In this document: positions 1 to 64,000 of the stretch, in pieces
How positions within the stretch are numbered: the first letter of the stretch is position 1
How the letters are laid out: every line of letters begins with the position of its first letter
IMG/VR virus record: IMGVR_UViG_3300042691_040613
Location: 1 to 64,000 of that record
Direction: 5' to 3' (one strand)
From: a virus
Length of the DNA stretch: 64,000 nucleotides
Notes under the pieces: generated by a model
Told to the model about the DNA's origin: nothing
What the model saw: only the letters and a program-made list of their open reading frames with translations
Database searches by the model: none
Made by a program: the position numbers and the translations under genes

Positions 1-1036
1 CCAGATCACGGTGCATCTTTCGCAGCTTACCTACCAGCCGGTTTAGATCCTCTACGCTTTTAGATTCCTGTGAGTGAACCGCGTGGTATTCCGTCAGGAT
101 TCCACTGTGAGCACGCTTGATACTCTCCAGGAGACGTTCTGCTGTAGGTACTGCTTGCTCTAGAACTTCCTTGATAACTTGTACATCATCTTGTGTTTGA
201 TACACAATGTGCACTAAGGATCTGTGCAGGTGCTCTGGATAGAGTTCTTCATCTCCTTGCACAAGCGCCCAACCACGCAAGAACTTAAGAATCTGAACTC
301 GGCGGCGATCGCTGATAGTGATTCCCCGCGTAGCCAGAAGGTCAATTACTTGCGAGAAGGAATCAAGAAACTCATCGCTAGCTTTGATTGATACAACCTC
401 TTGTTGTAACTGTTGAAGATCTTCGAAAGTTAGATCTGACTTAACGGTCGGTCTGTCCTTGAGACCGAGGGCCCATGCGTCAAGCGTGCGCTTCGATGTG
501 GGTTTCTTGAGAAGATCTACTGTAGGTCTAAACAAGAATCGATCACAGAAGGCTTGAAGAGATTCCTCTTGAGGGAAGCTGTTCGTAGCAGCAACGATTG
601 ATTGAATCGGAGTTTCGATTACTTCGCGACCGTTGTTGAAGATACGCTCGTTGAGAATAGTCAGGAGAGAGTTAAGTACAGCAGAGCTGCCACGGAACAG
701 CTCATCTAAGAATGCAATGTTGGCACTGGGTAAGTATCCAGAGACATCACGTACATACTCGTCTTTCAGGAGCTTCGAAACTGCCACCGGGCCGAATAGT
801 TCACTTGGGTCCGTTGTGGGCGAGAGCAGGTAACCAAAGAACTGAGATCCTTTGAATCCGTTCGAAACAGCCCGTACCAATTCGGATTTACCCGTACCAG
901 GCAATCCAAACAAGAAGCAATTTTGTTTAGTGATAAGTGAAGCCAGAAGTCCGTCGACAATGTCTTCACGTTCCAGGAAGCTGGTGTTGAGCGAAGAGCG
1001 GAAGCCTTGGAGGTTTGCAAAGAGAGTGTCGTTCAT
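1..1036 (-). CDS. MoxR/RavA-type AAA+ ATPase (3' end beyond window)
   Basis: An open frame starts at ATG 1036 and runs off the left edge without a stop, giving about 345 residues. Walker A GLPGTGKS lies at residues 44-51, Walker B IAFLDE at 107-112 and a sensor-1 Asn in AATNSF near 152. This layout is typical of MoxR-family AAA+ proteins, which act as ATP-driven chaperones or remodelling factors, usually with a partner encoded alongside. Here the partner candidate is the coiled-coil gene at 1160-2377. The start is set by a TGATG overlap with the small gene upstream. The real substrate is not visible. Confidence 0.85.
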   Translation of the reverse strand, partial: MNDTLFANLQGFRSSLNTSFLEREDIVDGLLASLITKQNCFLFGLPGTGKSELVRAVSNGFKGSQFFGYLLSPTTDPSELFGPVAVSKLLKDEYVRDVSGYLPSANIAFLDELFRGSSAVLNSLLTILNERIFNNGREVIETPIQSIVAATNSFPQEESLQAFCDRFLFRPTVDLLKKPTSKRTLDAWALGLKDRPTVKSDLTFEDLQQLQQEVVSIKASDEFLDSFSQVIDLLATRGITISDRRRVQILKFLRGWALVQGDEELYPEHLHRSLVHIVYQTQDDVQVIKEVLEQAVPTAERLLESIKRAHSGILTEYHAVHSQESKSVEDLNRLVGKLRKMHRDL

Positions 1037-1176
1037 CAGTCGAAGATTTTGTAAAGGGTCTCGGCGAGAGCCTTGAAGAAGTTTTTCTTACGCGTGTCGC
1101 GGTAAGGTCCACTCAAGCTTTTCGTTGCTAGCAGCAGAACGATTGCTTTTTGATCCAGATTAGAAGTCAAGTTCAT
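1036..1176 (-). CDS. Small protein between coiled-coil gene and MoxR ATPase
   Basis: A 46-residue frame (MNLTSNLDQKAIVLLLATKS...) begins at ATG 1176 inside the end of the upstream gene and stops at 1036, overlapping the ATPase ATG by one base (TGATG). The tight coupling on both sides is the main support. It has a short hydrophobic stretch (AIVLLLA) followed by a basic, aromatic C-terminus. I do not recognise the family. Confidence 0.6.
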   Translation of the reverse strand: MNLTSNLDQKAIVLLLATKSLSGPYRDTRKKNFFKALAETLYKIFD

Positions 1177-2377
1177 CAGTGGTTTCTGCTTCAATAGTTT
1201 TTACCTCGTCGATCAGATCATCCAGGTTTGCTGATTGAGCTTTCACTAGCTCAGTTCGTTGATCGAACAGAATTTGTAGATGCTTAGCTCGTTGTTGGTA
1301 GACATCTTTTTCTACTTGAAGTTCCTGATGGAGTTCATCTAATTGCTCTTGTGTTTCTGCTGTGTTTATCTTCGTGAGTAGGTCACGATAAGTATTAGAA
1401 AGAGCCAGCGATTTCTTCAGGGACTCAAGTCCGTCGCTGGAGTTTCGAGAGCTGACGATTGCTTCGAGTTCATTACGAATCTTGCCCTTCAGATCCGCAT
1501 ACTCTTTAAAGGCTTGGTTCTTTACCTTTGCAGAATCACTCTGAAGCCTTACACCTACATCGAGTAAATCTTCCGAAAGTTTGAACAGATCTTCGAAACC
1601 TGGGCAGTGTCTAGTAATCAGCTGCAGCGTTTCCGCTGTGATCTGCCACGAACCGCGCCGCCGAGCTCCGCCGGTTTGGCGCTCACCAACCTTAGATGAG
1701 ACTCGAACGTCTAGGTCATCGAGAAGTTCGGCTGCTTTGGCCAATGCCCGATCAGCAGCACCTTCACGGGCAGCCTCAAGAACTTCGTTTGTGTTGAACA
1801 GAGCGGCTTCCTGAATCGCTGTGGAAATAGAGTGCTCCTCTTTGTTTTCAGAAACAACCAAGCTGACTGGGTTTGGTCCGACCACAAAGACTCTGATTGG
1901 ATTCTCGAACTCCTGCTTGGTAGGGAAGATAGTTAAGTAAGCTTCTTTAGCTAGCTTGAAACCTTCGGGGTCATCACGGAACAACGGCTCAAGAAAGCCT
2001 TCAACTGTGTTCGACCAGCGAGTGTATTCTTCCAGCCAAAGTTCGTTCAGCTGTTCGTTGTACTTCGCAGCGTCAGAACGAATCTTGGCGATTCGCTCCA
2101 TAGCTTCTTCAAAGTAGTCCTCGTGGAGGAAGTGAACGTCACCGTTGTGAATTGTGCACTCGTCGTACAACTTACGTTGTTCGATCCTCAGAAGATTAAG
2201 GAACTCCTTCAATCTCCCAGAGAGCGTAGGACGCACTGAGACTGATTGTTGTTTCTCGAGTACGTCGATAACAGCACCAGGCAGTTGAAGGTCTGCCATC
2301 TTTATCTGAGTGCTCTGTCGAACAGAGGCACTCACAGAGCAGTGAATCAGGAAGATCTTTTCGTTATTCACGATCAC
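1160..2377 (-). CDS. Coiled-coil protein, likely partner of the MoxR ATPase
   Basis: This 405-residue frame starts at GTG 2377, overlapping the upstream stop as GTGA. An in-frame ATG at 2299 (MADLQLPGAV) gives a 379-residue product and may be the true start, because the first 26 residues look unlike the rest. The protein is acidic and Glu/Leu-rich with long predicted helices at roughly residues 60-120 and 270-395. It could be a DUF3150-like partner of the kind found beside phage MoxR genes, but that is only an impression. It is transcribed with the ATPase from the promoter at 2857-2885. Confidence 0.75.
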   Translation of the reverse strand: MIVNNEKIFLIHCSVSASVRQSTQIKMADLQLPGAVIDVLEKQQSVSVRPTLSGRLKEFLNLLRIEQRKLYDECTIHNGDVHFLHEDYFEEAMERIAKIRSDAAKYNEQLNELWLEEYTRWSNTVEGFLEPLFRDDPEGFKLAKEAYLTIFPTKQEFENPIRVFVVGPNPVSLVVSENKEEHSISTAIQEAALFNTNEVLEAAREGAADRALAKAAELLDDLDVRVSSKVGERQTGGARRRGSWQITAETLQLITRHCPGFEDLFKLSEDLLDVGVRLQSDSAKVKNQAFKEYADLKGKIRNELEAIVSSRNSSDGLESLKKSLALSNTYRDLLTKINTAETQEQLDELHQELQVEKDVYQQRAKHLQILFDQRTELVKAQSANLDDLIDEVKTIEAETTDELDF

Positions 2378-2799
2378 TTAAGACGACGGAAGACTGCGGT
2401 GATTTTGTCAGTGACCAGATCGACTGCCCCAGTCAAGTTGAGTTGCTTAATCAAGCTGTCGCGTTCGATCTTCGCCAGCTTCAGCTTGCGCTCTAGGTCT
2501 GCGATCTTGTCGTTGATCTTGTCAAGTTTGATGTGAGGCGAGGGGCTCCGGTCGATACGTACAACGATGTTCGTACGGAACTCAGGGAACTTAAACAGGG
2601 AGTCGTCGCCCTTGAAGACGGACAGATCCAACCCGAAGTGATCCGCGTGGCAGAGCATGGTTGTGAGGTTGCTCCGAGCAGCTTCGTACTCTGTCCCGAA
2701 ACTTCCGTTCAGCTCGGCCAGGGCGTTGTCGCACGCGTCGTAACGCTCTGCACTGATGCGCCCCTGTTCGACCAGGGATTGTGTAGTGACCTTAGTCAT
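2374..2799 (-). CDS. Hypothetical protein, first gene of the MoxR operon
   Basis: A 141-residue frame from ATG 2799. The N-terminal half is mixed; the C-terminal half has a Lys/Glu/Leu coiled-coil stretch (about residues 93-120). The gene follows a near-consensus promoter by about 60 bases and overlaps the next gene as GTGA, so it heads a four-gene transcript ending with the MoxR ATPase. No clear Shine-Dalgarno sequence precedes it. I do not recognise the family. Confidence 0.75.
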   Translation of the reverse strand: MTKVTTQSLVEQGRISAERYDACDNALAELNGSFGTEYEAARSNLTTMLCHADHFGLDLSVFKGDDSLFKFPEFRTNIVVRIDRSPSPHIKLDKINDKIADLERKLKLAKIERDSLIKQLNLTGAVDLVTDKITAVFRRLK

Positions 2800-2856
2800 T
2801 TGATGTGATTCGAAGGAGGCGCACCACGTTTAGGGCCGGTGCCGCCCATGCAGAGC

Positions 2857-2885
2857 AATGTACATCACTCAGCTTACCGTGTCAA
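2857..2885 (-). promoter_or_regulatory. Sigma70-type promoter for the MoxR operon
   Basis: On the minus strand the sequence reads TTGACA, a 17-base spacer, then TACATT. The start point would fall near 2850, about 50 bases before ATG 2799. The -35 box is a perfect consensus match and the spacing is ideal. This is one of the clearest promoters in the window. Confidence 0.8.
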
Positions 2886-3027
2886 CCCTTGCGCAGAAAT
2901 TTATCTGCACACGCTTGGCGGGGTACTATGTGTAACTTTTCATAGTTAAATTTCTTTTTCTATAAAAAGATTATCAACAAACCTGGACATACTTAAATAC
3001 TTTTATCTTTCTCATCTGAGTCTTACG

Positions 3028-3047
3028 GGATCTCTCTGCAGAGATCC
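3028..3047 (-). terminator. Hairpin just downstream of the dCTP deaminase gene
   Basis: A perfect 8-bp inverted repeat (GGATCTCT, loop CTGC, AGAGATCC) starts 8 bases after the deaminase stop codon. No U-run follows on the minus strand, so it may be a processing or stability hairpin or a factor-dependent stop rather than a classic intrinsic terminator. The following stretch to 2886 is AT-rich with no gene. Confidence 0.45.
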
Positions 3048-3054
3048 GTTTAGA

Positions 3055-3570
3055 TCAGAGGAGACCTTTCGATCTGGCTACCTTGGCATCGTGATTGTAT
3101 CTGCCTGTGTACCTGTAGCTAACTTGAGGCGTGTCAGACATTTCAGTAAAGATGATCTGACCGCACCGCATACCAGGCCACAGAGGGAAAGCACTAAACC
3201 TTTTAGCGTTCTTGAACTCGAGAGTCAGAACAGAATCATTGAAGCCTGGGTCGATGTAGCCCGCCATCAGGTGCTCTAATCCCGCACGGGCGAGGGATGA
3301 CTTAAGCGCAAACTGAGCGCAGATAAAGTCTGGGATGTTAAAGACTTCTGCGCTTTGAGCCAGGATGAACTCGTTAGGAAGCAGTAAGTACGGATTAGAT
3401 CTTGTGTGATCTGAGATGTCTTTAGGCAGTAGACCTCCGTCTTCAACCTCTATGAAAATGTTTGTTCCGAGAGTTATGTCCAGACTGGCCGGGTTGACCA
3501 TCGTGGGATCAAAAGGCTCGATCATCCCACCTTGGCAGAGAGCTGTGATCCGCCAGTCTGGAAGCACCAT
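3055..3570 (-). CDS. dcd: dCTP deaminase (dUTPase-fold)
   Basis: The 171-residue product converts dCTP to dUTP (or dUMP in the bifunctional forms), feeding thymidylate synthesis during phage replication. Family landmarks are SLDITLG at residues 29-35, KSSLARAGLE at 90-99, AGYIDPGF followed by TLEFKN at 103-121, and PGMRCGQIIF at 132-141. The last positions (RYTGRYN) match the C-terminal nucleotide-binding loop. The length is slightly below the bacterial enzyme (about 190). I chose ATG 3570 over an in-frame TTG at 3579. Bifunctional and plain forms cannot be told apart here. Confidence 0.9.
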   Translation of the reverse strand: MVLPDWRITALCQGGMIEPFDPTMVNPASLDITLGTNIFIEVEDGGLLPKDISDHTRSNPYLLLPNEFILAQSAEVFNIPDFICAQFALKSSLARAGLEHLMAGYIDPGFNDSVLTLEFKNAKRFSAFPLWPGMRCGQIIFTEMSDTPQVSYRYTGRYNHDAKVARSKGLL

Positions 3571-3595
3571 AAGAAGCAATAAGCTGACAGAGAGA

Positions 3596-3910
3596 CTAAC
3601 TCAGTTTGCTGTGAATTTCATCAAAGAGTGCCCGACCCTTCTCTGTTAGTTTCACAAACTTGATTCTTTGATCTGCGTGCCAGGGTTCCCTGCTGATGAG
3701 GCCCATCCCAGGTTCACCCTTTTGAGTTTGTGAATCTAGGATGCTGCAGTTTCTACTAACGCTTGACTTTGGGATGTCTAGCTTCCTGGCTATGTCCGTC
3801 TGAAGGAGTCCCTCTTGAGACTCCCCTACGGCAAGAAAGATAAGTAATGTCGTACAAGATACTTCACGCGGGTTATACCGAGCGAAGGGTTCTATTGCGA
3901 GCGAGAGCAT
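3596..3910 (-). CDS. Winged-helix (MarR-like) DNA-binding protein
   Basis: A 104-residue frame from ATG 3910. The middle section (LLQTDIARKLDIPKSSVSRN) reads as the helix-turn-helix of a MarR/GntR-style winged helix, followed by a wing-like segment and ...FVKLTEKGRALFDEI, the typical C-terminal helix of such proteins. It probably regulates this block of genes. It overlaps the gene upstream by 19 bases. Confidence 0.75.
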   Translation of the reverse strand: MLSLAIEPFARYNPREVSCTTLLIFLAVGESQEGLLQTDIARKLDIPKSSVSRNCSILDSQTQKGEPGMGLISREPWHADQRIKFVKLTEKGRALFDEIHSKLS

Positions 3911-4089
3911 TCAGGTTTTAGTTGCAGTAATTTAATGTCAAGGTCATGCAGATTCACCAGCGTAGCTGTGATCTCTTCTTTCATCGACTCAGAGGCAGAC
4001 AGCAAGTTAAGTTCCTGCCTGACAACTAAAGCATTTAGGGCACGTCGGAGCGTGAGAATCTCCTTGAGCGTGAAGCTTACTTCTGACAT
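3892..4089 (-). CDS. Small hypothetical protein
   Basis: A 65-residue helical protein starting at ATG 4089 (MSEVSFTLKEIL...). It lies between and overlaps two other minus-strand genes, fitting the tight packing of the block. No motif is recognised. Confidence 0.6.
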   Translation of the reverse strand: MSEVSFTLKEILTLRRALNALVVRQELNLLSASESMKEEITATLVNLHDLDIKLLQLKPECSRSQ

Positions 4090-4199
4090 TGTTCTTGGTT
4101 GACTTCGGTGTATTGCCCTGTGTGATGCGCGTGGGCAGCCACAGAGCTAAAAGAAACAAGACTGATTGAGATCAGGATGAGGTTAGTGAGAAGCTTCAT
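4077..4199 (-). CDS. Small secreted peptide
   Basis: A 40-residue frame from ATG 4199 to TAA 4077. It opens with a textbook signal sequence: Met-Lys, a hydrophobic core (LLTNLILISISLVSF), then a likely cleavage site near SVAAHA. Only about 16 residues (HHTGQYTEVNQEQCQK) would be left after cleavage. It overlaps the next gene by 13 bases. It belongs to a run of exported small proteins in this block. Confidence 0.55.
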   Translation of the reverse strand: MKLLTNLILISISLVSFSSVAAHAHHTGQYTEVNQEQCQK

Positions 4200-4221
4200 G
4201 CTTGGGGTGTGCGTCAGAAGT

Positions 4222-4476
4222 CTACTTGGATAGGTCTTCCAAGATCGGGATGAGTCGATTTGCTAACTCACGAGCTGGCTTGCTCTTGCTCCCCTTGATC
4301 ACAGAGAGCAATGTTTGAGGGCTTATGTTTGTGTAGGTGATGTGTTTGCTGCTGATCTGAGAGTGAAGAACGATGGTGATTGGGGAATTCACAAGCAGCC
4401 GGAGGTTTCGGGTTGAGTTTAAGGTTGAATCTTCATCAGCAACCAGGTCCGTAATGGAGTTTGCCGTTGGGAGCAA
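4222..4476 (-). CDS. Hypothetical protein, non-ATG start
   Basis: An 84-residue open frame with no ATG; the earliest usable start is TTG at 4476, inside the preceding gene. It is Ser/Thr-rich with a basic C-terminal helix (KGSKSKPARELANRLIPILEDL). It is kept because it fills an otherwise empty interval in a tightly packed minus-strand block, but start and reality are uncertain. Confidence 0.4.
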   Translation of the reverse strand: MLPTANSITDLVADEDSTLNSTRNLRLLVNSPITIVLHSQISSKHITYTNISPQTLLSVIKGSKSKPARELANRLIPILEDLSK

Positions 4477-4594
4477 CTGGGCATTGCATCGAATCCGTTT
4501 TTGCCACTGTTCCTCCTCGCATCACAGCACTCAACAAAACTGAAGCAGAGAAGATTAGGGCGAAGATCTGCAGTTTCTGGTAAGTGGTGCGCAT
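4436..4594 (-). CDS. Small secreted or membrane-anchored protein
   Basis: A 52-residue frame whose ATG (4594) overlaps the transpeptidase stop as TGATG, a strong sign of coupling. Residues 9-24 (LQIFALIFSASVLLSA) form a signal peptide or membrane anchor; the remainder contains two Cys. It may be exported with the adjacent transpeptidase. Confidence 0.55.
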   Translation of the reverse strand: MRTTYQKLQIFALIFSASVLLSAVMRGGTVAKTDSMQCPVAPNGKLHYGPGC

Positions 4595-5337
4595 CACGAT
4601 TGAACAATGAGTTTGGATACGTTGAAGTGCTTGATCCACGTCACGAGCTTTACAGTTGCGTCGACGTTCTCAAGACCGATGCAGCCGCTAGTGCCTGACT
4701 CTCCGTTGAGTTTGCCCCAGGAAGGGTCAACGTGAAAGCCAAGATCGGATCGCCCTGTGGCGAACATAGGTGTGATCGGCACCCAATAGCCGCTACCTAG
4801 TTCGGGATCGCTGAAGGGTCCGCTTTCGATTCCTGCTCGCTCAATCCGGTAAGTTCCGACAGGCAGAGGGGCCTTTGTGCCAGCGATGTGACGATTAACT
4901 GCTTGTCGGGACGCTCTACCCGTCACAGCCTGCAGGCTATCTAGGACAGTTCCATCCTTACTGATCAGCTGGAGTGTCCAAATAGGATCTTTAGTTGATT
5001 TGATCGACTGCGATGATTTTTTAAGTACAAGGAACGGTGCGTTAGATAGTGGAGGAAGTGCTGGAGGTTGATTCGTGAACTGTATGGAGGGGCGTAAAGA
5101 TCCTGGTTCGTTTTGGTAGCCTGGCTCAGGTGTAGCGTCCAGAGGTAACCCACCATCAGGATAAGTTCGAGCCGGATCGTTGCCCAACTCTAAGGGTTGT
5201 TCCATGGCGAGCAGCATCTGTTGGTGATACTCGCTGACTTCCCCTCTTGATTCAAAAAACTTTTGACCTTGATGGATGCCGAGAGCTAGTACAACGCCAC
5301 CGACTGAACCAATTAAAGCGTACATTTTGAGTTTCAT
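4594..5337 (-). CDS. L,D-transpeptidase (YkuD family), membrane anchored
   Basis: The 247-residue protein has an N-terminal membrane segment (about residues 5-21), a Pro-rich linker and a C-terminal YkuD-type domain. The catalytic signature is visible as GFHVD (His202) followed by SGTSGCIGL with the nucleophile Cys219. These enzymes form or rearrange 3-3 peptide cross-links in peptidoglycan using a Cys acyl-enzyme. In a phage it might remodel the host wall during infection or be used in lysis control. It sits next to other exported proteins. The usual SHGC is SGTSGC here, so the residue before the Gly is Ser rather than His. Confidence 0.8.
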   Translation of the reverse strand: MKLKMYALIGSVGGVVLALGIHQGQKFFESRGEVSEYHQQMLLAMEQPLELGNDPARTYPDGGLPLDATPEPGYQNEPGSLRPSIQFTNQPPALPPLSNAPFLVLKKSSQSIKSTKDPIWTLQLISKDGTVLDSLQAVTGRASRQAVNRHIAGTKAPLPVGTYRIERAGIESGPFSDPELGSGYWVPITPMFATGRSDLGFHVDPSWGKLNGESGTSGCIGLENVDATVKLVTWIKHFNVSKLIVQS

Positions 5338-5340
5338 TAG

Positions 5341-5739
5341 TTACATGTTCCCAGGGCCTGTTTGTACAGACGGAGGAGGTAGGTAAGGAGCAGGTGACTC
5401 GAAGTTACCCGGACCCACTGTAGGCGCTGGCGGGGCAGCAACATGTGCTGGGTCAGCTTGTTGAAACACAGCCGTTTCAGGCGCTGGTTGTTGTTCCTTT
5501 GGTGCCTCTGCCTCTGGTGTTTCCTTGGCTTCTTTCGAAGCGGTCGGGCCACCACCTTCGAGCTGCTGTAGCCACTCAGATTTTGCCGCCTGCTGTGGGT
5601 CAGCTTCGAGTTTCCCTGGTTTGTCTTTAGATGCGCCGGGTATCAAAGCTGATACAACCATACCCCCTAAACTTATGCAGATTGAAGCCACGAGGAAGGC
5701 GCCAACACCTGCAGCCACTAAAGCTATCTTGCGAAACAT
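5341..5739 (-). CDS. Membrane-anchored Pro/Ala/Glu-rich protein
   Basis: A 132-residue protein with one N-terminal transmembrane helix (residues 5-35) and a disordered, Pro-rich tail ending PGNM. The arrangement, an inner-membrane anchor with an extended periplasmic tail beside a wall enzyme, resembles spanin-like or wall-spanning proteins. There is no direct motif for that. The downstream transpeptidase starts 4 bases after its stop. Confidence 0.7.
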   Translation of the reverse strand: MFRKIALVAAGVGAFLVASICISLGGMVVSALIPGASKDKPGKLEADPQQAAKSEWLQQLEGGGPTASKEAKETPEAEAPKEQQPAPETAVFQQADPAHVAAPPAPTVGPGNFESPAPYLPPPSVQTGPGNM

Positions 5740-5749
5740 GATTGTTCAG

Positions 5750-6139
5750 TTAGTTGACGGCTTCGCTACCCCAGCGATTCAAGACTGCACGGAGTCCAGC
5801 TGCTTGAGCATCAGGACCATTACGATCCTTACAGGAGTAGTAACCCTCTAAATAAACTTCTTGAAGTTCCCTATCTGTCGGCCGCTTGTCTGAGCCTCGC
5901 GGTTTAGGACGACGAGCCTCACGCAGTTTTTTCACAAGGATTCTTCGTTGAAACTTAGTACCACAGCAGGGATCAACTTCAACTAAAGCACAACACGCTT
6001 CTAGCTCCGTATCTGCACCCCACTGAGCAGCTTCGTTAGCTACATCAATTACCCACTGATTTGGGGGTAGAGCTTTAGCCCCTAGAAACCATCGCTGTAC
6101 CAATGCTTGTGATGGGGTGACTGGATGTTCTTGAGTCAT
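5750..6139 (-). CDS. Hypothetical protein
   Basis: 129 residues from ATG 6139 (MTQEHPVTPSQALVQRWFLG...). A longer open frame exists to 6244, but it would overlap the SH3 gene and has no better start. It contains ACCALVEVDPCCG and a strongly basic middle part (RRPKPRGSDKRPTDREL). The cysteines could bind metal or DNA. The family is not recognised. Confidence 0.65.
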   Translation of the reverse strand: MTQEHPVTPSQALVQRWFLGAKALPPNQWVIDVANEAAQWGADTELEACCALVEVDPCCGTKFQRRILVKKLREARRPKPRGSDKRPTDRELQEVYLEGYYSCKDRNGPDAQAAGLRAVLNRWGSEAVN

Positions 6140-6164
6140 TTTTAAATTAAATACTGTTTTGAAA

Positions 6165-6443
6165 CTATCTGCATAGATAGTCAGAGCGCATCCAACCCAC
6201 GAGTCCGTTGTACTCAACTTTCCACCAGCGCAGTTTGTCTCCACCCCACACCCAAGTCAGTGCACGGAGATAACTTTCATTCGGGATCGAAGCAACAACA
6301 GTTGCTCGTGTTGATGGTTGTGTCCGTAGATTTACTGAGCTGTTGTAGTCACGAGTGCAAGTCATCGCCCACTGAGCTTTAGCCGGCGTGGCGATGAGAA
6401 ACGAAGCGAAAGAAGAAAGGAGTAAGGAAGTAAGGAGTTTCAT
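6165..6443 (-). CDS. Secreted bacterial SH3-domain protein
   Basis: 92 residues with a clear signal peptide (MKLLTSLLLSSFASFLIATPAKA) and a single SH3b domain: SVNLRTQPSTRATVV at about 35-49, then WWKVEYNGLVGWMRSDYL at the end. Such domains bind cell-wall peptides or glycans. It likely acts in the periplasm with the neighbouring transpeptidase and RlpA-like proteins. Confidence 0.8.
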   Translation of the reverse strand: MKLLTSLLLSSFASFLIATPAKAQWAMTCTRDYNSSVNLRTQPSTRATVVASIPNESYLRALTWVWGGDKLRWWKVEYNGLVGWMRSDYLCR

Positions 6444-6445
6444 GG

Positions 6446-6700
6446 TTAGTTGAGGGACTGAGGGATTACATCTTCGAGAGGAACTAGAAGCTTAATTGTC
6501 CAGGCCCTGAAGTTGTTACTAGTGCGGTCGATTTCTACAAGTTTCCGTTCTTCTAATGAAGCAACAGCTTTTAGAAAGACGTTTTGCCTACTTGCTGTGA
6601 CTTTGCCGAGGTAGCAAGGTTCGTCGGGATAACGGTGTTCGTGTTGTGCTACCAAACGTATGAGGTTACGTTGGTTAGTTCGCAGGTTAGGCAGAGGCAT
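6446..6700 (-). CDS. Winged-helix-like small protein
   Basis: 84 residues from ATG 6700. The middle (VTASRQNVFLKAVASLEERKLVEIDRTS) resembles the recognition helix and wing of a winged-helix domain. It abuts the next gene and may be a regulator. The call rests on shape only. Confidence 0.55.
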   Translation of the reverse strand: MPLPNLRTNQRNLIRLVAQHEHRYPDEPCYLGKVTASRQNVFLKAVASLEERKLVEIDRTSNNFRAWTIKLLVPLEDVIPQSLN

Positions 6701-7065
6701 TAGTGCATTGGAACGCGGCTAACAGTGTAATCCTGCTTGTCCACCATGGGGATGACTTCGTTCTGTGTAGTCAGAAACCACTCGAAATTAGTTTGTGACA
6801 CACAAGCACCGCAGAACTCACGCAAGATAACGTGCAGGCGAGACTTAGTTGTGTTTGTTCGCCACCCACAGTTGTTGACTGTTACATCGTCGGGAGTCAC
6901 CGTGGCGATGAGGTTGTTGTGCAGGTAGACATTGCAGCGGTCGATGATGCGATCTTCAGAATCCACAGGATGTGGGAAGTGAATACACTCAACGCGAGTG
7001 TTATCCAAGCTGAAGTTCTTGCGCTCGATGATTGCGCTGAGCATCTTCTTTTCGATGGTTCTCAT
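6700..7065 (-). CDS. Conserved-looking phage hypothetical protein
   Basis: 121 residues from ATG 7065, overlapping the upstream stop as ATGA. The central segment (NNLIATVTPDDVTVNNCGWR, then TTKSRLHVIL) has the feel of a small conserved phage family, but no function is known to me. It contains four Cys. Confidence 0.7.
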   Translation of the reverse strand: MRTIEKKMLSAIIERKNFSLDNTRVECIHFPHPVDSEDRIIDRCNVYLHNNLIATVTPDDVTVNNCGWRTNTTKSRLHVILREFCGACVSQTNFEWFLTTQNEVIPMVDKQDYTVSRVPMH

Positions 7066-7433
7066 GATTCAGTGTTGTAATGGTTGACTACAGCTTCGAA
7101 CGAATCAGGCGAAGCGATTGGTTTGAACCGACGAACTTGGTTTAGCCACTGATCTTTGTGTACCCAGGATTTTGCATCAGGCTCTGAGCCGGGTAGTTCA
7201 TCTTTGAACGTGAGATCCCACGCTTTAGCTAGTTTGATTGCTTCGTTCATGGGACCGTTATACCTGCCGGCCGTCATTCCTGACTCAATGTGAGTGATTG
7301 TCCAGGTGCATTTCTCTTTGCTGAGTTTGCCACCGAAACCGACAACTGGGCGGTGGACAGCCAAGGCTTCTCCCATCCACTTAGTAGGGATCTTGAAAGC
7401 GCCTTCGTTCGTGTTAATCGTCACCATCTTCAT
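7062..7433 (-). CDS. Hypothetical protein
   Basis: 123 residues from ATG 7433 (a TTG at 7442 is possible). It is coupled to the next gene by ATGA. The mixed alpha/beta composition includes several Trp (KWMGEAL, CTWTITHIESG). Family not recognised. Confidence 0.65.
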   Translation of the reverse strand: MKMVTINTNEGAFKIPTKWMGEALAVHRPVVGFGGKLSKEKCTWTITHIESGMTAGRYNGPMNEAIKLAKAWDLTFKDELPGSEPDAKSWVHKDQWLNQVRRFKPIASPDSFEAVVNHYNTES

Positions 7434-7617
7434 GGTCTGCAATGGATTGTTTAAGCTGGTCGATTGCCTGCATCAGGCGATGGGCACGCGCTGAAGTTAT
7501 GCAGTCTTCGAGTGAAGATTCCAATTCATTCAGTGCATGGCGTGCATCTTCAATAGTTAGGAAAGTGTCGACGGCGTACGGTGCGCCATACTCATCATCA
7601 ACGACAATTTGAATCAT
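7414..7617 (-). CDS. Small acidic hypothetical protein
   Basis: 67 residues from ATG 7617, which overlaps the upstream TGA as ATGA. Predicted helices cover residues 20-60 (LTIEDARHALNELESSLED) and the tail is acidic (DHEDGDD). No function visible. Confidence 0.65.
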   Translation of the reverse strand: MIQIVVDDEYGAPYAVDTFLTIEDARHALNELESSLEDCITSARAHRLMQAIDQLKQSIADHEDGDD

Positions 7618-7841
7618 CAGATCATCCCGTGAGAGTCGATGTGGGCTTGAATCATGTCGTCTGTAGGTTCCCAACCTTCGAGATACTCAAGGGCAGGGAT
7701 GATGTTGTCCTCGATCTGCTCGATTACATCTGCGGGAATCGTGTCATCGTGCCGCACGATTTGCTTGAAGCGAGCGAGAGAGTGATACGCGAGAGAGTGC
7801 CAGCTCAAGTTGTAAAGATCGTAAGGAATGTGATTTGTCAT
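7617..7841 (-). CDS. Hypothetical protein
   Basis: 74 residues from ATG 7841 (MTNHIPYDLYNLSW...). It is the first gene after the promoter at 7891-7918 and couples to the next gene by an ATGA overlap. It is acidic in the C-terminal half. Family not recognised. Confidence 0.65.
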   Translation of the reverse strand: MTNHIPYDLYNLSWHSLAYHSLARFKQIVRHDDTIPADVIEQIEDNIIPALEYLEGWEPTDDMIQAHIDSHGMI

Positions 7842-7890
7842 GATCAAAAATGATGACCGTAGAAGATGTGATGCAGCGAGAGGCCGCCAC

Positions 7891-7918
7891 ACTATACCAT
7901 GCCTGTCGGAACAGTCAA
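7891..7918 (-). promoter_or_regulatory. Sigma70-type promoter
   Basis: The minus strand reads TTGACT, a 16-base spacer, then TATAGT. The start point would lie about 40-45 bases before ATG 7841. It would drive the run of small genes from 7841 down toward the cell-wall genes. Confidence 0.7.
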
Positions 7919-7927
7919 GGCACTGTG

Positions 7928-8245
7928 CTAGTAGTGGATGGATACTGTTGCGATACCATCAATCGGTACACCTAGGCGATAGGCTGCGCCAGCTGACAAG
8001 TCGATCGAGTTACACTCGCAGCGATCTGTGATTGGTACAGTCAGGGTTCGCCCCTTGTGCTGAACGCGAACCTTTGTGCCGCAAGGTAACCAAGGGTGAG
8101 CAGCTGAAATACCCCAGTGCTGGTAAGTTTGACCGCAGTAAGTTTCTCTCGCGTGATACCACTCGTGGTAAACAGTTGCAGTAACTGGGCGAGCACTAAC
8201 TGGGTTGATGAACATCATAGGGAACAACAAAAGCAATCGTTTCAT
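7928..8245 (-). CDS. Secreted RlpA-like double-psi beta-barrel protein
   Basis: 105 residues with a signal peptide (MKRLLLLFPMMFINPVSA). The mature part carries the barrel signatures: YHEWYHARETYCG, AAHPWLPCGTKVRV at about 48-61, and ITDRCECNSIDLSAGAAYRLG at about 72-92, where Asp74 matches the catalytic Asp of RlpA-type lytic transglycosylases. Four Cys (37, 55, 76, 78) may form disulphides. It probably binds or cleaves peptidoglycan in the periplasm. Confidence 0.8.
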   Translation of the reverse strand: MKRLLLLFPMMFINPVSARPVTATVYHEWYHARETYCGQTYQHWGISAAHPWLPCGTKVRVQHKGRTLTVPITDRCECNSIDLSAGAAYRLGVPIDGIATVSIHY

Positions 8246-8249
8246 GTGA

Positions 8250-8289
8250 TGTTGAAGTGATTGTGTGAGTTGGCCCCGCTTCAGCGGGC
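8250..8289 (-). repeat. Intergenic hairpin element, copy 1
   Basis: The first 30 bases (8250-8279) are identical to copy 2 at 8691-8720. It contains a hairpin (CCCGC/GCGGG on the plus strand, tetraloop TTCA) whose loop holds the TGA stop of the upstream gene. It separates that gene from the RlpA-like gene, so it may act as a terminator or mRNA-processing site and a leader. Confidence 0.7.
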
Positions 8290-8685
8290 ATTAAGGATCG
8301 CTTCGATGTCGATTAGTTTGTTGCTGTTGTCGTAGTAAGTGCAATCAGCTGAGATACCTGCCCGACTATCGTATGAAGTCCACACGATCTTCATGAACTT
8401 GCTGGTCATTAGGCAAGCGTAGTGATCAGTGATGAAGTCAAAGATCTCGTTGTCGCTGTTGATTTCCTCCGTGTCCATTGTCACTGTGAGCTTGTCGCCG
8501 ACAAGTTCTACATAGTTTGAGACTTGATCAGCAAACTCTTCGAAGGAAGCACAATCCTGCAGAGCTTCGGGGATCTCGTCTTCGTGGTTAGTCAAGTAGT
8601 CATAAAGATTAGAGCAGAGATCATTAACGTCGAGCACGTTGTTAATGCTGCAGGTAGCGATTGCGCAGTGTTGTGTGAAAGACAT
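8281..8685 (-). CDS. Acidic hypothetical protein
   Basis: 134 residues from ATG 8685; the stop lies in the loop of a repeated hairpin. The protein is strongly acidic (NHEDEIPEALQDC..., EEINSDNEIFDFITDHY) with several Cys. An acidic small protein in an early-type phage block could mimic DNA or bind a host protein, but this is speculation. Confidence 0.7.
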   Translation of the reverse strand: MSFTQHCAIATCSINNVLDVNDLCSNLYDYLTNHEDEIPEALQDCASFEEFADQVSNYVELVGDKLTVTMDTEEINSDNEIFDFITDHYACLMTSKFMKIVWTSYDSRAGISADCTYYDNSNKLIDIEAILNAR

Positions 8686-8690
8686 TGTGT

Positions 8691-8729
8691 TGTTGAAGTG
8701 ATTGTGTGAGTTGGCCCCGCGTTAGCGGG
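8691..8729 (-). repeat. Intergenic hairpin element, copy 2
   Basis: Identical to copy 1 over 8691-8720, with hairpin CCCGC, loop GTTA, GCGGG. The stop codon of the upstream gene (8730-8732) lies directly next to the hairpin. Confidence 0.7.
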
Positions 8730-8945
8730 TTAGGTTAGGTAGTCGCTGTCTAGATTGTCTTGCTCAAGCTTTAGCTCAATCGCTTCTTGATAAGACTCAA
8801 CGACATTCATAAGATCCTGCAGACGTTGGTGCATACGAGCGTGGAGATACTCGTGATTAATTACAAGTTGCTCAGCATCGTGCAGTAGTGTCCACAGATC
8901 TATTGCTCTAGTTTGTTCACGGACTAGGTTGGCTGATTGTTTCAT
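8730..8945 (-). CDS. Small helical hypothetical protein
   Basis: 71 residues from ATG 8945, almost wholly helical (LLHDAEQLVINHEYLHARMH...). It overlaps the upstream gene by 29 bases. No known family. Confidence 0.6.
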   Translation of the reverse strand: MKQSANLVREQTRAIDLWTLLHDAEQLVINHEYLHARMHQRLQDLMNVVESYQEAIELKLEQDNLDSDYLT

Positions 8946-9108
8946 TGTCTGGGTAGATAAGTTTCTGCTGTTTGAGCAAGATCATGTGATCAAGCGCGTC
9001 ACCTAAAGTCGACCGAATGTACTCATCTTTAAGTGCTGCAAACTCATAAGCTTCGTAGATAGCTGTGTAGAGTTTGTCAAACTGTGTCTGTGTCACGATT
9101 CCCTCCAT
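8917..9108 (-). CDS. Small hypothetical protein
   Basis: 63 residues from ATG 9108, helical (FDKLYTAIYEAYEFAALKDE). It overlaps genes at both ends, as is usual in this block. Function unknown. Confidence 0.55.
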   Translation of the reverse strand: MEGIVTQTQFDKLYTAIYEAYEFAALKDEYIRSTLGDALDHMILLKQQKLIYPDNETISQPSP

Positions 9109-9260
9109 GCTTTACAGCAACGTGAACTGATGTAATAGTCGGCTGAGTAATCACAGATTTGATACTCATGCAGCGTGGCTTTAGCCTCTTTGTGAGACTC
9201 GAACTCGTCAACAGTTTCTAGGTAGTTGTGGTTGATTGAACGGCGTTGGATGTAGTACAT
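9093..9260 (-). CDS. Small conserved-looking protein
   Basis: 55 residues from ATG 9260 to TGA 9093. The pattern YIQRRSINHNYLETVDEFES, then KEAKATLHEYQICDYSADYY and SSRCCKAW resembles a short protein family common in phages, with a helix (ESHKEAKATLHEYQ) between two strands. It overlaps the gene below by 16 bases. Function unknown. Confidence 0.65.
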   Translation of the reverse strand: MYYIQRRSINHNYLETVDEFESHKEAKATLHEYQICDYSADYYISSRCCKAWRES

Positions 9261-9262
9261 AG

Positions 9263-9544
9263 TCAGGCGAAGGTAAGTTCTTCGTAGGGACGGAAGTAGC
9301 GATCCTGTAGATACTCAATGTCTTCGTGAGTTAGTGACTTCGATGCACTGTGAAACACATTCACACAACGCTTGCAATGTAGAAACGTGTCGCTGTATTC
9401 TTGCGGCCACTGTTCGTTGTTAGCTTGAACGTGAACCTCTGTGGTGTTAGCTAAGCGAGCAACGTGGACATTAACGCACCTACCTGACGGTAGTTGTACG
9501 TATTCTGTGCAGCCACGATGAAGATTAAAGACGGAAAGTTTCAT
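9263..9544 (-). CDS. Hypothetical Cys-containing protein
   Basis: 93 residues from ATG 9544. The HCKRCVNVFHSASKS segment offers Cys and His residues that could bind a metal. It ends 2 bases before the next gene starts. Family not recognised. Confidence 0.6.
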   Translation of the reverse strand: MKLSVFNLHRGCTEYVQLPSGRCVNVHVARLANTTEVHVQANNEQWPQEYSDTFLHCKRCVNVFHSASKSLTHEDIEYLQDRYFRPYEELTFA

Positions 9545-9550
9545 GGTGAT

Positions 9551-9588
9551 GTTGTTGGTATTGTGTGAGTTGGCCCGCGTTAGCGGTT
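9551..9588 (-). repeat. Intergenic hairpin element, copy 3
   Basis: A diverged copy of the 8250 and 8691 element. ATTGTGTGAGTTGGCC is kept and the stem is shortened by a base (CCGC, loop GTTA, GCGG). The loop holds the TAA stop of the upstream gene (9580-9582). Confidence 0.65.
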
Positions 9589-9804
9589 AGGTTCTACTTC
9601 GCCGAACATTTGATCAAACAGAGAAGGCTCGGATTCATACTTAATCTGCTCACGAACGTTGCGCAGTTCGGATAACAAAGCATCATGCTTGAGCTTCATC
9701 TTGTGTAGTTCATTCCAGCTAGCTAGAACATCACGCTGGAGGGTGAATTGCTTGTTGATGAGATCGTCCATGATGATGTAAGTGTCGTCGATGTTGTTAG
9801 TCAT
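9580..9804 (-). CDS. Small coiled-coil protein
   Basis: 74 residues from ATG 9804, mostly one coiled coil (about residues 10-55, DVLASWNELHKMKLKHDALL). It is coupled to the gene above by a 4-base overlap. Function unknown. Confidence 0.6.
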   Translation of the reverse strand: MTNNIDDTYIIMDDLINKQFTLQRDVLASWNELHKMKLKHDALLSELRNVREQIKYESEPSLFDQMFGEVEPNR

Positions 9805-10115
9805 GACCAGAAGTTACCTAAACGAAACTCAGAAACGAAGCTGTGGGCGATAGATTCTGCAGCCACAAGGCGCTCAGGTTTGGGAAACATAGCGTTCCAC
9901 GATGTAGCCATAGAGCCGTAGCAGAGTTTGTAATCTTTAGCAGCTGGCACAAGTAAATAACGCTCGATGTAAGCAATAGCCCGGTCGAGACTAAACGTAC
10001 CTTGCTTGTAGAACTTAGATAGAGTCTTGCCCACTGTGTTGTAGTGAGCAGATGAGAAGTTGACTGCGTACACTTCTAGTTCGCGTGCAGCAACTGTGTC
10101 GATTGTGTGAGCCAT
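9801..10115 (-). CDS. Hypothetical protein
   Basis: 104 residues from ATG 10115. Mixed composition with a helical centre (LDRAIAYIERYLLVPAAKDY). Coupled to the next gene by ATGA. Family not recognised. Confidence 0.6.
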   Translation of the reverse strand: MAHTIDTVAARELEVYAVNFSSAHYNTVGKTLSKFYKQGTFSLDRAIAYIERYLLVPAAKDYKLCYGSMATSWNAMFPKPERLVAAESIAHSFVSEFRLGNFWS

Positions 10116-10118
10116 TTG

Positions 10119-10280
10119 TCAGACTTGCAGGGCGAATGTTTGGAAAGCTTCTAGGAGGTTGTAAAACTCGTCTCGCTCGATAGGATCAATCTCGCCAGAC
10201 TGTGCGAGTTGATTAAGCGCAGCGAGAGTGAACTCAACCTCACGACGACTAACGAAGTTAAAGTGCGGGATCGGTTGCAT
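10119..10280 (-). CDS. Small hypothetical protein
   Basis: 53 residues from ATG 10280 to TGA 10119 (MQPIPHFNFVSRREVEFTLA...). It fills the gap between two clear genes with 2-3-base spacing, which supports it. The sequence is helical and amphipathic. Function unknown. Confidence 0.55.
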   Translation of the reverse strand: MQPIPHFNFVSRREVEFTLAALNQLAQSGEIDPIERDEFYNLLEAFQTFALQV

Positions 10281-10282
10281 GA

Positions 10283-10681
10283 TCAATCAATGTCGCTAAC
10301 AAGTTCATCACCTGAGAGGGTGAATGGGTCGCCGTTGATGTAGTCAACGCAGTTAAATGACGGGCACGCAGACCACGTTTCAGTTTGCATAAAGTGATCA
10401 AGTGCAAACTGTGTGAACATCTTAGCGCCAGAGTTTCTGTAGAACTGACCGAGACAATAGTGCATTGTCTGTGTCTCAAACTGTGGATTAACAGTTATAA
10501 CCTCAGCGAACAATAGGCCAAGAGTCCTACCCTCACCAATACGGAATGACACAGTGAACTTATAGTTATCGTCTGTGTAGAAACTAACATCCTGAGTGTA
10601 GATTCCACCGATCTCAGGCTCACCATCCCACTGCCAATAAGCACTCCATTCGAGTTTGGAGTGTGTGAATGTGGTTGTCAT
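10283..10681 (-). CDS. Hypothetical protein
   Basis: 132 residues from ATG 10681, beta-rich and aromatic (LEWSAYWQWDGEPEIGGIYT). It is followed 2 bases later by the next gene. Function unknown. Confidence 0.65.
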   Translation of the reverse strand: MTTTFTHSKLEWSAYWQWDGEPEIGGIYTQDVSFYTDDNYKFTVSFRIGEGRTLGLLFAEVITVNPQFETQTMHYCLGQFYRNSGAKMFTQFALDHFMQTETWSACPSFNCVDYINGDPFTLSGDELVSDID

Positions 10682-10712
10682 GATCAGATTGCAATGGTGT
10701 TAGTTACAGTTA

Positions 10713-11018
10713 TCAGGAAGAATAACGGCCGACGATGACATCGTTGCCGCACAACTTAACTAGCGTTCCTGTGAAATAGGAATCGTTAGCGATACCGTGC
10801 CAACCCTTAAACGGACCGTCAGGGTTAGTGTTAGTCAGGAACTCGCAGAGGTTGTAATACCAACCGCGATAGCGAAAGAATGAACAATCGCGGTCGAACT
10901 CTTCATCGCTCATCCAATCAAATTGGTGGCGCAGTTTGGCACGCTGAGACTGCGAAAGTTCGCAGGGGTTGAACAACGGGCGTGGTTGATTGTTGGTCTT
11001 AATTGTCAGTTCAGTCAT
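10713..11018 (-). CDS. Hypothetical protein, first gene of the left block
   Basis: 101 residues from ATG 11018 (MTELTIKTNNQPRPLFNPCE...). A longer open frame to 11138 exists, but its extra residues look like untranslated leader. The region WMSDEEFDRDCSFFRYRGWY is distinctive and reminiscent of small cyanophage proteins, but no function is known. It is the upstream-most gene of the minus block. Confidence 0.65.
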   Translation of the reverse strand: MTELTIKTNNQPRPLFNPCELSQSQRAKLRHQFDWMSDEEFDRDCSFFRYRGWYYNLCEFLTNTNPDGPFKGWHGIANDSYFTGTLVKLCGNDVIVGRYSS

Positions 11019-11328
11019 GTAAATACACCTGTGAAACTGTTGTAAACGGTGAGGGTAGAGGCCCTCAGTGTGCATCGTAACACACAGTGAGAGCGTCACA
11101 CACACAAACGCAGAAACGAAACTTTGCACCATGATCAAATGTGATCACGAATACAAAGAAATCCACCCCTAAGTAGAGCCCGGTAGGTAATACCAGGCCC
11201 CACTAAAGAGTGATTCCGGGAAACTGACCCCAAATTAAAGTCAGTTATGGCGCACATTATGCGCACAAAAGCTATTAAATTGTGCCAAACCTGCAAAATT
11301 AAAAGCTTGCGGGCATGGCTGCAGAGAC

Positions 11329-11345
11329 GATGACCGTAGAAAGAA
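11329..11345 (+). repeat. Direct repeat GATGACCGTAGAAAGAA, copy A
   Basis: A 17-base sequence found again at 12239-12255, and as its first 13 bases at 7852-7864. In both long copies ATGACCGTAGAAAGA could begin a short frame (Met-Thr-Val-Glu-Arg). Role unknown. Confidence 0.55.
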
Positions 11346-12238
11346 CTCCTATGGGCTCTGTCCAGCGTACCTGTGTGAGGGACAGATACTCTGGACACAG
11401 CATCCCTGCGGTTGAGAAAGTTAAATTGTGCCCGAGCTGGGTAGGACGGGCTATTGCGTCAGGCCACACCAGATCTATAAAGGTCGCAACGATACATGTA
11501 GCCGGGAATCTGATTCTCACTGGGCTACTGCGTTAGTCACAAGCTCGCAAGTCTGGGGACTTAACTAACGACAACCTGCCAAAGTTAAATACTTTGAGCA
11601 TGGGACCAAGGGCCTCTCGGGCAAGCCACTAGCTTCAAGCCTCCCTTAACGTGACTCGCAGGCCATCGTCGGGTGAGCGGAAGATTCTAGTGGGGGCAAG
11701 GGGCTTAGGCTCGCGAGAGCTTGTGGGCACACCCCGCCTCTGACTACTAGCATCTGAGGGTATCGGTCCCCGCCCGCCTAACTGCCAGCCACTACTACCA
11801 GGTGCGATCCCTTATGGGTCTGCTCTCACCCTGGTGGGCGTCAGTCTTGACGGTCGGTTGTCCTATGTCGTCGACCCTTTCGGGCCGTTGCTGGAATCCT
11901 ACAGCATGGTGCGGAGCTTGTCGGAACGATCGAGTGACGGTTTGGCGATCGGCACAAGGGGGAACGCATAGGTTCACAGGCCTTGGCTGATCAACCGCCG
12001 GATCGCGCCGGGGCTGGCGTGGTGCTGATCGGATTGTCCAGATTCTGCCGATCGGGCTCTCGCCCTTCGACCCCTTAATGAGATCACACCACGGCGCACT
12101 AGGTCAACCCCTTGCAACCGGATTGCGGATTGGCACACTGTGTGCGCTCAGTGCGCAGGAGATGGAACCGCGCCCGCACATGCGCGCGAGGGTAGCACAC
12201 GACGGGCAGATCTTAATAAGAATAAACGACAACCCCCT

Positions 12239-12255
12239 GATGACCGTAGAAAGAA
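12239..12255 (+). repeat. Direct repeat GATGACCGTAGAAAGAA, copy B
   Basis: Exact copy of 11329-11345, 910 bases further on. Translation from its ATG would give only an 11-residue peptide (MTVERIKQCCV). Confidence 0.55.
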
Positions 12256-12422
12256 TTAAACAGTGCTGTGTATAAACAATAAACAATAGGTGAGTTACAA
12301 CAACGGCAGTGTTATACTGTACCATCATGGCATCATGCTGCCCGCAATTTCCGCTCTTTTTTTTAAATAGAGAGCTTACGCGACGACGCGGGCGAGATAC
12401 CTCTGGTCTTCGGCGGGGTAAA

Positions 12423-12453
12423 TTGACCCCAAAAGGTCCATTGTCAGTATAGT
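12423..12453 (+). promoter_or_regulatory. Possible promoter upstream of tRNA(CAT)
   Basis: TTGACC, a 19-base spacer and TATAGT lie just before the tRNA. The spacing is longer than optimal, so this is tentative. The -10 box ends 9 bases before the tRNA 5' end. Confidence 0.35.
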
Positions 12454-12462
12454 GGCACGGCT

Positions 12463-12535
12463 GGGGGTCTAGCTATCTGGTGAAAGCGGTCGACTCATAA
12501 TCGATTTCAGGCGAGTTCGATCCTCGCGATCCCCA
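12463..12535 (+). tRNA. tRNA with anticodon CAT (Met, or Ile2 after C34 modification)
   Basis: 73 bases fold as a canonical tRNA: acceptor GGGGGTC/GATCCCC, T8 and A9, D stem GCT/AGC with GG in the loop, anticodon stem GTCGA/TCGAT with loop CTCATAA, and T arm GCGAG-TTCGATC-CTCGC. The discriminator is A; no CCA is encoded. CAT anticodons serve elongator or initiator Met, or Ile(AUA) when lysidine-modified. Acceptor identity cannot be settled by eye. Confidence 0.9.
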
Positions 12536-12617
12536 TCAAAAAAATTTTCGGCGCCACGTGGTCGTGGTTTAAACCTTTTAAAGGCACCTAAGCTGGTAGA
12601 AAGGTTCGTGCAATCGA

Positions 12618-12935
12618 ATGCTTTCCACGGAAGTGCGTCAGAAAGTTGAATTTATTTGCCAACGGATAGCAAAGGGAGAAGAAGTTCAGTTCAAAGATAT
12701 GGAATGGATACAGAAATGGGCTAAATCAAACCATTCTGTAGATGCTATGCTCCGTAAAGCACGTCGTGAAGGCATTCACGGTGCTTTTCAGGACGGAACT
12801 TTGGATGATTTCATGCAAAAAATGGATTTAGGGGATCCTGACCCGGCTTCTCACCTCAACGGAGCCCAAGATCCCGTCACTTTGGCTGAGTGGTTCTCTG
12901 AAAAACGAAAATGGTTTAGAGGTACGGCTGAGTAG
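12618..12935 (+). CDS. Phage hypothetical protein
   Basis: 105 residues from ATG 12618. It is helical at the N-terminus (VEFICQRIAKGEEVQFKDME), with a Gly-Asp-Pro-rich segment (LGDPDPASHLNGAQDP) and ends WFSEKRKWFRGTAE. The composition suggests a small conserved phage family. It overlaps the convergent gene by 20 bases. Function unknown. Confidence 0.65.
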   Translation: MLSTEVRQKVEFICQRIAKGEEVQFKDMEWIQKWAKSNHSVDAMLRKARREGIHGAFQDGTLDDFMQKMDLGDPDPASHLNGAQDPVTLAEWFSEKRKWFRGTAE

Positions 12936-13134
12936 TACCGTTTTGGTTTTTCTCGAGTTCCAATATCATATCTTTTACATAAGCCACATATTGTCTTAGA
13001 TAATGCGCTGCTACTAGGTGCTTATAGCTGTTTGTTTTTAAATAATGGTCGTTATGTCGATCTATAGCATCCAGTGATGCTTTAATCATTCCGTTCCAAG
13101 GCTCACGAACAGGCGTGTTCCACTCCCTTGCCAC
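12916..13134 (-). CDS. Small hypothetical protein, convergent
   Basis: 72 residues from GTG 13134, or 57 from ATG 13089. It is helical (SLDAIDRHNDHYLKTNSYKH), His/Tyr-rich. It converges with the gene at 12618, overlapping its 3' end. Function unknown. Confidence 0.5.
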   Translation of the reverse strand: MAREWNTPVREPWNGMIKASLDAIDRHNDHYLKTNSYKHLVAAHYLRQYVAYVKDMILELEKNQNGTTQPYL

Positions 13135-13235
13135 GGGAGGAATGCAGAGTACCTGTAAATTCTACGACTGAAGTCTGGGTTTAACAGTTTAATATGTGTT
13201 TTGTATAGCAGTAATACAGTATCAATCGCTACCAA

Positions 13236-13252
13236 TTCCTACAATGTAGGAA
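13236..13252. promoter_or_regulatory. Perfect palindrome, possible operator
   Basis: TTCCTACAATGTAGGAA is a perfect 8-bp inverted repeat around one base. It lies 14 bases before the ATG of the DUF4278 gene, well placed to be an operator or a hairpin over the ribosome site. Confidence 0.45.
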
Positions 13253-13266
13253 GTTACAGGCTACCC

Positions 13267-13428
13267 ATGACTGTTTTAACGTATCGCGGTAAACAGTATG
13301 ACACCGTTGAGCACCAGAAGGAGGTGCTTGACTGGCAAAAAACGACCCGTGAAGCAAGCCCTCGGTGTGTTTATCGAGGCGTGGAAATAGATCCTCGTTA
13401 TTCGCACGAGAACACCACGCTAAAGTGA
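13267..13428 (+). CDS. DUF4278 small protein
   Basis: 53 residues from ATG 13267. It shows the two hallmarks of DUF4278: an N-terminal LTYRGKQYD and a second CVYRGVEIDP near residue 37. The family is largely cyanobacterial and of unknown function, so this gene links the phage to a cyanobacterial host. An upstream frame to 13201 is open but lacks sense. A palindrome precedes the start. Confidence 0.75.
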   Translation: MTVLTYRGKQYDTVEHQKEVLDWQKTTREASPRCVYRGVEIDPRYSHENTTLK

Positions 13429-13461
13429 TTGGTGTTCCCGCTCTGCTCTTCGCATCGGGCT

Positions 13462-13535
13462 GCGTGAGTAGTTCAAGGGGTAGAACGCTGAGCAAATAGC
13501 TCAGAAATGGGCGGTTCAAATCCGCCCCTCGCGAC
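13462..13535 (+). tRNA. tRNA-like sequence with unusual anticodon loop
   Basis: The cloverleaf is largely present. T8 and A9 are right; D stem GTTC/GAAC; anticodon stem CTGAG/CTCAG; T arm GGCGG-TTCAAAT-CCGCC. The acceptor GCGTGAG pairs with CTCGCGA at six of seven positions, with the end pair G:A mismatched and one extra base in the T arm. The anticodon loop reads CAAATAG, so position 33 is A instead of the almost universal T, and positions 34-36 are AAT. It may be a degenerate or specialised tRNA, or a tRNA-like RNA. Confidence 0.5.
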
Positions 13536-13583
13536 TAGAATGTCAGAGTTCCTGCCTAGGGACAACGGACAAGGGGACTCCGG

Positions 13584-13608
13584 GGGGCCTAAGGGCCCCT
13601 ATTTATTT
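13584..13608 (+). terminator. Intrinsic terminator
   Basis: Hairpin GGGGCC, loop TAAG, GGCCCC, followed by TATTTATT. It ends transcription of the tRNA-like and DUF4278 segment just before the next promoter. Confidence 0.7.
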
Positions 13609-13630
13609 GGTTTTATAGCTGGCTTATAAT
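13602..13630 (+). promoter_or_regulatory. Probable promoter for the plus-strand block
   Basis: A perfect -10 TATAAT (13625-13630) stands 17 bases after a weak -35 TTTATT. It directly follows the terminator and precedes the GTG start at 13658 by 27 bases. Confidence 0.55.
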
Positions 13631-13657
13631 TAGTTCTCAGGAGTAAAAGGTCTAAAA

Positions 13658-14326
13658 GTGGGTTTCCGTCTTCCCGTAGCTTTAAATCCTTTTAAGAGTC
13701 GGACACCTACTACTCGTCTTGGTGCACTTGGTAAAGCTTTCAACCCTTTAAATCCTGTAAACGCTGCAACGATGCTCTTAGAAGAGGCAATCGGCGGCGT
13801 CGTGGGTAAAGCTTTGGGTCCTGAAGCAAGGACTCGAGTTGAGTATTTTGGGTATGGCGGTGTTCTGCCAGGTATTGCACTGAATGTTCTGGATGCAGGA
13901 GCAGTTAGTGCTAACCAGGATCAACTGGTTAAAGCAGCGCAGGCTCAATATTTACAAGAGCAAAAACAAAAAAGGGCAGAGCAGACTCGAGTTGCTGAGT
14001 TAGCTGCCCCTCAACAGACCCGCGCTGCTGCTCCTAGTCCTGCTGCTCAACGCCCTGTAGAAGAACGGCACGCTCCTGTTACGCGAGAAGTTGCACCATC
14101 TCCTACACCACAACCAGAAAGCATGAATGAGCTTGCTCAGGTGTACGCTCGTCAGCGTCTGCTGGGTGCTGAAATGGCTAAAGGTGGTGAATTACAGCGT
14201 CGTCTCTATGAAGGTGGCGCTGCTGAAGGTATGCCTATTGAGTCGTTTATGTCTTGGGTTGAGGCAAACCCGGATCTCGCCTACCGTTTAGCTGAAAAAC
14301 GCGGTCTCCTGCCGCAAGCTACCTGA
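13658..14326 (+). CDS. Probable virion-associated protein with a C-terminal module shared with 39739
   Basis: 222 residues from GTG 13658, preceded by CAGGAG. The first 80 residues are Gly/Ala/Leu-rich with a possible membrane-active stretch (GGVVGKALG, GYGGVLPGIALNVLDAGA). The middle (about 100-155) is an Ala/Pro/Gln linker. The end contains MSWVEANPDLAYRLAEKRG, which matches ASWAQSNPALAYEYQRR in the large protein at 39739. The shared end suggests a common docking module for virion proteins. The stop overlaps the next ATG (TGATG). Confidence 0.65.
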   Translation: MGFRLPVALNPFKSRTPTTRLGALGKAFNPLNPVNAATMLLEEAIGGVVGKALGPEARTRVEYFGYGGVLPGIALNVLDAGAVSANQDQLVKAAQAQYLQEQKQKRAEQTRVAELAAPQQTRAAAPSPAAQRPVEERHAPVTREVAPSPTPQPESMNELAQVYARQRLLGAEMAKGGELQRRLYEGGAAEGMPIESFMSWVEANPDLAYRLAEKRGLLPQAT

Positions 14327-14427
14327 TGACCTCTGTGGTTTGGCCAGTCATTTTCTTGATTGGTATTCTTTTTGTCTTACTGATGCTTGTTGTTGCAGCA
14401 GTAATTCTTGAAGCGAACGATCTGTAA
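14326..14427 (+). CDS. Very small single-pass membrane protein
   Basis: 33 residues from ATG 14326, which overlaps the upstream stop as TGATG. Nearly the whole peptide is one hydrophobic helix (VIFLIGILFVLLMLVVAAVI) ending EANDL. It could be a tiny holin-like or accessory membrane peptide. A minus-strand membrane ORF overlaps it; only one may be real. Confidence 0.5.
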   Translation: MTSVVWPVIFLIGILFVLLMLVVAAVILEANDL

Positions 14428-14553
14428 GCAGACATTATCTAGGTACATAATCACAAAACCAACTGCCCAAAGTAGCAAGATTACAGCTATAGAGCGTTTA
14501 ACGCCTTTAGGAGGTTCTAAAATAGACTGAGGTTTGTTGCCGAAGAGAAGCAT
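14377..14553 (-). CDS. Possible antisense small membrane protein
   Basis: 58 residues from ATG 14553 to TAA 14377. It has a basic start (NKPQSILEPPKGVKRS), one membrane helix (IAVILLLWAVGFVIMYL) and a Cys-rich tail. Its ATG shares the CATG with the plus-strand gene starting at 14552, so the two would be head to head. It also overlaps the plus-strand membrane peptide. Plausible but unproven. Confidence 0.35.
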   Translation of the reverse strand: MLLFGNKPQSILEPPKGVKRSIAVILLLWAVGFVIMYLDNVCLQIVRFKNYCCNNKHQ

Positions 14554-14914
14554 GTACCGGGACCTTGTGTATCGACCTGGCGAAGATTCTTACGGTACAC
14601 GAGATCTTGTATTTCGTCCCGGCATGGACTCTACTGCTGTAGAAGTTCTCTCTTACCTTCCCAACAGAGAGGCTTCTATTCAAAAAGTTGCTGAGGATTT
14701 TCTCGAATCTTTTCTGCGTGGTGGGGGACAGGATGTAGCTGGGTACGTCCCTTATAAAGGCGTAGCCCCTGCAGATGTTGACCCAGGTGGTCCTGAGTCT
14801 CCTGAAGCTTATGCCCGTTTGGCTGATTGGCTGCGGACTCGTCGCGAAAGCGGTCACATTGATCGTGCTCGGGAGAACCTCAGAAAGATGGGATATCCCC
14901 TAGGTGGGGTTTGA
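14552..14914 (+). CDS. Hypothetical protein, possibly virion-associated
   Basis: 120 residues from ATG 14552. It begins with a short internal repeat (MYRDLVYRPGEDSYGTRDLV, then FRPGMDS) and continues with helices (KVAEDFLESFLRGGGQDV; YARLADWLRTRRESG). The DFLESFL segment recalls DFLENFL in the next gene, which suggests a shared motif. Function unknown. Confidence 0.6.
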   Translation: MYRDLVYRPGEDSYGTRDLVFRPGMDSTAVEVLSYLPNREASIQKVAEDFLESFLRGGGQDVAGYVPYKGVAPADVDPGGPESPEAYARLADWLRTRRESGHIDRARENLRKMGYPLGGV

Positions 14915-14943
14915 TTTAGAGTTATTTAAAAGGTATATCTAAG

Positions 14944-15441
14944 ATGACTACCCGCCGAGCTCCCTCGCGTGAGTTTGCTATTGGCTTTGGGGATTACATG
15001 TTCCCCATTTCCGGCAAACAAAGCTCTGGTCGCTCGAAGTTAGGTGTACCTTCTAAAGACTTTTTAGAAAACTTTTTGCAAGGTTTAGCTACAGCGCAGA
15101 CGCCTGCACCTGTTTCTGACACAGTAAGTGTTCCTGCGACCACCCCAGCTTCTTCCACTGTGGGTGCTGACAAGCTTGCGTCGTTCTTTTCTTCAAAGAA
15201 ACCTCGACGCGGCGGTTTTAGTTATCAAGGTAGTCCCGTTTTTACTGGTACTCGTTCTGTTCCTACTGGGCAGCCCACCGCAGAAGCCTCTGGTTCCGAG
15301 TTTGCTGAAGTTTTAGGAGGCGGTGCTGACAGTCTCAAGCTTTTTGCTCGGGAGACTGCCGCACCAAGAGGAACTACATCGGGCGCCTCTAAGCAATCTG
15401 CGGTGAAAAAAGCTCGGAGACGCCTGGATCAAGCGGCTTGA
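14944..15441 (+). CDS. Hypothetical protein, low-complexity, possibly virion-associated
   Basis: 165 residues from ATG 14944. Contains KDFLENFLQGLATAQ near residue 40 (compare DFLESFL in the previous gene), then Pro/Thr/Ser-rich linkers and a basic tail (KQSAVKKARRRLDQAA). No known domain. Confidence 0.55.
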   Translation: MTTRRAPSREFAIGFGDYMFPISGKQSSGRSKLGVPSKDFLENFLQGLATAQTPAPVSDTVSVPATTPASSTVGADKLASFFSSKKPRRGGFSYQGSPVFTGTRSVPTGQPTAEASGSEFAEVLGGGADSLKLFARETAAPRGTTSGASKQSAVKKARRRLDQAA

Positions 15442-15514
15442 GTACGTCGTTTTGCAACGACTGTGTGCAGAGCCCACATTGATTACGTAAAGTTAAGAAC
15501 ACGCAAAGCCTGTC

Positions 15515-15700
15515 GTGGGCGACCCCTGCAAAGCATTCGATCGGATTTCGACGCAGCTGGCAAAACTGTTAGCATTATCCGCTGATCGGAAGCCTGGTCG
15601 CGCTTCAGTTTCAGTTACAACTCGACAAGCTGAAGGCCCTCAATACCATTTGATGCACAGCATGACTTGGGATGAGGACGGAGAGTTAGATATTCGTTGA
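15515..15700 (+). CDS. Small hypothetical protein
   Basis: 61 residues from GTG 15515. It has a helical first half and a C-terminal beta segment (QYHLMHSMTWDEDGELDIR). Start uncertain. Function unknown. Confidence 0.45.
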   Translation: MGDPCKAFDRISTQLAKLLALSADRKPGRASVSVTTRQAEGPQYHLMHSMTWDEDGELDIR

Positions 15701-15777
15701 CTCCCTTCTTTGTATATTTGTCGGTTAAGTTTTGAGTTGCGTTGTTAACGCGTGGAATTCAAGAAAGTTTGTATTAG

Positions 15778-15960
15778 ATGAATCGGCGCCGTCAAAAGAT
15801 CTTTAAGATCTGGGCTAATGCCTTGGGTCCTAAGAGTGCTGACTGCCAGCAAACAGCAGACCATGTCGCTTGGGTTAGGACTTTCATATTCGTGACTTAC
15901 TTTGTGACGAACTGCTTTATCGTTGCGGGTGTCATCCGTCACTGGAACGATGCCCTTTGA
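15778..15960 (+). CDS. Small membrane protein
   Basis: 60 residues from ATG 15778 with a basic N-terminus (MNRRRQKIFKIW) and one transmembrane segment (VRTFIFVTYFVTNCFIVAGVI). The layout resembles the membrane protein at 18594. The next gene starts one base after its stop. Confidence 0.6.
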   Translation: MNRRRQKIFKIWANALGPKSADCQQTADHVAWVRTFIFVTYFVTNCFIVAGVIRHWNDAL

Positions 15961-15961
15961 G

Positions 15962-16195
15962 ATGTGCACCTACGAAGAAGGTGTGTATAAAAGGCTAGAG
16001 GAAACTATATGTGAGTATATGGATGAGGATATGACGGGCAAACTGGTATCACATCTAAAGAAAGCTTTATGTCGGGAGCTGGCGGATCGTCGCGCTCGGG
16101 TTAACCAGGTAGAGTCCATCATGAATTCTCTTTTCCCTGGCGAGGGTTATGCCCCGACTCAGTTCAGCAACGAGGGCTCTGCTGAAAAAGCTTGA
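15962..16195 (+). CDS. Small helical hypothetical protein
   Basis: 77 residues from ATG 15962, immediately after the upstream TGA. It is acidic at the start (YKRLEETICEYMDEDM) and then Lys/Arg-rich. It overlaps the next gene by 47 bases. Function unknown. Confidence 0.55.
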   Translation: MCTYEEGVYKRLEETICEYMDEDMTGKLVSHLKKALCRELADRRARVNQVESIMNSLFPGEGYAPTQFSNEGSAEKA

Positions 16196-16379
16196 GAACG
16201 CCTATGTCGTCTGTTCTGACTGTGGCGACAAATACGGCGTTTATTCGGTCGGCTGCAGCTCAGTTTGGGAAGGCGACTGCGATGTTTGCGGGGAATCGAA
16301 GCCTGTTACTGAGGCGCGTGATTACGCGTACCTCATTACGGGTATTCGGAAACTCAGCCGTGGTGAATCCTTAGATTAA
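16149..16379 (+). CDS. Zinc-ribbon-like small protein
   Basis: 76 residues from ATG 16149. Two CxxC pairs (VCSDCGDKYG and DCDVCGESK) with an extra Cys between form a likely zinc ribbon at residues 22-50, followed by a helix (LITGIRKLSRG). Probably binds nucleic acid or acts as a small regulator. Confidence 0.65.
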   Translation: MPRLSSATRALLKKLENAYVVCSDCGDKYGVYSVGCSSVWEGDCDVCGESKPVTEARDYAYLITGIRKLSRGESLD

Positions 16380-17207
16380 GGATTTCGGAGTCGCGAAGCC
16401 TTTTTGGGCTAAAGCGGCAGCAGCAGCGCTTCCCGCGCCTTGTACATATTGGGGAGTTTGCTTTCCTTCAGGCTTTTGCCCCGCTTTTTCTAGCAGAAGC
16501 TGCATCACAGTTTGATCGATTTCTTCGCGGGCCTTGCGGAATGTTTCGGGGCTAGGCCCTGTGTAGCTGCTGCTGACTTCGATTTTGGGTTTTGTGAGCT
16601 CACCGATCTTTTCGAGTAGGAGCTCTTCGGCAGATTTGTTTTCGGGTTTTGTTGTGCCGGGTTGAGGTGTAGCTTGTTGAGCGACAGCAATTTCGCCTTC
16701 TTGCTCGGGGCGGTTGATGTCACCGTGGCCGACACGGAATACCACGCGGCCGCTAGGGTCCATGGCTTCGCTGAAGTAACCATAACCACCACCTGCACCA
16801 CGGCGAATTTTGCCGCCAGGTACGCCTGGGATAAAGATCGAGGCGCCCTCGACCGCACCCGTATCGAAACGGGATTTACCTTTAAACGGAACGTAAAAAT
16901 CTAGAGGATCCCAGCCGGGCCGAGTCGCGTGGGCCTTAGTGGCAGCTTCGAATAAAGCTTTCTTTTCTTCGGGACTGGCGTTTGGGTTCCAGCGTTGGCT
17001 GGAGACGGCTTGGTTGGAGAACTCGATTTCACGGCCAATACTGCTGTACTGCTGGGCCAGTGAATCCAGGGCTCGGATCTTTTCTTGTAGGGGAAGGGCG
17101 CTGAGGATTTTGAGATCGATGTGATACGGCGATGAACCACCGATCCGTTCACTCGGACCAGTGAAACCGGAACGATATGTCGGTAAGTATTGAACGCCGT
17201 TAGTCAC
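16371..17207 (-). CDS. Hypothetical protein, possibly virion-associated
   Basis: 278 residues from GTG 17207. The middle is Gly-rich with beta character (FIPGVPGGKIRRGAGGGYGY; GRVVFRVGHGD), followed by Glu/Lys helices and an Ala/Gln-rich end. It is on the opposite strand to its neighbours and overlaps the zinc-ribbon gene end by 9 bases. Family not recognised. Confidence 0.6.
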   Translation of the reverse strand: MTNGVQYLPTYRSGFTGPSERIGGSSPYHIDLKILSALPLQEKIRALDSLAQQYSSIGREIEFSNQAVSSQRWNPNASPEEKKALFEAATKAHATRPGWDPLDFYVPFKGKSRFDTGAVEGASIFIPGVPGGKIRRGAGGGYGYFSEAMDPSGRVVFRVGHGDINRPEQEGEIAVAQQATPQPGTTKPENKSAEELLLEKIGELTKPKIEVSSSYTGPSPETFRKAREEIDQTVMQLLLEKAGQKPEGKQTPQYVQGAGSAAAAALAQKGFATPKSLI

Positions 17208-17278
17208 TGCTTTCCCTTGGTTTTAAGGGTGTAATATCACTCTAGCATTTATGTTTGTTTGGGGGCACTGTGCAGTAT

Positions 17279-17500
17279 ATGACTTATGTGCATGTAGATG
17301 AAGATGATTTCGAAGTGATTGGCGTTGATGATTATGGGATCTTGGTTAAGGCAGCGTGGGGTGAGCAGAGTTTTGTTAGTAGTTGGCACCTGGTGGATGA
17401 ACGGAAAATCCAGCTAACGCGAAGGACAAAGCCAGCGGACTGGGACGCAAAAAAAGAGGCCCATAAGCAGGCCGTAAAAGACGAAGGGCAGCAGGTGTAA
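17279..17500 (+). CDS. Small hypothetical protein
   Basis: 73 residues from ATG 17279 (earlier TTG or GTG starts are open). The first half is beta-rich and acidic (YVHVDEDDFEVIGVDDYGIL); the second half is a Lys-rich helix. Divergent from the gene at 16371. Function unknown. Confidence 0.55.
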   Translation: MTYVHVDEDDFEVIGVDDYGILVKAAWGEQSFVSSWHLVDERKIQLTRRTKPADWDAKKEAHKQAVKDEGQQV

Positions 17501-17507
17501 GAAAAAA

Positions 17508-17565
17508 CTGCGTGCGTGCGCAGCTACTAGTGGGGAAAGGTGTGGGGAGCGCGTCGAAACTCCCC
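17508..17565. terminator. Hairpins between convergent genes
   Basis: Two inverted repeats lie here: CTGCG...CGCAG at 17508-17523 and GGGGAG...CTCCCC at 17544-17565. Neither has a strong T-run, so both are only candidate stop structures for the convergent genes at 17279 and 17598. Confidence 0.35.
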
Positions 17566-17597
17566 AAGCGCCAATCTTATGTGTCTCATTTGAGATT

Positions 17598-17792
17598 TTA
17601 TTTAATTGGCTTGAACTGCCCGCACCAGTCTTTGTCAGCGTTGACTTGAGGCCACTGCGATCGTGGCAGTAGTGCAGATTGAATATAGACGGGAATAGGG
17701 GAGAAGCGACGACACTGACCCGTCGCATTCACCTCGGCATCGTGCGTCAGCTGGAAAAACCGACAGGTTCTACAGCGATCCTCTGCGTTCAT
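17598..17792 (-). CDS. Small Cys-rich (zinc-binding) protein
   Basis: 64 residues from ATG 17792. The pattern CRTCRFF, then GQCRRFSP, then WPQV..DWCGQF is typical of a small phage/bacterial metal-binding family with four Cys. It overlaps the methyltransferase stop as ATGA, so the two are translated together. Confidence 0.7.
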   Translation of the reverse strand: MNAEDRCRTCRFFQLTHDAEVNATGQCRRFSPIPVYIQSALLPRSQWPQVNADKDWCGQFKPIK

Positions 17793-18502
17793 GCGACTTT
17801 AGTAGCAAGTTGCCAGCCGGTGAAGATCGCAAGTTTCATCGAAGCAAAGGCAGTAAGAGCCCCGTCGACACCGCGCTGAACGTCGGGATGACCATAATCG
17901 TCAAAAATAACGACGCCACCAGATTTAACCATCGGGACATACAGCGTGGTATCCCGTGCGACAGAAGCAGGATCATGCGCACCATCAATATAAAGGACAT
18001 CGATCCAGGGTTCGCCGCCGTTACGACGGTTTAGTTCGGGAAAAACGTCCCAGCTGCAGCCTTTAATGATTTCAATCTTGGCAGCGTTGTCAGATTTAGC
18101 GATATTTCCACGAGCGATGAGCTCGATTTCTGCTAATTCGGGGTAATTTTCGGGTTTTTCGTGGTGCTCAGAGCTTCCAGTGAACGGATCGATCGAAATT
18201 AAACGAGACTCTGGGTGCGAAAGATAAAAATCAGACCAGAAGCAGCTGGATGCCCCTTCATAAACGCCAATTTCGACGATTTGACGCTTTGCGGAAGGGT
18301 CTAAACGCAGTTCTGCCGCTTCGTCACGGGTGCAGAGGACTAGATCGGTATTCAGCAGAGCGTCATACCAGGTTTGATTGAAGCTGTAGCGCTCGTCCAG
18401 CTTCTTTTTGCCTTGAATTTGGACAGTCGGTACAGCCTCTTCAACTTCATTGCCCAGTTGAGCCATGAGTTCTTTAAAGCTCTGCTTGCTGGCTGCAGTC
18501 AT
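17789..18502 (-). CDS. Class I SAM-dependent methyltransferase (TylF/CmcI-like)
   Basis: 237 residues from ATG 18502 (a TTG at 18517 is less likely). SAM-binding motif I is QIVEIGVYEGASS, motif II LISIDPF, and the metal-dependent signature is DVLYIDGAHD...VPMVKSGGVVIFDDYG. This matches the Methyltransf_24 group, which methylates sugars or small secondary-metabolite hydroxyls. In this window a sugar or protein-linked glycan is a sensible substrate because glycosyltransferases are nearby, but that is inference. Confidence 0.85.
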   Translation of the reverse strand: MTAASKQSFKELMAQLGNEVEEAVPTVQIQGKKKLDERYSFNQTWYDALLNTDLVLCTRDEAAELRLDPSAKRQIVEIGVYEGASSCFWSDFYLSHPESRLISIDPFTGSSEHHEKPENYPELAEIELIARGNIAKSDNAAKIEIIKGCSWDVFPELNRRNGGEPWIDVLYIDGAHDPASVARDTTLYVPMVKSGGVVIFDDYGHPDVQRGVDGALTAFASMKLAIFTGWQLATKVA

Positions 18503-18541
18503 CTGCCGATTTGTCAATGTCGTTATGGTAGCAGCATTTTG

Positions 18542-18570
18542 TTGACACGCTGCCCTTTGGGTTGTATGCT
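18542..18570 (+). promoter_or_regulatory. Sigma70-type promoter
   Basis: TTGACA, a 17-base spacer and TATGCT stand 24 bases before ATG 18594. The -35 is a perfect match. It would drive the genes from 18594, probably through tRNA-Leu and the glycosyltransferase. Confidence 0.75.
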
Positions 18571-18593
18571 TGTAGTGTCACTAGGTGACTCAC

Positions 18594-18878
18594 ATGACAA
18601 ACGACATCCAAATCAGAGCCAACTCCAGCGACGCCGTTGCATACGCGATCTTCTCTCATGCTTTCGGGTTGACTGTTTCGGTCTGCACCCTGATCACATT
18701 TGCCACGCTGTTTCCAAAATTCGTAACCAACCAGAGTTCTTACGCGGCTCGCATGAAGGAGTTCAACCAGGCTGTTGGCGAGTGTCTTGTCCGTCAGGTT
18801 GAGGTTTATGGGCGGCGTGACATTCGGACTTGTAAAGCCGCCGTTAACGCCCGCCTGAATTTTTATGAGCACCGTTAG
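18594..18878 (+). CDS. Small membrane protein
   Basis: 94 residues from ATG 18594. It has one likely transmembrane segment (AFGLTVSVCTLITFATLF) followed by a basic, helical tail with several Cys and Arg. Placed first after a strong promoter. Function unknown. Confidence 0.65.
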   Translation: MTNDIQIRANSSDAVAYAIFSHAFGLTVSVCTLITFATLFPKFVTNQSSYAARMKEFNQAVGECLVRQVEVYGRRDIRTCKAAVNARLNFYEHR

Positions 18879-18881
18879 CCT

Positions 18882-19121
18882 GTGGGTAGTCGCCTGCGGT
18901 CTGTGTCAGACTCCCTTGAACTCACACCGGAAGAGCAAGAACTTCTCGATAGTGCGATCAAAAACTTGCAAACTTTTATCAAGGAGGAGACCACGCATTA
19001 CGTGTTTGTAGAGGATCCTCGTAACGATGAGGACTACGATACGTTTGAATATGGTACAGAGCCACTGCCTGGCGACCAAACCTGGAAAAACTCTAACGAG
19101 CCCCCTTCGGACAGCCAGTAA
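18882..19121 (+). CDS. Small acidic hypothetical protein
   Basis: 79 residues from GTG 18882, 3 bases after the previous stop. The C-terminal half is strongly acidic (VEDPRNDEDYDTFEYGTEPL). Function unknown. Confidence 0.6.
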   Translation: MGSRLRSVSDSLELTPEEQELLDSAIKNLQTFIKEETTHYVFVEDPRNDEDYDTFEYGTEPLPGDQTWKNSNEPPSDSQ

Positions 19122-19141
19122 GTTGCTATAGTGCTCATGCC

Positions 19142-19223
19142 GCTGCAGTGGCGGAATGGTATACGCTGCGCACTTAAAATGCGTTGAGTTTCACTCATGT
19201 GGGTTCGAGTCCCACCTGCAGCA
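19142..19223 (+). tRNA. tRNA-Leu (anticodon TAA)
   Basis: 82 bases. Acceptor GCTGCAG/CTGCAGC with discriminator A, D loop with GG, anticodon arm GCGCA-CTTAAAA-TGCGT, a long variable arm (class II, TGAG..CTCA) and T arm GTGGG-TTCGAGT-CCCAC. It reads UUA codons. No CCA is encoded. It sits inside a phage operon. Confidence 0.95.
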
Positions 19224-19237
19224 TTAACAAACATCTA

Positions 19238-19687
19238 ATGGCACCTCAAAAGAAAAAACACGACAACAATCAGCTTCAGGGGCTCTACGAGTTCCACAAA
19301 ACAAAGGAGTGCCCCCTTTGCGGCGAACTCAAAGCCAAGGTAAAAGAAAGCAGAAAGATATTTGAAGGTACCAGAAGGCGTTATAGCTGCTTTGGGTGTG
19401 ATCATAAATACACAACGTATGAGATAAACTCTGAGGCTTATGAAGAACTGCGTACTCTTCGTATTAAGTTTAGTCAACTAGAAAATATTTTTAACAGCGT
19501 CCATCAACCTGTACAACAGCCTGTCCAGCTCGAGCCAATTTCTGCGGTGCCTGAAGGGATACCGTGTTCTGATTGCGCTCACTTAACGCCTTACGGTTGT
19601 TCGTTTGATATACCAGAAGCTCAGACTGAGGAGGCTCAGGGGTGCAACCTGTTTCAGTCGATATTTTCTGATAACATGCTGACATAG
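19238..19687 (+). CDS. NrdR-like zinc-ribbon protein without ATP cone
   Basis: 149 residues from ATG 19238. Residues 24-58 carry CPLCGELKAKVKES, then RRRYSCFGCDHKYTTYEI, which closely follows the zinc ribbon of NrdR, the repressor of ribonucleotide reductase genes. The ATP-cone domain of true NrdR is absent. Instead there is a Gln/Pro linker and a second Cys cluster (CSDCAHLTPYGC...GCNLF). It probably binds DNA or RNA with a different control logic. Confidence 0.65.
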   Translation: MAPQKKKHDNNQLQGLYEFHKTKECPLCGELKAKVKESRKIFEGTRRRYSCFGCDHKYTTYEINSEAYEELRTLRIKFSQLENIFNSVHQPVQQPVQLEPISAVPEGIPCSDCAHLTPYGCSFDIPEAQTEEAQGCNLFQSIFSDNMLT

Positions 19688-19699
19688 ATCAGTTGTCTA

Positions 19700-20473
19700 A
19701 TGCGTTCTTCCATTCCTGTACTCGGCACAGCAATCGTCAATAATCCCTACTGGTTACATAGGCTCTTTATGAGCATCGACTATCCGGTCGATAATTTTGT
19801 CGTATTTAACAACAACGGCCGGGGTCAGATTACGGACGCGGTAGAAAGTGTTCGTAAGTTGTCTAATCCGTTTGTAAAGAAAGTGCATGTGACGCACATG
19901 CCTTCAAATGTGGGTTGTTCAGGCGCTTGGAACTTAATTATTAAGTGCTTTATGCAAGCACCATATTGGATTATATCAAACCATGATGTCATGTTCGAAC
20001 CTGGTTTCCTACAGGAGATGAACGAAAAAGCACAGGCTGAGGATGTTGGGGTTGTCCACGGCTGTGGCGGCGGTTGGGATATTTTTCTTCTTAAAGACTG
20101 GATGGTACAACGATACGGATTATTTGACGAGAATTTATACCCTGCTTACACAGAGGATATGGATTATGGTATGCGCTTCATCCACGATGATGTCAAGCGT
20201 GTGATGTCACTCGAGCATGGTTATTATCACGGAACTAGTAAAAACGATTATTCGGATGGCTCACAGACCTGGAGATCCGATCCAGCTTTGGCTCAGCCTA
20301 TTCACATTGCTCACGAATTAAACAAAAGGTATTTACATATGAAGTGGGGTGAGGGCTGGCAGGTTCACGTGGATGAGCCCACTCATAAACACCCGTTTAA
20401 TAACACTGAGTTCCCTATTAGCTTTACAACGTTTGATCTTGGTTTCTGCCGCCGTAAGCACTTGGGCTTTTAA
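19700..20473 (+). CDS. Glycosyltransferase, GT-A fold (GT2-like)
   Basis: 257 residues from ATG 19700. GT-A features are a nucleotide-binding start (SIPVLGTAIVNNPYWLHRLF), VVFNNNGRG, SNVGCSGAWNLI and a DxD-like ISNHDVMF, then the acceptor-side YTEDMDYGMRF. Such enzymes move a sugar from a nucleotide-sugar to an acceptor in the cytoplasm. It is one of at least four glycosyltransferases in the window, all near virion genes. Confidence 0.75.
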   Translation: MRSSIPVLGTAIVNNPYWLHRLFMSIDYPVDNFVVFNNNGRGQITDAVESVRKLSNPFVKKVHVTHMPSNVGCSGAWNLIIKCFMQAPYWIISNHDVMFEPGFLQEMNEKAQAEDVGVVHGCGGGWDIFLLKDWMVQRYGLFDENLYPAYTEDMDYGMRFIHDDVKRVMSLEHGYYHGTSKNDYSDGSQTWRSDPALAQPIHIAHELNKRYLHMKWGEGWQVHVDEPTHKHPFNNTEFPISFTTFDLGFCRRKHLGF

Positions 20474-20519
20474 CTTTATTAAATCTCGAAGTATTATGTG
20501 CAGATCGGGTGTATGAGTC

Positions 20520-20792
20520 GTGCCTTTTTACTCTTCGCATACAGCTTCAGGTAAGCTAGTAAATACACTTAAAGCGCTGTTGGACACTAAAAGGTTGTCT
20601 TCGTTTGCGTTAAGCAAGCAGGCCAACCTATCGCCAACTACGACAAGAAAGATCTATACCGATTCACACTACATACCGTCGCCTGACGTATTAGAGAAGT
20701 TGTGTATGACTTTAGAGTGCCTGCCTGGCGATATTTTAAGTATTCGCGGTAATATAGAAGAATCAGCTGTGGTGGTATCCGGTGTTTTCTAA
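20520..20792 (+). CDS. HTH (Cro/CI-type) DNA-binding protein
   Basis: 90 residues from GTG 20520. Residues 31-70 read as an XRE-type helix-turn-helix (FALSKQANLSPTTTRKIYTD), followed by PSPDVLEKLCMTLECLPGDI, the usual fifth helix. A likely transcription regulator. It overlaps the next gene by 11 bases. Confidence 0.75.
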   Translation: MPFYSSHTASGKLVNTLKALLDTKRLSSFALSKQANLSPTTTRKIYTDSHYIPSPDVLEKLCMTLECLPGDILSIRGNIEESAVVVSGVF

Positions 20793-21279
20793 AGCCGATT
20801 ACGAATTAGCTGCTCGGATTCTCGGGCTTCCGGTACCTCAAACTCCGGCAGAGATGGCTGCAGCCACTCCCGCTGTTGCTCAGGTTGTTCGTCGTTTTGG
20901 GCAAGGTCTGCCCCCGATGCCTGGTCAAGAGGGCGACGGCTTCTACACCGGGGCTACTCGTTCGCTGAATGGGTATCCGGATAACACGATGCCTATGCAA
21001 AAGGCTCAGTTGGCTTCTCGGCTGCGGACTGAGCCTGAGCGTCCCCACGAGGATGCTTATTTGATGGAGCTGATCAATATGCTCGATCCCGAGGAATTCA
21101 ATTTGATCATGGCTCTTCTTGAGCGTCTTGCTGATCAGGAAGATGAAGAATCTGATCGGTTGTCTTCTCAGCGCCCTTTAGAGTATGACACCCCGAATCT
21201 GGGTTCTAACTACAGCGTTCTGAACGCACCGTCTTCTAACGGTATTGAAGCTTCTCGCGCTTATCAACCTCTCGGCTAA
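20782..21279 (+). CDS. Hypothetical structural-type protein
   Basis: 165 residues from GTG 20782. N-terminal helix, Pro/Gly-rich linker, then an acidic helical stretch (EEFNLIMALLERLADQEDEE). It starts a row of head-to-tail-overlapping genes running to 23944 that look like minor virion proteins. Function unknown. Confidence 0.6.
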   Translation: MFSKADYELAARILGLPVPQTPAEMAAATPAVAQVVRRFGQGLPPMPGQEGDGFYTGATRSLNGYPDNTMPMQKAQLASRLRTEPERPHEDAYLMELINMLDPEEFNLIMALLERLADQEDEESDRLSSQRPLEYDTPNLGSNYSVLNAPSSNGIEASRAYQPLG

Positions 21280-21521
21280 TGACACTTAACGCACGCCAAC
21301 AACAACTGCGAGAGCGTGACGTACGCAAGCTCTCACCGGAGCTAAATCCGGACACGTTTATGCAAATGTATATGGAAAGTAATTTTCCTCAGACATCTGC
21401 ATTCCCTTCCGCACAGCAGATGCAGCGTGGTTTTGATAACCAACAGTTAGCAGATAGTTTAAAATTAAAACAGACTAAGCCTAAGTCAGGCACTGGTTAC
21501 GACAATCCTGGTCTTTCCTGA
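21279..21521 (+). CDS. Small Gln-rich protein
   Basis: 80 residues from ATG 21279, which overlaps the upstream TAA by one base. Polar, Gln/Asn-rich and likely disordered (QQQLRERDVRKLSPELNPDT). Part of the minor-virion gene row. Confidence 0.6.
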   Translation: MTLNARQQQLRERDVRKLSPELNPDTFMQMYMESNFPQTSAFPSAQQMQRGFDNQQLADSLKLKQTKPKSGTGYDNPGLS

Positions 21522-21523
21522 TT

Positions 21524-22018
21524 ATGACCATTCAAACGGTTGCTGGTAAGGGCGCTGAGTTTATCGGCGGCAGCCAGTTGCTCAATTCGATTATTGCTGA
21601 GCTGATCGGTCAGGGCGCTGCAGGGTTGTTTGGAGCTACTCGTTCGGGCCTTGAACCCATGACGGAAAGTGGCGGCCAAGGCAGCAAGTACATGATTACT
21701 TTGCCTGAGGCTCAGCGACTTGAGCTCGCTTTTGCTAGCGAAAATTTCCGTCGCAGTATGCTCGGACTGGAGCCTCTTGATGCAGGCGAGTTTCTCGCTG
21801 AGCGTGAGAGCGCTCTGAGGGAGTCTGCTGCTCAAGCCGGTCAGCGTGATTTTGCTCGCAAACAACTGGAAGTTCAACAAGCTGTTGTTCCTGCTGTTGC
21901 ACAGTTAGCCGGTACTCAGGCACAAACAACCGGTGGCGTAGCTCAGCAAGGTATCGCATCGTTGTTAAATCGTCCTAGTATTGATCCAGCGGTCGCAGCG
22001 ATGGCAACGGGACGATGA
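21524..22018 (+). CDS. Hypothetical structural-type protein
   Basis: 164 residues from ATG 21524, 2 bases after the previous stop. Gly/Ala-rich with a possible amphipathic stretch early (LLNSIIAELIGQGAAGLFGA) and an Ala/Gln-rich helical C-terminus. Overlaps the next ATG by 4 bases (ATGA). Confidence 0.6.
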   Translation: MTIQTVAGKGAEFIGGSQLLNSIIAELIGQGAAGLFGATRSGLEPMTESGGQGSKYMITLPEAQRLELAFASENFRRSMLGLEPLDAGEFLAERESALRESAAQAGQRDFARKQLEVQQAVVPAVAQLAGTQAQTTGGVAQQGIASLLNRPSIDPAVAAMATGR

Positions 22019-22662
22019 GCTTAGGAACTCTTGCTGGTAGTGGCCTTCGTTTAGCCGGTAAATATATCGGTATTCCGATTGCTGGTGCTGTCGGTCTTGG
22101 TGCTTTGCCTCACTTAGCCAAGATCAGTCAATCCGTCGCTGGCGTCGGTCAGCCCGAAGCTAATCCCACGGCTACACCTCCTCCGAGCACGGCCAGCACC
22201 CCTGCACCTGGAGCTCCTGGTACTCCTGCACAAGCAGCAACTGTTGATCAGAATGCTGCGTTGCTTGCTCTGCTTGAGAAGTTAGCTGCTGAAAGTGCTG
22301 AGCTGTCTCAGGCTGAGCAAACGGATCGAGCAAAACTCTACGATAAACTCATCGATCCCGGTCTGTACGCTGAGCGTGCGGCAATTGATCTTGCTAACTA
22401 CGAGCGTCAAGCCGAGTTAGCTCGTCAGGCGGGTATGGAGCAGACTCGTGAGCTGTCCCGCCGCAAGATCGAAAGCGACACAATCGCAGCGTGGCAAGGT
22501 ATCACTCAAGCTCAAATTAATGCCAACGCTCAGATTGGGCTTGGCATGATGAACCTGGCTTACTCAGCTGGCGTTCCCAACCCGAATGTTTTACAAGCTG
22601 GTGCGTCCTTGGCTGGCCAAGGCCGTTCTGGTTTTTCTGCCCCTTCCTCCACTATTAGCTGA
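22015..22662 (+). CDS. Possible internal virion or ejection protein
   Basis: 215 residues from ATG 22015. Hydrophobic Gly/Ala start (LAGKYIGIPIAGAVGLGAL), Pro/Thr linker (residues 50-80), then helices. Two following genes share Ala/Gly-rich membrane-active character. By analogy with podoviral ejection proteins it could enter the host membrane during DNA delivery; this is inference only. Confidence 0.5.
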   Translation: MSLGTLAGSGLRLAGKYIGIPIAGAVGLGALPHLAKISQSVAGVGQPEANPTATPPPSTASTPAPGAPGTPAQAATVDQNAALLALLEKLAAESAELSQAEQTDRAKLYDKLIDPGLYAERAAIDLANYERQAELARQAGMEQTRELSRRKIESDTIAAWQGITQAQINANAQIGLGMMNLAYSAGVPNPNVLQAGASLAGQGRSGFSAPSSTIS

Positions 22663-22664
22663 TC

Positions 22665-23417
22665 ATGTCTTTCCTTGGTGGTGCTGCTCAGGGAGCTGCT
22701 GCGGGCTCAGCTTTCGGTCCGTGGGGTACCGGCATAGGCGCCGCTATTGGAGGAATCGGCAGTTTATTTGGAGGGGGCGGTAGCAGCTCTGACAATAGTC
22801 CTTATCAACAATTTGCCGCTCAGATCGCTGCTCAGAACAATCCTTTAACTGCTGCTTATCAAGGACTGAGTCTTCTTCAAGGTGCTTTAGCTGGCGCAAT
22901 CGGACAGGAGGCAACCACGAAGGCTTCTGCTCAACTCAGTATGTTGACTGAAGCTTTGCAGCGAGCTCAAAAAGACGCCACCCTTCAGGCATCCGTAGCC
23001 GGCTACGCTTCTGGTAAAGGCACAGATACTATTTACAACTTAGGGCAAGCTAAGTTATCGACTGAGTTAGGTGCTCCTCAGTTACTCGCTCAGGCTGGTT
23101 CTGCATCTTTAGCTGGCCAAAACGCTCTAGCTAACCAGCTAGGGACTGCGAATCTTGGTGTCCGATCCTATCAAGAGCAACTCCGTGGAGACGTAGCTAA
23201 AGATCAAGCTACGACTCTGAACGATATTTTTGAAACTCGAGCTTCTAATGAAGGTCGTCTTGCTCTTGGTACTCAGCAGTTTGAAAGTGCGGCTCAGTTA
23301 GATAAAGTACGTACGCTTGGAGATCTTGCTCGCACTCAAGCTGCGACCAAAGCTCAACTAGCCCTTAAGAAATTTGGAGCTAACCAAGCGCTTGCTGGTA
23401 CCCGGATGTTTGCGTGA
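22665..23417 (+). CDS. Possible internal virion or ejection protein
   Basis: 250 residues from ATG 22665. The first 40 residues form a Gly/Ala-rich hydrophobic segment (GAAAGSAFGPWGTGIGAAIG) of the sort seen in membrane-inserting phage proteins. The remainder is an Ala/Gln-rich helical rod. Overlaps the next gene by 4 bases. Confidence 0.5.
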   Translation: MSFLGGAAQGAAAGSAFGPWGTGIGAAIGGIGSLFGGGGSSSDNSPYQQFAAQIAAQNNPLTAAYQGLSLLQGALAGAIGQEATTKASAQLSMLTEALQRAQKDATLQASVAGYASGKGTDTIYNLGQAKLSTELGAPQLLAQAGSASLAGQNALANQLGTANLGVRSYQEQLRGDVAKDQATTLNDIFETRASNEGRLALGTQQFESAAQLDKVRTLGDLARTQAATKAQLALKKFGANQALAGTRMFA

Positions 23418-23944
23418 TTAAGTCAACGATTGGCGATTCGACAACTGTTGGTGCTTGGTTAAGTTCGTTAGATAAGTCTCAGCAGGATGCCTTTAAGCAT
23501 TATGCGAAGAATGCTGCGAGTGACATCGAGGCTTATCTTTATGCACGGTTTTTAAAGCCCAGCTATACAGGATCTATTGCTGATCTAACAGCGTGGGTAC
23601 AAGAGAAATACCCTAAAGAAGATCTACGTAAAGTCCTTCTTATTGAGATTGACTCGTTAAAAACCGATCTCCACAACGTAAGGCAAATGACCCTTACGGG
23701 AATGTTGGATTACGCCACCGCCGCTACCAAGATTGCGGTGCTGCAAAAAGAAATTCGTTCGCATATCCAAGCTGTCCGTCAACTTACGGATGGTTTAGAT
23801 CGACGCGGCTTGTTGCTCGCTGGTGCTGATCGTTGCTTACGTGAACTTCTCAATAGTTTTGAAGATGCGCCTACTATGTTTTCTCTTCTAGAAGACGCAT
23901 CTCTCGTCGTGTGGAGCACGATCGAGAAAGAAGAAAAATCCTAA
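23414..23944 (+). CDS. Helical protein, candidate small terminase subunit
   Basis: 176 residues from GTG 23414, almost wholly helical. A region such as GSIADLTAWVQEKYPKEDLR followed by long helices (KIAVLQKEIRSHIQAVRQL) would suit a DNA-binding, ring-forming small terminase. It is the last plus-strand gene before terL, apart from the two inserted minus-strand genes. No specific motif proves it. Confidence 0.45.
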   Translation: MIKSTIGDSTTVGAWLSSLDKSQQDAFKHYAKNAASDIEAYLYARFLKPSYTGSIADLTAWVQEKYPKEDLRKVLLIEIDSLKTDLHNVRQMTLTGMLDYATAATKIAVLQKEIRSHIQAVRQLTDGLDRRGLLLAGADRCLRELLNSFEDAPTMFSLLEDASLVVWSTIEKEEKS

Positions 23945-23958
23945 TTTGCCGAGTTTGC

Positions 23959-24028
23959 GAAGGTAGACAAAAAAGCCTACCTTCTAACCCGTTTGGCTTC
24001 ACGAAATAGTAGAGGTGTTAGAAACCTC
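23959..24028. terminator. Back-to-back terminator hairpins
   Basis: GAAGGTAG...CTACCTTC (23959-23984) follows the plus-strand gene. GAGGT...ACCTC (24012-24028) lies just beyond the stop of the minus-strand gene ending at 24029. Together they separate convergent transcripts. Confidence 0.6.
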
Positions 24029-25117
24029 TCATTTCACGGGCTCCATCAAGCTTAACACGTTAAGTACAGGAGTCCTGAATATACCCATGTAATAATCATT
24101 TACACCTAGTGACATAACTAAATCGTCACTTTCATCAACAAAACATCCGAAAGGCAGGATACAAGCGGGTTGATTTGAGATGTCACCACCAACGGCGTTT
24201 GTCCACGTCACAAGATCATCGTTTGTCGAACCCACAAATAAAGGTTCTTTCATCATTCGTGTGATCTTTGTCAGCTCTTTATCTAGGGTGTAGGCACCTA
24301 GAGCGTACATAAGATACGGACGATGATCAGCTTCTTTGGCCATAAACTTCCAGTGATAGAAGACAAGCCATTCGTCATCCACTAAGACAGGTGCTGTCGA
24401 GTTAAATGTCGGATGCTCGCTTGTCACTTGTTTCAAGCAGATCGAGTCGATTACTTTGTCTGCTTTGTTTGGCGTTTTGACGACAAGCGGCTGCGTGGAA
24501 TAAAGAAGGTGCAAGTAGTTATCGTGAGAGAAGAAACACCAATTCTTCTCTGATTTACCATCTTCAAAGTTGTCTCCGATAGGAGGATAAAAGCGATCTA
24601 CAAGCTGCCCAAATTCGTTAATAGCACCTGTACAAATTTTTGGTGTCTTAATCATTTTGTGATTTGTTGTGTCCCACTTTGTCGCATAGGTGCTTGTGAC
24701 AAACTGACACATAAGATTATCGTCAGGTGAAACAAAGATTCGAGGATCTTCGTAACTCAATCGATGCTTCTTGTCGATAAGTTTTCTTGGTGCGACGATG
24801 GTATCGTCGGAAAGCAACTGCCCAATCCAAATATCTGTGGGCGTATTGTTGTAATAAAAGTATTTCATATCGTGCCTGAACACAAAATGCTCAGGCTGGG
24901 ATCGCCACGCGATTAAAGTCGCTCCGCGATGCCTAGTAACACAAGGACTGAAGTTGGCAAAGCTGTTTTCAGGTAGACCTGAAGAGATCTTTGTAAAAGT
25001 TCCTCCGATGTCATAAGCCTGATCGAATACCGAAGGCAACCCGGATTTAGTGGGAGCAAACGCCCTGCGAATCACATTGTTGTGATACGTGCGATAGCGG
25101 TGAAATTGCGTGCTCAT
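24029..25117 (-). CDS. GH130-like five-bladed beta-propeller protein
   Basis: 362 residues from ATG 25117. The propeller family signs are NFSPCVTRHRGATLIAWRS, SYEDPRIFV (acidic residue in blade two), KNWCFFSHDNYLHLLYSTQP and VLVDDEWLVFYHW, ending MSLGVNDYYMGIF. GH130 enzymes are phosphorylases or hydrolases acting on beta-mannosides. It overlaps the GT4 gene by 4 bases, so the pair probably makes or trims one glycan. Substrate unknown; it could also be a glycan-binding relic. Confidence 0.7.
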   Translation of the reverse strand: MSTQFHRYRTYHNNVIRRAFAPTKSGLPSVFDQAYDIGGTFTKISSGLPENSFANFSPCVTRHRGATLIAWRSQPEHFVFRHDMKYFYYNNTPTDIWIGQLLSDDTIVAPRKLIDKKHRLSYEDPRIFVSPDDNLMCQFVTSTYATKWDTTNHKMIKTPKICTGAINEFGQLVDRFYPPIGDNFEDGKSEKNWCFFSHDNYLHLLYSTQPLVVKTPNKADKVIDSICLKQVTSEHPTFNSTAPVLVDDEWLVFYHWKFMAKEADHRPYLMYALGAYTLDKELTKITRMMKEPLFVGSTNDDLVTWTNAVGGDISNQPACILPFGCFVDESDDLVMSLGVNDYYMGIFRTPVLNVLSLMEPVK

Positions 25118-26286
25118 TTGTTGAGCTCCTCCATGGCTTTGTTGAATCCTTCAGCGATGCGATCCCACCTGTACGACGGGTTCTGAGTGACTTTGTAGCA
25201 GTCTTCGGCTACTTGGTTGTAAAAAGTTTTGTCTGAGTACAGTTTTGTTAGTTTTGCGGCTGCGTCTTTAACGTCTACGATGCCTCGCTCAACACTCAGA
25301 TCCTTGTCGTAAATCCAAGCAGCTACGTCCGCGAGCAGGGCGCTTCCTTTCCAGATGTCGCTAAAGGACGTGTGGTTGGGGAGAACCTGCGGTTTTTTAC
25401 AAGAGGCGTGTTCGAAGGGAACCAGACCCCAGCCTTCTCCGTTTGCGGTGTTAATACCTACGTCACAAGCGTTGTAGATTGTGTTTAAGAGCTCATCAGG
25501 CGGTGCGTTTGTGTAATCAATATTGCTTGTTGTCATAATCATACGGCTATCTGGTTTTATGTTTTTTCGTTTCATTTCCGCGTCGAAGATAGCTCTTACG
25601 TCCCAACCAAGATCTTTCTCGCTCATGTGCAGATAAAGAAGAGTGTCTGGTTTATCAACAGCAAACTCAACAAAAGTTTTGATCGTCAGATCGATTTGTT
25701 TACGGGGTTGATTCCTGTTTGCATTAAGGACTATGAACTTATCTTCAGGAAGACGAAGCATTCGACGCGCTTCGTTTTGATCTACCGGGAAGAACTTTCC
25801 TTGATCTAAACCGTGAGGAATGACACCTAACATTTTTGGCTGCACGCCCTGAGCCATCAAGCGCTGAGCCTGCTCAATTGAAAAAGTGATAGCAAAATCC
25901 CAGTCTTTGATATAGCTGAGCATAGAGCTAATATAATAAGCTGAGTCAACTGGGAAGTAAGCTATGAACTTGAACTTCAGCGAATCCTTCAAAAGGTGAA
26001 TTCGCTCCCACACCTGGTTAACGATCCAGATGTCGTTTAAACAAATAACAAAGTCTGGTTTTTCCGCCTCGACCACTTGAGGTAGGCGACCGATTCCAAA
26101 ACGGTCAGACGGATTATGCGTACCCGCTGGATAAACCTTGAAAGGAAGCCCGTGGGGATCCCCACTGTAATTAATACCATAAGCCACTATTTCATTCGTG
26201 AGGCTCAGGTGCTCTAGAATACTGTGTGTAACTCTAGCAAAACCAGTGTTAGAGAGAATGTCGCCGTACCAAAGAATTTTTGCCAT
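25114..26286 (-). CDS. Glycosyltransferase family 4 (GT-B fold)
   Basis: 390 residues from ATG 26286. The C-terminal nucleotide-sugar site is clear: NANRNQPRKQIDLTIKTFVE, the DVGINTANGEGWGLVPFEHA segment with its E-x7-E-type signature, and a family-typical GVIPHGLDQGKFFP at the domain hinge. N-terminal ILWYGDILSNTGFARVTHSI binds the acceptor. The enzyme retains stereochemistry and acts in the cytoplasm. It is inserted on the minus strand between the terminase genes. Confidence 0.85.
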   Translation of the reverse strand: MAKILWYGDILSNTGFARVTHSILEHLSLTNEIVAYGINYSGDPHGLPFKVYPAGTHNPSDRFGIGRLPQVVEAEKPDFVICLNDIWIVNQVWERIHLLKDSLKFKFIAYFPVDSAYYISSMLSYIKDWDFAITFSIEQAQRLMAQGVQPKMLGVIPHGLDQGKFFPVDQNEARRMLRLPEDKFIVLNANRNQPRKQIDLTIKTFVEFAVDKPDTLLYLHMSEKDLGWDVRAIFDAEMKRKNIKPDSRMIMTTSNIDYTNAPPDELLNTIYNACDVGINTANGEGWGLVPFEHASCKKPQVLPNHTSFSDIWKGSALLADVAAWIYDKDLSVERGIVDVKDAAAKLTKLYSDKTFYNQVAEDCYKVTQNPSYRWDRIAEGFNKAMEELNK

Positions 26287-26334
26287 TTGGCAGTAGAATC
26301 TTGCTAACAGTATACAGACACTTTTTTAAAACAA

Positions 26335-27858
26335 ATGCCAAGCAGAGAGACATTTGCATATCGCCGTGCACTTAAGTTGCGAGCTGCGAAAGCAGTTGAC
26401 TCTGAGAGCTCTACCATAGATAATATCTTTATGAGAGCTGCTGATGACTTTCATACATTCTGTACGATTATGGATAAAGCCCCAGCAGCCCATATGCTGG
26501 AGTGGCATAAGCATCTAATAACGGGAGACAGTAATCGTTATTTAATCGATATCGCAGGACCAAATCTTGATATTCTTGCTCCGCGAGGCAGCGCTAAAAG
26601 CACTGTACTCAATATGTTTACAGCGTGGATTATAGGTAGGCACACAACAGCAGGTTTACCTCTTCAAATTATTTACTGTTCTTACAACATCGCCACGGCT
26701 ATCCCAAAAAGTCGAATCATTAAACAGATTATCGACTCGTCTACTTACAAAAAGATTTTTCCAAAGGTGCAGCTTCGGTCGGGTATGCAATCAGATATCG
26801 GCTGGAGTATTGATTTTGATTATGCCGGTATCAGCCGTGTGGGTGATGAAGAGTTTACTCTGAGAGCAGCAGGACTACGAGGCTCTATTACCTCTAAACG
26901 TGCTCACCTTGTTATTGTAGATGACCCTATTAAATCTAGTACTGATATTAAGAACCCTACTATTCGAGAGGAGATGAATAACAACTGGAGCTCCGTTATC
27001 GCTCCGATTATTTTTGAAGGCGGTCGAGCTATCTGTCTGGGTACTCGTTTCCACCCGTTAGACATCCACAAAACGATGTTTGTCCCCGATAAGGGCTGGA
27101 AGCAGGTACAACAGGAAGCTCTTACTTATGACGACGACGGGGAGCCTGTTAGCTATTGGCCTGAACAGTGGAGTGTTGACTATTTATTAGGTCAGAAAGA
27201 ACTAGATCCTGTTGCTTTTGCGTTCCAGTATCAGCAACAACCCGTGATGACATCAGATCTGGTCCTTTCACCGGACCTTCTGGTTAAAGGAGATGTTGTC
27301 ACTGAGTTCGATAGTTTGGCGGTGGGCATTGACCTATCAGCCAGTAAAAATGAAACGTCAGATTATACGGCTTTTGTTCTAGGAGGTAGGTTAAAAGATA
27401 AGTACTATATTATTGACGCACACCAGGTGCGCTCTATTGGGAACCTTGAAAAGATAGATCTTCTATGCAAAATGTTGGTTGAGTGGGGGATTCTGCAAGA
27501 AGACAACGATGGTAAGTATTTCCCTACTTACTCGACTTGTACTTTGGTTGTTGAATCAGTTGCTTATCAAGCTTCGCTAGCGGCCGACTTGAGGCGCGTC
27601 ATGTTAAACGAATGGGGTTTGGGTAACCTCCATATTCACGAAGTAAAAGGATTTAGAGGAGATAAGATCGCTCGTTTCCGAGGTACGCTCGGCCTATTGG
27701 AAAATAAAAAAGTCATGTTCAACCGTTTCCGTAAATTTGATGCTTTATTTGATCAGTTAATAAATATCGGAGCGACCTCTCACGATGACTTACTCGATGC
27801 TTACACACACCTAGTGTGCTATCTGCAGCGACGCGGTAACTTTGAGATGGAGTTCTGA
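26335..27858 (+). CDS. terL: Terminase large subunit
   Basis: 507 residues from ATG 26335. The packaging ATPase has Walker A LAPRGSAKST at residues 81-90, Walker B LVIVDDP at 192-198 and coupling motif CLGTRFHP at 234-241. The RNase H-like nuclease has VGIDLSASKNETSDYTAF (Asp333), LVVESVAYQ and DDLLDAYTH near the C-terminus. It cuts concatemers and drives DNA into the prohead. The gene ends on an A shared with the next ATG (TGATG). Confidence 0.95.
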   Translation: MPSRETFAYRRALKLRAAKAVDSESSTIDNIFMRAADDFHTFCTIMDKAPAAHMLEWHKHLITGDSNRYLIDIAGPNLDILAPRGSAKSTVLNMFTAWIIGRHTTAGLPLQIIYCSYNIATAIPKSRIIKQIIDSSTYKKIFPKVQLRSGMQSDIGWSIDFDYAGISRVGDEEFTLRAAGLRGSITSKRAHLVIVDDPIKSSTDIKNPTIREEMNNNWSSVIAPIIFEGGRAICLGTRFHPLDIHKTMFVPDKGWKQVQQEALTYDDDGEPVSYWPEQWSVDYLLGQKELDPVAFAFQYQQQPVMTSDLVLSPDLLVKGDVVTEFDSLAVGIDLSASKNETSDYTAFVLGGRLKDKYYIIDAHQVRSIGNLEKIDLLCKMLVEWGILQEDNDGKYFPTYSTCTLVVESVAYQASLAADLRRVMLNEWGLGNLHIHEVKGFRGDKIARFRGTLGLLENKKVMFNRFRKFDALFDQLINIGATSHDDLLDAYTHLVCYLQRRGNFEMEF

Positions 27859-28739
27859 TGCAAGATTGTACGTTTTTAATTATCGTTACCGCTCACGACC
27901 CTCTCTCGCGGTTCGACGCACTACTAAAAACCCTTCGTGGTTATGAAGAGCTGCCTGGTCAGAAGGATGTTTTTATTTATATCGATGCAGACCACGAAAG
28001 CGATAAAGCAGTACTGGAGAATTTACTAGCACCTAATGTAAGTTTTAATAATTTAGCTGTTGTCGTAGCTTCTAATAAGTGGGAGGGTTTTGCTCTCACC
28101 TGGGCTCACAAAGGCTTGCTCCGAGAAGCCGTCATAAATAAATACTATGATTTCTATGTTTATACAGAGAATGATATGGTTTTTAATAGCGAGAACTTTA
28201 TCTATTGGTATTTATACAAAGACAGACTTAAGAAGCTTAACCTTGAGCCAGGTTTTTGCAGGTATGAGTCTTATCAATCAAAAATGGTTCCTTTCGATAA
28301 TCATCGAGTCTGGAAGTTAAATGGATTAACTGAAAATGTTTGGGGAGACAGGCCATATAAAGTTGAATCTTATTTAGCTCCTCGTGACGATTGGTTTATT
28401 GGTTTTATATCACTAGGGAATCCCTATATGGGGATGATGATACTTGATCAAGAGATGGCAGAACGTTATATAACCTCGACCAGCTTCGATCCTGTAAGAA
28501 GTTTTGAGCTGACGCAGTTTCGTTGCTGGCCTCTGGCTGATCGTAGTTCTATGGGACTCGCTTTTGAAAATCCCCCAGCACGGGGAGAGCACCGCCGTGT
28601 GGTTCCTATCGTTAAAGTAAAAGATAAAGTACACATAGCCCCTTGCGGCTTAGTTGAACATTGTGATACTAAGTACAGTAAGTGTTTAGAGAAAGAAGGT
28701 TATGTTTTAGATTTGTCAGAGATGCTTGATGCTTGTTAA
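27858..28739 (+). CDS. Glycosyltransferase, GT-A type
   Basis: 293 residues from ATG 27858, overlapping the terL stop by one base. It begins FLIIVTAHDPLSRFDALLKT, with KDVFIYIDADHES and the DxD-like YTENDMVFNSENF, typical of GT2-like and related GT-A enzymes. DWFIGFISLGNPYMGMMILD may belong to the acceptor site. Translational coupling to terL suggests late expression with the virion genes. Confidence 0.7.
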   Translation: MQDCTFLIIVTAHDPLSRFDALLKTLRGYEELPGQKDVFIYIDADHESDKAVLENLLAPNVSFNNLAVVVASNKWEGFALTWAHKGLLREAVINKYYDFYVYTENDMVFNSENFIYWYLYKDRLKKLNLEPGFCRYESYQSKMVPFDNHRVWKLNGLTENVWGDRPYKVESYLAPRDDWFIGFISLGNPYMGMMILDQEMAERYITSTSFDPVRSFELTQFRCWPLADRSSMGLAFENPPARGEHRRVVPIVKVKDKVHIAPCGLVEHCDTKYSKCLEKEGYVLDLSEMLDAC

Positions 28740-28834
28740 TTTTATTCAATTGACGAGTCTTAAAGCTGTCTAGTAGTTGCGGTTATACTGGTGTGATAGA
28801 GACTGGTTTCGGCTAAGCGTTCCGGCTTTTTATT

Positions 28835-30088
28835 ATGACTGCAACTCCTAGCGCGTCCAATAAGCAACGTTTTGACGTTCTGCGCAAAGCCGGTACGCTT
28901 TTCGGTCTTGACCTTAGTGGGTTGTTTGAAGAAGGGGAAGGTGAGGGAACCGGTTTTGGTGGTTTAGTGCCTTCTTTTGAAGTTACTAGTTTTGTAAAAG
29001 GGCGTAGTCCTGGGACTTTAACGTACGAAACACCAAAAACTCCTGCGCAGGAGACAACTTTTAGTTTAACTGCTCCCACGGAAGCGCTGCCTGCTCCTAC
29101 TTCCACACAGCCTGCTTCCCTTGGCGGGAGTCAAAATATAACAATCAACATGCCTCGTTTTGAACCTGAACAGGAGGCAAAGAAGACCTATAACGTTGAT
29201 GTAACTAAAGGTCAGAGTTCTACATTATTCGGCCATCAAGATTATTTCCGAAATCTTGAAGCTGGGGTACCAAAAGAGTACCTGAAGGATTGGGTTAGTC
29301 AAAATACTGGATTACTAGGAGAAGGTAATAAACCAGGCAAAGGGGGTCTCTATGACGAAATGATGGCCGGTGATGTTAAGTTCCCTGGCTTCCTTCCGTC
29401 ATCCTCCGCTGGCACTGCAGGTGAGGGCGGAACTGCTGAGTCCACGCAAACTACCGCTACAGACACTACTTCTGCGTCTAGCACCACTGAGCCTACTGTT
29501 CGTTTAGCGGGTCAGAAAGTTAAAGCACTTGGTGGTGCTGGTCCTGTGCTCAGTAAGAAAGAAGCTGAGAGCATAGCCAAGTCTCAGGGACGTACTGTTG
29601 CCCAAGTGATGGCAAGTGCACAGAATAAAAATATCGCTATGGGGGCTGGTTTAGTTAACGCTCTTACTAGTGGAAAGATTTCCGCTACTCCATATAGCGC
29701 AGCTGCAAAAGCACTGGCTCCGATGCAAGGCTTAAGACTCAATCAAGGGTCAGCTTACGCCGGTTTTAGTACTACTGCCACGCCGGCAGTTGCTCCAAAT
29801 AAATTTGGAGGATCTGGTCAGCCCGCGACTACCACTACTACCCCGATTGTTGTTCCCCGAAGTGTGTTAGCTGGAACCGCCCAAGGCGGCGGTCAAGCAA
29901 GTAGCCAAGGTGGCGGCGGAGGCCAAGGCGGCGGTGGTCAAGGCGGAGGCGGCGGCCAGGGCGGTGGAAATAAAGGGGGCGGTGGAAGCCAGGCCGGCGG
30001 TCAAGGAGGCGGTCAAGGCGGTGGAAATAAAGGTGGCGGAGGCGGCCAAGGTGGCGGAAATAAAGGCGGAGGAGGTAAGAATAAGTAA
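28835..30088 (+). CDS. Virion-type protein with long poly-Gly tail
   Basis: 417 residues from ATG 28835. The N-terminal half has ordered segments (GHQDYFRNLEAGVPKEYLKD), then Thr/Ser/Pro linkers and a helical section (KKEAESIAKSQGRTVAQVMA). The last 70 residues are a tandem Gly-rich tail built on QGGG, GGQGG and GGGNKGG units (DNA about 29880-30085). Such tails are flexible or form polyglycine-helix bundles. Likely a decoration, fibre or head-associated protein. Confidence 0.65.
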   Translation: MTATPSASNKQRFDVLRKAGTLFGLDLSGLFEEGEGEGTGFGGLVPSFEVTSFVKGRSPGTLTYETPKTPAQETTFSLTAPTEALPAPTSTQPASLGGSQNITINMPRFEPEQEAKKTYNVDVTKGQSSTLFGHQDYFRNLEAGVPKEYLKDWVSQNTGLLGEGNKPGKGGLYDEMMAGDVKFPGFLPSSSAGTAGEGGTAESTQTTATDTTSASSTTEPTVRLAGQKVKALGGAGPVLSKKEAESIAKSQGRTVAQVMASAQNKNIAMGAGLVNALTSGKISATPYSAAAKALAPMQGLRLNQGSAYAGFSTTATPAVAPNKFGGSGQPATTTTTPIVVPRSVLAGTAQGGGQASSQGGGGGQGGGGQGGGGGQGGGNKGGGGSQAGGQGGGQGGGNKGGGGGQGGGNKGGGGKNK

Positions 30089-30111
30089 TCGATTTTTACC
30101 GATAAGCCACC

Positions 30112-30351
30112 ATGGACCTTTCTCCTGATCCTGTTAATCACCCCCGTCACTACACTCACGGGGCAATCGAAACCATCGATTACATGGAGTCGTGCCTGAC
30201 GGAAGAAGAGATACGTGGTGGCTACAAGTTAAACGTACTGAAGTATGTGTCGCGTGAGCGCCATAAAAATGGCCTAGAAGACCTGAAAAAAGCTCAGTGG
30301 TATTTAGATCGATTGATCACTTATTTAGAGAAAAACCAAGAGCCGCGTTAA
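30112..30351 (+). CDS. DUF3310 protein
   Basis: 79 residues from ATG 30112. The family pattern is clear: VNHPRHYTHGAIETIDYMES at the start, then LNVLKYVSRERHKNGLEDLK and KAQWYLDRLI. DUF3310 proteins are common in phages and are sometimes called nucleotide kinase-like; no enzyme function is firmly known. It sits, unusually, inside the virion gene block. Confidence 0.85.
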   Translation: MDLSPDPVNHPRHYTHGAIETIDYMESCLTEEEIRGGYKLNVLKYVSRERHKNGLEDLKKAQWYLDRLITYLEKNQEPR

Positions 30352-30375
30352 ACTAGAGCAAAACAACCTTTTCGA

Positions 30376-30660
30376 ATGGATATCCGCGCTTTCGGATCTG
30401 TATACGGACAGTCTGCCGCCTTGCCTTACGCAAGTGGTTTTGGGTGGGCTCCGTCAATTGGTCGCAAGAATTTCGCAACTTGCCGCGCTATTTTTATTGA
30501 GAGCAAGGCAAATAGCAGCAAAGATTATTTAACTGTTGAACTTTCTGATGCTCCTGGGCAGCATTCTACTGCAATTAACTTAGAAGGTAATACTTTAATA
30601 CCTATTGCTTGTACTGCTATTATTAGCGGTAGTGTTCAGGGCGTTTTCGTTCTCTACTAA
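30376..30660 (+). CDS. Small virion-type protein
   Basis: 94 residues from ATG 30376, beta-rich (DYLTVELSDAPGQHSTAINL; GSVQGVFVLY). The length and composition suit a small spike or decoration protein. Its stop abuts the next ATG. Function not proven. Confidence 0.6.
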   Translation: MDIRAFGSVYGQSAALPYASGFGWAPSIGRKNFATCRAIFIESKANSSKDYLTVELSDAPGQHSTAINLEGNTLIPIACTAIISGSVQGVFVLY

Positions 30661-30953
30661 TGGATCCTTACGCACGAGCTGGGTTTGGTTTTGCTAAGGC
30701 ATACCAAATGAACATGCAAGCTGCTGATGCGCAACGGCAGGCAAATGCACCTTCTTCAAATGCGTTTGCTCAGATCTTGAACGACGAAGAGACTGACTAT
30801 ACTTACTCACCCACGCCGCAAGCACCTGCTCCTCCGGATGATCAGTACACCGGTATGGAGCCTGATGGCGGAAGCGTTTTGGAGCAGACTAACGGCAACT
30901 CCTTAATGCGTGCTAAGCACAAGGTCGCAAAGTACCTACAGGAGCGAGATTGA
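30660..30953 (+). CDS. Hypothetical protein
   Basis: 97 residues from ATG 30660. Helical start (AGFGFAKAYQMNMQAADAQR), disordered Pro-rich centre, basic end (MRAKHKVAKYLQERD). Lies in the head gene cluster. Function unknown. Confidence 0.55.
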   Translation: MDPYARAGFGFAKAYQMNMQAADAQRQANAPSSNAFAQILNDEETDYTYSPTPQAPAPPDDQYTGMEPDGGSVLEQTNGNSLMRAKHKVAKYLQERD

Positions 30954-30983
30954 GCTACTATATTGCTAGCTCAGTAGATCCTA

Positions 30984-31799
30984 GTGCTCATCGACGCGTT
31001 TCCGTACTTCAACGAACGAGAAATTCTTGAGTTACGGATTAAGACACTAGAAGATCACGTTGACGGTTTCTTAATTACCGATGCAAATAGAACGCATCGC
31101 GGTGAGGAAAAACCTTTTACGTGCTTAGACACTATTCGTGAACTTGGTCTTAACGAAGACAAGATTCAAGTTCTCCATGTTGAGCTTCCGTCCTACGAAG
31201 AAGCTCCAGATCCTTGGATTCGGGAACGAGGTCAGCGGGACGCTTTAGGTGTTGGGCTTCATATGATGCCTGACGATACTGTTTTTATTTGCTCTGACTG
31301 CGACGAAATAGCTAACCCCAAACGGTTCCCAGAGTTATTGGAGACTGTAAAAAATAATAAGGATAAGATTGTACGCCTTAGCATGTCGATGCACTACGGG
31401 CGTGCTGATCGACAGCTTGTTTCTCCTGAAGGAGAGCTGTTCGACTGGCGTTGTGGTGTTGTAAGTACTGTTAAACAGCTAAAAGAATTAGGCACTCTGT
31501 CTTCTATGCGTGCCAGTCAAGATAATTTGTACTTTGGCAAGCGTGACGCAGGTTGGCACCTGAGCTGGATGGGAGATTCGGATAAGCGTCGTACAAAGCT
31601 GCGCTCTATAGCTGAGTATTACATCTGGGATAAACCAGAAGTTCAGAAAATGTGCGATGAATTTGAACCTAATGAGGGTAGTACAGATATGTTGGGTCGT
31701 GAGGATCATTTGATTACTTACTATTCCATCGGAGATTTACCCGAGGAAGCGGTTAAACTGGAAAGAGTCAAAAAGTACCTTCTTCCAGATGGCGAATAA
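30984..31799 (+). CDS. GT17-family glycosyltransferase
   Basis: 271 residues from GTG 30984. The start LIDAFPYFNEREILELRIKT with HVDGFLITDANRTHRGEEKP follows the GT17 pattern (beta-1,4-N-acetylglucosaminyltransferase III type). FICSDCDEIANP supplies the metal-binding DxD and DAGWHLSWMGD the family end motif. In bacteria and viruses these enzymes add a sugar to a protein- or lipid-linked glycan. It lies between structural genes. Confidence 0.8.
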   Translation: MLIDAFPYFNEREILELRIKTLEDHVDGFLITDANRTHRGEEKPFTCLDTIRELGLNEDKIQVLHVELPSYEEAPDPWIRERGQRDALGVGLHMMPDDTVFICSDCDEIANPKRFPELLETVKNNKDKIVRLSMSMHYGRADRQLVSPEGELFDWRCGVVSTVKQLKELGTLSSMRASQDNLYFGKRDAGWHLSWMGDSDKRRTKLRSIAEYYIWDKPEVQKMCDEFEPNEGSTDMLGREDHLITYYSIGDLPEEAVKLERVKKYLLPDGE

Positions 31800-31800
31800 T

Positions 31801-31947
31801 ATGCCTGCGGAGCTTCTGAAGAAGTTTGCGGCCGACCGAGAGGCCAAAAAAGCTCCCAGCGGTCAGGAAATTTCTGGTTCTTCTGCCACACGGCAGCGAG
31901 CCGTGGCTAAAGCTCGTAAAGCTAAGGAAAGTACTTTCCGTAACTGA
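31801..31947 (+). CDS. Small basic protein
   Basis: 48 residues from ATG 31801, one base after the previous stop. Lys/Arg/Ala-rich (LKKFAADREAKKAPSGQEIS; AVAKARKAKESTFRN). Could bind DNA or act as a small scaffold piece. Function unknown. Confidence 0.55.
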   Translation: MPAELLKKFAADREAKKAPSGQEISGSSATRQRAVAKARKAKESTFRN

Positions 31948-31980
31948 TCCGTTTTTGGATCTCCTCATTCGTGCGTATAA

Positions 31981-34206
31981 ATGGCCAGCTCGACCGAAAC
32001 ACGAAAAAGATTTACTGAAATCTTAGAGGCCTCGCGCACTCAGGATCGAAGCAACCAGGCTTCGACGATGGTTGTTCTGAGCCATCTTCAGCAGATGACT
32101 CTTCTGATGATCAAGAAGGGTCTAGCTTTTTATTGCGATCAAGATACATTTAGAAGCCGTACACGATTTTTAGAAGACATAATTGCTCTAAACAAATTAG
32201 ATATTCGTTTTCCTGCGATTATTCGTAATTTTTTAATCGACGGTTGCGGTCTGTTTTACTTCCGACCAGACCCAAAACTTAAATATCAGATTTATTTCTT
32301 CAACAAAAATCAATATCGTGTGTACCATGACGTTAATGGCAACGTAGAAGAAGTCATTATTGTCTATAGCTATAAAGTAAAGAACGCAAATTTAGGCTTA
32401 CCTAGTAATTCTTACGGGCAGAACAAGCGTTATGTACGTTTAACGATTACTGCCGATGAAATTAGTGAGGTTGAAACTGATACCGAGCTCAGTTTTGATC
32501 TTGAACCTGGCGCTGTTCTGACTCCAGCCAAAAAAAGACCTAACACACTTGGTTTTATTCCCGCTGTTGAGGTTTTAAACAAGCCAAACGCCAGTGGTAC
32601 TGAAGGTGAAGGCGAATTTGATCCTTTTATGGAGCAAATTTGTTTACACGATGAGCTGACACGCAACATCGCCAAAAATATTGAGTTTTTTGGCAACCCG
32701 ACGCTGATTAGCTCTCGTCCACGGAGTGATCTGGTCGAAGCTAGTGATGCTCAGAGCACTTTTAGGCCCACAATCAGCAGTCAGAGTGGTTTTGCCGGTG
32801 TCGACAGCCCCTCGACTCGAGTAAGTGAGCCTTTTGGCTCGAGCATGGGCGGCGGTTTGCGTGTTCCGCGCATTATTGCCAACGTTGAGCCGTCTGACCG
32901 AGTTGGTTACATGACACCGGACCCCGTTAACGGGGATATGAACCGGTATGCCCTTCTTTTACGAGAAGAGATTCGCACAGCCTTAGGCGGTGTGGATGAG
33001 ATTTCAATTTCTGCTGGTGCTACTGCCACGGAAATTAAAGGTTTGATGGGTCGAGCTCAGGCCACGGCTCTCCGGAAGAACAAAAGTTTCCTTACGTATG
33101 GGTTTAATCGTCTCTTGGAAATGATGATCTATCACCAGGAGACTATCTTCCGTGAGTCGTTTATTGCGGCTGCTGGTTTAAAAGAGCCGAAGCCGCCGAA
33201 AGAACAAACCGAAGAAAATATTGAGAAATATCAAAACGCGTTAGCTAAGTTCGAAGCAAAAGTTACTCAAACTATTCAGCTAGCTCTTCAGGAAAACAAG
33301 GTCCCTCCCGGAGTTATCGGGCTTCCAGAAGATGGGGATCGAACTGTTACGTATCGATACCAGGGCGACGTCTACGAAGACACTGCTTACGATATAAACC
33401 AGAAGTCCATCGTTGTACGTAACTTACAAGAGCTTGGTGTGGATAGCATCGAAGCTCTTAAATTCCTTTTTCCTGAAAAAACTGACTCTGAGCGAGCTGA
33501 AATGTTGAAGGGTTTCCCCTTCCGCATGGTGCAACAGACACAATCAGCAATGCAACAATTTCTGGTATTATTAAGCCAGATGTTGCAGTCGCCGCATCCA
33601 CTTGCGCCTAATCAGCCACTTGCGGCTGATCCTAGACTGAACATAACTCCGCTCCTTTACAGGACATTCGACCACCTCGCGGAAGAACTAACTTACTCGG
33701 GTAGCTATGAGCCAGCAGATCCAAGCTTCGATCCCGAGCCCGGTCTCCCCGGCGGTAGCCCCGGCGGCAACTTCGGACCAGGGCTCAACCGCCTACCCGC
33801 AGTGGGTGGCGCAAACCTCTACCCCGGCGGTAGCTTCGGTTCCTACAGCCCAACCGCCGTCGCAGGTGGCACCGGCTACGGGCCCTTCTACCAACAGCCA
33901 GTACAACCAGTTAACGTCGCAATCCTCCCCCAGCAATCCGTGGGAAGCAGCGATGGGTACCCTGGAACGGGTGCTCTCGCAGGTGAACTCTCAGTCCCCC
34001 AGCCAGGTTCAACAGTCGCCTTACCAGGCAACTCAGCAACTGGCTACTCAACTGAGCAGTCAGAATTTACAGGCCCAACCCTGGGCTTACCAGGAGCAGC
34101 AGGCAGCGCAGACCTGGCCTACCAGCGCCTCTCCGACCCAAGCTTCCTCGCAAACTTCTACGGCCCCGCAAACGAGCGTAAGCCCCGTAACCGCCGAGGT
34201 CGTTAG
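31981..34206 (+). CDS. Portal protein with Gly/Pro-rich extension
   Basis: 741 residues from ATG 31981. Residues 1-570 suit a portal (head-to-tail connector) protein by size, place after terL and content: ring-forming helical stretches (AIIRNFLIDGCGLFYFRPDP, ATATEIKGLMGRAQATALRK) and late helices QTQSAMQQFLVLLSQMLQS. From residue 576 the sequence turns into a Gly/Pro/Ser-rich tail, coded by DNA that also encodes the first half of the next gene in another frame. The tail is probably disordered and a late addition. No search could confirm the family. Confidence 0.75.
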   Translation: MASSTETRKRFTEILEASRTQDRSNQASTMVVLSHLQQMTLLMIKKGLAFYCDQDTFRSRTRFLEDIIALNKLDIRFPAIIRNFLIDGCGLFYFRPDPKLKYQIYFFNKNQYRVYHDVNGNVEEVIIVYSYKVKNANLGLPSNSYGQNKRYVRLTITADEISEVETDTELSFDLEPGAVLTPAKKRPNTLGFIPAVEVLNKPNASGTEGEGEFDPFMEQICLHDELTRNIAKNIEFFGNPTLISSRPRSDLVEASDAQSTFRPTISSQSGFAGVDSPSTRVSEPFGSSMGGGLRVPRIIANVEPSDRVGYMTPDPVNGDMNRYALLLREEIRTALGGVDEISISAGATATEIKGLMGRAQATALRKNKSFLTYGFNRLLEMMIYHQETIFRESFIAAAGLKEPKPPKEQTEENIEKYQNALAKFEAKVTQTIQLALQENKVPPGVIGLPEDGDRTVTYRYQGDVYEDTAYDINQKSIVVRNLQELGVDSIEALKFLFPEKTDSERAEMLKGFPFRMVQQTQSAMQQFLVLLSQMLQSPHPLAPNQPLAADPRLNITPLLYRTFDHLAEELTYSGSYEPADPSFDPEPGLPGGSPGGNFGPGLNRLPAVGGANLYPGGSFGSYSPTAVAGGTGYGPFYQQPVQPVNVAILPQQSVGSSDGYPGTGALAGELSVPQPGSTVALPGNSATGYSTEQSEFTGPTLGLPGAAGSADLAYQRLSDPSFLANFYGPANERKPRNRRGR

Positions 34207-34633
34207 TCACTTCGGTATCGAAGCTCCTGGTATCCTCAATCAGTACGCTTGTTCTCTTGAGGATCTCCTGGTAGAGCAGGCTCAGCAACTGGATGTTCTT
34301 ACTGCTCGCCACGATGCGATGCAGACCATCCTGACTGATCCTGACCATCTGGCTAACTACACTGATCGTTACTTCACCGAGGTTGTACCCGTGGATATCG
34401 ATAGTGATAGCTCCATTGGTTATCAGCAACAGGCTGAGGCTTATCAGCCTCGCTATGACATGCCTGCTCCTCCTGCGGGTGCTGGCGGTTCTACTGTTGG
34501 CTCACAGCCTGAGCAACAGTGGAATCAGTTCAGCGAAGTCATGAATCGCAGCCCTGAGAACGCCTGGCGTTATCTGAGCCAAATGGGTCCTGAAGCGCTT
34601 CGCAGCAAGCTGCTCTTTATGGATCCCGCTTGA
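33707..34633 (+). CDS. Overlapping virion protein, scaffold candidate
   Basis: 308 residues from ATG 33707, in the +1 frame relative to the portal gene. The first 167 codons overlap the portal frame over 500 bases. That part is Gln/Pro/Ser/Ala-rich. The unique C-terminal half is ordered (GIEAPGILNQYACSLEDLLV, then AQQLDVLTARHDAMQTILTD; ends PENAWRYLSQMGPEALRSKL). Being between portal and capsid, a scaffolding or head-associated role is likely. A +1 frameshifted portal fusion is an alternative. It ends just before a strong terminator. Confidence 0.7.
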   Translation: MSQQIQASIPSPVSPAVAPAATSDQGSTAYPQWVAQTSTPAVASVPTAQPPSQVAPATGPSTNSQYNQLTSQSSPSNPWEAAMGTLERVLSQVNSQSPSQVQQSPYQATQQLATQLSSQNLQAQPWAYQEQQAAQTWPTSASPTQASSQTSTAPQTSVSPVTAEVVSHFGIEAPGILNQYACSLEDLLVEQAQQLDVLTARHDAMQTILTDPDHLANYTDRYFTEVVPVDIDSDSSIGYQQQAEAYQPRYDMPAPPAGAGGSTVGSQPEQQWNQFSEVMNRSPENAWRYLSQMGPEALRSKLLFMDPA

Positions 34634-34660
34634 TAGACTGAAGAAGCCAAGGTCTTGATA

Positions 34661-34687
34661 AGCCCTCAGAAATGAGGGCTTTTTTCT
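34661..34687 (+). terminator. Intrinsic terminator
   Basis: AAGCCCTCA, loop GAAA, TGAGGGCTT with a T-run, 28 bases after the upstream stop. A classic rho-independent terminator closing the portal transcript. Confidence 0.9.
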
Positions 34688-34717
34688 TGCTATTCTTTAA
34701 GCAAAAGGTTTACTGCC

Positions 34718-34855
34718 GTGCATACGCTTACAGATCGCCGCCGGAAGACTCCTGTTGAGCAAAAGAAAGAAGAGATTTCCACGCCGGTTGAGCAAGAACC
34801 CGCTCCCGCCGCTGAGCAATCTGAAACTTTTGATGAGTCGATTGTTATTAGCTGA
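34718..34855 (+). CDS. Small Glu/Pro-rich protein
   Basis: 45 residues from GTG 34718 to TGA 34855. Basic start (MHTLTDRRRKTP) then acidic, disordered (EQKKEEISTPVEQEPAPAAE). Overlaps the convergent membrane-protein gene by 8 bases. Function unknown. Confidence 0.45.
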   Translation: MHTLTDRRRKTPVEQKKEEISTPVEQEPAPAAEQSETFDESIVIS

Positions 34856-35186
34856 TCTCGTCGTTTTTATTAACACCTACGCGTCTTTCTAGTTCTTTTT
34901 CTGCGAGACGTTCGGCAGCGGCCAGTATCCGAATGCCTGCATATCCGATTATGAAAGAGGTGGCGATTGACTCGTTCTTCGTTAGTTTGAATCGCTCCTC
35001 GATTGCTGGACTTACAAACGTAGCGAGCATCCAGCCAACTATAGAGGCTTTGATTAAATAAGGAATTACTTTTTTAATCCCGCGTGGGTGTGTCAGGCTT
35101 TCTGTAATTGATCCTGAAAAACAGGCTATAGAAGCTTCAGGATCTTCGAAAAACATTGTCAGGGCTCTTTCTATCTGCGAGGACAT
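34848..35186 (-). CDS. Membrane protein, holin-like
   Basis: 112 residues from ATG 35186. Two hydrophobic segments are visible (VIPYLIKASIVGWMLATFV and NESIATSFIIGYAGIRILAA), followed by a charged tail (EKELERRVGVNKNDEIS). Length, two helices and charged end suit a holin. It is alone on the minus strand in the head block, so an independent promoter is needed. Holin activity is inferred. Confidence 0.55.
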   Translation of the reverse strand: MSSQIERALTMFFEDPEASIACFSGSITESLTHPRGIKKVIPYLIKASIVGWMLATFVSPAIEERFKLTKNESIATSFIIGYAGIRILAAAERLAEKELERRVGVNKNDEIS

Positions 35187-35250
35187 TCGCCCTGTTAAAA
35201 GCTCTTAAATATTTTAAACCAAGTAAAATTAAATTATTCGGAGTGTCATT

Positions 35251-36054
35251 ATGGTGTATACGCCGCAGACAAACTGGAAATATGATAAGAATCTGTACCA
35301 CCCAATTCAATCTGGTCCGCAACGTACGGGTGATGATCTTGATCTAACTGATACTTATTTAGTTGTATCTAGTGGGTTTGTCACGCCTCTAGGTTTCACG
35401 CAGACCTGGTACGGCGTTAATGATCAAGGGGCTGACTTTGGGCGTATTCCTGTAGGTCCGCCGAATTTAAGCGGTTATTTCACTACTGAGTGGAAAGCTG
35501 TTCCGCCTGCCGTATCTGGTTATTGGACAAATTACGAAAATACACTTCCTCACGCTTCTGGGCTTTTAGATACTTACGTCGGTTTCAGGGCGCAGGGTTT
35601 ATACAGCACTGCTAATGCAACTGTTCAAACTGCTTTCGGGCCACGGCCAGGTCTCAGAAATTTTGGCACGCATACTTGGTACGGCGAGCAGATACCGGAT
35701 AACCAGCTCTACAGTCCCTTCCAGACACCAGCTTCAAACGACAACACGATTGAGGGCGGTGGGATTACTGGTGGTGGGGTTACACACCCCACAAATCAGT
35801 CACCAACTTTGACAAACCCCACAAACGATACCTCTGGGTCTCGTGCTGCTTGGGTTTATCACTACCCCATCTACTGCCAGTCTCTCACTGAAACAAGGTA
35901 TACGGGTGTCCCCGGTCAGATGGGTTCTCCGGCTCGTAATAGTTACAGAGGTAAATCGTTGCGATACGCTCCGAATTACGGATCTGTATATGGTGTGCTT
36001 GGTGAGGGTGTACGTAATATGGTGCGTACATTTAGCCCCGGCACTAAAATCTAA
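35251..36054 (+). CDS. Structural protein, unknown
   Basis: 267 residues from ATG 35251, rich in Gly, Tyr and Thr and low in charge, typical of extended virion proteins (YLVVSSGFVTPLGFTQTWYG; GYFTTEWKAVPP). It immediately precedes the capsid gene. Could be a head protein, vertex spike or cement protein. No motif. Confidence 0.6.
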   Translation: MVYTPQTNWKYDKNLYHPIQSGPQRTGDDLDLTDTYLVVSSGFVTPLGFTQTWYGVNDQGADFGRIPVGPPNLSGYFTTEWKAVPPAVSGYWTNYENTLPHASGLLDTYVGFRAQGLYSTANATVQTAFGPRPGLRNFGTHTWYGEQIPDNQLYSPFQTPASNDNTIEGGGITGGGVTHPTNQSPTLTNPTNDTSGSRAAWVYHYPIYCQSLTETRYTGVPGQMGSPARNSYRGKSLRYAPNYGSVYGVLGEGVRNMVRTFSPGTKI

Positions 36055-36138
36055 ACCGCTAAGAACGCGACAAAGCTCTTACTTATCTCGCTTCTAGGGT
36101 TTTAAGATTAACTTTGTAGTTTCTTCTGGATATTATCG

Positions 36139-37254
36139 ATGTTCATCGATAATGATTTCCCGAAGATTCTTGGTGCTGAACTGTACCGTCCTCACCCCGC
36201 ATACATCGTTGAGATGGCTGCGGAGCCTGTGGTTGTTCACGATTTTTCGAAGCAACCCGGCCAGACTGTGCAGCTTGACCGTTACCGCTTCTTCGGTAAC
36301 CCCGGCTCCAAAGAATCTCGCGAGCGTACTGCTGAGCAGACCATCGGTACTGCTAACAGCCGCAATATCGTGAAGGATAAGGTGCTCGTGACGCTTCGCG
36401 AGTACACCGGTCCTGCTGACCCGAGTGACCCCACTCAGCCCAGCACTTTCAAGATTGCACGTGAAACGCTGATCACTGCTCAGCGTCTGCTTCTTGATAC
36501 CGGCAACCTCACCACCTTCCACCAATCCATTGGTAGCCTGACGCTGCTCGACGACTATCGTCGTTGGCGTGATCGGGTGTTCATCAACGAACTCCTGAAG
36601 GCTGTTTCTAAGGGTCAGTCTTCTGACACCCAAGGCGGTTACTACTTCCCTGGTGACCTTGCCACTGGTGCTCTGAGCTATACCAACGCCGAGCAAGCTA
36701 AGTTCGACGTTAAGGATGACCTGCTACGCGTGGTGAAGAGCCTGCGTAAGCGGAACACTCCTACCTTCCAGGATGGTTTCTATCGCTGCGTTTGCGATCC
36801 GACCTTCCTGATGCACCTTCGTCAGAACAGCGACTTCCGCGAAGTTGCTCGTTATCCTGGCAACGGTCAAATCAACCCCCTCATGTCCGGGATGCAGCCC
36901 AACGCTGCCCTGTACATGGGTCAAGGCTTCGGCCAAGCCACCTTCGTGGCTGGCGAGCCGATCATGCCCACGGGCTTTGTGTTTGAAGGCGTGCGCTTCT
37001 TCGAAAGCACCAACATGCCTACTCAAACCCAGAACGCGACCATCGCATCGGCTACCAAGGCTTACAATGCAGCCGTTGGTATCTTCTTTGGTCCGCAGGC
37101 CGTTGGTGTTGGCATCGGTGGCAACAACGCCCAGGTGCTTCTCAACAACAACGACGATTTCAGCCGTTTTATCATGATGATTTGGAGCCTGTACGCAGGT
37201 TTCGAACTTCTGAACGCTGACTTCGTCACCGTTGGTTACTCTTTCGACGCTTGA
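36139..37254 (+). CDS. Major capsid protein (HK97-fold candidate)
   Basis: 371 residues from ATG 36139. The start (PKILGAELYRPHPAYIVEMA) and PGQTVQLDRYRFFGNPG recall the N4-gp56-like capsid group, and the end AYNAAVGIFFGPQAVGVG fits its late strand. The gene uses mostly C-ending codons, unlike its T-ending neighbours, as expected for the most highly made protein. It lies between head genes and is followed by a strong ribosome site and decoration gene. Identification is by position, size and motifs, not by search. Confidence 0.8.
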   Translation: MFIDNDFPKILGAELYRPHPAYIVEMAAEPVVVHDFSKQPGQTVQLDRYRFFGNPGSKESRERTAEQTIGTANSRNIVKDKVLVTLREYTGPADPSDPTQPSTFKIARETLITAQRLLLDTGNLTTFHQSIGSLTLLDDYRRWRDRVFINELLKAVSKGQSSDTQGGYYFPGDLATGALSYTNAEQAKFDVKDDLLRVVKSLRKRNTPTFQDGFYRCVCDPTFLMHLRQNSDFREVARYPGNGQINPLMSGMQPNAALYMGQGFGQATFVAGEPIMPTGFVFEGVRFFESTNMPTQTQNATIASATKAYNAAVGIFFGPQAVGVGIGGNNAQVLLNNNDDFSRFIMMIWSLYAGFELLNADFVTVGYSFDA

Positions 37255-37268
37255 GGAGGTAACTAACA

Positions 37269-38147
37269 ATGACGATTAACCCTAACCAGATCTCGGTTGC
37301 CAAGATTTATCCCGGCAACTACACCAACGTTCTTCGTTACTGGCACGAAGAAAAGACCGTACAGTTCGAGAACGCCAACGGCGTTCAGACGAGCTACACC
37401 AACCAACCCGTTGGTGGCCCTGTGGGCGTGGTCTTCCGTCCCGGTTGGATTGCTCAGCAAGCCATCGGTTACGTCGACCTGAGCTATCAGGCTCTCGGCA
37501 CCAATAACCAGCTGGATTACTACACCCAGCCTTATGGTTCCGGTCAGAACGGGGCTAACCAGCCCTTCCTGAACGCCAACGTCATCATCCCTTCCCCCGA
37601 TTTCCACAAGGACGTCCGGGCCGACATCACCAACGGCATCACCGTGCCTTCTGGTGCTTTCGTGTACCGCACTTCCCTCCGTGTGGACGGCGGCGATGTG
37701 GTGAGCTCCGGCGTTGCTGGCGGCGCTGCCGCACCTCAGCTGACCCTGATCCCCGCTGTGGGCCAAGGTCTCCGCAACACCACCACTGTTGTGTCTGGTC
37801 AGTTCGGTACCTCCGTTACTGGTTCTGACAGCCGCATCGCTAACGGCAGTGTGGCCTCCACCAACATCATCAACTCGAGCAGCCTGTCTGCTCTGACTGC
37901 TGATACTCAGTGGAAGCTGTTCACCACCACCAACCTGGGCGGCGTTGCCGCTTCTGGTCTGGCTCAAGGTTCGGGTATCTACGATCCCCGCGCTGGTGCT
38001 GGCAAGCTGTCCGGCAAGAACAAAGCTCTTGCCATCTGTGAAGTGTGCTGGATCGTTCCCGATCAGCCGCCCGAGCGTTCTGATCTGGCTCTGCAGCCTG
38101 CAGGTGTCATCGAATCTCAGATCTACACCTCGACTTCTCCGACCTGA
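37269..38147 (+). CDS. Probable capsid decoration or cement protein
   Basis: 292 residues from ATG 37269, preceded by a strong ribosome site (TGAGGAGGTAAC). Codon use is as C-biased as the capsid gene, so expression must be equally high. The product is Gly/Thr/Ser-rich and beta-like (GNYTNVLRYWHEEKTVQFEN; AGVIESQIYTSTSPT). Together with the capsid gene it forms a unit closed by the terminator at 38173. Confidence 0.65.
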   Translation: MTINPNQISVAKIYPGNYTNVLRYWHEEKTVQFENANGVQTSYTNQPVGGPVGVVFRPGWIAQQAIGYVDLSYQALGTNNQLDYYTQPYGSGQNGANQPFLNANVIIPSPDFHKDVRADITNGITVPSGAFVYRTSLRVDGGDVVSSGVAGGAAAPQLTLIPAVGQGLRNTTTVVSGQFGTSVTGSDSRIANGSVASTNIINSSSLSALTADTQWKLFTTTNLGGVAASGLAQGSGIYDPRAGAGKLSGKNKALAICEVCWIVPDQPPERSDLALQPAGVIESQIYTSTSPT

Positions 38148-38172
38148 TACAGTCAGATCGCGAAACAAGGGG

Positions 38173-38198
38173 CCCCTTCTTCGGAAGGGGTTTTTTTT
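38173..38198 (+). terminator. Strong terminator with TTCG tetraloop
   Basis: CCCCTTC, loop TTCG, GAAGGGG, then eight T. The ultra-stable UUCG tetraloop and long U-run make this the strongest terminator seen, fitting the highly expressed capsid unit. Confidence 0.95.
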
Positions 38199-38289
38199 GT
38201 CTTTATTTCCTGTTCTTAATTAAGTTTTTACAGTATTCAGCTCATTCCGCTGTCAGAGTTAATAAAGCACACCGTATTTATCCAGATTT

Positions 38290-38553
38290 ATGGACGATCG
38301 GGAGCTTTCAGACCTTAAGTTAGAGCGCAAAGAGTGTTCTCGATGCGGCGCCACGTGGCTTAATGGCGTACATCACTGGAAAACTGGGTATAAAGGTAAC
38401 GAACTAGATCTTGCCGGACTAGTTTGCAACCGTGTTTCCGATCCTCAGTGCATTAACCCTAAAAAAGGGTGTACAGGAGGGGATACTTGGGAAAAACGGG
38501 CTGAGTTTTTGGGTAATTTCGAAAAAGACCTTAAGCGTATGCGTGAGGAGTGA
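38290..38553 (+). CDS. Zinc-ribbon-type small protein
   Basis: 87 residues from ATG 38290. CSRCGATWLNGVHHW near residue 16, then LVCNR and CINPKKGCTGGDTWEK give a Cys4-type metal site. The pattern is familiar from small cyanophage proteins. Function unknown. Confidence 0.65.
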   Translation: MDDRELSDLKLERKECSRCGATWLNGVHHWKTGYKGNELDLAGLVCNRVSDPQCINPKKGCTGGDTWEKRAEFLGNFEKDLKRMREE

Positions 38554-38596
38554 GCTAATCTGCTCTAAACTACTGCTCACATACTGACTTTTTCAG

Positions 38597-39052
38597 ATGT
38601 CCGCCAAAGTTTATAAACCCAGTGGGGTTAAAATCGACGTAATCTCTACTCACGATGACGGTGAGTACTTCATGGTGCGCTCCAGCACCACTGGTAAGGT
38701 ATTTTTCGCTCATAAGGATCAAGTTGATGAGTTTAAAGAAGATCTAGACCCTAAACCGGCTGGAAACACGGTTCAGACACGCCGTGGTCGCCGCACAATC
38801 AAAAAAGAAGGGGAAGAGGTTGCTGTAGTTAAGCCTCTGCTTCCGGTTGATAACCGTATCAACCTTAATAACCTGACTCCTGAAGGTTTAACCCAATGTC
38901 TGCCTGGCGTTGGTTTAAAAACAGCTAAGGAGATTGTTGAACTTCGTCAGTCTTTGCCTGGGGAGCGTTTCACCAAACTTGAGCAGTTAGAAAGCATTAA
39001 AAGGGTCGAATGGTCTGAAGTTTTTGCTACTGGCGTTGTGTACGTAGAATAG
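38597..39052 (+). CDS. Helix-hairpin-helix (ComEA-like) protein
   Basis: 151 residues from ATG 38597. The C-terminal 65 residues hold INLNNLTPEGLTQCLPGVGL and KTAKEIVELRQSLPGERFTK, the classic HhH pair that binds DNA backbone without sequence preference. The N-terminal half is charged and beta-like (KVFFAHKDQVDEFKED). It may be a DNA-binding head-completion or tail-associated protein. Confidence 0.8.
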   Translation: MSAKVYKPSGVKIDVISTHDDGEYFMVRSSTTGKVFFAHKDQVDEFKEDLDPKPAGNTVQTRRGRRTIKKEGEEVAVVKPLLPVDNRINLNNLTPEGLTQCLPGVGLKTAKEIVELRQSLPGERFTKLEQLESIKRVEWSEVFATGVVYVE

Positions 39053-39074
39053 AAAAATGTAAGGGTTTCTAGTT

Positions 39075-39695
39075 GTGGCGCAGCTGAGCCAGAATGAGTT
39101 AGAGCAGATTCAGTCGTATCTAGCTCAGCAGGGTGTTGTCTTTCAACCGACAACTACTGATGCCACAAAGCGAGAAGTAATCTATTCGGCTGTTAATCAG
39201 CTAACTAGAAACCCTGCACAAGTATTTGGGTACGCATTAGACGACTTTAACTTTAGTCGTGTCGCGTATCACTTAGGTTATAACATCGCAACTGTACCTG
39301 CTGGAGATTACGCTCGGTTATTAGAAGCTTGTAATAGCGTTCCTAGTGAGTTTTACTTCGATAAAATTGTTCAGCAAGTTGAGCGTTGTGAAGAAGCTGA
39401 GCGCTTAACTGAGCTGGCCACGGGTCGGGCTACGAGTCGTCAAGAAACAATTCTTGGTGACGTGTCTCGCTCTATCAGTATCCAAGATAAAAGAGAAACG
39501 GCGCGTATCTGGAGAGAAAACTATCAGTTTGAGTGTGAGCGCTTAGCTCATATGCTCTACGTGCCTAACTATCGTGACCCTGTGGCAGCTCGTTACCGCT
39601 TCGAAAGAAGTGGTGGTGAGTTTATACAAGCTATTCCTGGTCCTCCTGATGTTTCTCGTTCGGACCGACTCTACTTTTATGCTAATTGGCGCTAA
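39075..39695 (+). CDS. Helical protein, possible connector
   Basis: 206 residues from GTG 39075. Helices with charged surfaces (LEQIQSYLAQQGVVFQ; DKIVQQVERCEEAERLTELA; RIWRENYQFECERLAHML). Position after the capsid and size are consistent with a head-to-tail adaptor. No clear motif. Confidence 0.5.
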   Translation: MAQLSQNELEQIQSYLAQQGVVFQPTTTDATKREVIYSAVNQLTRNPAQVFGYALDDFNFSRVAYHLGYNIATVPAGDYARLLEACNSVPSEFYFDKIVQQVERCEEAERLTELATGRATSRQETILGDVSRSISIQDKRETARIWRENYQFECERLAHMLYVPNYRDPVAARYRFERSGGEFIQAIPGPPDVSRSDRLYFYANWR

Positions 39696-39738
39696 ACTGT
39701 GACTTAAGAATCATCAGTTCTAGCGGGCGTTTTAAGTT

Positions 39739-41487
39739 ATGTCCTTACTCGGTAAGTTGGCCAAGCTTGGCTTCCGGTCTGCTCAGGACATTGCAGAGCG
39801 GGTTATGCCGATGGTCCTGCAGACTGGCGATAAGGTGTTGGTGGAGAACACTACTAACGCTCTCCGTAAAATGGGTGCGTCGGTTCCGAGCCAGCCTGGT
39901 CCTGGTTTGCTTGGAACATTAGAAGTTAAAACTTCCCGCCAGTTAGGTCAAGCACCCAAACCCGCTTTCGGTCCTGGTGCAAACAATCCCGCAGCACCTG
40001 CGGGCGCACGTCCAACCAATACTCTTGTCACCCAGCCTTTCCAAGGTCCGCGCACTCGCGGCGGCGAACTTGTAAGGACTCAGGCTCCTGCAGCTGCTCC
40101 TACTACTCGCACTCAGTTCACTGAGGATTTAATCACTCAGCCCACGATGCAGGGCGCTCAGCGTGCTCCGGTGCAGGGCCCTTCTATGACTGGTACTCCT
40201 GTTCAGGGTCAGCTTGATCTCCGTTTCCCATCTGGGGCACGTTCGACTGCTGAGTTCACCACGGCTAAAGGAGCCCTTCGCCCAGAAGGTACTCCGATTG
40301 GGGGTCAGCCTTATCGCGGTGGCCCTGTTGCTTCTCAGGCAAACTTAGAAGTTTTTAATCCTCCTGCGCTGCAAGGCCCCGGTCGCGCTCCTATGCAGGG
40401 ACCTTCCGAGGCTGCCGGAGTTCAAGGTTCTTTTTTCCTGGATAACGTTCCCGATATCTGGAGCGGTGGATTCCGGATGCGTCCAGAACTCATCCGCCAA
40501 CTTCCTAAAGAAGTGCAAGAACGTATCGGCACCTCGATGGTACGCGAGGCGGCTGACTTAGGTCCCGTTGCTCCCCGTCCTGCATTCGGCCCTGACGCAG
40601 GTCCTGCCCCCGTGGATTCTGCGGCCGCTATGGCTTTTGCTCGTAACGCTGCAAGCGGTGCTGAGCTTGTTGATCTCGGTGCTCTTCTTAACAATCCTGC
40701 TTTCCGTGCTGCTACAGGCGCAGCTGGTTTAGGTCTCTTCGGTGCCGGTATCGCAGGCATGTCGATGGGTGGGAATCGTACTGGTGAGACGACTGCCGGC
40801 GCACCTCCTGAGCTTCCCTTGCCTCCTTCTGTTAACGCACCTTTGTTTGCCGAGTCTGATGGGTCTCCTCTTGGGGATGGGGCTCCTGGTGTTACTGCTC
40901 CGAACCCTCCTGCTCCTGGCAACATCGACCCCACAGCTCCCGCCCCCGTGGTCACCTCCGGCGGTATAGAGCGCGAGAGTGCCATGCGTGCTGCCCTTGC
41001 TCAGAATGCTCCAGCTGCTGCCGCAGTCCAACGCGCCACAGAACCTATGAGTCCTGAGCGTTACAAGAGTATTGAAGATTACTACGCAGCGCGTCAGGCT
41101 TATGCTGGCTCTGCTGATAAGCGTCGGGAGCTCATGCGCTATATGGGCGGTCAGTCTCCTGCTGTCGGCAGTCAACTGGCTAGCTGGGCGCAATCAAACC
41201 CTGCTTTAGCTTACGAATATCAGCGTCGTCAACTGGTTAACCCGGCGGCTAATCAGCAAAGCTCTGAATCCATTACGACCACTGTTGTGACTACCCCTAT
41301 GGGTTCGGAGACAGCCGCAAACGCTGTGGGCAACGCTGAATCTACAGCAGATGCCGCTCTTAAAGGGACTCAAGAAGCTCAAGCTCTGAAGTATGCAACA
41401 ACCCCTAATGTCCAACCCAATCTTCAACGGGTGCAGGACTTTATTCGTACTCAAGCACCGCGTGCAGCAATGTACGCCGGTTATTGA
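39739..41487 (+). CDS. Large Pro/Ala/Gly-rich virion protein
   Basis: 582 residues from ATG 39739. N-terminal helix (LLGKLAKLGFRSAQDIAERV), then about 200 residues of Pro/Gln/Gly-rich, mildly repetitive sequence (APVQGPSMTG, RAPMQGPSEA), a hydrophobic Gly-rich patch near residue 330-345 (AAGLGLFGAGIAGMSMGGN) and a helical end. Residues about 475-500 (ASWAQSNPALAYEYQRR) match the end of the protein at 13658. It could be an ejected internal protein or tail component. Confidence 0.6.
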   Translation: MSLLGKLAKLGFRSAQDIAERVMPMVLQTGDKVLVENTTNALRKMGASVPSQPGPGLLGTLEVKTSRQLGQAPKPAFGPGANNPAAPAGARPTNTLVTQPFQGPRTRGGELVRTQAPAAAPTTRTQFTEDLITQPTMQGAQRAPVQGPSMTGTPVQGQLDLRFPSGARSTAEFTTAKGALRPEGTPIGGQPYRGGPVASQANLEVFNPPALQGPGRAPMQGPSEAAGVQGSFFLDNVPDIWSGGFRMRPELIRQLPKEVQERIGTSMVREAADLGPVAPRPAFGPDAGPAPVDSAAAMAFARNAASGAELVDLGALLNNPAFRAATGAAGLGLFGAGIAGMSMGGNRTGETTAGAPPELPLPPSVNAPLFAESDGSPLGDGAPGVTAPNPPAPGNIDPTAPAPVVTSGGIERESAMRAALAQNAPAAAAVQRATEPMSPERYKSIEDYYAARQAYAGSADKRRELMRYMGGQSPAVGSQLASWAQSNPALAYEYQRRQLVNPAANQQSSESITTTVVTTPMGSETAANAVGNAESTADAALKGTQEAQALKYATTPNVQPNLQRVQDFIRTQAPRAAMYAGY

Positions 41488-41529
41488 TAGTAAAATAACT
41501 GCAGGATCTGCGTCGATTTAGGTAAGCAT

Positions 41530-42036
41530 ATGGCTGCACCTGTAATGGCCCCTCGAAGCTACGACTATTCTGGCGAAGCAGATCCTCGCGACATTCGTTC
41601 TTATGGTGTGTCGATGGGTTCTGCGCCGGTACAGAACGACGCGAACCTTGGCTTCCTTGGCCGCTTAAACGATATTGCTGGCAAACTTGCCCCTATCGTT
41701 GAGGCAGCTGTTGCTTTTAAGCAAGGGTATCAGGGTTACCCTTTGCCTGGCCGTGGAGTCGAAGACCCCCGTATGGCCGGTGATCGGTTTATCTTCCAAG
41801 TGCTGGAAGATATGCGAGCTCGTAACGAACAGTCCGAAGAGCGTGCTCGTATGGAGCGCGAAAGTGCTCGTGAGTCTGATTTACGCCAACGTTTAGTTCT
41901 TGCTGGGGTTGAGAAAGGAGATATCTCCTGGAAAGAAGCTCTTGATGCTTTGAAGACTGGAGGTTTTGAATCTATCAAACCTCAAGATAAACTCCCCTCA
42001 CAGGCTCCTGCCCAAGGGGCACCTCAACCTAAGTAA
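41530..42036 (+). CDS. Hypothetical structural protein
   Basis: 168 residues from ATG 41530. Helical centre with many charges (RARNEQSEERARMERESARE) and a disordered Pro/Gln end. In the virion gene row. Function unknown. Confidence 0.55.
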   Translation: MAAPVMAPRSYDYSGEADPRDIRSYGVSMGSAPVQNDANLGFLGRLNDIAGKLAPIVEAAVAFKQGYQGYPLPGRGVEDPRMAGDRFIFQVLEDMRARNEQSEERARMERESARESDLRQRLVLAGVEKGDISWKEALDALKTGGFESIKPQDKLPSQAPAQGAPQPK

Positions 42037-42057
42037 TAAGCTCACGGAGCGCACCTA

Positions 42058-42615
42058 ATGGCCTCGACTTCGACTAACAAACAACCTTTAATGGTTGACC
42101 GCCCTTTCTTTAGGGGTGCTCGAATTAACAACAGTACACCTGTAGTTACTTCTCCTAGTAACCCAGACTTCAGCCAGTTGGTTCAGCTTGTCCGTGTGGG
42201 CGACCTTCCTTCTGAGGATGGAGCTCTTGTAGAAGATATTTTTGTTGTCTCGTCTGAAGGCTACCCGGATCGCAGCGGGGTTCGTACCGCTGCTTTTGGT
42301 GTGTATGTTTATGCACCCAACCAGGCTGCTCCCTCGACCTCAACCCCGCTGTTAGTCGGTAAGTTTCAGGTCGGTCTTTCTGGTTCAACTGATGGTTTAA
42401 TCCAGCGAGTTGAGCTCCCAGCCACCGTGGCTCCCACGCCTCAGGTCGGTGATACCACGACTGTGTATCCCATCGAGCGCGGCAAGTCTGAAGCTATGTA
42501 TCTCGAAAAGGGATACATTCTTTGCGTTGGCTACTTAGGCAACGGCCCTGCTGCTGTGTCTGGTGGTTTGAGCTCTTCTGGCGTTTGCATCATGGCGCAG
42601 GGCGGCTTCTATTAA
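42058..42615 (+). CDS. Beta-rich structural protein
   Basis: 185 residues from ATG 42058. Beta-strand character (FGVYVYAPNQAAPS, LLVGKFQVGLSGS, YILCVGYLGNGPAAVSG). Likely a tail or decoration protein. It ends 3 bases before the next gene. Confidence 0.55.
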   Translation: MASTSTNKQPLMVDRPFFRGARINNSTPVVTSPSNPDFSQLVQLVRVGDLPSEDGALVEDIFVVSSEGYPDRSGVRTAAFGVYVYAPNQAAPSTSTPLLVGKFQVGLSGSTDGLIQRVELPATVAPTPQVGDTTTVYPIERGKSEAMYLEKGYILCVGYLGNGPAAVSGGLSSSGVCIMAQGGFY

Positions 42616-42618
42616 TTC

Positions 42619-44163
42619 GTGGCTAAACACAAGGGCTCAGATGACTTTGGCTGGCATACACACCAGCCAAAGAAATCGAACTTTGGTTTTAAAGCCGTTG
42701 AAGGCGCTAGCTCAAGGCATCAGCTCTCAACGCCGATGCCTTTTAAAAGGAAATTTAGACCTGACTTTAACTTAAAAGATTTCAGTATTCTTTACGACTA
42801 CAACTACGCGTCTATGTGGACGCGTTGGCGTAGAGGATATGAACTTTATATGTACGCAAACCAGGCGTATGTAGGTCTGAATTACTCATTCAGATATTGG
42901 ACAACAGGCACCGTGGGAGTTGGCGCTGCGCTTCCCGGTGTTTGTTACATGTACCCATCCATGAGCCAGGATATGGCTATGCGGATGGTCGCGGTCCGTC
43001 CACGCGATTCGTTTAACTTTCTTGATTTTGGATACTCAATTCAATCAGTAACACAGACAAGTGGCACAACTTATGCCGTCCAGCTATCTAGTAACTTCGG
43101 CCCTCCTATTTCTTTCTTTACAGGCGAGATACTCTCTGATCGCTTCGACTCAACTGGTGCAGAGAAAACAACTTACAACAACTATGTAGTTATAGGCGTG
43201 GGTAATGGGACTACACCGCTTACTCCTAGTTTTGCTCCAGTCTTCAATAGTATTTTTATTTCTCTCGATACAAATAACAGCTGGTCTGTTATTGATAACG
43301 AGACGTTAGCTGCACCTGCTTCTTTACCTACCCCAGGGGATTATTTCACGACTGAGATGCGATTTGGGTGTAACTGCCCAGATTATTTAGCTCGCGAAGA
43401 TTTTAATCTTTACGAATACAACTTAAAGCGAAGGTATCCGTATACGTTGCCCCAGGATGCTAAGCCTGGTCAGTATGACGCAGGTAAAGATTTCTTAAGT
43501 TCTCGCGAATCAAACAGTAGGGATCTTCCTGGTTTTACCCGTGACTTTGGTTTTCTATACGTCAAACAACTTTTAAATCTTCCTAGTTACACGGATAGTA
43601 GCAAAGTTTATTCTGATCCTAATTTAATTTATTTTGCTCCTAGATGGTGTAAACATATTTATGCAACATTCTGGGATATGCAGAACAGGTTTGGTTCTGA
43701 TATGTTCCCTCTCGCGTGGCTGGCTCAACCCACTGATGAACCGATGGATGATCGGTATCGAGATGAGTTTGAGATGAACTTAGCCAAGCAAACTACTTTT
43801 GATAAACGCCAACAACACCTTCGTTGGTGGGAAAAATATTCTCCTTCTCAGAATACAGTTCCGGTGCACATGATGTATCCGGATATGCACCCAACTATGG
43901 TAAAGACGCTTAACTTTGACACGTTAGCGTCTGGCACATCCACTGCAATGACTGCAAGTGGGTTTGAGATGTTTAAGATCGATGAGTATGATCCTTTTGC
44001 GCCTCCAGACCCAGGAGTTACCCCTAGGTTGGATGGTGGAATTTACAACAATGGCGTTCTTGTGAGCGGTGCCACCTTGATTTATGACGGTGGTCAGTAT
44101 TCCAACGGCGCTTTAATCCCTTATCCGTCTTACCCTTCTCTAATCAACGGAGGAACTTACTAA
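42619..44163 (+). CDS. Large tail-type structural protein
   Basis: 514 residues from GTG 42619. Tyr/Trp/Phe-rich and ordered throughout (ILYDYNYASMWTRWRRGYEL; NLIYFAPRWCKHIYATFWDM), with a C-terminal Gly/Tyr repeat (LDGGIYNNGVL, YDGGQYSNGAL). The next gene follows one base after the stop. Candidate tail tube, nozzle or baseplate-type protein. Confidence 0.6.
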   Translation: MAKHKGSDDFGWHTHQPKKSNFGFKAVEGASSRHQLSTPMPFKRKFRPDFNLKDFSILYDYNYASMWTRWRRGYELYMYANQAYVGLNYSFRYWTTGTVGVGAALPGVCYMYPSMSQDMAMRMVAVRPRDSFNFLDFGYSIQSVTQTSGTTYAVQLSSNFGPPISFFTGEILSDRFDSTGAEKTTYNNYVVIGVGNGTTPLTPSFAPVFNSIFISLDTNNSWSVIDNETLAAPASLPTPGDYFTTEMRFGCNCPDYLAREDFNLYEYNLKRRYPYTLPQDAKPGQYDAGKDFLSSRESNSRDLPGFTRDFGFLYVKQLLNLPSYTDSSKVYSDPNLIYFAPRWCKHIYATFWDMQNRFGSDMFPLAWLAQPTDEPMDDRYRDEFEMNLAKQTTFDKRQQHLRWWEKYSPSQNTVPVHMMYPDMHPTMVKTLNFDTLASGTSTAMTASGFEMFKIDEYDPFAPPDPGVTPRLDGGIYNNGVLVSGATLIYDGGQYSNGALIPYPSYPSLINGGTY

Positions 44164-44164
44164 C

Positions 44165-44659
44165 ATGGCTTCCACACCAGTAATTATCCTCACCAAGCGC
44201 AGCGGTAATTCCTCAGATAGGCCCAATACTTCGACAGTACAAGCCGGCGAAACGGCTATGAGTTTTGGTGCAGCTGATCCTGGTCTTTACTTCAAAGACT
44301 CAGCTGGAGCCATTCGTAAGTTTGGATCGAATCACTACGGCACAACTGCACCTAACTCAACCCCCGTTGGCTCTGTGGGAAATTCAGTCGGTGAAACCTG
44401 GGCCGACTCTTCTACCTCAAATTATTATTTGAAAGTGTGGACTGGAAGTGTTTGGCAAAAAGTCGGTGCTGGGTTCGCCGACTCAGCGACAAGTGCTAAC
44501 TCAGCTAATACAGCTAACACAGCAGTATCTGCAACAGTAGCTAGCGGAATTGCAGTCGTTAATGCCCTTCCGCCAGCTTCGCCTGGTTTGACTGTTTATT
44601 TAAATTCTGGTGTGAGTGGGCTTTATGTCTCCGCTAATGGCGGCTGGATCCTCACATAG
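44165..44659 (+). CDS. Small fibre-type protein
   Basis: 164 residues from ATG 44165. The start (RSGNSSDRPNTSTVQAGETA, then MSFGAADPGLYFKDSAG) is the pattern of phage fibre heads that list displayed elements. A Ser/Ala/Thr repeat follows (DSATSANSANTANTAVSATV). Likely part of a tail fibre or its base. Confidence 0.7.
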   Translation: MASTPVIILTKRSGNSSDRPNTSTVQAGETAMSFGAADPGLYFKDSAGAIRKFGSNHYGTTAPNSTPVGSVGNSVGETWADSSTSNYYLKVWTGSVWQKVGAGFADSATSANSANTANTAVSATVASGIAVVNALPPASPGLTVYLNSGVSGLYVSANGGWILT

Positions 44660-45191
44660 ATCCACGAAGCGTGGCTTTTAACATCCAAGCCCCTTTGAAC
44701 AACCTGCCGCAAGTATCAGCAGCATAATTTTCAACATCGGGAGCGCCAGTTTCTCGTGCTGCTTCGACAAGATCTTTTGCAAGCATCGCCCCAGCTTCAA
44801 GATTCTTGGTGTACAGCGTCAGACCTTCGCGTGCATCGTAGGTCTTCACAGACGGAAACTTTTTATAAGCATCGAATAGGCCACACTGACACATCGGCAT
44901 TAGATAGTCCATGCTGCGGACTAGCTCAGCCAGAGTGTCGAAGTCTCCAGTGTGCTGCTCGTACTGCCCTTTTAAGAATTCGTGAACAGCTAAGAAATTG
45001 GAGCACTCTACATTTAAATGGAGTAGGTGAGCTTGGATGTTTAATTGATATAAATAAGAGGCGAAGGAGACCATCTGATAAGCAAGGTTATCAGGCGTGG
45101 CCTCCTTCGTGAGAATGAGCTCCTCCTTGACAATTTCTTGAGTCGGAGCCTGAGCTGCGCTTTGGAAAATGTTTGCTAAGGAGGAGTTCAT
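44652..45191 (-). CDS. Dps-like ferritin
   Basis: 179 residues from ATG 45191. The Dps ferroxidase ligands are all present at the right spacing: His58 (LHLNVECSNF), His70 and Glu71 (VHEFL), Asp85 and Glu89 (DFDTLAEL). The 12-15-4 spacing equals that of E. coli Dps (His51, His63, Asp78, Glu82). Dps oxidises iron with peroxide and can coat DNA. An N-terminal extension of about 30 residues and a Cys-bearing C-terminus (CGRLFKGAWM) are extra. It forms a minus pair with the HTH gene upstream. Confidence 0.75.
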   Translation of the reverse strand: MNSSLANIFQSAAQAPTQEIVKEELILTKEATPDNLAYQMVSFASYLYQLNIQAHLLHLNVECSNFLAVHEFLKGQYEQHTGDFDTLAELVRSMDYLMPMCQCGLFDAYKKFPSVKTYDAREGLTLYTKNLEAGAMLAKDLVEAARETGAPDVENYAADTCGRLFKGAWMLKATLRGSM

Positions 45192-45200
45192 GGCTACGTA

Positions 45201-45452
45201 TCAGACAGCGCAAGCAGCGCTTTCTTCTACTTTAGCCTCTTCTTCGTTAGAACTTAGATAAGCCTCAAGTGCGTCTTTGTTGATGCGATAGAGGGACTTG
45301 GCTCCGTTGGGCTGGAGGTTGACGAAGATGCCCTTAGGCCAGCCACCGGGCTGGTTGGATTCGGTCAGAGAGATACGCTTACGTACAAAGCCTGCAGAGC
45401 AGTTCAGCAGCTCAGCGGTCTGGGCGATTGTCAAGAGCCTTGCGGATTCCAT
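45201..45452 (-). CDS. HTH_17/excisionase-like DNA-binding protein
   Basis: 83 residues from ATG 45452. LTIAQTAELLNCSAGFVRKR is a MerR/excisionase-type helix-turn-helix; GAKSLYRINKDALEAYL is the usual second half. It lies 9 bases upstream of the Dps-like gene and probably controls it or itself. Confidence 0.8.
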   Translation of the reverse strand: MESARLLTIAQTAELLNCSAGFVRKRISLTESNQPGGWPKGIFVNLQPNGAKSLYRINKDALEAYLSSNEEEAKVEESAACAV

Positions 45453-45587
45453 TTAATGTGGCGTTGTGAATGAAGACAACGCGAAAAGGTTAGCAGGAAT
45501 CTTCATGAAGTGAATCTGTGATTCTTGGCTTAAGGTTAATTTTAGGTTTCAACCCGGTAGACTAGGGGGACGCATTAGACCAGGGCC

Positions 45588-45836
45588 ATGGCGATCCGCA
45601 TCGCTGGTGAGATTTTCAAGGGCTACAACCAGCCTCGGCGGGACTCGGATGGCGGTAAAAAGTTCGCTGTGGCGGCCAAGGAAGGCGACGAAGTGCGCTT
45701 GGTTCGTTTTGGAGATCCCAATATGACAATCAAAAAGCATATTCCAGAACGTCGGGAGAACTTTAGAGCACGTCATAACTGCGATAATCCTGGCAGTAAA
45801 CTGAAAGCTCGTTATTGGGCGTGCAAAAGTTGGTGA
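45588..45836 (+). CDS. Small conserved cyanophage-type protein
   Basis: 82 residues from ATG 45588 (MAIRIAGEIFKGYNQPRRDS...). The motifs EGDEVRLVRFGDPNMTIKKH and a C-terminal RYWACKSW are those of a highly conserved short phage protein of unknown function. A TAGACT box (45558-45563) lies 25 bases before the start. Confidence 0.75.
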   Translation: MAIRIAGEIFKGYNQPRRDSDGGKKFAVAAKEGDEVRLVRFGDPNMTIKKHIPERRENFRARHNCDNPGSKLKARYWACKSW

Positions 45837-45890
45837 GCCTTAGGCGAAATTATGATTTGATTTAAACTGAGATTAGATGCACTTCGGGCG

Positions 45891-46124
45891 GTGAGAGACG
45901 AGAGAGAGCAGCTTCACGTCGGCCTGACTTTGGAAGATGATTTCACCTTGACACGGTTGAAGAACGCCGCTCACGCACTCAAGGGAGAAGATCGAGATCA
46001 GTATTTATGGAAAACAATTTTTAGATTTGTATGCCGCGAACGAGCTTTTAAATCAGTTATGGAAGAAATTGGCGTGGTTATTGACACTAATATAGATATA
46101 TTCGACGAAGAAGAGGATGAGTGA
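45891..46124 (+). CDS. NblA-like small helical protein
   Basis: 77 residues from GTG 45891. Residues 12-62 align without gaps to the NblA pattern: L-T-L-E-x-x-F-x-L at the start, then helical residues and a second helix with Phe, Arg-Glu-Arg and Lys (LKGEDRDQYLWKTIFRFV; CRERAFKSVMEE). NblA targets phycobilisomes for degradation, and some freshwater cyanophages carry it. The match is by eye and the acidic tail (DEEEDE) is unusual, so the call is tentative. The stop overlaps the endolysin start. Confidence 0.45.
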   Translation: MRDEREQLHVGLTLEDDFTLTRLKNAAHALKGEDRDQYLWKTIFRFVCRERAFKSVMEEIGVVIDTNIDIFDEEEDE

Positions 46125-46941
46125 TCTTATAAGCCCCAACGCTCGTCGTTGGTTAAATCTGCTTTCTTACGCTGAAGGCACTTGGGGAGGTTCTGCGCCA
46201 CGTTACGACATTACGTTTGGTTATAAACCAATAAAAGATCTCAGTCGTCACCCGAACCAAGTGGTTCAAGGTGGTAAGTATTCGAGTGCAGCGGCAGGTG
46301 CTTATCAGTTCATGCCTAGCACTTGGGCTGGTGTAGCCAAACAGCAGGGACTTAAAGATTTCGGACCGAAATCTCAAGATATTGCTGCGTTAGCACTGAT
46401 TCGCGCAAAAGGGGTAGACCCTGATCGAGATCCGATCACTAAAGACACTGTTGCTAAGTTATCGGGAACTTGGGCTTCTCTCCCTACGCTGCAAGGAAAG
46501 AGTGCTTATGGACAGCCTGTAAAGAGTTTTGAATCGCTACGTCAGTTTGCTGAAAAACAAGGAGCTTCTACGGCCGCAGCACCACAAGCTACCTCTGAGC
46601 AAACTACAGCTTCTAAAACTTCTGGACTCGGGCAAGTATTGCTAAATAAATTCATCGACATGATGGGTGCGATGGGAGGCCGTGGATTTGGCCAACGCTC
46701 TGCTCTGCCAACTCCAGGAATGCCGGATTATTCTGAAAGTTCTATTAGCCCAGGACAGCAGGAAATTGGGGTGTTATTAGATGCGTATAAAGGGCGTAAA
46801 AATACTGAACAGTACCAACAAGCTGCTGAACAAGATCTGGCACGAAATCTTCGAGGTAACGTAGCGGCTGCTGAAGCAGCTAAAGCTGAACTCTTAGCTC
46901 AAGCTTTAGGTGCTTTTGGTGCTCCTTCCTCTGTTATTTAA
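46117..46941 (+). CDS. Endolysin, lysozyme-like (phage transglycosylase type)
   Basis: 274 residues from ATG 46117. The N-terminal 130 residues form a lysozyme-like domain: LLSYAEGTWGGSAPRYDITF with catalytic Glu20, HPNQVVQGGKYSSAAAGAYQ, FMPSTWAGVAKQQGLKDFGP and SQDIAALALI. This suits GH104/lambda R-like enzymes cleaving glycan strands of peptidoglycan. The C-terminal half (150-274) is an Ala/Gln-rich extension of unknown role, longer than most endolysins, so a virion-attached enzyme is an alternative. Confidence 0.85.
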   Translation: MSDLISPNARRWLNLLSYAEGTWGGSAPRYDITFGYKPIKDLSRHPNQVVQGGKYSSAAAGAYQFMPSTWAGVAKQQGLKDFGPKSQDIAALALIRAKGVDPDRDPITKDTVAKLSGTWASLPTLQGKSAYGQPVKSFESLRQFAEKQGASTAAAPQATSEQTTASKTSGLGQVLLNKFIDMMGAMGGRGFGQRSALPTPGMPDYSESSISPGQQEIGVLLDAYKGRKNTEQYQQAAEQDLARNLRGNVAAAEAAKAELLAQALGAFGAPSSVI

Positions 46942-46973
46942 ACGTATAATCAATAGAGGTTAGTGCGTTACCA

Positions 46974-47063
46974 ATGAATCCCTTTGCTGCTGGGGTTGAT
47001 GTACCGGTAAGCCTAATATTTTCTGGAATGGCTTTTGATCCCGGCAAAACGACTATTTCCTGA
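46974..47063 (+). CDS. Very small peptide gene candidate
   Basis: 29 residues from ATG 46974 (MNPFAAGVDVPVSLIFSGMA...). It sits between two genes with TATAAT 28 bases upstream. The peptide is hydrophobic with little charge. Support is weak. Confidence 0.3.
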   Translation: MNPFAAGVDVPVSLIFSGMAFDPGKTTIS

Positions 47064-47083
47064 TTCAACCACCGAGCACAAAC

Positions 47084-47815
47084 ATGGCCGCCACTGCTGC
47101 TGATTTTCCGAATACTTCTTGGAAGAATTATTCGGAGCCAGTTTCTTCCGCTGCTGGAGAAGGGAAGATTGGATTTTCAGGAGCTCCAGTAGGGAGTGTA
47201 GCTGGCGCTTTCGATTTAAATAACTTAACTCGTTTAGCTGGGAGTCTTGGCAGTCTATTCGGAAGTGGATCTAATTCTATTGAAGACTATATAAAACAAG
47301 CTACAAAAACACTCAAACAAGAACAACGTAGAACTACAAAAAAGATTAATACTCGCATCGAAAATATCTATCCCGAGCTCACCGGTATGACGGGTGAGGA
47401 AGCTTTAAATAAGTATTACGATGCTTTTGCTAATACTGTTGCTGACGTAACTGCTCAAGGTCGTGCAGATCTAGGAGTTACCCCTGATATTTCAGCTGAG
47501 TATGATCGCTTAAATAATCGAGTTCAAAATATTCAAAATCAATATTCTTTAGCTGGTCGTTTAGGTGGCTACGAAAAGCTAGCACTCGACCCCCCCGTGG
47601 TTTCGATGGATGCTGCCTCTATTCGAAATGTTGCTGATTGGGTAGACCCTACCAGTAATCAGATTAAGAGTAAGTATAAGGCAATGTATGATTATCAAGA
47701 TCCTCAAAGTCAGCAGTTTATTTACGGATCCCGTAATACTGCTGATGCTATCGGTCGTTATTACAATACAAGTGGTGATGTATCTGGTCTGATGAACTAC
47801 GGCGGCCTTGGTTGA
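47084..47815 (+). CDS. Hypothetical virion-type protein
   Basis: 243 residues from ATG 47084. N-terminal disordered part, then a coiled-coil (DYIKQATKTLKQEQRRTTKK) and ordered C-terminus rich in Asn/Tyr (IYPELTGMTGEEALNKYYDA). Likely a structural or internal protein. Function unknown. Confidence 0.55.
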   Translation: MAATAADFPNTSWKNYSEPVSSAAGEGKIGFSGAPVGSVAGAFDLNNLTRLAGSLGSLFGSGSNSIEDYIKQATKTLKQEQRRTTKKINTRIENIYPELTGMTGEEALNKYYDAFANTVADVTAQGRADLGVTPDISAEYDRLNNRVQNIQNQYSLAGRLGGYEKLALDPPVVSMDAASIRNVADWVDPTSNQIKSKYKAMYDYQDPQSQQFIYGSRNTADAIGRYYNTSGDVSGLMNYGGLG

Positions 47816-48096
47816 TGCGTAGCATCAATAAACTAAGCATAGAAAAACGAGCAGAAAGTTACGGTCGGCGTCGTCAACACCATGTCGACCGTGATCCTTC
47901 TTTTCATCGGTTTGCCGGAGAGTTATTCGGTATAGAACTTCGTGATAAAAATCGACAACAAGAAATAAAAGCTAGGCAAAGACTACAGTCCATGCGTGGC
48001 GTAGGCTTAGGTTTTGGCGAGAGAGATCAGTTCGGCCCAGATGATTCTTGGGACACGAAAGATCCGATTAAATATACACCCTCCCAAGCGTACTAA
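47815..48096 (+). CDS. Basic hypothetical protein
   Basis: 93 residues from ATG 47815, overlapping the previous stop. Arg/Lys/His-rich (EKRAESYGRRRQHHVDRDPS; EIKARQRLQSMRGVGLG). Converges with the methyltransferase-like gene, overlapping by 29 bases. Function unknown. Confidence 0.55.
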   Translation: MRSINKLSIEKRAESYGRRRQHHVDRDPSFHRFAGELFGIELRDKNRQQEIKARQRLQSMRGVGLGFGERDQFGPDDSWDTKDPIKYTPSQAY

Positions 48097-48655
48097 AGTA
48101 TTCAGCAAAAGTCTGTATACTTTGTTCGTAATTAGATCTAGGTGGTAAGTGATAAACGAAACCAAGTACTTTGGTTTCTATTGGCTCTAAATTTTTTTCT
48201 TTAAGTAGCTTAGGTTTATTGGCTAATACACAAAGAGGAAAGTCAAAATTTATCTTTTGTGTAACTAGAAGAGCAACCTCAGAAGAAGTTAAAAAAACTA
48301 CCGCCTGTTCAAATTCGTTGTGAAGCCATTTGCGATAGCAAAGTTCTAACCAGATCCTCTGGGCTGACTTCTTAAATCGGTAATTCTTTTGGAAAAGCCG
48401 CGTATTTCTTGGTTGCTCAGTTCCAGCCAAGGTGCTTCTTGGAGGAAACAGATAAACATTCTTGGCCTTCCACGGTTGAATTAGACCATTTTCACGCCAA
48501 GTGAAATAACGCTCAGCTTGAATCACTGAGTTAGCAGCTTCACTTGAAGCTGGGTCCAATTCAATCGAGCCTCCGAAGAAAGCAGCCGTGGTTGCTATTA
48601 AATCTGCAGGTGAGACGAAGTCATCATCAGAGAATGAGACTGTTTGAAAGCTCAT
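48068..48655 (-). CDS. Phage Dam-like (N6-adenine) methyltransferase relative with altered catalytic motif
   Basis: 195 residues from ATG 48655. The family start is clear: FVSPADLIATTAAFFGGSIE, then LDPASSEAANSVIQAERYFT and ENGLIQPWKAKNVYLFPPR. In active members this last part should read N-P-P-Y/F; here Asn is Phe and the last residue is Arg (FPPR). The rest (FKKSAQRIWLELCYRKWLHN; VVFLTSSEVALLVTQK) looks intact. It may have a changed function (DNA binding) or be an inactive relative. It overlaps the gene above by 29 bases. Confidence 0.7.
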   Translation of the reverse strand: MSFQTVSFSDDDFVSPADLIATTAAFFGGSIELDPASSEAANSVIQAERYFTWRENGLIQPWKAKNVYLFPPRSTLAGTEQPRNTRLFQKNYRFKKSAQRIWLELCYRKWLHNEFEQAVVFLTSSEVALLVTQKINFDFPLCVLANKPKLLKEKNLEPIETKVLGFVYHLPPRSNYEQSIQTFAEYFSTLGRVYI

Positions 48656-49046
48656 CGATTTTTTTATTAGCCTCGATTGGATCAATCAAGTGGATTGCGA
48701 TTTCATTCGATTGAACCATCGCTACTAGAGCAAGATCTGATTCGGATTCTTTTTCTATAACCTGAATTACTTTTGCGAATAAAGCTTCCGCTTTTTCATC
48801 CATTCCTTCTTGTGCTACTGCGAGGTCGTTTTCAAGTTCTTCTTTAGTTAGATATTTTGAGTTCTCCGGATCTTCTGGGTTGAATATCAAGATACCTTCG
48901 CCTCTTGCGGCTCGGTTCTCGAAATAAAGTCGTGTGATATCAGAAAGAATAGTGCGGACTACGCCTGCACTAATCATGCGCTCTGTTTCATTACCCCCAA
49001 AGAGGTTTTTGATCAAAGCGGTTGCGCCGCGAGAAAGGTCAGACAT
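48627..49046 (-). CDS. Helical hypothetical protein
   Basis: 139 residues from ATG 49046. Helical and acidic (LTKEELENDLAVAQEGMDEK; FAKVIQVIEKESESDLALVA). It is between and overlaps two neighbours, so it belongs to one operon. Function unknown. Confidence 0.6.
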   Translation of the reverse strand: MSDLSRGATALIKNLFGGNETERMISAGVVRTILSDITRLYFENRAARGEGILIFNPEDPENSKYLTKEELENDLAVAQEGMDEKAEALFAKVIQVIEKESESDLALVAMVQSNEIAIHLIDPIEANKKIDELSNSLIL

Positions 49047-49362
49047 TGGTGAAATTTTTCCATGCGGCTTCCATAACCGCGTGTGGATCATACAGAAACT
49101 TAGAGGAGTTTCGCTCAGTAGGGTCTACTTTGCAATAGTGCTTACCCTCTACAAGCCCAGAGGTTCCTCCTGAAACAATCCCTTGGTGTATTAATTTATC
49201 TATAGCTACTGATGGGATATTTAGCCGTTGGCTGATGGTCTTTTTGCTTACAAATGCACTTGTTGTTTTTCCTTCCTTTTGAGAAACCAATAACTGAAGT
49301 GAAATGTCGATACTGGTGAGTGCTTCTCGAATCGTTTTGATTTCTTTAAGCGTTTGATCCAT
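49039..49362 (-). CDS. Probable HTH DNA-binding protein
   Basis: 107 residues from ATG 49362, preceded by AGAGGAG. After a helical N-terminus comes SKKTISQRLNIPSVAIDKLI and VEGKHYCKVDPTERNSSKFL, a helix-turn-helix plus short wing typical of phage regulators. A 12-bp palindrome lies 30 bases upstream and may be its operator. Confidence 0.6.
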   Translation of the reverse strand: MDQTLKEIKTIREALTSIDISLQLLVSQKEGKTTSAFVSKKTISQRLNIPSVAIDKLIHQGIVSGGTSGLVEGKHYCKVDPTERNSSKFLYDPHAVMEAAWKNFTNV

Positions 49363-49391
49363 GTAAATAAGAGAGGGGCTCCTCTTGATCA

Positions 49392-49403
49392 CCTGGCGCC
49401 AGG
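49392..49403. promoter_or_regulatory. Perfect 12-bp palindrome, possible operator
   Basis: CCTGGCGCCAGG lies 30 bases before ATG 49362 of a probable HTH protein, in a 131-base gap inside the minus operon. Confidence 0.35.
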
Positions 49404-49493
49404 CAACCAGAGCGAATTACTGCTGGTCGGAAAAGGCTAAAACGAACACAGCACCCCTCAAACCACTGCGGCCTTTGTTACGCAGAGGTCTGT

Positions 49494-49949
49494 CTAGTCT
49501 AAGAGTGCTGAGGCTTTTGTCTCGAAGTCGGCTGGGTCCTCAATGAGAAGTGCGATCAGTTTATCAAGCTTAGAGGCGGTGTCAACCACATTAGGGGTGT
49601 TCTTGATTAACCAGTAACTATATGCGTTTAATAGGTAATAATGTGTTTGCTTAGCTTTAAGGGCGCCAACTTTCCAGCGCTCAAAATCAAAAGCGTTGCT
49701 GTGGCGACTAGATCCTGTTTTGAGTTCAAGTTCTCGGATTTCTATTTGAAGCTCGATATCCTTGATTGTGTATTCAAGTGAACTAATTTTCGCTTGACAG
49801 TCTTTAAAGCTGGCAGGCGGCTGGTTGTCTGTGTAGATCCAGCCTGGAAGATTTTCAATGCGAAATTCTTCTTCCCAAAGGCAAGGCCGCTTCAGCTCAG
49901 TCGAAGAGCTCTGTGAGTATGCGGGCGATGTGTACGTTGTAACAACCAT
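49494..49949 (-). CDS. Coiled-coil hypothetical protein
   Basis: 151 residues from ATG 49949. A central coiled coil (SSLEYTIKDIELQIEIRELE) and a helical end. Overlaps the upstream wHTH gene by 53 bases. Function unknown. Confidence 0.55.
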   Translation of the reverse strand: MVVTTYTSPAYSQSSSTELKRPCLWEEEFRIENLPGWIYTDNQPPASFKDCQAKISSLEYTIKDIELQIEIRELELKTGSSRHSNAFDFERWKVGALKAKQTHYYLLNAYSYWLIKNTPNVVDTASKLDKLIALLIEDPADFETKASALLD

Positions 49950-50085
49950 TTAAACAATAAAGTGAGTGTTGCTCGAAAGAAGTTTTAATTACGAGGTCTA
50001 GTTGAATTAACTGCCTCAAGTGATTGCGGACTGCGCTCGTCGATTGACCGACTACTTCGGCAATCTCCGAAATACTAGCAGGCAT
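49897..50085 (-). CDS. ArsR-like winged-helix protein
   Basis: 62 residues from ATG 50085. ISEIAEVVGQSTSAVRNHLR followed by LIQLDLVIKTSFEQHSLYCL is a compact winged-helix. The frame is open upstream to 50298, but that stretch overlaps the HNH-like gene and has poor composition. Likely a regulator of this operon. Confidence 0.65.
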   Translation of the reverse strand: MPASISEIAEVVGQSTSAVRNHLRQLIQLDLVIKTSFEQHSLYCLNGCYNVHIARILTELFD

Positions 50086-50105
50086 AATCTGCTGTAAATC
50101 GAGAA

Positions 50106-50795
50106 TTAAGCCACTGTGGCGAGTAATTGCTTGGATGCGGCCCTGATGCCTTGGATTGTGGAAAGCGATAATTTCGTTCCGTGCTTCTCTTGTAAAACCT
50201 TTTGCGTGATCTTTGCTGAAATACCCAGCTCTTGAAGATGCTGTATCAGCTTTTCGATTTGAGGGGTAGCCTTTTGATTCGGGCTCGGTGTGATACATAA
50301 GTGGTATGGGTTGATACAGAATGGATTAGAGCACCTAGAGCGCACGTAGTCACTTGATCTTAGTTTTGTTTTAAAGAACGCTTCATAGATGAATCGCCTA
50401 GTACGCGTGCACTGGCCGTCATCCTCACTGTAAGTGAAGCCTCGATCCTCTGGGTACTCGAGATGCTCAACTCTGTCGATCAGAGGACGGTGCCGCTCAA
50501 GCCAAGCGTGAAGACGCCCAGCCCGACTAGAGGTGCTGGCTAGCTCAAGCCTGCACACCTCACAAGCCTGGACAAGGTCGTGAGGTAGGCGTAGACGCTT
50601 GCGGAAAGCCGCAGGGACCAGTAAAGGCTCAGACCTACCGCAAAGACAGCGCCAAGCTGAGACGTCTGCGTAGTGCTCGACGTGCCAGTGACCGAGTCTC
50701 TCGATCGTCTCAGGAGCACCTGTGGGAGTCGGCGAGTCCGTGTCGTCCAGGTCTAGGAGACCTAGTAACGCAACTGCCCGCAGGTTTAAAGCCAT
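50106..50795 (-). CDS. HNH-type zinc-binding protein (endonuclease-like)
   Basis: 229 residues from ATG 50795 (GTG 50828 also in frame). Cys pairs CLCG and CEVC precede a region ending SRCSNPFCINPYHLCI, the C-terminal Cys-Asn-Pro-x-Cys-x-Asn-Pro-x-His box of phage HNH nucleases. The last 70 residues look like a DNA-binding helical part (QHLQELGISAKITQKVLQEK, TIQGIRAASK). Could be a homing-type nuclease or a regulator derived from one. Confidence 0.6.
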   Translation of the reverse strand: MALNLRAVALLGLLDLDDTDSPTPTGAPETIERLGHWHVEHYADVSAWRCLCGRSEPLLVPAAFRKRLRLPHDLVQACEVCRLELASTSSRAGRLHAWLERHRPLIDRVEHLEYPEDRGFTYSEDDGQCTRTRRFIYEAFFKTKLRSSDYVRSRCSNPFCINPYHLCITPSPNQKATPQIEKLIQHLQELGISAKITQKVLQEKHGTKLSLSTIQGIRAASKQLLATVA

Positions 50796-51225
50796 GCCAA
50801 GGGTCGCATCTTGGGCGCATCGTAGCACCGAGGGTGCTTCAGGGACTGTTAAAAGACTATGGAGCTCACAGAACTCACAGAAAGCACAGAAGGGTAGCTG
50901 GCGCAGAACCTCATAGGATTAATACTTTCTTTTTTTAGGGATTCCAATACGAGACTGGGTTGAGACACAGCTTTTTATCTTTATTGAGACGTCTCCTTAA
51001 TGTTTCCTGAGTAGTTTTACAAGAAACTAACTAAGTACGTTTATCTAAATTTAATTCAAATAATTTATCTCTCTCAACAACGATCCAGTTTCGTTGAGAA
51101 CGTCAACTTCCACAAAAAGTTTCAAGGGGATTTTTTTGAAGAGAGTATCCAAAAGCAACCGGCCAGCCCGTGGATTTGTTATATCTTTAAAAAGATGTAG
51201 ACTTTGTGAAACGTAGAGGTGCTTT
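50796..51225. other. Intergenic stretch with minus promoter and divergent start
   Basis: About 430 bases with no convincing gene. It contains an inverted repeat GCACC-GAG-GGTGC near 50824, three near-copies of CTCACAGAA (about 50864-50887), the minus promoter at 50919-50947, and a hairpin CTCAAC...GTTGAG near 51075. A minus frame over 51051-51383 is open but overlaps the better plus gene at 51226. Confidence 0.5.
50919..50947 (-). promoter_or_regulatory. Promoter for the HNH/regulator operon
   Basis: On the minus strand TTGGAA, 17 bases, TATTAA. It reads toward the HNH-like gene with a leader of about 115 bases holding the CTCACAGAA repeats. Confidence 0.55.
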
Positions 51226-51393
51226 GTGTCAAAGACTACCGTCCAGCCCGTAGAAGAGATTACTTGGGAAGGCTTGCGTCGTAGAGCTACTGTGCTCGGT
51301 ATCCCTGCCTGGAAACTTGCGGAGAGTTTTGCCGTGCATGAACGAAATGGCGAGCTCATATTTAAAGTTTCTGGCAGTAGCACAAAGACGTAG
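51226..51393 (+). CDS. Small hypothetical protein
   Basis: 55 residues from GTG 51226 to TAG 51393 (MSKTTVQPVEEITWEGLRRR...). The order helix-strand (KLAESFAVHERNGELIFKV) looks like a real compact protein. A possible promoter (TTGTTA, 16 bases, TAGACT at 51176-51203) precedes it. Function unknown. Confidence 0.6.
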   Translation: MSKTTVQPVEEITWEGLRRRATVLGIPAWKLAESFAVHERNGELIFKVSGSSTKT

Positions 51394-51446
51394 AATTTAA
51401 TCTCTCTCGGTTAAACTGGAGAATACGGGAGGGATTACGTTTTTAG

Positions 51447-52847
51447 ATGACTGAAACTAACGTACCCGCCTGTCCACTTCACGGTGCGCTTCCTCGTGCT
51501 CTCCACCCAGAGAATTTCGAAGGGATCGTAACCGTAATTGAAGAACTTATTGAAACGGTAAGCGGTGTGGGGACTTTAAGTTACTCCAGGTGCCCTTATG
51601 GGTATTCTTATAACTTTGAGGGAGTAGTCCGAGCTTTAGAAGACTTAAACGTCAGCGTTAGTGGCATAAACCTTGGTTTCCCAGACCCTGCTGGTAGCGG
51701 GATTATTGGAGGTTCTGGAATTCACGTTGAGTACAGTGGAGGTTACGGAATTATTGAGAGCCAGATTACTCAGGTTTGGCCTGGTTCTGGTGTAACTCCT
51801 GTTTACAGCGGCGAAGGTACAGTTTTTGATGTAAATCTCCTAGGTTTTGCTGGTGTAGATGTTCTATACAGCGGCACTTATATTCAAGTTTCTGGAACCA
51901 AAGACCAGGCTGTAGCTGTTGTTAGTGGTCTTATTGGCGGCGAAGGTATAACGATTGTTGCAAGCGGCGACACGGCAGTTGTCTCTACCGATTTAGTTGG
52001 CCAAGGCTCCGTTAACTTCTCCTACAACAATGCTGGTGTTGGTGTCATATCCGGACAAGCTCAACAGCTACTAGTTGCTGGGTCTGGTACTAGTGTCCGT
52101 TCGAGCGGTGACTATCAGATTGTCGATGTCGGCGTTCTTGGCGGCGGACTAACTGATGTTACTTACTCTGGTTCGTTTATTACCGTTGATGGCGGAACTA
52201 CGTTAGTCGCCGGATCGGGTACAAGCGTTCGCACCAGTGGCGACTATCAAATTGTTGATGTCGGTATTCAAGCCGGCTCCAACATGAGCGTTGTCTACTC
52301 AGGTCAGTTTGTTGGATTGGCCAGTTCCGCCAGCGCAGGCTCCGCTGTGGTGACTGTATCTGGTGATCCTGGTTTCAACTACATAGGCGGTTCACTCTGG
52401 TTTGACACTAACGAGGGCCGTCTGTTTGTTTATGCGTCTGGTAACGGCATAGAAGAACCTGATTGGTATGTAGCTAACGCCGAAGCTCTAGCTATTAAGA
52501 GTGAAGTGCCACCTTCAGGCACTGGTGGATTTAACGCACCACCGTTAGACGGAACCCTCTGGTTCAATACCTTGATGGGTTCACTCTTTGTTTACGATTC
52601 AACAACAAGTGGTTGGTATGAGTCCGCAGCATCCAGAACTCCTGTATATGACTCGGTAGCTCCCGTTGCTGCTGTTGACGGCACCTTGTGGACCGATTCG
52701 GGCACTAACATTATTCGCGTTTGGGATGGGTCTATCTGGGCAGATGTCACTGCTAGCGGTAGTCCTTATATTCCGCCTCCTGTTCCTTCTGGTTTAGATG
52801 CTGAAGCCGAAGGGGAAGTGATTGGCCTAATCATGGGTCTGAGCTAA
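51447..52847 (+). CDS. Tail fibre protein with internal repeats
   Basis: 466 residues from ATG 51447. Beta-rich, Gly/Ser/Val-dominated. An internal duplication has two near-identical blocks (LVAGSGTSVRSSGDYQIVDV and LVAGSGTSVRTSGDYQIVDV) about 60 residues apart. Later come two or three copies of a display unit (GSLWFDTNEGRLFVY, GTLWFNTLMGSLFVY, GTLWTDSGTNIIRVW). The very end, GEVIGLIMGLS, recurs in the next two long fibres. Likely a trimeric receptor-binding or connector fibre. Confidence 0.75.
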   Translation: MTETNVPACPLHGALPRALHPENFEGIVTVIEELIETVSGVGTLSYSRCPYGYSYNFEGVVRALEDLNVSVSGINLGFPDPAGSGIIGGSGIHVEYSGGYGIIESQITQVWPGSGVTPVYSGEGTVFDVNLLGFAGVDVLYSGTYIQVSGTKDQAVAVVSGLIGGEGITIVASGDTAVVSTDLVGQGSVNFSYNNAGVGVISGQAQQLLVAGSGTSVRSSGDYQIVDVGVLGGGLTDVTYSGSFITVDGGTTLVAGSGTSVRTSGDYQIVDVGIQAGSNMSVVYSGQFVGLASSASAGSAVVTVSGDPGFNYIGGSLWFDTNEGRLFVYASGNGIEEPDWYVANAEALAIKSEVPPSGTGGFNAPPLDGTLWFNTLMGSLFVYDSTTSGWYESAASRTPVYDSVAPVAAVDGTLWTDSGTNIIRVWDGSIWADVTASGSPYIPPPVPSGLDAEAEGEVIGLIMGLS

Positions 52848-52871
52848 ATTGGCGCTTTCGATCTGAGGTTG

Positions 52872-52991
52872 ATGTCCAAACCCAAAACCACAACGCTTAT
52901 TGTCAAAAAGTTAAAAAAGACTCACCAGGGTCAAGGTCGTCACTCGAAGCCGTCACATGGCCGTAAACTCAGCCGTGGACAAGGACGCTAG
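52872..52991 (+). CDS. Very basic small protein
   Basis: 39 residues from ATG 52872 (MSKPKTTTLIVKKLKKTHQG...). The His/Lys/Arg-rich tail (SKPSHGRKLSRGQGR) makes it strongly cationic; it may bind DNA or RNA. The GRGQGR-like end is familiar among phage small proteins. Confidence 0.6.
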   Translation: MSKPKTTTLIVKKLKKTHQGQGRHSKPSHGRKLSRGQGR

Positions 52992-53018
52992 AGTTTATTT
53001 ATCTGCACGTGATTAGTT

Positions 53019-53411
53019 GTGCTTTTATCTTTTGTAGCTCAGCAACCTATACAAGTAGGTGATGCAGTTGCTGTAAGCACTACAGTATCAGGTCAGATAA
53101 TTCCAGCTAATCCGTCTGGTTTAGTTTCAGCCAGTGTCGTAGGTGTAGCTATAGACACAGTGAGTGCTGGAGGCCTTTGCAGAGTTGTTAGTGACTCTGC
53201 GGCCTCCGTTTACTCCTCTCTTTCTCCTGGTTCGAGTTATTACTTAAGCCCTAGTGGAGGCTACGTAGTTAATTACGCGACATACGTTACAGAGTTTTAT
53301 CAACTCGGTGTGTCTAGCTTGTATTTAACTCAACTGGGCATAGCTGTCAATCAAAGCTCTATTCGCGTGAACCCAAGTGAGCCTAAGCTCGTCGTCAGTG
53401 GTTACTTGTAA
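53019..53411 (+). CDS. Beta-rich fibre-associated protein, paralog of 53450
   Basis: 130 residues from GTG 53019. IQVGDAVAVSTTVSGQIIPA, VVGVAIDTVSAGGLCRVV and SLSPGSSYYLSPSGGYVVNY form a small beta domain seen again in the next gene (SLVPGQYYYLSKFNGQVVRY). Such capsule-like beta units often sit on phage fibres. Confidence 0.6.
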   Translation: MLLSFVAQQPIQVGDAVAVSTTVSGQIIPANPSGLVSASVVGVAIDTVSAGGLCRVVSDSAASVYSSLSPGSSYYLSPSGGYVVNYATYVTEFYQLGVSSLYLTQLGIAVNQSSIRVNPSEPKLVVSGYL

Positions 53412-53449
53412 GACGTTGTAGAATTAAAAACATCGCGTGGTTGTTGTCG

Positions 53450-53965
53450 GTGTCAAACAGGTCGATCTTCAACCGTAATTACACTAGCTATCAATCCGAT
53501 GGTACTACCGTATTCTTAGCGAACGGTAGGGGTGTTGTTACAAATCCTGCTCCTGAGATAACTCTAGTAGCGGGAGCTGCATTAGTTGCCGGTGCTTGCG
53601 TAGCAGCTAGTGGTAATTATGTAATCCCGGCCACTGCTTTGAGCGGTAGCCCAACTTATGCGTTCTCTCCTATAGGGTTTGCTCAGAGTTCAGCTACTGT
53701 TGGTAACCCAGTTGTAATTAATTTAGATGGAGTTGTTAATTTAACTGGCGCCAATATCACGGCTGAGTCTTCGTTAGTGCCAGGTCAATATTATTACCTT
53801 TCAAAATTCAACGGTCAGGTTGTTAGATACTCCACAGCTTCTGGAATTATCTCAGGTTCCGGATCTAATGCGTATGCCGCATCCTCCCCCGTGGGAGTAG
53901 CTTTAAACGGAAATCAATTGAGTATTGAGATTGCTCCTCCCGTTCTTCTTTATACTGGAGCTTAA
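53450..53965 (+). CDS. Beta-rich fibre-associated protein, paralog of 53019
   Basis: 171 residues from GTG 53450 (a TTG at 53441 is possible). It holds the same unit as the previous protein plus ALVAGACVAASGNYVIPATA and GNPVVINLDGVVNLTGANIT. It ends 11 bases before the first of the 503-residue twin fibres, with AAGGAGAAG as ribosome site for it. Confidence 0.6.
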   Translation: MSNRSIFNRNYTSYQSDGTTVFLANGRGVVTNPAPEITLVAGAALVAGACVAASGNYVIPATALSGSPTYAFSPIGFAQSSATVGNPVVINLDGVVNLTGANITAESSLVPGQYYYLSKFNGQVVRYSTASGIISGSGSNAYAASSPVGVALNGNQLSIEIAPPVLLYTGA

Positions 53966-53976
53966 GGAGAAGAGTT

Positions 53977-55488
53977 ATGGTAGTCCGCAGGCCGCTTGTT
54001 CTTGTTAGTGGTGCTCTTTCTGAGCTCCCTTTAGGGGATAGTATTGTTACAACTGCTTCTGGCGGGACACTAACAGCAGGTAGTGGTCTAGTCGGCGGTG
54101 GCGATACTAATGAAACTATTCGACTAGACGTTGCTCTTGCGACTCAACCTAGCGGACTCGTATTTGTTGGCAACAAAATTGGTGTTGATGGTGTTGCTCT
54201 AGTACGTTCTCAACAAGCACTTGCTTCTGGTAACTCAGCTCTACTTAATTCTTCAATTGCACTAGCTTCCGGAAACGCAGCTCTTTCTGTAGGTCAGACA
54301 GCATTAGCTTCTGGTAATGCTGGTTTATCTGTTGCCGCTACAGCTTTAGCATCTGGAAATCAAGCCCTATCAATTTCTTTAACAGCTCTCAATTCAGGTA
54401 TTGCTGCACTTGATGTTGCCAGTGATGCACTTGCATCTGGTAGTGCAGCTGTAACAGATTCAGCTGTTGCCTTAGCTTCTGGAAACGCAGCTTTATCATT
54501 ATCCGAAGTTGCTCTAGCTTCTGGCAATGCTGGTCTGTCGAACGCCGTAGTTGCTTTAGCTTCGGGTAACGCAGCTTTAGGTTTAAGCAATACTGCGTTA
54601 GCTTCAGGTAATGCTGCTCTTAGTGTTTCCGTAAACGCTTTAGCTTCCGGTAACGCAAGTCTTAGCACTTCTTTAAGAGCACTTAGTTCTGGCAACTCTG
54701 CATTATCTGATGCTCAGGTTGCTCTAGCTTCTGGTAACGCTGCCTTAAATGTTTCTGTTACTGCTTTAGCTTCTGGTAACTCAGCAGTACTTCTCGCAGA
54801 TCAAGCCCTTGCTTCTGGAAACGCTGCCTTAGTTGATTCAGCTAAAGCACTAGCTTCTGGAAACGCAGCTATCGTTCTGTCAAATAGCGCGGTGGCTTCT
54901 GGAGCCGCTGCAATTCTTTTATCAGACATTGCCTTAGCCTCTGGTTTAGCAGCACAGGCAACAGCAGATAAAGCACTAGCTTCTGGAAACTCTGCACTAA
55001 CTATTGCCGTTAGTGCGCTTGCTTCTGGTAACGCCGGTCTATCTGTTGCGTCGACAGCGTTAGCTTCAGGTAACGCAGCGCTTGCGGCAGTAAATACCGC
55101 ACTTGCTTCGGGAAATGCAGGTATTTCTTTAGGTCTAAGTGCATTAGCTTCTGGTAACGCAGCTCTTCTTTCTGCTTCTGTAGCTTTATCCTCTGGTAAT
55201 GCTGGTTTAGCTCTTGCTTCCACAGCGCTAGCTTCTGGTAATGCTGGGCTTTTAGTAGGCTCTAGAGCTCAAGCCTCAGGTAACGCAGGAATTTCTGTAG
55301 GCCTTACGGCTTTAAGTTCTGGTAACTCGGCTATTTCCGTGGCCAATGCTGCACTAGCTTCAGGTAACGCAGCTTTAACTATTGTGCCTGCTGCTCAAGC
55401 ATCAGGTAACGCAGCCCTTGCAGCCTATTTCGCTAACCCTGGCATATCCCAGGGCGAAGCTATCGGTCTAATTATCGCGCTTTCGTAA
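53977..55488 (+). CDS. Repeat fibre A (503 aa, 29 x 14-residue repeats)
   Basis: 503 residues: an 80-residue head (with AGSGLVGGG and VGNKIGVDG), 29 uninterrupted 14-residue repeats of consensus ALASGNAALSVSVT (residues 81-486), and a 17-residue end, NPGISQGEAIGLIIALS. The repeat recalls the 14-residue YadA-type head repeats that form trimeric left-handed beta-rolls; that is inference. It is probably a long side or tail fibre. The repeats are much cleaner here than in its twin. Confidence 0.85.
   Translation: MVVRRPLVLVSGALSELPLGDSIVTTASGGTLTAGSGLVGGGDTNETIRLDVALATQPSGLVFVGNKIGVDGVALVRSQQALASGNSALLNSSIALASGNAALSVGQTALASGNAGLSVAATALASGNQALSISLTALNSGIAALDVASDALASGSAAVTDSAVALASGNAALSLSEVALASGNAGLSNAVVALASGNAALGLSNTALASGNAALSVSVNALASGNASLSTSLRALSSGNSALSDAQVALASGNAALNVSVTALASGNSAVLLADQALASGNAALVDSAKALASGNAAIVLSNSAVASGAAAILLSDIALASGLAAQATADKALASGNSALTIAVSALASGNAGLSVASTALASGNAALAAVNTALASGNAGISLGLSALASGNAALLSASVALSSGNAGLALASTALASGNAGLLVGSRAQASGNAGISVGLTALSSGNSAISVANAALASGNAALTIVPAAQASGNAALAAYFANPGISQGEAIGLIIALS
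54217..55434 (+). repeat. 29 tandem 42-bp coding repeats
   Basis: Each 42-bp unit encodes 14 residues with a near-invariant ALASGN core; the DNA is well diverged at third bases, so the array is old and kept by protein selection rather than by recent copying. Confidence 0.85.
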
Positions 55489-55489
55489 A

Positions 55490-57001
55490 ATGGCGACTTA
55501 CCGCAGTCTAGTTTTTTCTAGTGGATTTATATCTGAGACTAGCGACGCAGATAGTGTGTCGATATTGGGTGATTTAATCGCTGGTAGTGGCTTAGGTGGA
55601 GCTGTATTACCTCTTGGCGTTGACAATACAGTAAGTGTATCGATACCAACAGCAGCCGCAGCCAGTGGTTTATTAGTTACAAACAACAAGCTTGCTCTAG
55701 ATGGTGGCGATTTAGTACTATCACAAACTGCACTAAATTCTGGAGTTCTAGCTCAAGCTAATTCGAGCGTAGCTCTTTCTTCTGGTCTTGCTTCATTATC
55801 TGTTGCCGTAACTGCTGCAGCCTCTGGTAATTCGTCTATATCTGCTTCTTTAAATTCGTTAAACAACTCTAATGTTGCTATAAGTTCTGGAATACTTTCT
55901 TTAGTAGATACTAACTCTGCGTTAGTCGAGTCAAATATAGCTTTAAGTTCAGGATCTGCAGCTCTTATAAACAGTTCAGAGGCACTTGCTTCTGGTCTGG
56001 CTAGTGTAAATACCTCTTTGACTGCTTCTGCATCAGGAAATGCAGCGTCTTTCATTGCTGGTTCTGCTCTTTCTTCTGGTAATGCAGCTTTATTTAATTT
56101 AAATTCTGCTGTTGTATCAGGCACAGAAGCAATCCTTGTTGCACAACGTGCAGTAAACTCAGGTTACGCAGCAGACCAAGTTAGTACGTCTGCGTTTGCT
56201 TTATCTACTGATGCTGTAATCGCTTCAAATACGGCCTTAGCCTCCGGCGTGGTCGCTTTAAATGAAGCTAATCAAGCATTTGCGTCTGGCACTTTTGCAG
56301 TTCTTGAGGCGAATACTGCTGCAGCTTCTGGCAACCTAGCTGTAAGTGCAGCTTCAGTAGCCTTAGCTTCAGGGAATGCTGCGTTATTTAACTCAGTACA
56401 GGCTTTAGATGACGCTGATGATGCTCTGTTAACAAATTTATTTGTACATTTAATTAGTGACGATGCTGTAGAGACCTCTGCGGTAGCTATTGCTTCAGGT
56501 TCTGCAGCTATTAATGTATCTTCCGCTGCTATTGCTTCTGGCCAAGCCGCTTTTGCTCCGTCTGCGATTGCGCAAGCTTCTGGCAATGCGGCTTTAGCTC
56601 TTGCCCCTGCCGCCGTCGCTTCGGGGAACCAAGCTATAGCTGTTTCTTTAACAGCGCTAGCTTCAGGTAATTCTGCTTTATCAAGTGCTTTTAGTGCTCA
56701 ACTTTCAGGTAATGCAACTATAGCTTTAGCTTCAACTGCTTTAAGTTCTGGCAATAGCTCTATATCTGTTTCGTTAACAGCCTTAGCTTCTGGTAATTCT
56801 TCTTTAGTAGTCTCTAACGCTTCTCAATTAAATTCTAATAGAGCTATATCCTCTGGTTTATATTCTGCTGTTTCTGGTGTAGATGCACTAAGCGACAGTT
56901 TAGAAGCTTTAGCTTCCGGGAATGCCGCGTTAGCTTTAATCGTGGGGAACCCACCCGTCACAGCTGAACAGTTAACGGGCCTAATCTTTGCCTTAAGTTA
57001 A
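55490..57001 (+). CDS. Repeat fibre B (503 aa, 29 x 14-residue repeats)
   Basis: Starts one base after fibre A stops. It has exactly the same plan and length: 80-residue head (LIAGSGLGGAVLPLGVDN, VTNNKLALDGG), 29 units of 14 (residues 81-486) and a 17-residue end NPPVTAEQLTGLIFALS. The repeats are more diverged, with several units lacking SGN (for example ALDDADDALLTNLF, VHLISDDAVETSAV near the middle). The strict length match suggests both fibres fit a fixed-length structure, maybe as a heteromer. Confidence 0.85.
   Translation: MATYRSLVFSSGFISETSDADSVSILGDLIAGSGLGGAVLPLGVDNTVSVSIPTAAAASGLLVTNNKLALDGGDLVLSQTALNSGVLAQANSSVALSSGLASLSVAVTAAASGNSSISASLNSLNNSNVAISSGILSLVDTNSALVESNIALSSGSAALINSSEALASGLASVNTSLTASASGNAASFIAGSALSSGNAALFNLNSAVVSGTEAILVAQRAVNSGYAADQVSTSAFALSTDAVIASNTALASGVVALNEANQAFASGTFAVLEANTAAASGNLAVSAASVALASGNAALFNSVQALDDADDALLTNLFVHLISDDAVETSAVAIASGSAAINVSSAAIASGQAAFAPSAIAQASGNAALALAPAAVASGNQAIAVSLTALASGNSALSSAFSAQLSGNATIALASTALSSGNSSISVSLTALASGNSSLVVSNASQLNSNRAISSGLYSAVSGVDALSDSLEALASGNAALALIVGNPPVTAEQLTGLIFALS
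55730..56947 (+). repeat. 29 tandem 42-bp coding repeats, diverged
   Basis: Same period and count as 54217-55434 but with more substitutions and no length change. No insertion or deletion has broken the 42-bp phase. Confidence 0.8.
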
Positions 57002-57103
57002 CCCTTAAAGGGCTGCCGACTACAGCGTGGGCTTAGTGTGACATATTTTTGCTAGACTTTTTTTAGAACATTCAGTTAGACTTTTACTAGGGTTTGGGGA
57101 ACT

Positions 57104-57421
57104 ATGGCAAGCTTCTATAACGTTGCTAGAGCCAACGTAAACAGCAGCCCGGTAACGGTACTGACTTCTGACGCAGATTCTACAATTGTTCTAAGTATTC
57201 TTGTTGCAAATAATATTGGTTCTTCTGCTGTTGATTGCACAGTAAGCATGAACACAGGTGCAACAATTAATAATTATTTAGGTTATACCATTCCTGTTCC
57301 TGCTGACTCAAACGTTGATTTTATTGCTAACAAGTATATTCTTCCTAGCGGTAAGAGCATTCGCGTCACATCTAGTACTTCAGGTCAATTAGATGTAGCA
57401 ATTTCTTACGTCGTGGTCTGA
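57104..57421 (+). CDS. Small beta-rich virion protein
   Basis: 105 residues from ATG 57104. Hydrophobic strands (TIVLSILVANNIGSSAVDCT, YTIPVPADSNVDFIANKYIL) and no Lys-rich parts suggest a small structural or tail-tip protein. Two TAGACT boxes lie 22 and 46 bases upstream. Confidence 0.6.
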   Translation: MASFYNVARANVNSSPVTVLTSDADSTIVLSILVANNIGSSAVDCTVSMNTGATINNYLGYTIPVPADSNVDFIANKYILPSGKSIRVTSSTSGQLDVAISYVVV

Positions 57422-57423
57422 TT

Positions 57424-58089
57424 ATGGATAATCAAAATTGGTCTAACTATTACTTCACTAAAAACGGGTCGGTACCTTCTTATCCTCCTTCTAGGATTCG
57501 TCTTTCGTCAGGTTTTACTAAATACACTTCATCGTGCAGTTTAGAAGATCTGCATGATGCTGGTTATGAAGGACCGATTGAGCTTATTCCTGTTGGAGCC
57601 AATCAAAAACGTGTCTGGGATTTTGCTTCTAAAAAATTTATTTTAGTTAGTGCAGAAGGTAAAGATTCTACACTTGTTAACCGTGAGGTTCGTTCTTACT
57701 GTTCTGAGCAGATTAACTGTTTAGACTTAGATGATAAATCTTCTTATGATGATGATTTTCGTAATGCTTGGAGTCGTTACATAACAACGCTAGTAAATCT
57801 TTTAAAGAAACCAGAGTCAGAATTATTAACTTTCGAAGATCTTCCTGAGATTCCCACAGTTGTGGAGAATCAAGCAGACCACAATGCTAAACTAGCTCAG
57901 GACTTTATTAACGAAAATTTCGAACGGTGGAAAGGTCAGTACGAAACCTATGGCTTCTGCTTCGAAGTTCCGTTAGAAGTTCAACCCTATTTTTCTATTC
58001 CGTCTGATTGGGTTGCAGGATCCGAACCCCTACCTCCAGGAACGAGTAGTTACTTCGAACACGCTGTACCCCCTCAACCGCTGCCATGA
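57424..58089 (+). CDS. Tail-associated protein or fibre chaperone candidate
   Basis: 221 residues from ATG 57424, 2 bases after the previous stop. Ordered N-terminus (IRLSSGFTKYTSSCSLEDLH), a helical centre (YITTLVNLLKKPESELLTFE) and Pro-rich end. Position between fibres and collar proteins suggests a fibre-assembly factor. Not proven. Confidence 0.5.
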   Translation: MDNQNWSNYYFTKNGSVPSYPPSRIRLSSGFTKYTSSCSLEDLHDAGYEGPIELIPVGANQKRVWDFASKKFILVSAEGKDSTLVNREVRSYCSEQINCLDLDDKSSYDDDFRNAWSRYITTLVNLLKKPESELLTFEDLPEIPTVVENQADHNAKLAQDFINENFERWKGQYETYGFCFEVPLEVQPYFSIPSDWVAGSEPLPPGTSSYFEHAVPPQPLP

Positions 58090-59132
58090 CTTCGAACAAA
58101 AAACTAGGTAATTTTACGGGAAAACAAACCCTTCCTAGTGCAGCAGGTGCGCAAGGTGCCTACGTTAGTCCTTCTGAGGTTTACCAACAAAGACTTGTCG
58201 GAGGGTGGCCGGCCACTCCCGTAGGCGCTTGGGTTGACCCTGGTCAACTTGTTTACGCCCTTTCTAGCGGAGTTGTTTCTGCTATCAGCGGAACTAACTA
58301 TGCTATTTGTGATGGTTCTGAGCACGATAGAACAGCTTTCGCCAGCCTTTATGCGGTTGTCGGCAACCGTTATGGTAACGGTAACGGAATTTCCACTTTT
58401 AATACCCCTCCGATGACGCCTCGGTTTGGGTATACAAAAGCAACCACTGGATCTGGTGTCCAAGCTCCTAGTGGTGTTGCAGTCCTCCCAAACCATACAC
58501 ATACTTTAGAAGTAGGAGGCGTACAAAACCCAGGCCAAGCGAGTAACGGAGGCGGTGGCGCTACAGATATCGCTTCGTTCACCTTTCAATCTAGTTTCGA
58601 CGGCGGTGGGGACAACCACGGTAGGCACGTAGAGGTTATCCCACTTTTGTCTAATACGGCTCAAACAGCACCTGTTGGTACTGTTGTGATTTGTTTAACG
58701 CCTAATAATGTTTCAGCTATATCAGCTGTCGCCCCTATCAATACAGTGGTTGCAAGCGGGCAAGCTCTCAGTCGTACTACCTACGCTACATTGTTTGAGC
58801 GGATTGGTACTTTATATGGTAGTGGTAACGGCACCACTACTTTTAATTTGCCCGATTATAGAGGTGTGTTCCTCCGTGCCCCAGTAGGTAGAAACACTAT
58901 CCAACCTTCTGGATATAGAAACGGATCTTATGGTGAAGATGGTTTTGTATCTCATCGTCATGGCTATAATCCGGCTTATTATCTTGCCAGTGGTGGTAGG
59001 CGTTGTGACTATACTCCAATCGGCACTGCAACGACTACACCAGCCTCTGGCCCATCATCTATCGGTATTGCTGGTGAAAATAGACCAGCCAACATTACCT
59101 GCACTTACTTAGTCGTTGTTTCGGAGATCTGA
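58086..59132 (+). CDS. Double tail-collar-domain protein
   Basis: 348 residues from ATG 58086 (ATGA overlap). Two collar-type units are visible: the first with YAICDGSEHDRTAFASLYAV, VGNRYGNGNGISTFNTPPM and HTHTLEVGG, the second with VVASGQALSRTTYATLFERI, GTLYGSGNGTTTFNLPDYRG and VSHRHGYN. Collar domains form short fibres and receptor-binding tips, often with bound metal through the His-x-His. Residues between the units are Gly-rich. Confidence 0.8.
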   Translation: MTSNKKLGNFTGKQTLPSAAGAQGAYVSPSEVYQQRLVGGWPATPVGAWVDPGQLVYALSSGVVSAISGTNYAICDGSEHDRTAFASLYAVVGNRYGNGNGISTFNTPPMTPRFGYTKATTGSGVQAPSGVAVLPNHTHTLEVGGVQNPGQASNGGGGATDIASFTFQSSFDGGGDNHGRHVEVIPLLSNTAQTAPVGTVVICLTPNNVSAISAVAPINTVVASGQALSRTTYATLFERIGTLYGSGNGTTTFNLPDYRGVFLRAPVGRNTIQPSGYRNGSYGEDGFVSHRHGYNPAYYLASGGRRCDYTPIGTATTTPASGPSSIGIAGENRPANITCTYLVVVSEI

Positions 59133-59135
59133 TCG

Positions 59136-59675
59136 ATGCTTACCCAAGTTATTTTTTCAGCTCGGTACTTAGGTCCTTCTTTTGTTGCGAACAACGGCGC
59201 AACTTACTATCTGTGTGACGGGCAAGCTCTTTCTCGCACTACTAACTCAAAGCTGAGTGATGTTTGGCCGGTTAATGCCTACGGAAGCACCGTAAACAAT
59301 ATTCACTTGCCTCCTTTAGAAGGTCTTTACCTCCGTGGCTATGATTTTGGGTCTGGTCGTGACTCGGAAGCTGCAAGTCGAACGGCACTTTCGGGCTCTC
59401 TTCCTACCGGAAATAACATCGGTGCTTACCAGCCCGCAAACCTTAAGTTACATACTCACGTAAATGGACGTCAAGGAGGTTCAGGGCCTTGTGCTGATGG
59501 CGCAGGTCAAGACGGAGGTAGCAGCCCTGATACACCTATTATTACCGTTACGTCAAATTCAACGTCGCTGAATACGCTTAACTCTACTGTTGCCGCTACA
59601 GTCTCTGGTACGACAACCACTGCTTTTGATGTCAGCAACTGCTCCTTCTGGGTCTACATCGAAGGAAGTAATTAA
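59136..59675 (+). CDS. Tail-collar-domain protein
   Basis: 179 residues from ATG 59136. One collar unit: YYLCDGQALSRTTNSKLSDV, then NIHLPPLEGLYLRGYDFGSG and LKLHTHVNGRQ. Close to the second unit of the previous protein (DGQALSRTT against SGQALSRTT), so probably a duplicate. Its 3' end overlaps the next gene by 47 bases. Confidence 0.75.
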   Translation: MLTQVIFSARYLGPSFVANNGATYYLCDGQALSRTTNSKLSDVWPVNAYGSTVNNIHLPPLEGLYLRGYDFGSGRDSEAASRTALSGSLPTGNNIGAYQPANLKLHTHVNGRQGGSGPCADGAGQDGGSSPDTPIITVTSNSTSLNTLNSTVAATVSGTTTTAFDVSNCSFWVYIEGSN

Positions 59676-60195
59676 TTTTCATCCTATAGTTTTAGATAAC
59701 TTTTTAAGCTCTTCAGATTTCTTAATGCTTTCTGAAGAGTTTAACTATATGCCTTTGCGCTTATGTAATTGGAGTGACTCTAATAATATTAAGTTATTTT
59801 TTGGAGTTCGAAAAACGGATAGACCAAACCATCTTGAGTCTTTAGCATCAATTATTTCTCTTAAGGTTAAAAAACACGTTAAACGTAAATTTTTCTTTAA
59901 ACGACTTCACTTAAATGGCCAAGTCTACGGACAAGAGGGTCAGCTTCATCAGGATTCACAAGAACCCACAGATATAACTGTTTTAATTTTTACGAACCGG
60001 GAGTGGAACTCAGCGTGGGGCGGCCATTTTTCGTTTGCTGATTTGTCTGATCAAGAAGTTCACACTGTAACTTATAAACCAAATCGTGCTGTTATTTTCC
60101 CTTCGTCGTTGTATCATTGCGGAAACGCTCCTTTAAGGTTTACCGACCGGATGCGGACATCTGCAGCTTTTCTCTTTGAGACTTGTGAGTACTGA
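59629..60195 (+). CDS. 2OG-Fe(II) oxygenase
   Basis: 188 residues from ATG 59629 inside the collar gene end (a start near 59665 with a rare codon is possible). The iron site is GQLHQDSQEPTDITVLIFTN (His-x-Asp) and SSLYHCGNAP (distal His), with Arg in RMRTSAAF for 2-oxoglutarate. WGGHFSFAD between them is typical of prolyl 4-hydroxylase-like enzymes. It probably hydroxylates a protein side chain; fibres are nearby. Confidence 0.8.
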   Translation: MSATAPSGSTSKEVINFHPIVLDNFLSSSDFLMLSEEFNYMPLRLCNWSDSNNIKLFFGVRKTDRPNHLESLASIISLKVKKHVKRKFFFKRLHLNGQVYGQEGQLHQDSQEPTDITVLIFTNREWNSAWGGHFSFADLSDQEVHTVTYKPNRAVIFPSSLYHCGNAPLRFTDRMRTSAAFLFETCEY

Positions 60196-60775
60196 AACTT
60201 TTATTCGTCGCTACAACATACCTGATGTTACTCTGTGCGATGAAATCATAAAATGGTTTGAAGACCACCCTGAGAAACAAGGGACTGGTGTTGTCCAGTC
60301 ACGAGAAGGTAAACCTATAGTAAATAAAGATTATAAAGATGGTACGTGTATTTCTGTGAATGATATTAATTATGCTTACACTCAGCCACCTCTGCGTTCG
60401 TTTCTTATTTGGCTTTGGGACTGTGTGAATCTGTATTTAGAAGATTTCCCCGAGCTTAAAAATTCTTGTTTTGCTATGAGAGAGGGGTTTAATATTCAAA
60501 GATTTCTACCCCCAAGTCAAGGGTTTAAAGTTTTTCACCATGAAAGGATATCGTATCAAGTCTGTCCTCGTTTACTTGTCTTTATGCTTTATTTAAACGA
60601 TGTAGAAGATAAAGGCGGTACAGAATTCAAGTACTACAACCATGTTGAAAAAGCTCAACGCGGCAAATTGTTGATTTGGCCAACAGACTTCACCCACACC
60701 CACCGTGGTGTAGTATCGCCAACAGAAAAAAAGTACATTATTACTGGCTGGTATGGTCTAATCCCTGCAGAGTAA
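60185..60775 (+). CDS. 2OG-Fe(II) oxygenase, prolyl-4-hydroxylase-like
   Basis: 196 residues from GTG 60185, overlapping the previous stop. QGFKVFHHERI carries the His-x-Glu iron ligands (Glu instead of the usual Asp), followed by RLLVFMLYLNDVEDKGGTEF, LLIWPTDFTHTHRG (distal His) and KKYIITGWYG at the end. This pattern is well known in cyanophage oxygenases. Substrate unknown. It converges with the carbamoyltransferase gene (18-base overlap). Confidence 0.85.
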   Translation: MSTETFIRRYNIPDVTLCDEIIKWFEDHPEKQGTGVVQSREGKPIVNKDYKDGTCISVNDINYAYTQPPLRSFLIWLWDCVNLYLEDFPELKNSCFAMREGFNIQRFLPPSQGFKVFHHERISYQVCPRLLVFMLYLNDVEDKGGTEFKYYNHVEKAQRGKLLIWPTDFTHTHRGVVSPTEKKYIITGWYGLIPAE

Positions 60776-62365
60776 TCTCATATTTTCTGGAGTATACAGA
60801 TAATCTATCTTTGTGTTATTTAAAGTACTTACAGCGTCTTCAAACGTTTCTATTATTGGTTGCTTATCGACATTAAATGAAGTATTACCTAGTATAGGTA
60901 CTCCTGTAATTTCGTAAAAATTTTGTATTAGCTCAAAGTAATTTTTATTTTGTTCTTTTGTTATTGTTTGTATCCTGCACGTACCGTCGACATGTACTAT
61001 GGCAGGTATCTTTTCTTTTTTTAAACACGTAGCATTTAGAGTCATAAAAGGGTTTTCTTCGATATCAAACCATTTTTCTACTTCTTCCTGAAGTATAGTA
61101 CCTGCAAAAGGCCTAAAACTTTCTCTGTTTTTTATTCGGTTGATTATATCTTTACCGTTTGGCAGACAAGGGTTAAAAAGAATAGAACGGTTTCCTAATG
61201 CTCTAGCACCTGCTTCTGACCTCCCCTGGAACAGAGCGACTGTTTTTCCCTTGGATAACAAAAGAGCTACTTCTTTACTTGTTGTCCTGTCTCCGATTTC
61301 TTTAAAAAGTAACTCCTTTTTTGGCCCTAGGTAGATATTCTCTAACTTTCTCTTTGTCTGGTCTTTTTGCTCAGCGTGGTGCACCAACTTAGCTGCGCCA
61401 TACGATAGACCTCCGTCACCAGCCATAGGGTCAATAAAAAAATTAAACTCGCTTAGTTTATCTTTGTAGTATTTATTGGCTACTATATTTAATGCAAAGC
61501 CTCCAGATAACACTATATTTTTTGTGTTACTCAGTTTTATTGCTTTTTTTATGTAACTTAAAGCTTTTTCTTGTGTTGCTTTTTGTACGGCAAATGCTAG
61601 ATCTGCTTGTAGCTGTCCCCAATCGTTTGTAATAAGCTCAGGGTAACTGTAGGTGTTTATCTTATTGTCATTAGTAAAAAGATTTTTATTCGCTTCTTTT
61701 TTGGGGCCTGTCAGTATCTCTGGGATGTTTTTATTTGCTGCTCCGTATGCTGCTAACCCCATGGTTTTACCACAGTCTAGATTTCTAAATCCTTGATGAT
61801 TAGCTACTGCTTGATACATACCGCCTATATCGATATGGGAAGTTATTTCGACTTCTGTGTTATGAAGTAAGGAACTAACAGCGCTAAAATTACTTCCTCT
61901 GTGCGGATCGACAACTAGTTTTTTGTACAGCAGCCTGAAATTATCTGGATACGAGGCTTCGTATACGGATGTTGTTTCAGCACCAAAAGCTCCGTTATTT
62001 AGCGCGAATTCTGAACCTCTCCCATCAAAAACTACGCAGACTGCTTCAGTGAAACCAGAACTGTAGAAAGCCGAAGCAGCGTGGGCTAAATGATGTATAT
62101 CGTTGTGAACACTAAATCGTTTAAAAGTTATTCCATTTTTTCTAAGTAAATGTTTTATGAAGTTTTCATTTCCGCAGTGAGTTACTATAACTGAATCTAT
62201 TTCTGTGACTATATCTTTTATTTGACCTATACATTTTATAGGTTCTGAGTCATATTTTATTTTTGATAATCTTTCTTCCTCTATGAATAGTTCAACTTCC
62301 CCATTAATTAGTAAGCAAACACTTGAATTATGCTTACCACAATGTATTCCTAATACTGAGTTCAT
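60758..62365 (-). CDS. NodU/CmcH-family carbamoyltransferase
   Basis: 535 residues from ATG 62365. N-terminal Kae1-like part: VLGIHCGKHNSSVCLLINGE, HHLAHAASAFYSSGF at 91-105 and VVFDGRGSEF near 112-121. C-terminal part: GRSEAGARALGNRSILFNP and NTSFNVDKQPIIET. These enzymes move a carbamoyl group from carbamoyl phosphate, through carbamoyl-AMP, to sugar or antibiotic hydroxyls. Cyanophages often carry it. It overlaps the oxygenase gene upstream by 4 bases, so the two act in sequence or on one product. Confidence 0.9.
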   Translation of the reverse strand: MNSVLGIHCGKHNSSVCLLINGEVELFIEEERLSKIKYDSEPIKCIGQIKDIVTEIDSVIVTHCGNENFIKHLLRKNGITFKRFSVHNDIHHLAHAASAFYSSGFTEAVCVVFDGRGSEFALNNGAFGAETTSVYEASYPDNFRLLYKKLVVDPHRGSNFSAVSSLLHNTEVEITSHIDIGGMYQAVANHQGFRNLDCGKTMGLAAYGAANKNIPEILTGPKKEANKNLFTNDNKINTYSYPELITNDWGQLQADLAFAVQKATQEKALSYIKKAIKLSNTKNIVLSGGFALNIVANKYYKDKLSEFNFFIDPMAGDGGLSYGAAKLVHHAEQKDQTKRKLENIYLGPKKELLFKEIGDRTTSKEVALLLSKGKTVALFQGRSEAGARALGNRSILFNPCLPNGKDIINRIKNRESFRPFAGTILQEEVEKWFDIEENPFMTLNATCLKKEKIPAIVHVDGTCRIQTITKEQNKNYFELIQNFYEITGVPILGNTSFNVDKQPIIETFEDAVSTLNNTKIDYLYTPENMRLLCRD

Positions 62366-62994
62366 TGTAGTTTTAAGGTTAAACCGCTTAAGTGGTACTC
62401 ATCTCCTACTGTGCCGTCAAAATAACTATTAAAACTTATAGTAATTCTTGGTATAGGAGATTTATTTTCACTAACAGAGTGGAGAAGCATTGAAGGAAAA
62501 ATCAACATAGTTTGGTTAACAGGTTTGTGCTTGTGGATTATTTGGTTTCCGTCCGCCTCGTGGTGCCCGTTAAACATTCTGTTTTCCATAGCGTAAGGGT
62601 TTAACGAGCTGAACCAAGTATCACCAGACTCTCCTTGGATATAAATAATACCACTTAGAATCGACCACGGATGTCTGTGAGCGTGATGCCACTGACCTTC
62701 GTTACTGATGTTTGCCCACATAAGAGAAACTTTGATATCATCAAACCAAGTGTATCCGACTTCTGTAGCAACTTCTTTTACTTTAGGGTTTATAAAGTCA
62801 CATAGAAATTTCCAATTTTCTTGTCTATGTAGAGATGTCCTACCGTACGCAGATTTACCGTAATGTGGTTGACCGTCTCTTTGTTCTCTCGTTTCAAACC
62901 CAGCGTATGGGAGTTCCCTTAGGATTGAAGTATGTATGTCATCAGGTATGTCGTACTTGTACAGAGTTGTCGGAAGTATGTTAAGTTTTTCCAT
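62362..62994 (-). CDS. 2OG-Fe(II) oxygenase (2OG-FeII_Oxy_5-like)
   Basis: 210 residues from ATG 62994. VSLMWANISNEGQWHHAHRH with PWSILSGIIYIQGESGDTWF is the family core (iron-binding His near 104-108), and MLIFPSMLLHSVSENKSPIP with RITISFNSYF gives the distal His and Arg. Such genes are frequent in marine phages and often lie near structural genes. Here it is co-transcribed with the carbamoyltransferase. Confidence 0.85.
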   Translation of the reverse strand: MEKLNILPTTLYKYDIPDDIHTSILRELPYAGFETREQRDGQPHYGKSAYGRTSLHRQENWKFLCDFINPKVKEVATEVGYTWFDDIKVSLMWANISNEGQWHHAHRHPWSILSGIIYIQGESGDTWFSSLNPYAMENRMFNGHHEADGNQIIHKHKPVNQTMLIFPSMLLHSVSENKSPIPRITISFNSYFDGTVGDEYHLSGLTLKLQ

Positions 62995-63100
62995 TTGCCT
63001 GTGTTTTGGGTGCCGCTATTGTACCTCACTGCAGGAGTGATGTCTGCCTTCAGGCTCTAATACTTACTTGCTGCATTGTTGTGTAATTTTCTAGGAAAGA

Positions 63101-63508
63101 GTGATTTTTATTTGTAGAATATCGTTAGCCGCACTCACACTTGTGAGCGAACGGGATCTTCTCTTCGATCTTTCCTGTTTACAAAAGCGAGTTGCCAAAA
63201 AGAGATTTCGAAAACAAATATTTGAAGATTGGGGTTGTTGCGCTTACTGCGGTAAAGAAAATCCGACAACGTTAGATCACGTCGTACCGAAAGCCCGTGG
63301 GGGCGCTACGACCAGAAAAAATCTTATTGCAGCTTGCGGTGACTGCAATATCCTTAAAAGTTCAGAAGACTGGTGCGTTTGGTACAGGTCTCAGTACTTT
63401 TGGACACTAGAAAGAGAGGAGCGTATTCTTTGTTGGGTTAACCAACAAGACGACGCTCCTTTTTCATTAGTACCTGTTTATTGGGGATCTACCCTCGTGG
63501 CAGCTTAA
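63101..63508 (+). CDS. HNH endonuclease
   Basis: 135 residues from GTG 63101. The HNH site is compact: CAYCGKE (47-53), TLDHVVPKARGG (57-68, His60 catalytic) and NLIAACGDCNILK (Cys79, Cys82 zinc). It cuts DNA in a metal-dependent way; in phages it can be a homing nuclease or a packaging helper. It is far from terL, so a mobile or homing role is more likely. The end is Trp-rich. Confidence 0.85.
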   Translation: MIFICRISLAALTLVSERDLLFDLSCLQKRVAKKRFRKQIFEDWGCCAYCGKENPTTLDHVVPKARGGATTRKNLIAACGDCNILKSSEDWCVWYRSQYFWTLEREERILCWVNQQDDAPFSLVPVYWGSTLVAA

Positions 63509-63688
63509 TTATTTTTTAGCCACTTTAGTTATGATACCAGCAATTATTTCAATAATTTTATACAGCTTGGCATAGAGCTCATCGTCTTTCGGCGTCGGGG
63601 TGACGTTTACGATGGCCAATGCCAGTACATGCAGGGCGGCCAAAATACCTGCGATTTCAGCCCAGTTTTCCGTAAGATGACTAATCAT
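63509..63688 (-). CDS. Small membrane protein, holin-like
   Basis: 59 residues from ATG 63688 to TAA 63509, end to end with the HNH gene. One strong membrane helix (WAEIAGILAALHVLALAIVN), a VTPTPKDDE turn and a second, more amphipathic helix (LYKIIEIIAGIITKVAKK). This pattern is familiar among phage small membrane proteins, some annotated as holins. Confidence 0.65.
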   Translation of the reverse strand: MISHLTENWAEIAGILAALHVLALAIVNVTPTPKDDELYAKLYKIIEIIAGIITKVAKK

Positions 63689-63732
63689 GGTGCTAACTCA
63701 GCTAGTAGAATTCTAAGAGCATTTATATATCT

Positions 63733-63993
63733 ATGCCTGCCATACTCGACGACGCAGTCAAGTCGATTATGAAAGAAAATCCGAAGATGTCGGAGTCTTC
63801 GGCTTATGCAATCGCAACTAAACAACTTCAGCGCTCCGGCGACCTGAAAGAAGGCACTCAGGAAGCAACTAAAAAAGGGGATCGTCGCGGCGAAATGTCG
63901 AAAGCTACGCGTGCTAAAACACGAGCTAAAAAGTACAAAGAAGAGCGTAAAGCAGGTCGTAAATTTGAGCGTAATACAGAAGGTCGGGACTGA
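63733..63993 (+). CDS. Basic phage hypothetical protein
   Basis: 86 residues from ATG 63733. A first part with helix (DDAVKSIMKENPKMSESSAY, AIATKQLQRSG) and a Lys/Arg-rich end (KATRAKTRAKKYKEERKAGR). This type is widespread in phages, function unknown. Its TGA overlaps an ATG at 63993 that opens a further gene beyond the window. Confidence 0.7.
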   Translation: MPAILDDAVKSIMKENPKMSESSAYAIATKQLQRSGDLKEGTQEATKKGDRRGEMSKATRAKTRAKKYKEERKAGRKFERNTEGRD

Positions 63994-64000
63994 TGGCTGA

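Follow-up and report, generated by a model that had tools for sequence, protein, structure and literature searches.

The last 500 nt of the portal gene in an S-EIV1-like cyanophage also encode, in another frame, the N-terminal part of a second protein, ORF2. Judged from comparison with its relatives, this overlap is an old and real case of dual coding with an internal start. We consider it likely that two separate products are made from the one stretch of DNA, with ORF2 as a probable scaffolding protein. The DNA analyzed here (the window) is a 64-kb stretch out of a 69,852-base virus record. Portal, ORF2, terminase, and major capsid protein (MCP) are all homologous between the window and S-EIV1; the terminases of both match phrog_38, and the MCPs of both match phrog_1357. 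A hypothetical protein of S-EIV1 is 47.5% identical to the window portal over 78% of the query; no other match to the portal reached E ≤ 1e-5 in a search of 50,697 phage records. By these matches, the window virus is an S-EIV1-like cyanophage. The region is laid out as follows:

26335–27858, plus strand: terminase large subunit gene (phrog_38, E = 7e-76), upstream context.
31981–33705, plus strand: folded core of the portal, residues 1–575 (phrog_20475, E = 1e-166; phrog_64 portal, E = 2e-5; AlphaFold model matches solved portals).
33706–34206, plus strand: portal tail, residues 576–741, predicted to be disordered, Gly/Pro/Ser-rich with a basic end, overlapping ORF2.
33707–34206, plus strand: dual-coding overlap; synonymous rates drop in both frames, and substitution classes fall between the single-coding nulls.
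33707–34633, plus strand: ORF2, 308 aa, +1 frame, conserved in relatives; probable scaffolding protein by inferred function.
36139–37254, plus strand: MCP gene (phrog_1357, E = 1.5e-23), downstream neighbor.

The two-frame overlap had been pointed out in a first-pass annotation of the window, and it is present as described. The portal frame is open from 31981 to 34206 (741 aa) and the ORF2 frame from an ATG at 33707 to 34633 (308 aa); ORF2 is in the +1 frame relative to the portal, and the two share 500 nt, the portal stop included. Both sequences had been called low-complexity, which their composition bears out: the portal tail contains 18% Gly and 14% Pro, and the ORF2 head contains 18% Gln, 17.5% Ser, 14.5% Ala, and 12% Pro. 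The reported shift toward C is also clear at portal-frame third positions, where C goes up from 0.22 before the overlap to 0.49 within it and T drops from 0.36 to 0.13. Past 34206, ORF2 is again T-ending (0.43), in line with the normal codon use noted there.

Relatives came from several IMG/VR queries; GTDB genomes supplied nine loci, and the annotated record of S-EIV1 (KJ410740, locus L082) was added. The IMG/VR relatives are the best 80 of 413 matches, of at least 596, of 82, and of 125 (two queries), together with those of a pattern scan, whose yield is likewise an at-least figure; statements about every relative refer to every relative fetched. All 453 loci fetched contain the portal core; 380 reach the portal stop and 73 of the 453 end before it. 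Because the loci are not all independent, some sharing one contig, we also give counts of distinct sequences. The clade letters A–D are labels of this analysis, with S-EIV1 in clade A and the window in clade C. A fifth clade (L360, L361, and L369–L453) enters counts only, among them the 376/380, 283/306, and 303/306 given below. L360–L368 are S-EIV1-like contigs inside genome bins labeled Euryarchaeota, Bacteroidetes, Rhodobacteraceae, and others, and are probably misbinned virus DNA.

With an overlap of at least 400 nt required, both frames were open in 376 of the 380 loci (306 of 310 distinct sequences), at lengths of 452–680 nt. The comparison with homologs suggested at first pass did not turn up the refuting pattern named there, homologs in which one frame is consistently closed by a stop; only four of the 380 loci have a short overlap. 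There is one frame break in L218 and there are several in L179 and L354, and both proteins resume in shifted frames. In L107, a single portal-frame stop replaces a tyrosine codon nine bases before the contig end, and we take it, without proof, for an end-of-contig error. Relatives with only ~ 44% portal identity to the window still keep the overlap, and in S-EIV1 it measures 554 nt from the ATG to the portal stop. In L330, L331, L333, and L334, the portal tail ends early (GGGVSVPASS) and is without the basic C-terminus; the overlap there is still 452 nt.

The first of the two proteins is recognizable as a portal. Its phrog_20475 match spans nearly the whole ORF, the match to phrog_64 (portal protein) is weak, and the gene is placed between the terminase and major capsid genes. 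Foldseek matched the AlphaFold model (46 sequences, pTM 0.51) to the solved portals of SaPI1/80alpha, T7, SPP1, and cyanophage P-SCSP1u, the best match being the SaPI1 portal (E = 8.8e-10), with TM-scores of at most 0.51 among the matches listed. The last core helix of the model ends at residue 573, with disorder beyond it; pLDDT is below 50 at 570–672, 674–719, and 725–741, and there are internal low-confidence stretches too (e.g., 239–316 and 463–487). The first codon of ORF2 falls in portal codon 576, at the margin of the predicted fold. Of 225 distinct sequences, 222 carry a net charge of +3 or higher over the last 25 aa of the portal. Ribosomes on the portal gene would produce a portal with a core to about residue 573 and a disordered tail of ~ 165 residues with a basic end, and this tail would hang into the procapsid interior and could contact scaffold or DNA there.

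Some features elsewhere in the window may be recorded here. At 29910–30128, the Gly-rich repeat end of ORF 28835–30088 is open in another frame too, as a 72-aa Lys/Glu/Ala-rich ORF. Two ORFs of ~ 300 aa, at 37263–38168 (minus strand) and 37269–38147 (plus strand), are fully antisense to each other, possibly as a codon-bias effect of the plus-strand gene. ARAGORN placed a tRNA with anticodon CTA ("Pyl") at 39871–39958 on the minus strand, antisense within ORF 39739–41487; it is probably spurious. A Nol-like carbamoyltransferase gene (60758–62365, minus strand; phrog_1601, E = 4e-145) has the least MCP-like codon use of 98 ORFs scored.

ORF2 was harder to place. It was modeled with low confidence (mean pLDDT 47, pTM 0.21) as a disordered head and a helical C-terminal part, in which two regions stand out:

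34184–34375, plus strand: ORF2 helices, residues 160–223, predicted at low pLDDT (about 49–60).
34508–34618, plus strand: ORF2 C-terminal helices, residues 268–304, with the highest pLDDT of the model (72–83 in blocks 271–300).

Scaffolding proteins are commonly acidic and partly disordered and have a helical C-terminal part, although these properties are not strictly defining. ORF2 fits this profile, as far as a low-confidence model can tell, and its pI is 4.16. The gene lies between portal and MCP, with a median of 727 nt from the ORF2 stop to the MCP match. When 98 ORFs and four gene parts of the window were scored, the non-overlapping part of ORF2 had the most MCP-like codon use after the MCP itself. 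Across relatives, the codon use of ORF2 was more MCP-like than that of the portal in 147 of 148 loci and more than the median of the other ORFs in 138 of 148; only in 48 of these 148 loci did it outrank all other non-MCP ORFs. This codon use points to expression higher than that of the portal. Since ORF2 is acidic, is encoded between portal and MCP, has capsid-like codon use, and combines a disordered head with a helical C-terminal end, it is probably a scaffolding protein, which we infer to be its most likely role; that it is a virion or assembly gene of some kind is plausible. No match that would support a scaffold came up in PHROG or Pfam or in a profile search of PDB sequences, and a fold search yielded no significant match, so we describe ORF2 as working like a scaffold and do not file it as a member of a known scaffold family. 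Other ribosomes would start at the ATG at 33707, inside the portal gene, and make ORF2 with its disordered Gln/Pro/Ser/Ala head and helical C-terminal half; the product would be an abundant scaffolding protein that guides capsid assembly.

Dual coding could also be real if ORF2 were another head protein, acting in the internal core, in ejection, or in head completion. Such a role would agree with the want of homology to any scaffold family, and several further ORFs of the region are likewise without an assigned family. The scaffold reading is favored by the position between portal and MCP in the relatives and by the acidity, partial disorder, helical C-terminal end, and MCP-like codon use of ORF2, and we regard a different head function as a serious but unlikely contender.

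We then considered how ORF2 would be translated. The relevant signals lie just upstream of, and at, its first codon:

33689–33709, plus strand: in-frame TAA (33689–33691) and ATG start (33707–33709) of ORF2; no strong Shine–Dalgarno in this clade.

The ATG or GTG of ORF2 lies no more than nine codons after an in-frame stop in 276 of 277 loci. The lone exception, L039, keeps the ATG, and its ORF2 frame is open further upstream. When the fifth clade is included, the start falls at most 10 codons after the stop in 303 of 306 distinct sequences; the other three are open further upstream. The sequence AAAAGGAGATGAGTTATG is nearly invariant in clade A, as is AAGGAGTTAAGTTACAGTG in clade D. At the Lys-Glu codons AAG GAG, third positions are invariant in 69 (clade A) and 50 (clade D) distinct sequences, where variation would be permitted by the portal protein. 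The AAGGAG motifs and following starts of clades A and D look like Shine–Dalgarno plus start sites inside the portal gene. Third-position conservation in the seven codons after AAGGAG, compared with the 22 before, was 0.97 versus 0.80 in clade A and 0.90 versus 0.76 in clade D, and the corresponding values were 0.92 versus 0.82 in clade C and 0.84 versus 0.72 in clade B; these seven codons hold the ORF2 start and the first ORF2 codons, and part of the raised conservation is dual coding itself. In the window's clade, the ATG is conserved but without a strong Shine–Dalgarno site.

At the level of sequence, the conserved stop–start arrangement and the Shine–Dalgarno-like site give ORF2 a translation start of its own. 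The first-pass annotation had also offered a +1 frameshift giving a fusion; on this reading, ORF2 would be made mainly as a portal–ORF2 fusion by ribosomal frameshifting within the overlap. The +1 frame is open throughout, and a shift anywhere in the overlap would indeed yield such a fusion. A fusion needs neither the stop and start ahead of ORF2 nor the AAGGAG and start that are nearly frozen in two clades, and these therefore favor internal initiation; the codon use of ORF2, with its indication of expression above the portal's, also speaks against a frameshift. With a conserved start of its own after an in-frame stop, ORF2 does not need frameshifting, and we think it very unlikely to be the main route. 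A minor portal–ORF2 fusion made besides the separate ORF2 is possible.

Selection on both frames was examined by comparing synonymous change inside and outside the overlap, a check proposed with the original observation. Synonymous change was reduced in the overlap in both frames, each measured against its own gene outside it. In the three largest clades, which comprise 97 of the 105 representatives, portal-frame synonymous differences fell from 0.44 to 0.23, from 0.52 to 0.27, and from 0.51 to 0.28 between the upstream part and the overlap. In the ORF2 frame, they fell from 0.63 to 0.41, from 0.70 to 0.35, and from 0.68 to 0.23 between the downstream part and the overlap. We dropped an OLGenie-like ratio for ORF2 alone as a test, as a portal-only control also yielded 0.39–0.93 with it; because of this bias, we used simulated nulls. 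The rate of portal-silent, ORF2-changing substitutions over that of portal-changing, ORF2-silent ones was 0.56 in clade A, 0.72 in B, 1.30 in C, and 0.79 in D. With simulation parameters that were chosen rather than fitted, the same ratio was 1.7–3.3 under portal-only coding and 0.43–0.47 under ORF2-only coding, and all four clades thus fall between the two nulls. In the same type of simulation, 10% change gave the unselected frame a mean of 1.4–2.2 stops per lineage (portal-only) or 1.0–2.3 (ORF2-only).

Both frames showed purifying selection in the overlap, and the weakest signal came from the clade A portal tail. There, NN/SN was 0.70, compared with 0.85 for ORF2-only coding and 0.49–0.51 in runs with selection on both frames or on the portal (0.6 or 0.5). 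Clade A is therefore close to the ORF2-only expectation, and its portal tail appears weakly constrained. Two predicted helices of the overlap are of note here:

33938–33988, plus strand: ORF2 helix, residues 78–94 (NPWEAAMGTLERVLSQV in the window), predicted; among the most constrained parts of ORF2 in the overlap.
34108–34134, plus strand: portal tail helix, residues 710–718, predicted; ORF2-changing substitutions are frequent here.

Across the stretch of the ORF2 helix, the portal-silent, ORF2-changing rate was only 0.05–0.14 in the four clades, and its motif was present in 225 of 225 distinct sequences from these clades (283 of 306 with the fifth). The two helices lie at different places, each facing a part of the other frame in which change is better tolerated. 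Over the whole overlap, the constraint profiles of the two frames were not significantly anticorrelated (Spearman −0.02 to −0.44 in the four clades, all negative, all p > 0.1).

Synonymous change in the overlap could also be lowered by a signal at the RNA or DNA level in place of a second protein. The drop spans ~ 500 nt and its substitution classes are frame-specific, overlaps vary in length while both frames stay open, and ORF2 goes on as a conserved protein beyond the portal stop, which leaves such a signal highly improbable as the explanation.

We also asked how readily the frames would be open by chance. Synonym shuffles that preserve the portal protein left the +1 frame open with a median p of 0.008 (54 representatives), and resampling of codons by upstream usage gave a median of 0.015, with values up to 0.51. 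In the reverse shuffle of ORF2 codons, the portal frame was open with a median of 0.012 and values up to 0.09. Among 225 distinct overlaps, preselected as open in the portal and ORF2 frames, the third forward frame was open in none and held 6.9 stops on average; of the three antisense frames, two were never open and one was open in 8. Openness in two frames is more than chance. That only one frame codes, the other being open through biased low-complexity composition, is the least probable reading of all: the overlap is low-complexity and up to 0.65 of the portal-preserving shuffles stay open for single sequences, but synonymous change is lost reciprocally in both frames, neither simulated null is matched, the third frame is never open, and nearly all loci that reach the portal stop keep the overlap. 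The overprinting put forward at first pass is upheld on three grounds: both frames are conserved, synonymous change is reduced in each, and the internal start is conserved.

For the origin of the overlap, the first pass had offered two routes, loss of the portal stop or growth of ORF2 into the portal gene, and neither the relatives nor codon use separates them. A search for outgroups with portal and ORF2 against the 50,697 phage records returned only S-EIV1, a genome collection added nine relatives of the same family, and among the relatives fetched there was no intact one without the overlap. Codon use gives divided testimony: in the window, the ORF2 head is more genome-like than the portal tail (0.40 vs. 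0.25), whereas the portal tail is more genome-like in 202 of 253 loci, and neither frame is genome-like. The position of the ORF2 start at the end of the portal fold would fit loss of the portal stop; it would also fit an ORF2 start that was tolerated only beyond the fold. We lean slightly toward birth by portal stop-loss, without claiming it. More doubtful still is a fuller scenario in which stop loss extended the portal across the 5′ half of the scaffold gene; the overprinted tail, kept in every sampled clade, would then act on the scaffold in the procapsid, and the shared DNA would tie translation and evolution of portal and scaffold together.

The closest known arrangement is that of the spanins (i-spanin/o-spanin, e.g., of phage P2), as described in PMC6139136. 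There, as here, the overlap is terminal, same-strand, and out-of-frame, with a second gene that starts inside the first, passes its stop, and is often missed or mis-started in annotation (PMC6139136). The same account gives a stop-codon mutation extending the first gene as one possible route to the embedded spanin type (PMC6139136). Unlike the spanins, which are lysis proteins, the overlap described here joins a portal and a probable scaffold. In lambda, the nested scaffold Nu3 is translated from an internal start in the head gene C, in-frame, and shares protease sequence. ORF2 likewise has an internal start in a head gene but is out-of-frame, and two unrelated sequences result. The T7 portal, gp8, is not known to have a 165-residue tail, and the T7 scaffold is encoded by a separate gene, gene 9. 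The C-terminal crown of gp8 is inside the capsid, touches core proteins, and ends in 42 residues that are not seen (PMC6702177); a portal fold with a disordered C-terminal end is what the two portals share.

S-EIV1 itself (KJ410740) has a homologous portal and the same overlap, and in its record just 402 nt of ORF2, starting past the stop of the portal, are annotated. The gene spans 6748–7725 of the record and is annotated only from 7324, the conserved start lying 576 nt upstream. In the same record, the MCP (8245–9471) is apparently misannotated as a minus-strand gene at 8245–9006 and a plus-strand gene at 9001–9471; a single plus-strand frame spans both and encodes a homolog of the window MCP.

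Overlaps between genes of DNA viruses are mostly short, with a median of 15.6 nt in a survey of virus genomes (PMC8903798), and near-identical phage overlaps common to several families reach at most 185 nt according to PMC7017920. In a literature search on portal/scaffold overlaps and S-EIV1, which did not extend to the S-EIV1 genome paper, we found no title or abstract describing this pair. A half-kilobase dual-coding overlap in phage head genes, available in 306 distinct copies, offers a natural data set for tests of how two proteins are held in one sequence. It also matters for annotation, as the second protein is truncated in the sole isolate record found. Should ORF2 be the scaffold, portal and scaffold, which must meet during assembly, would be partly encoded by the same bases.
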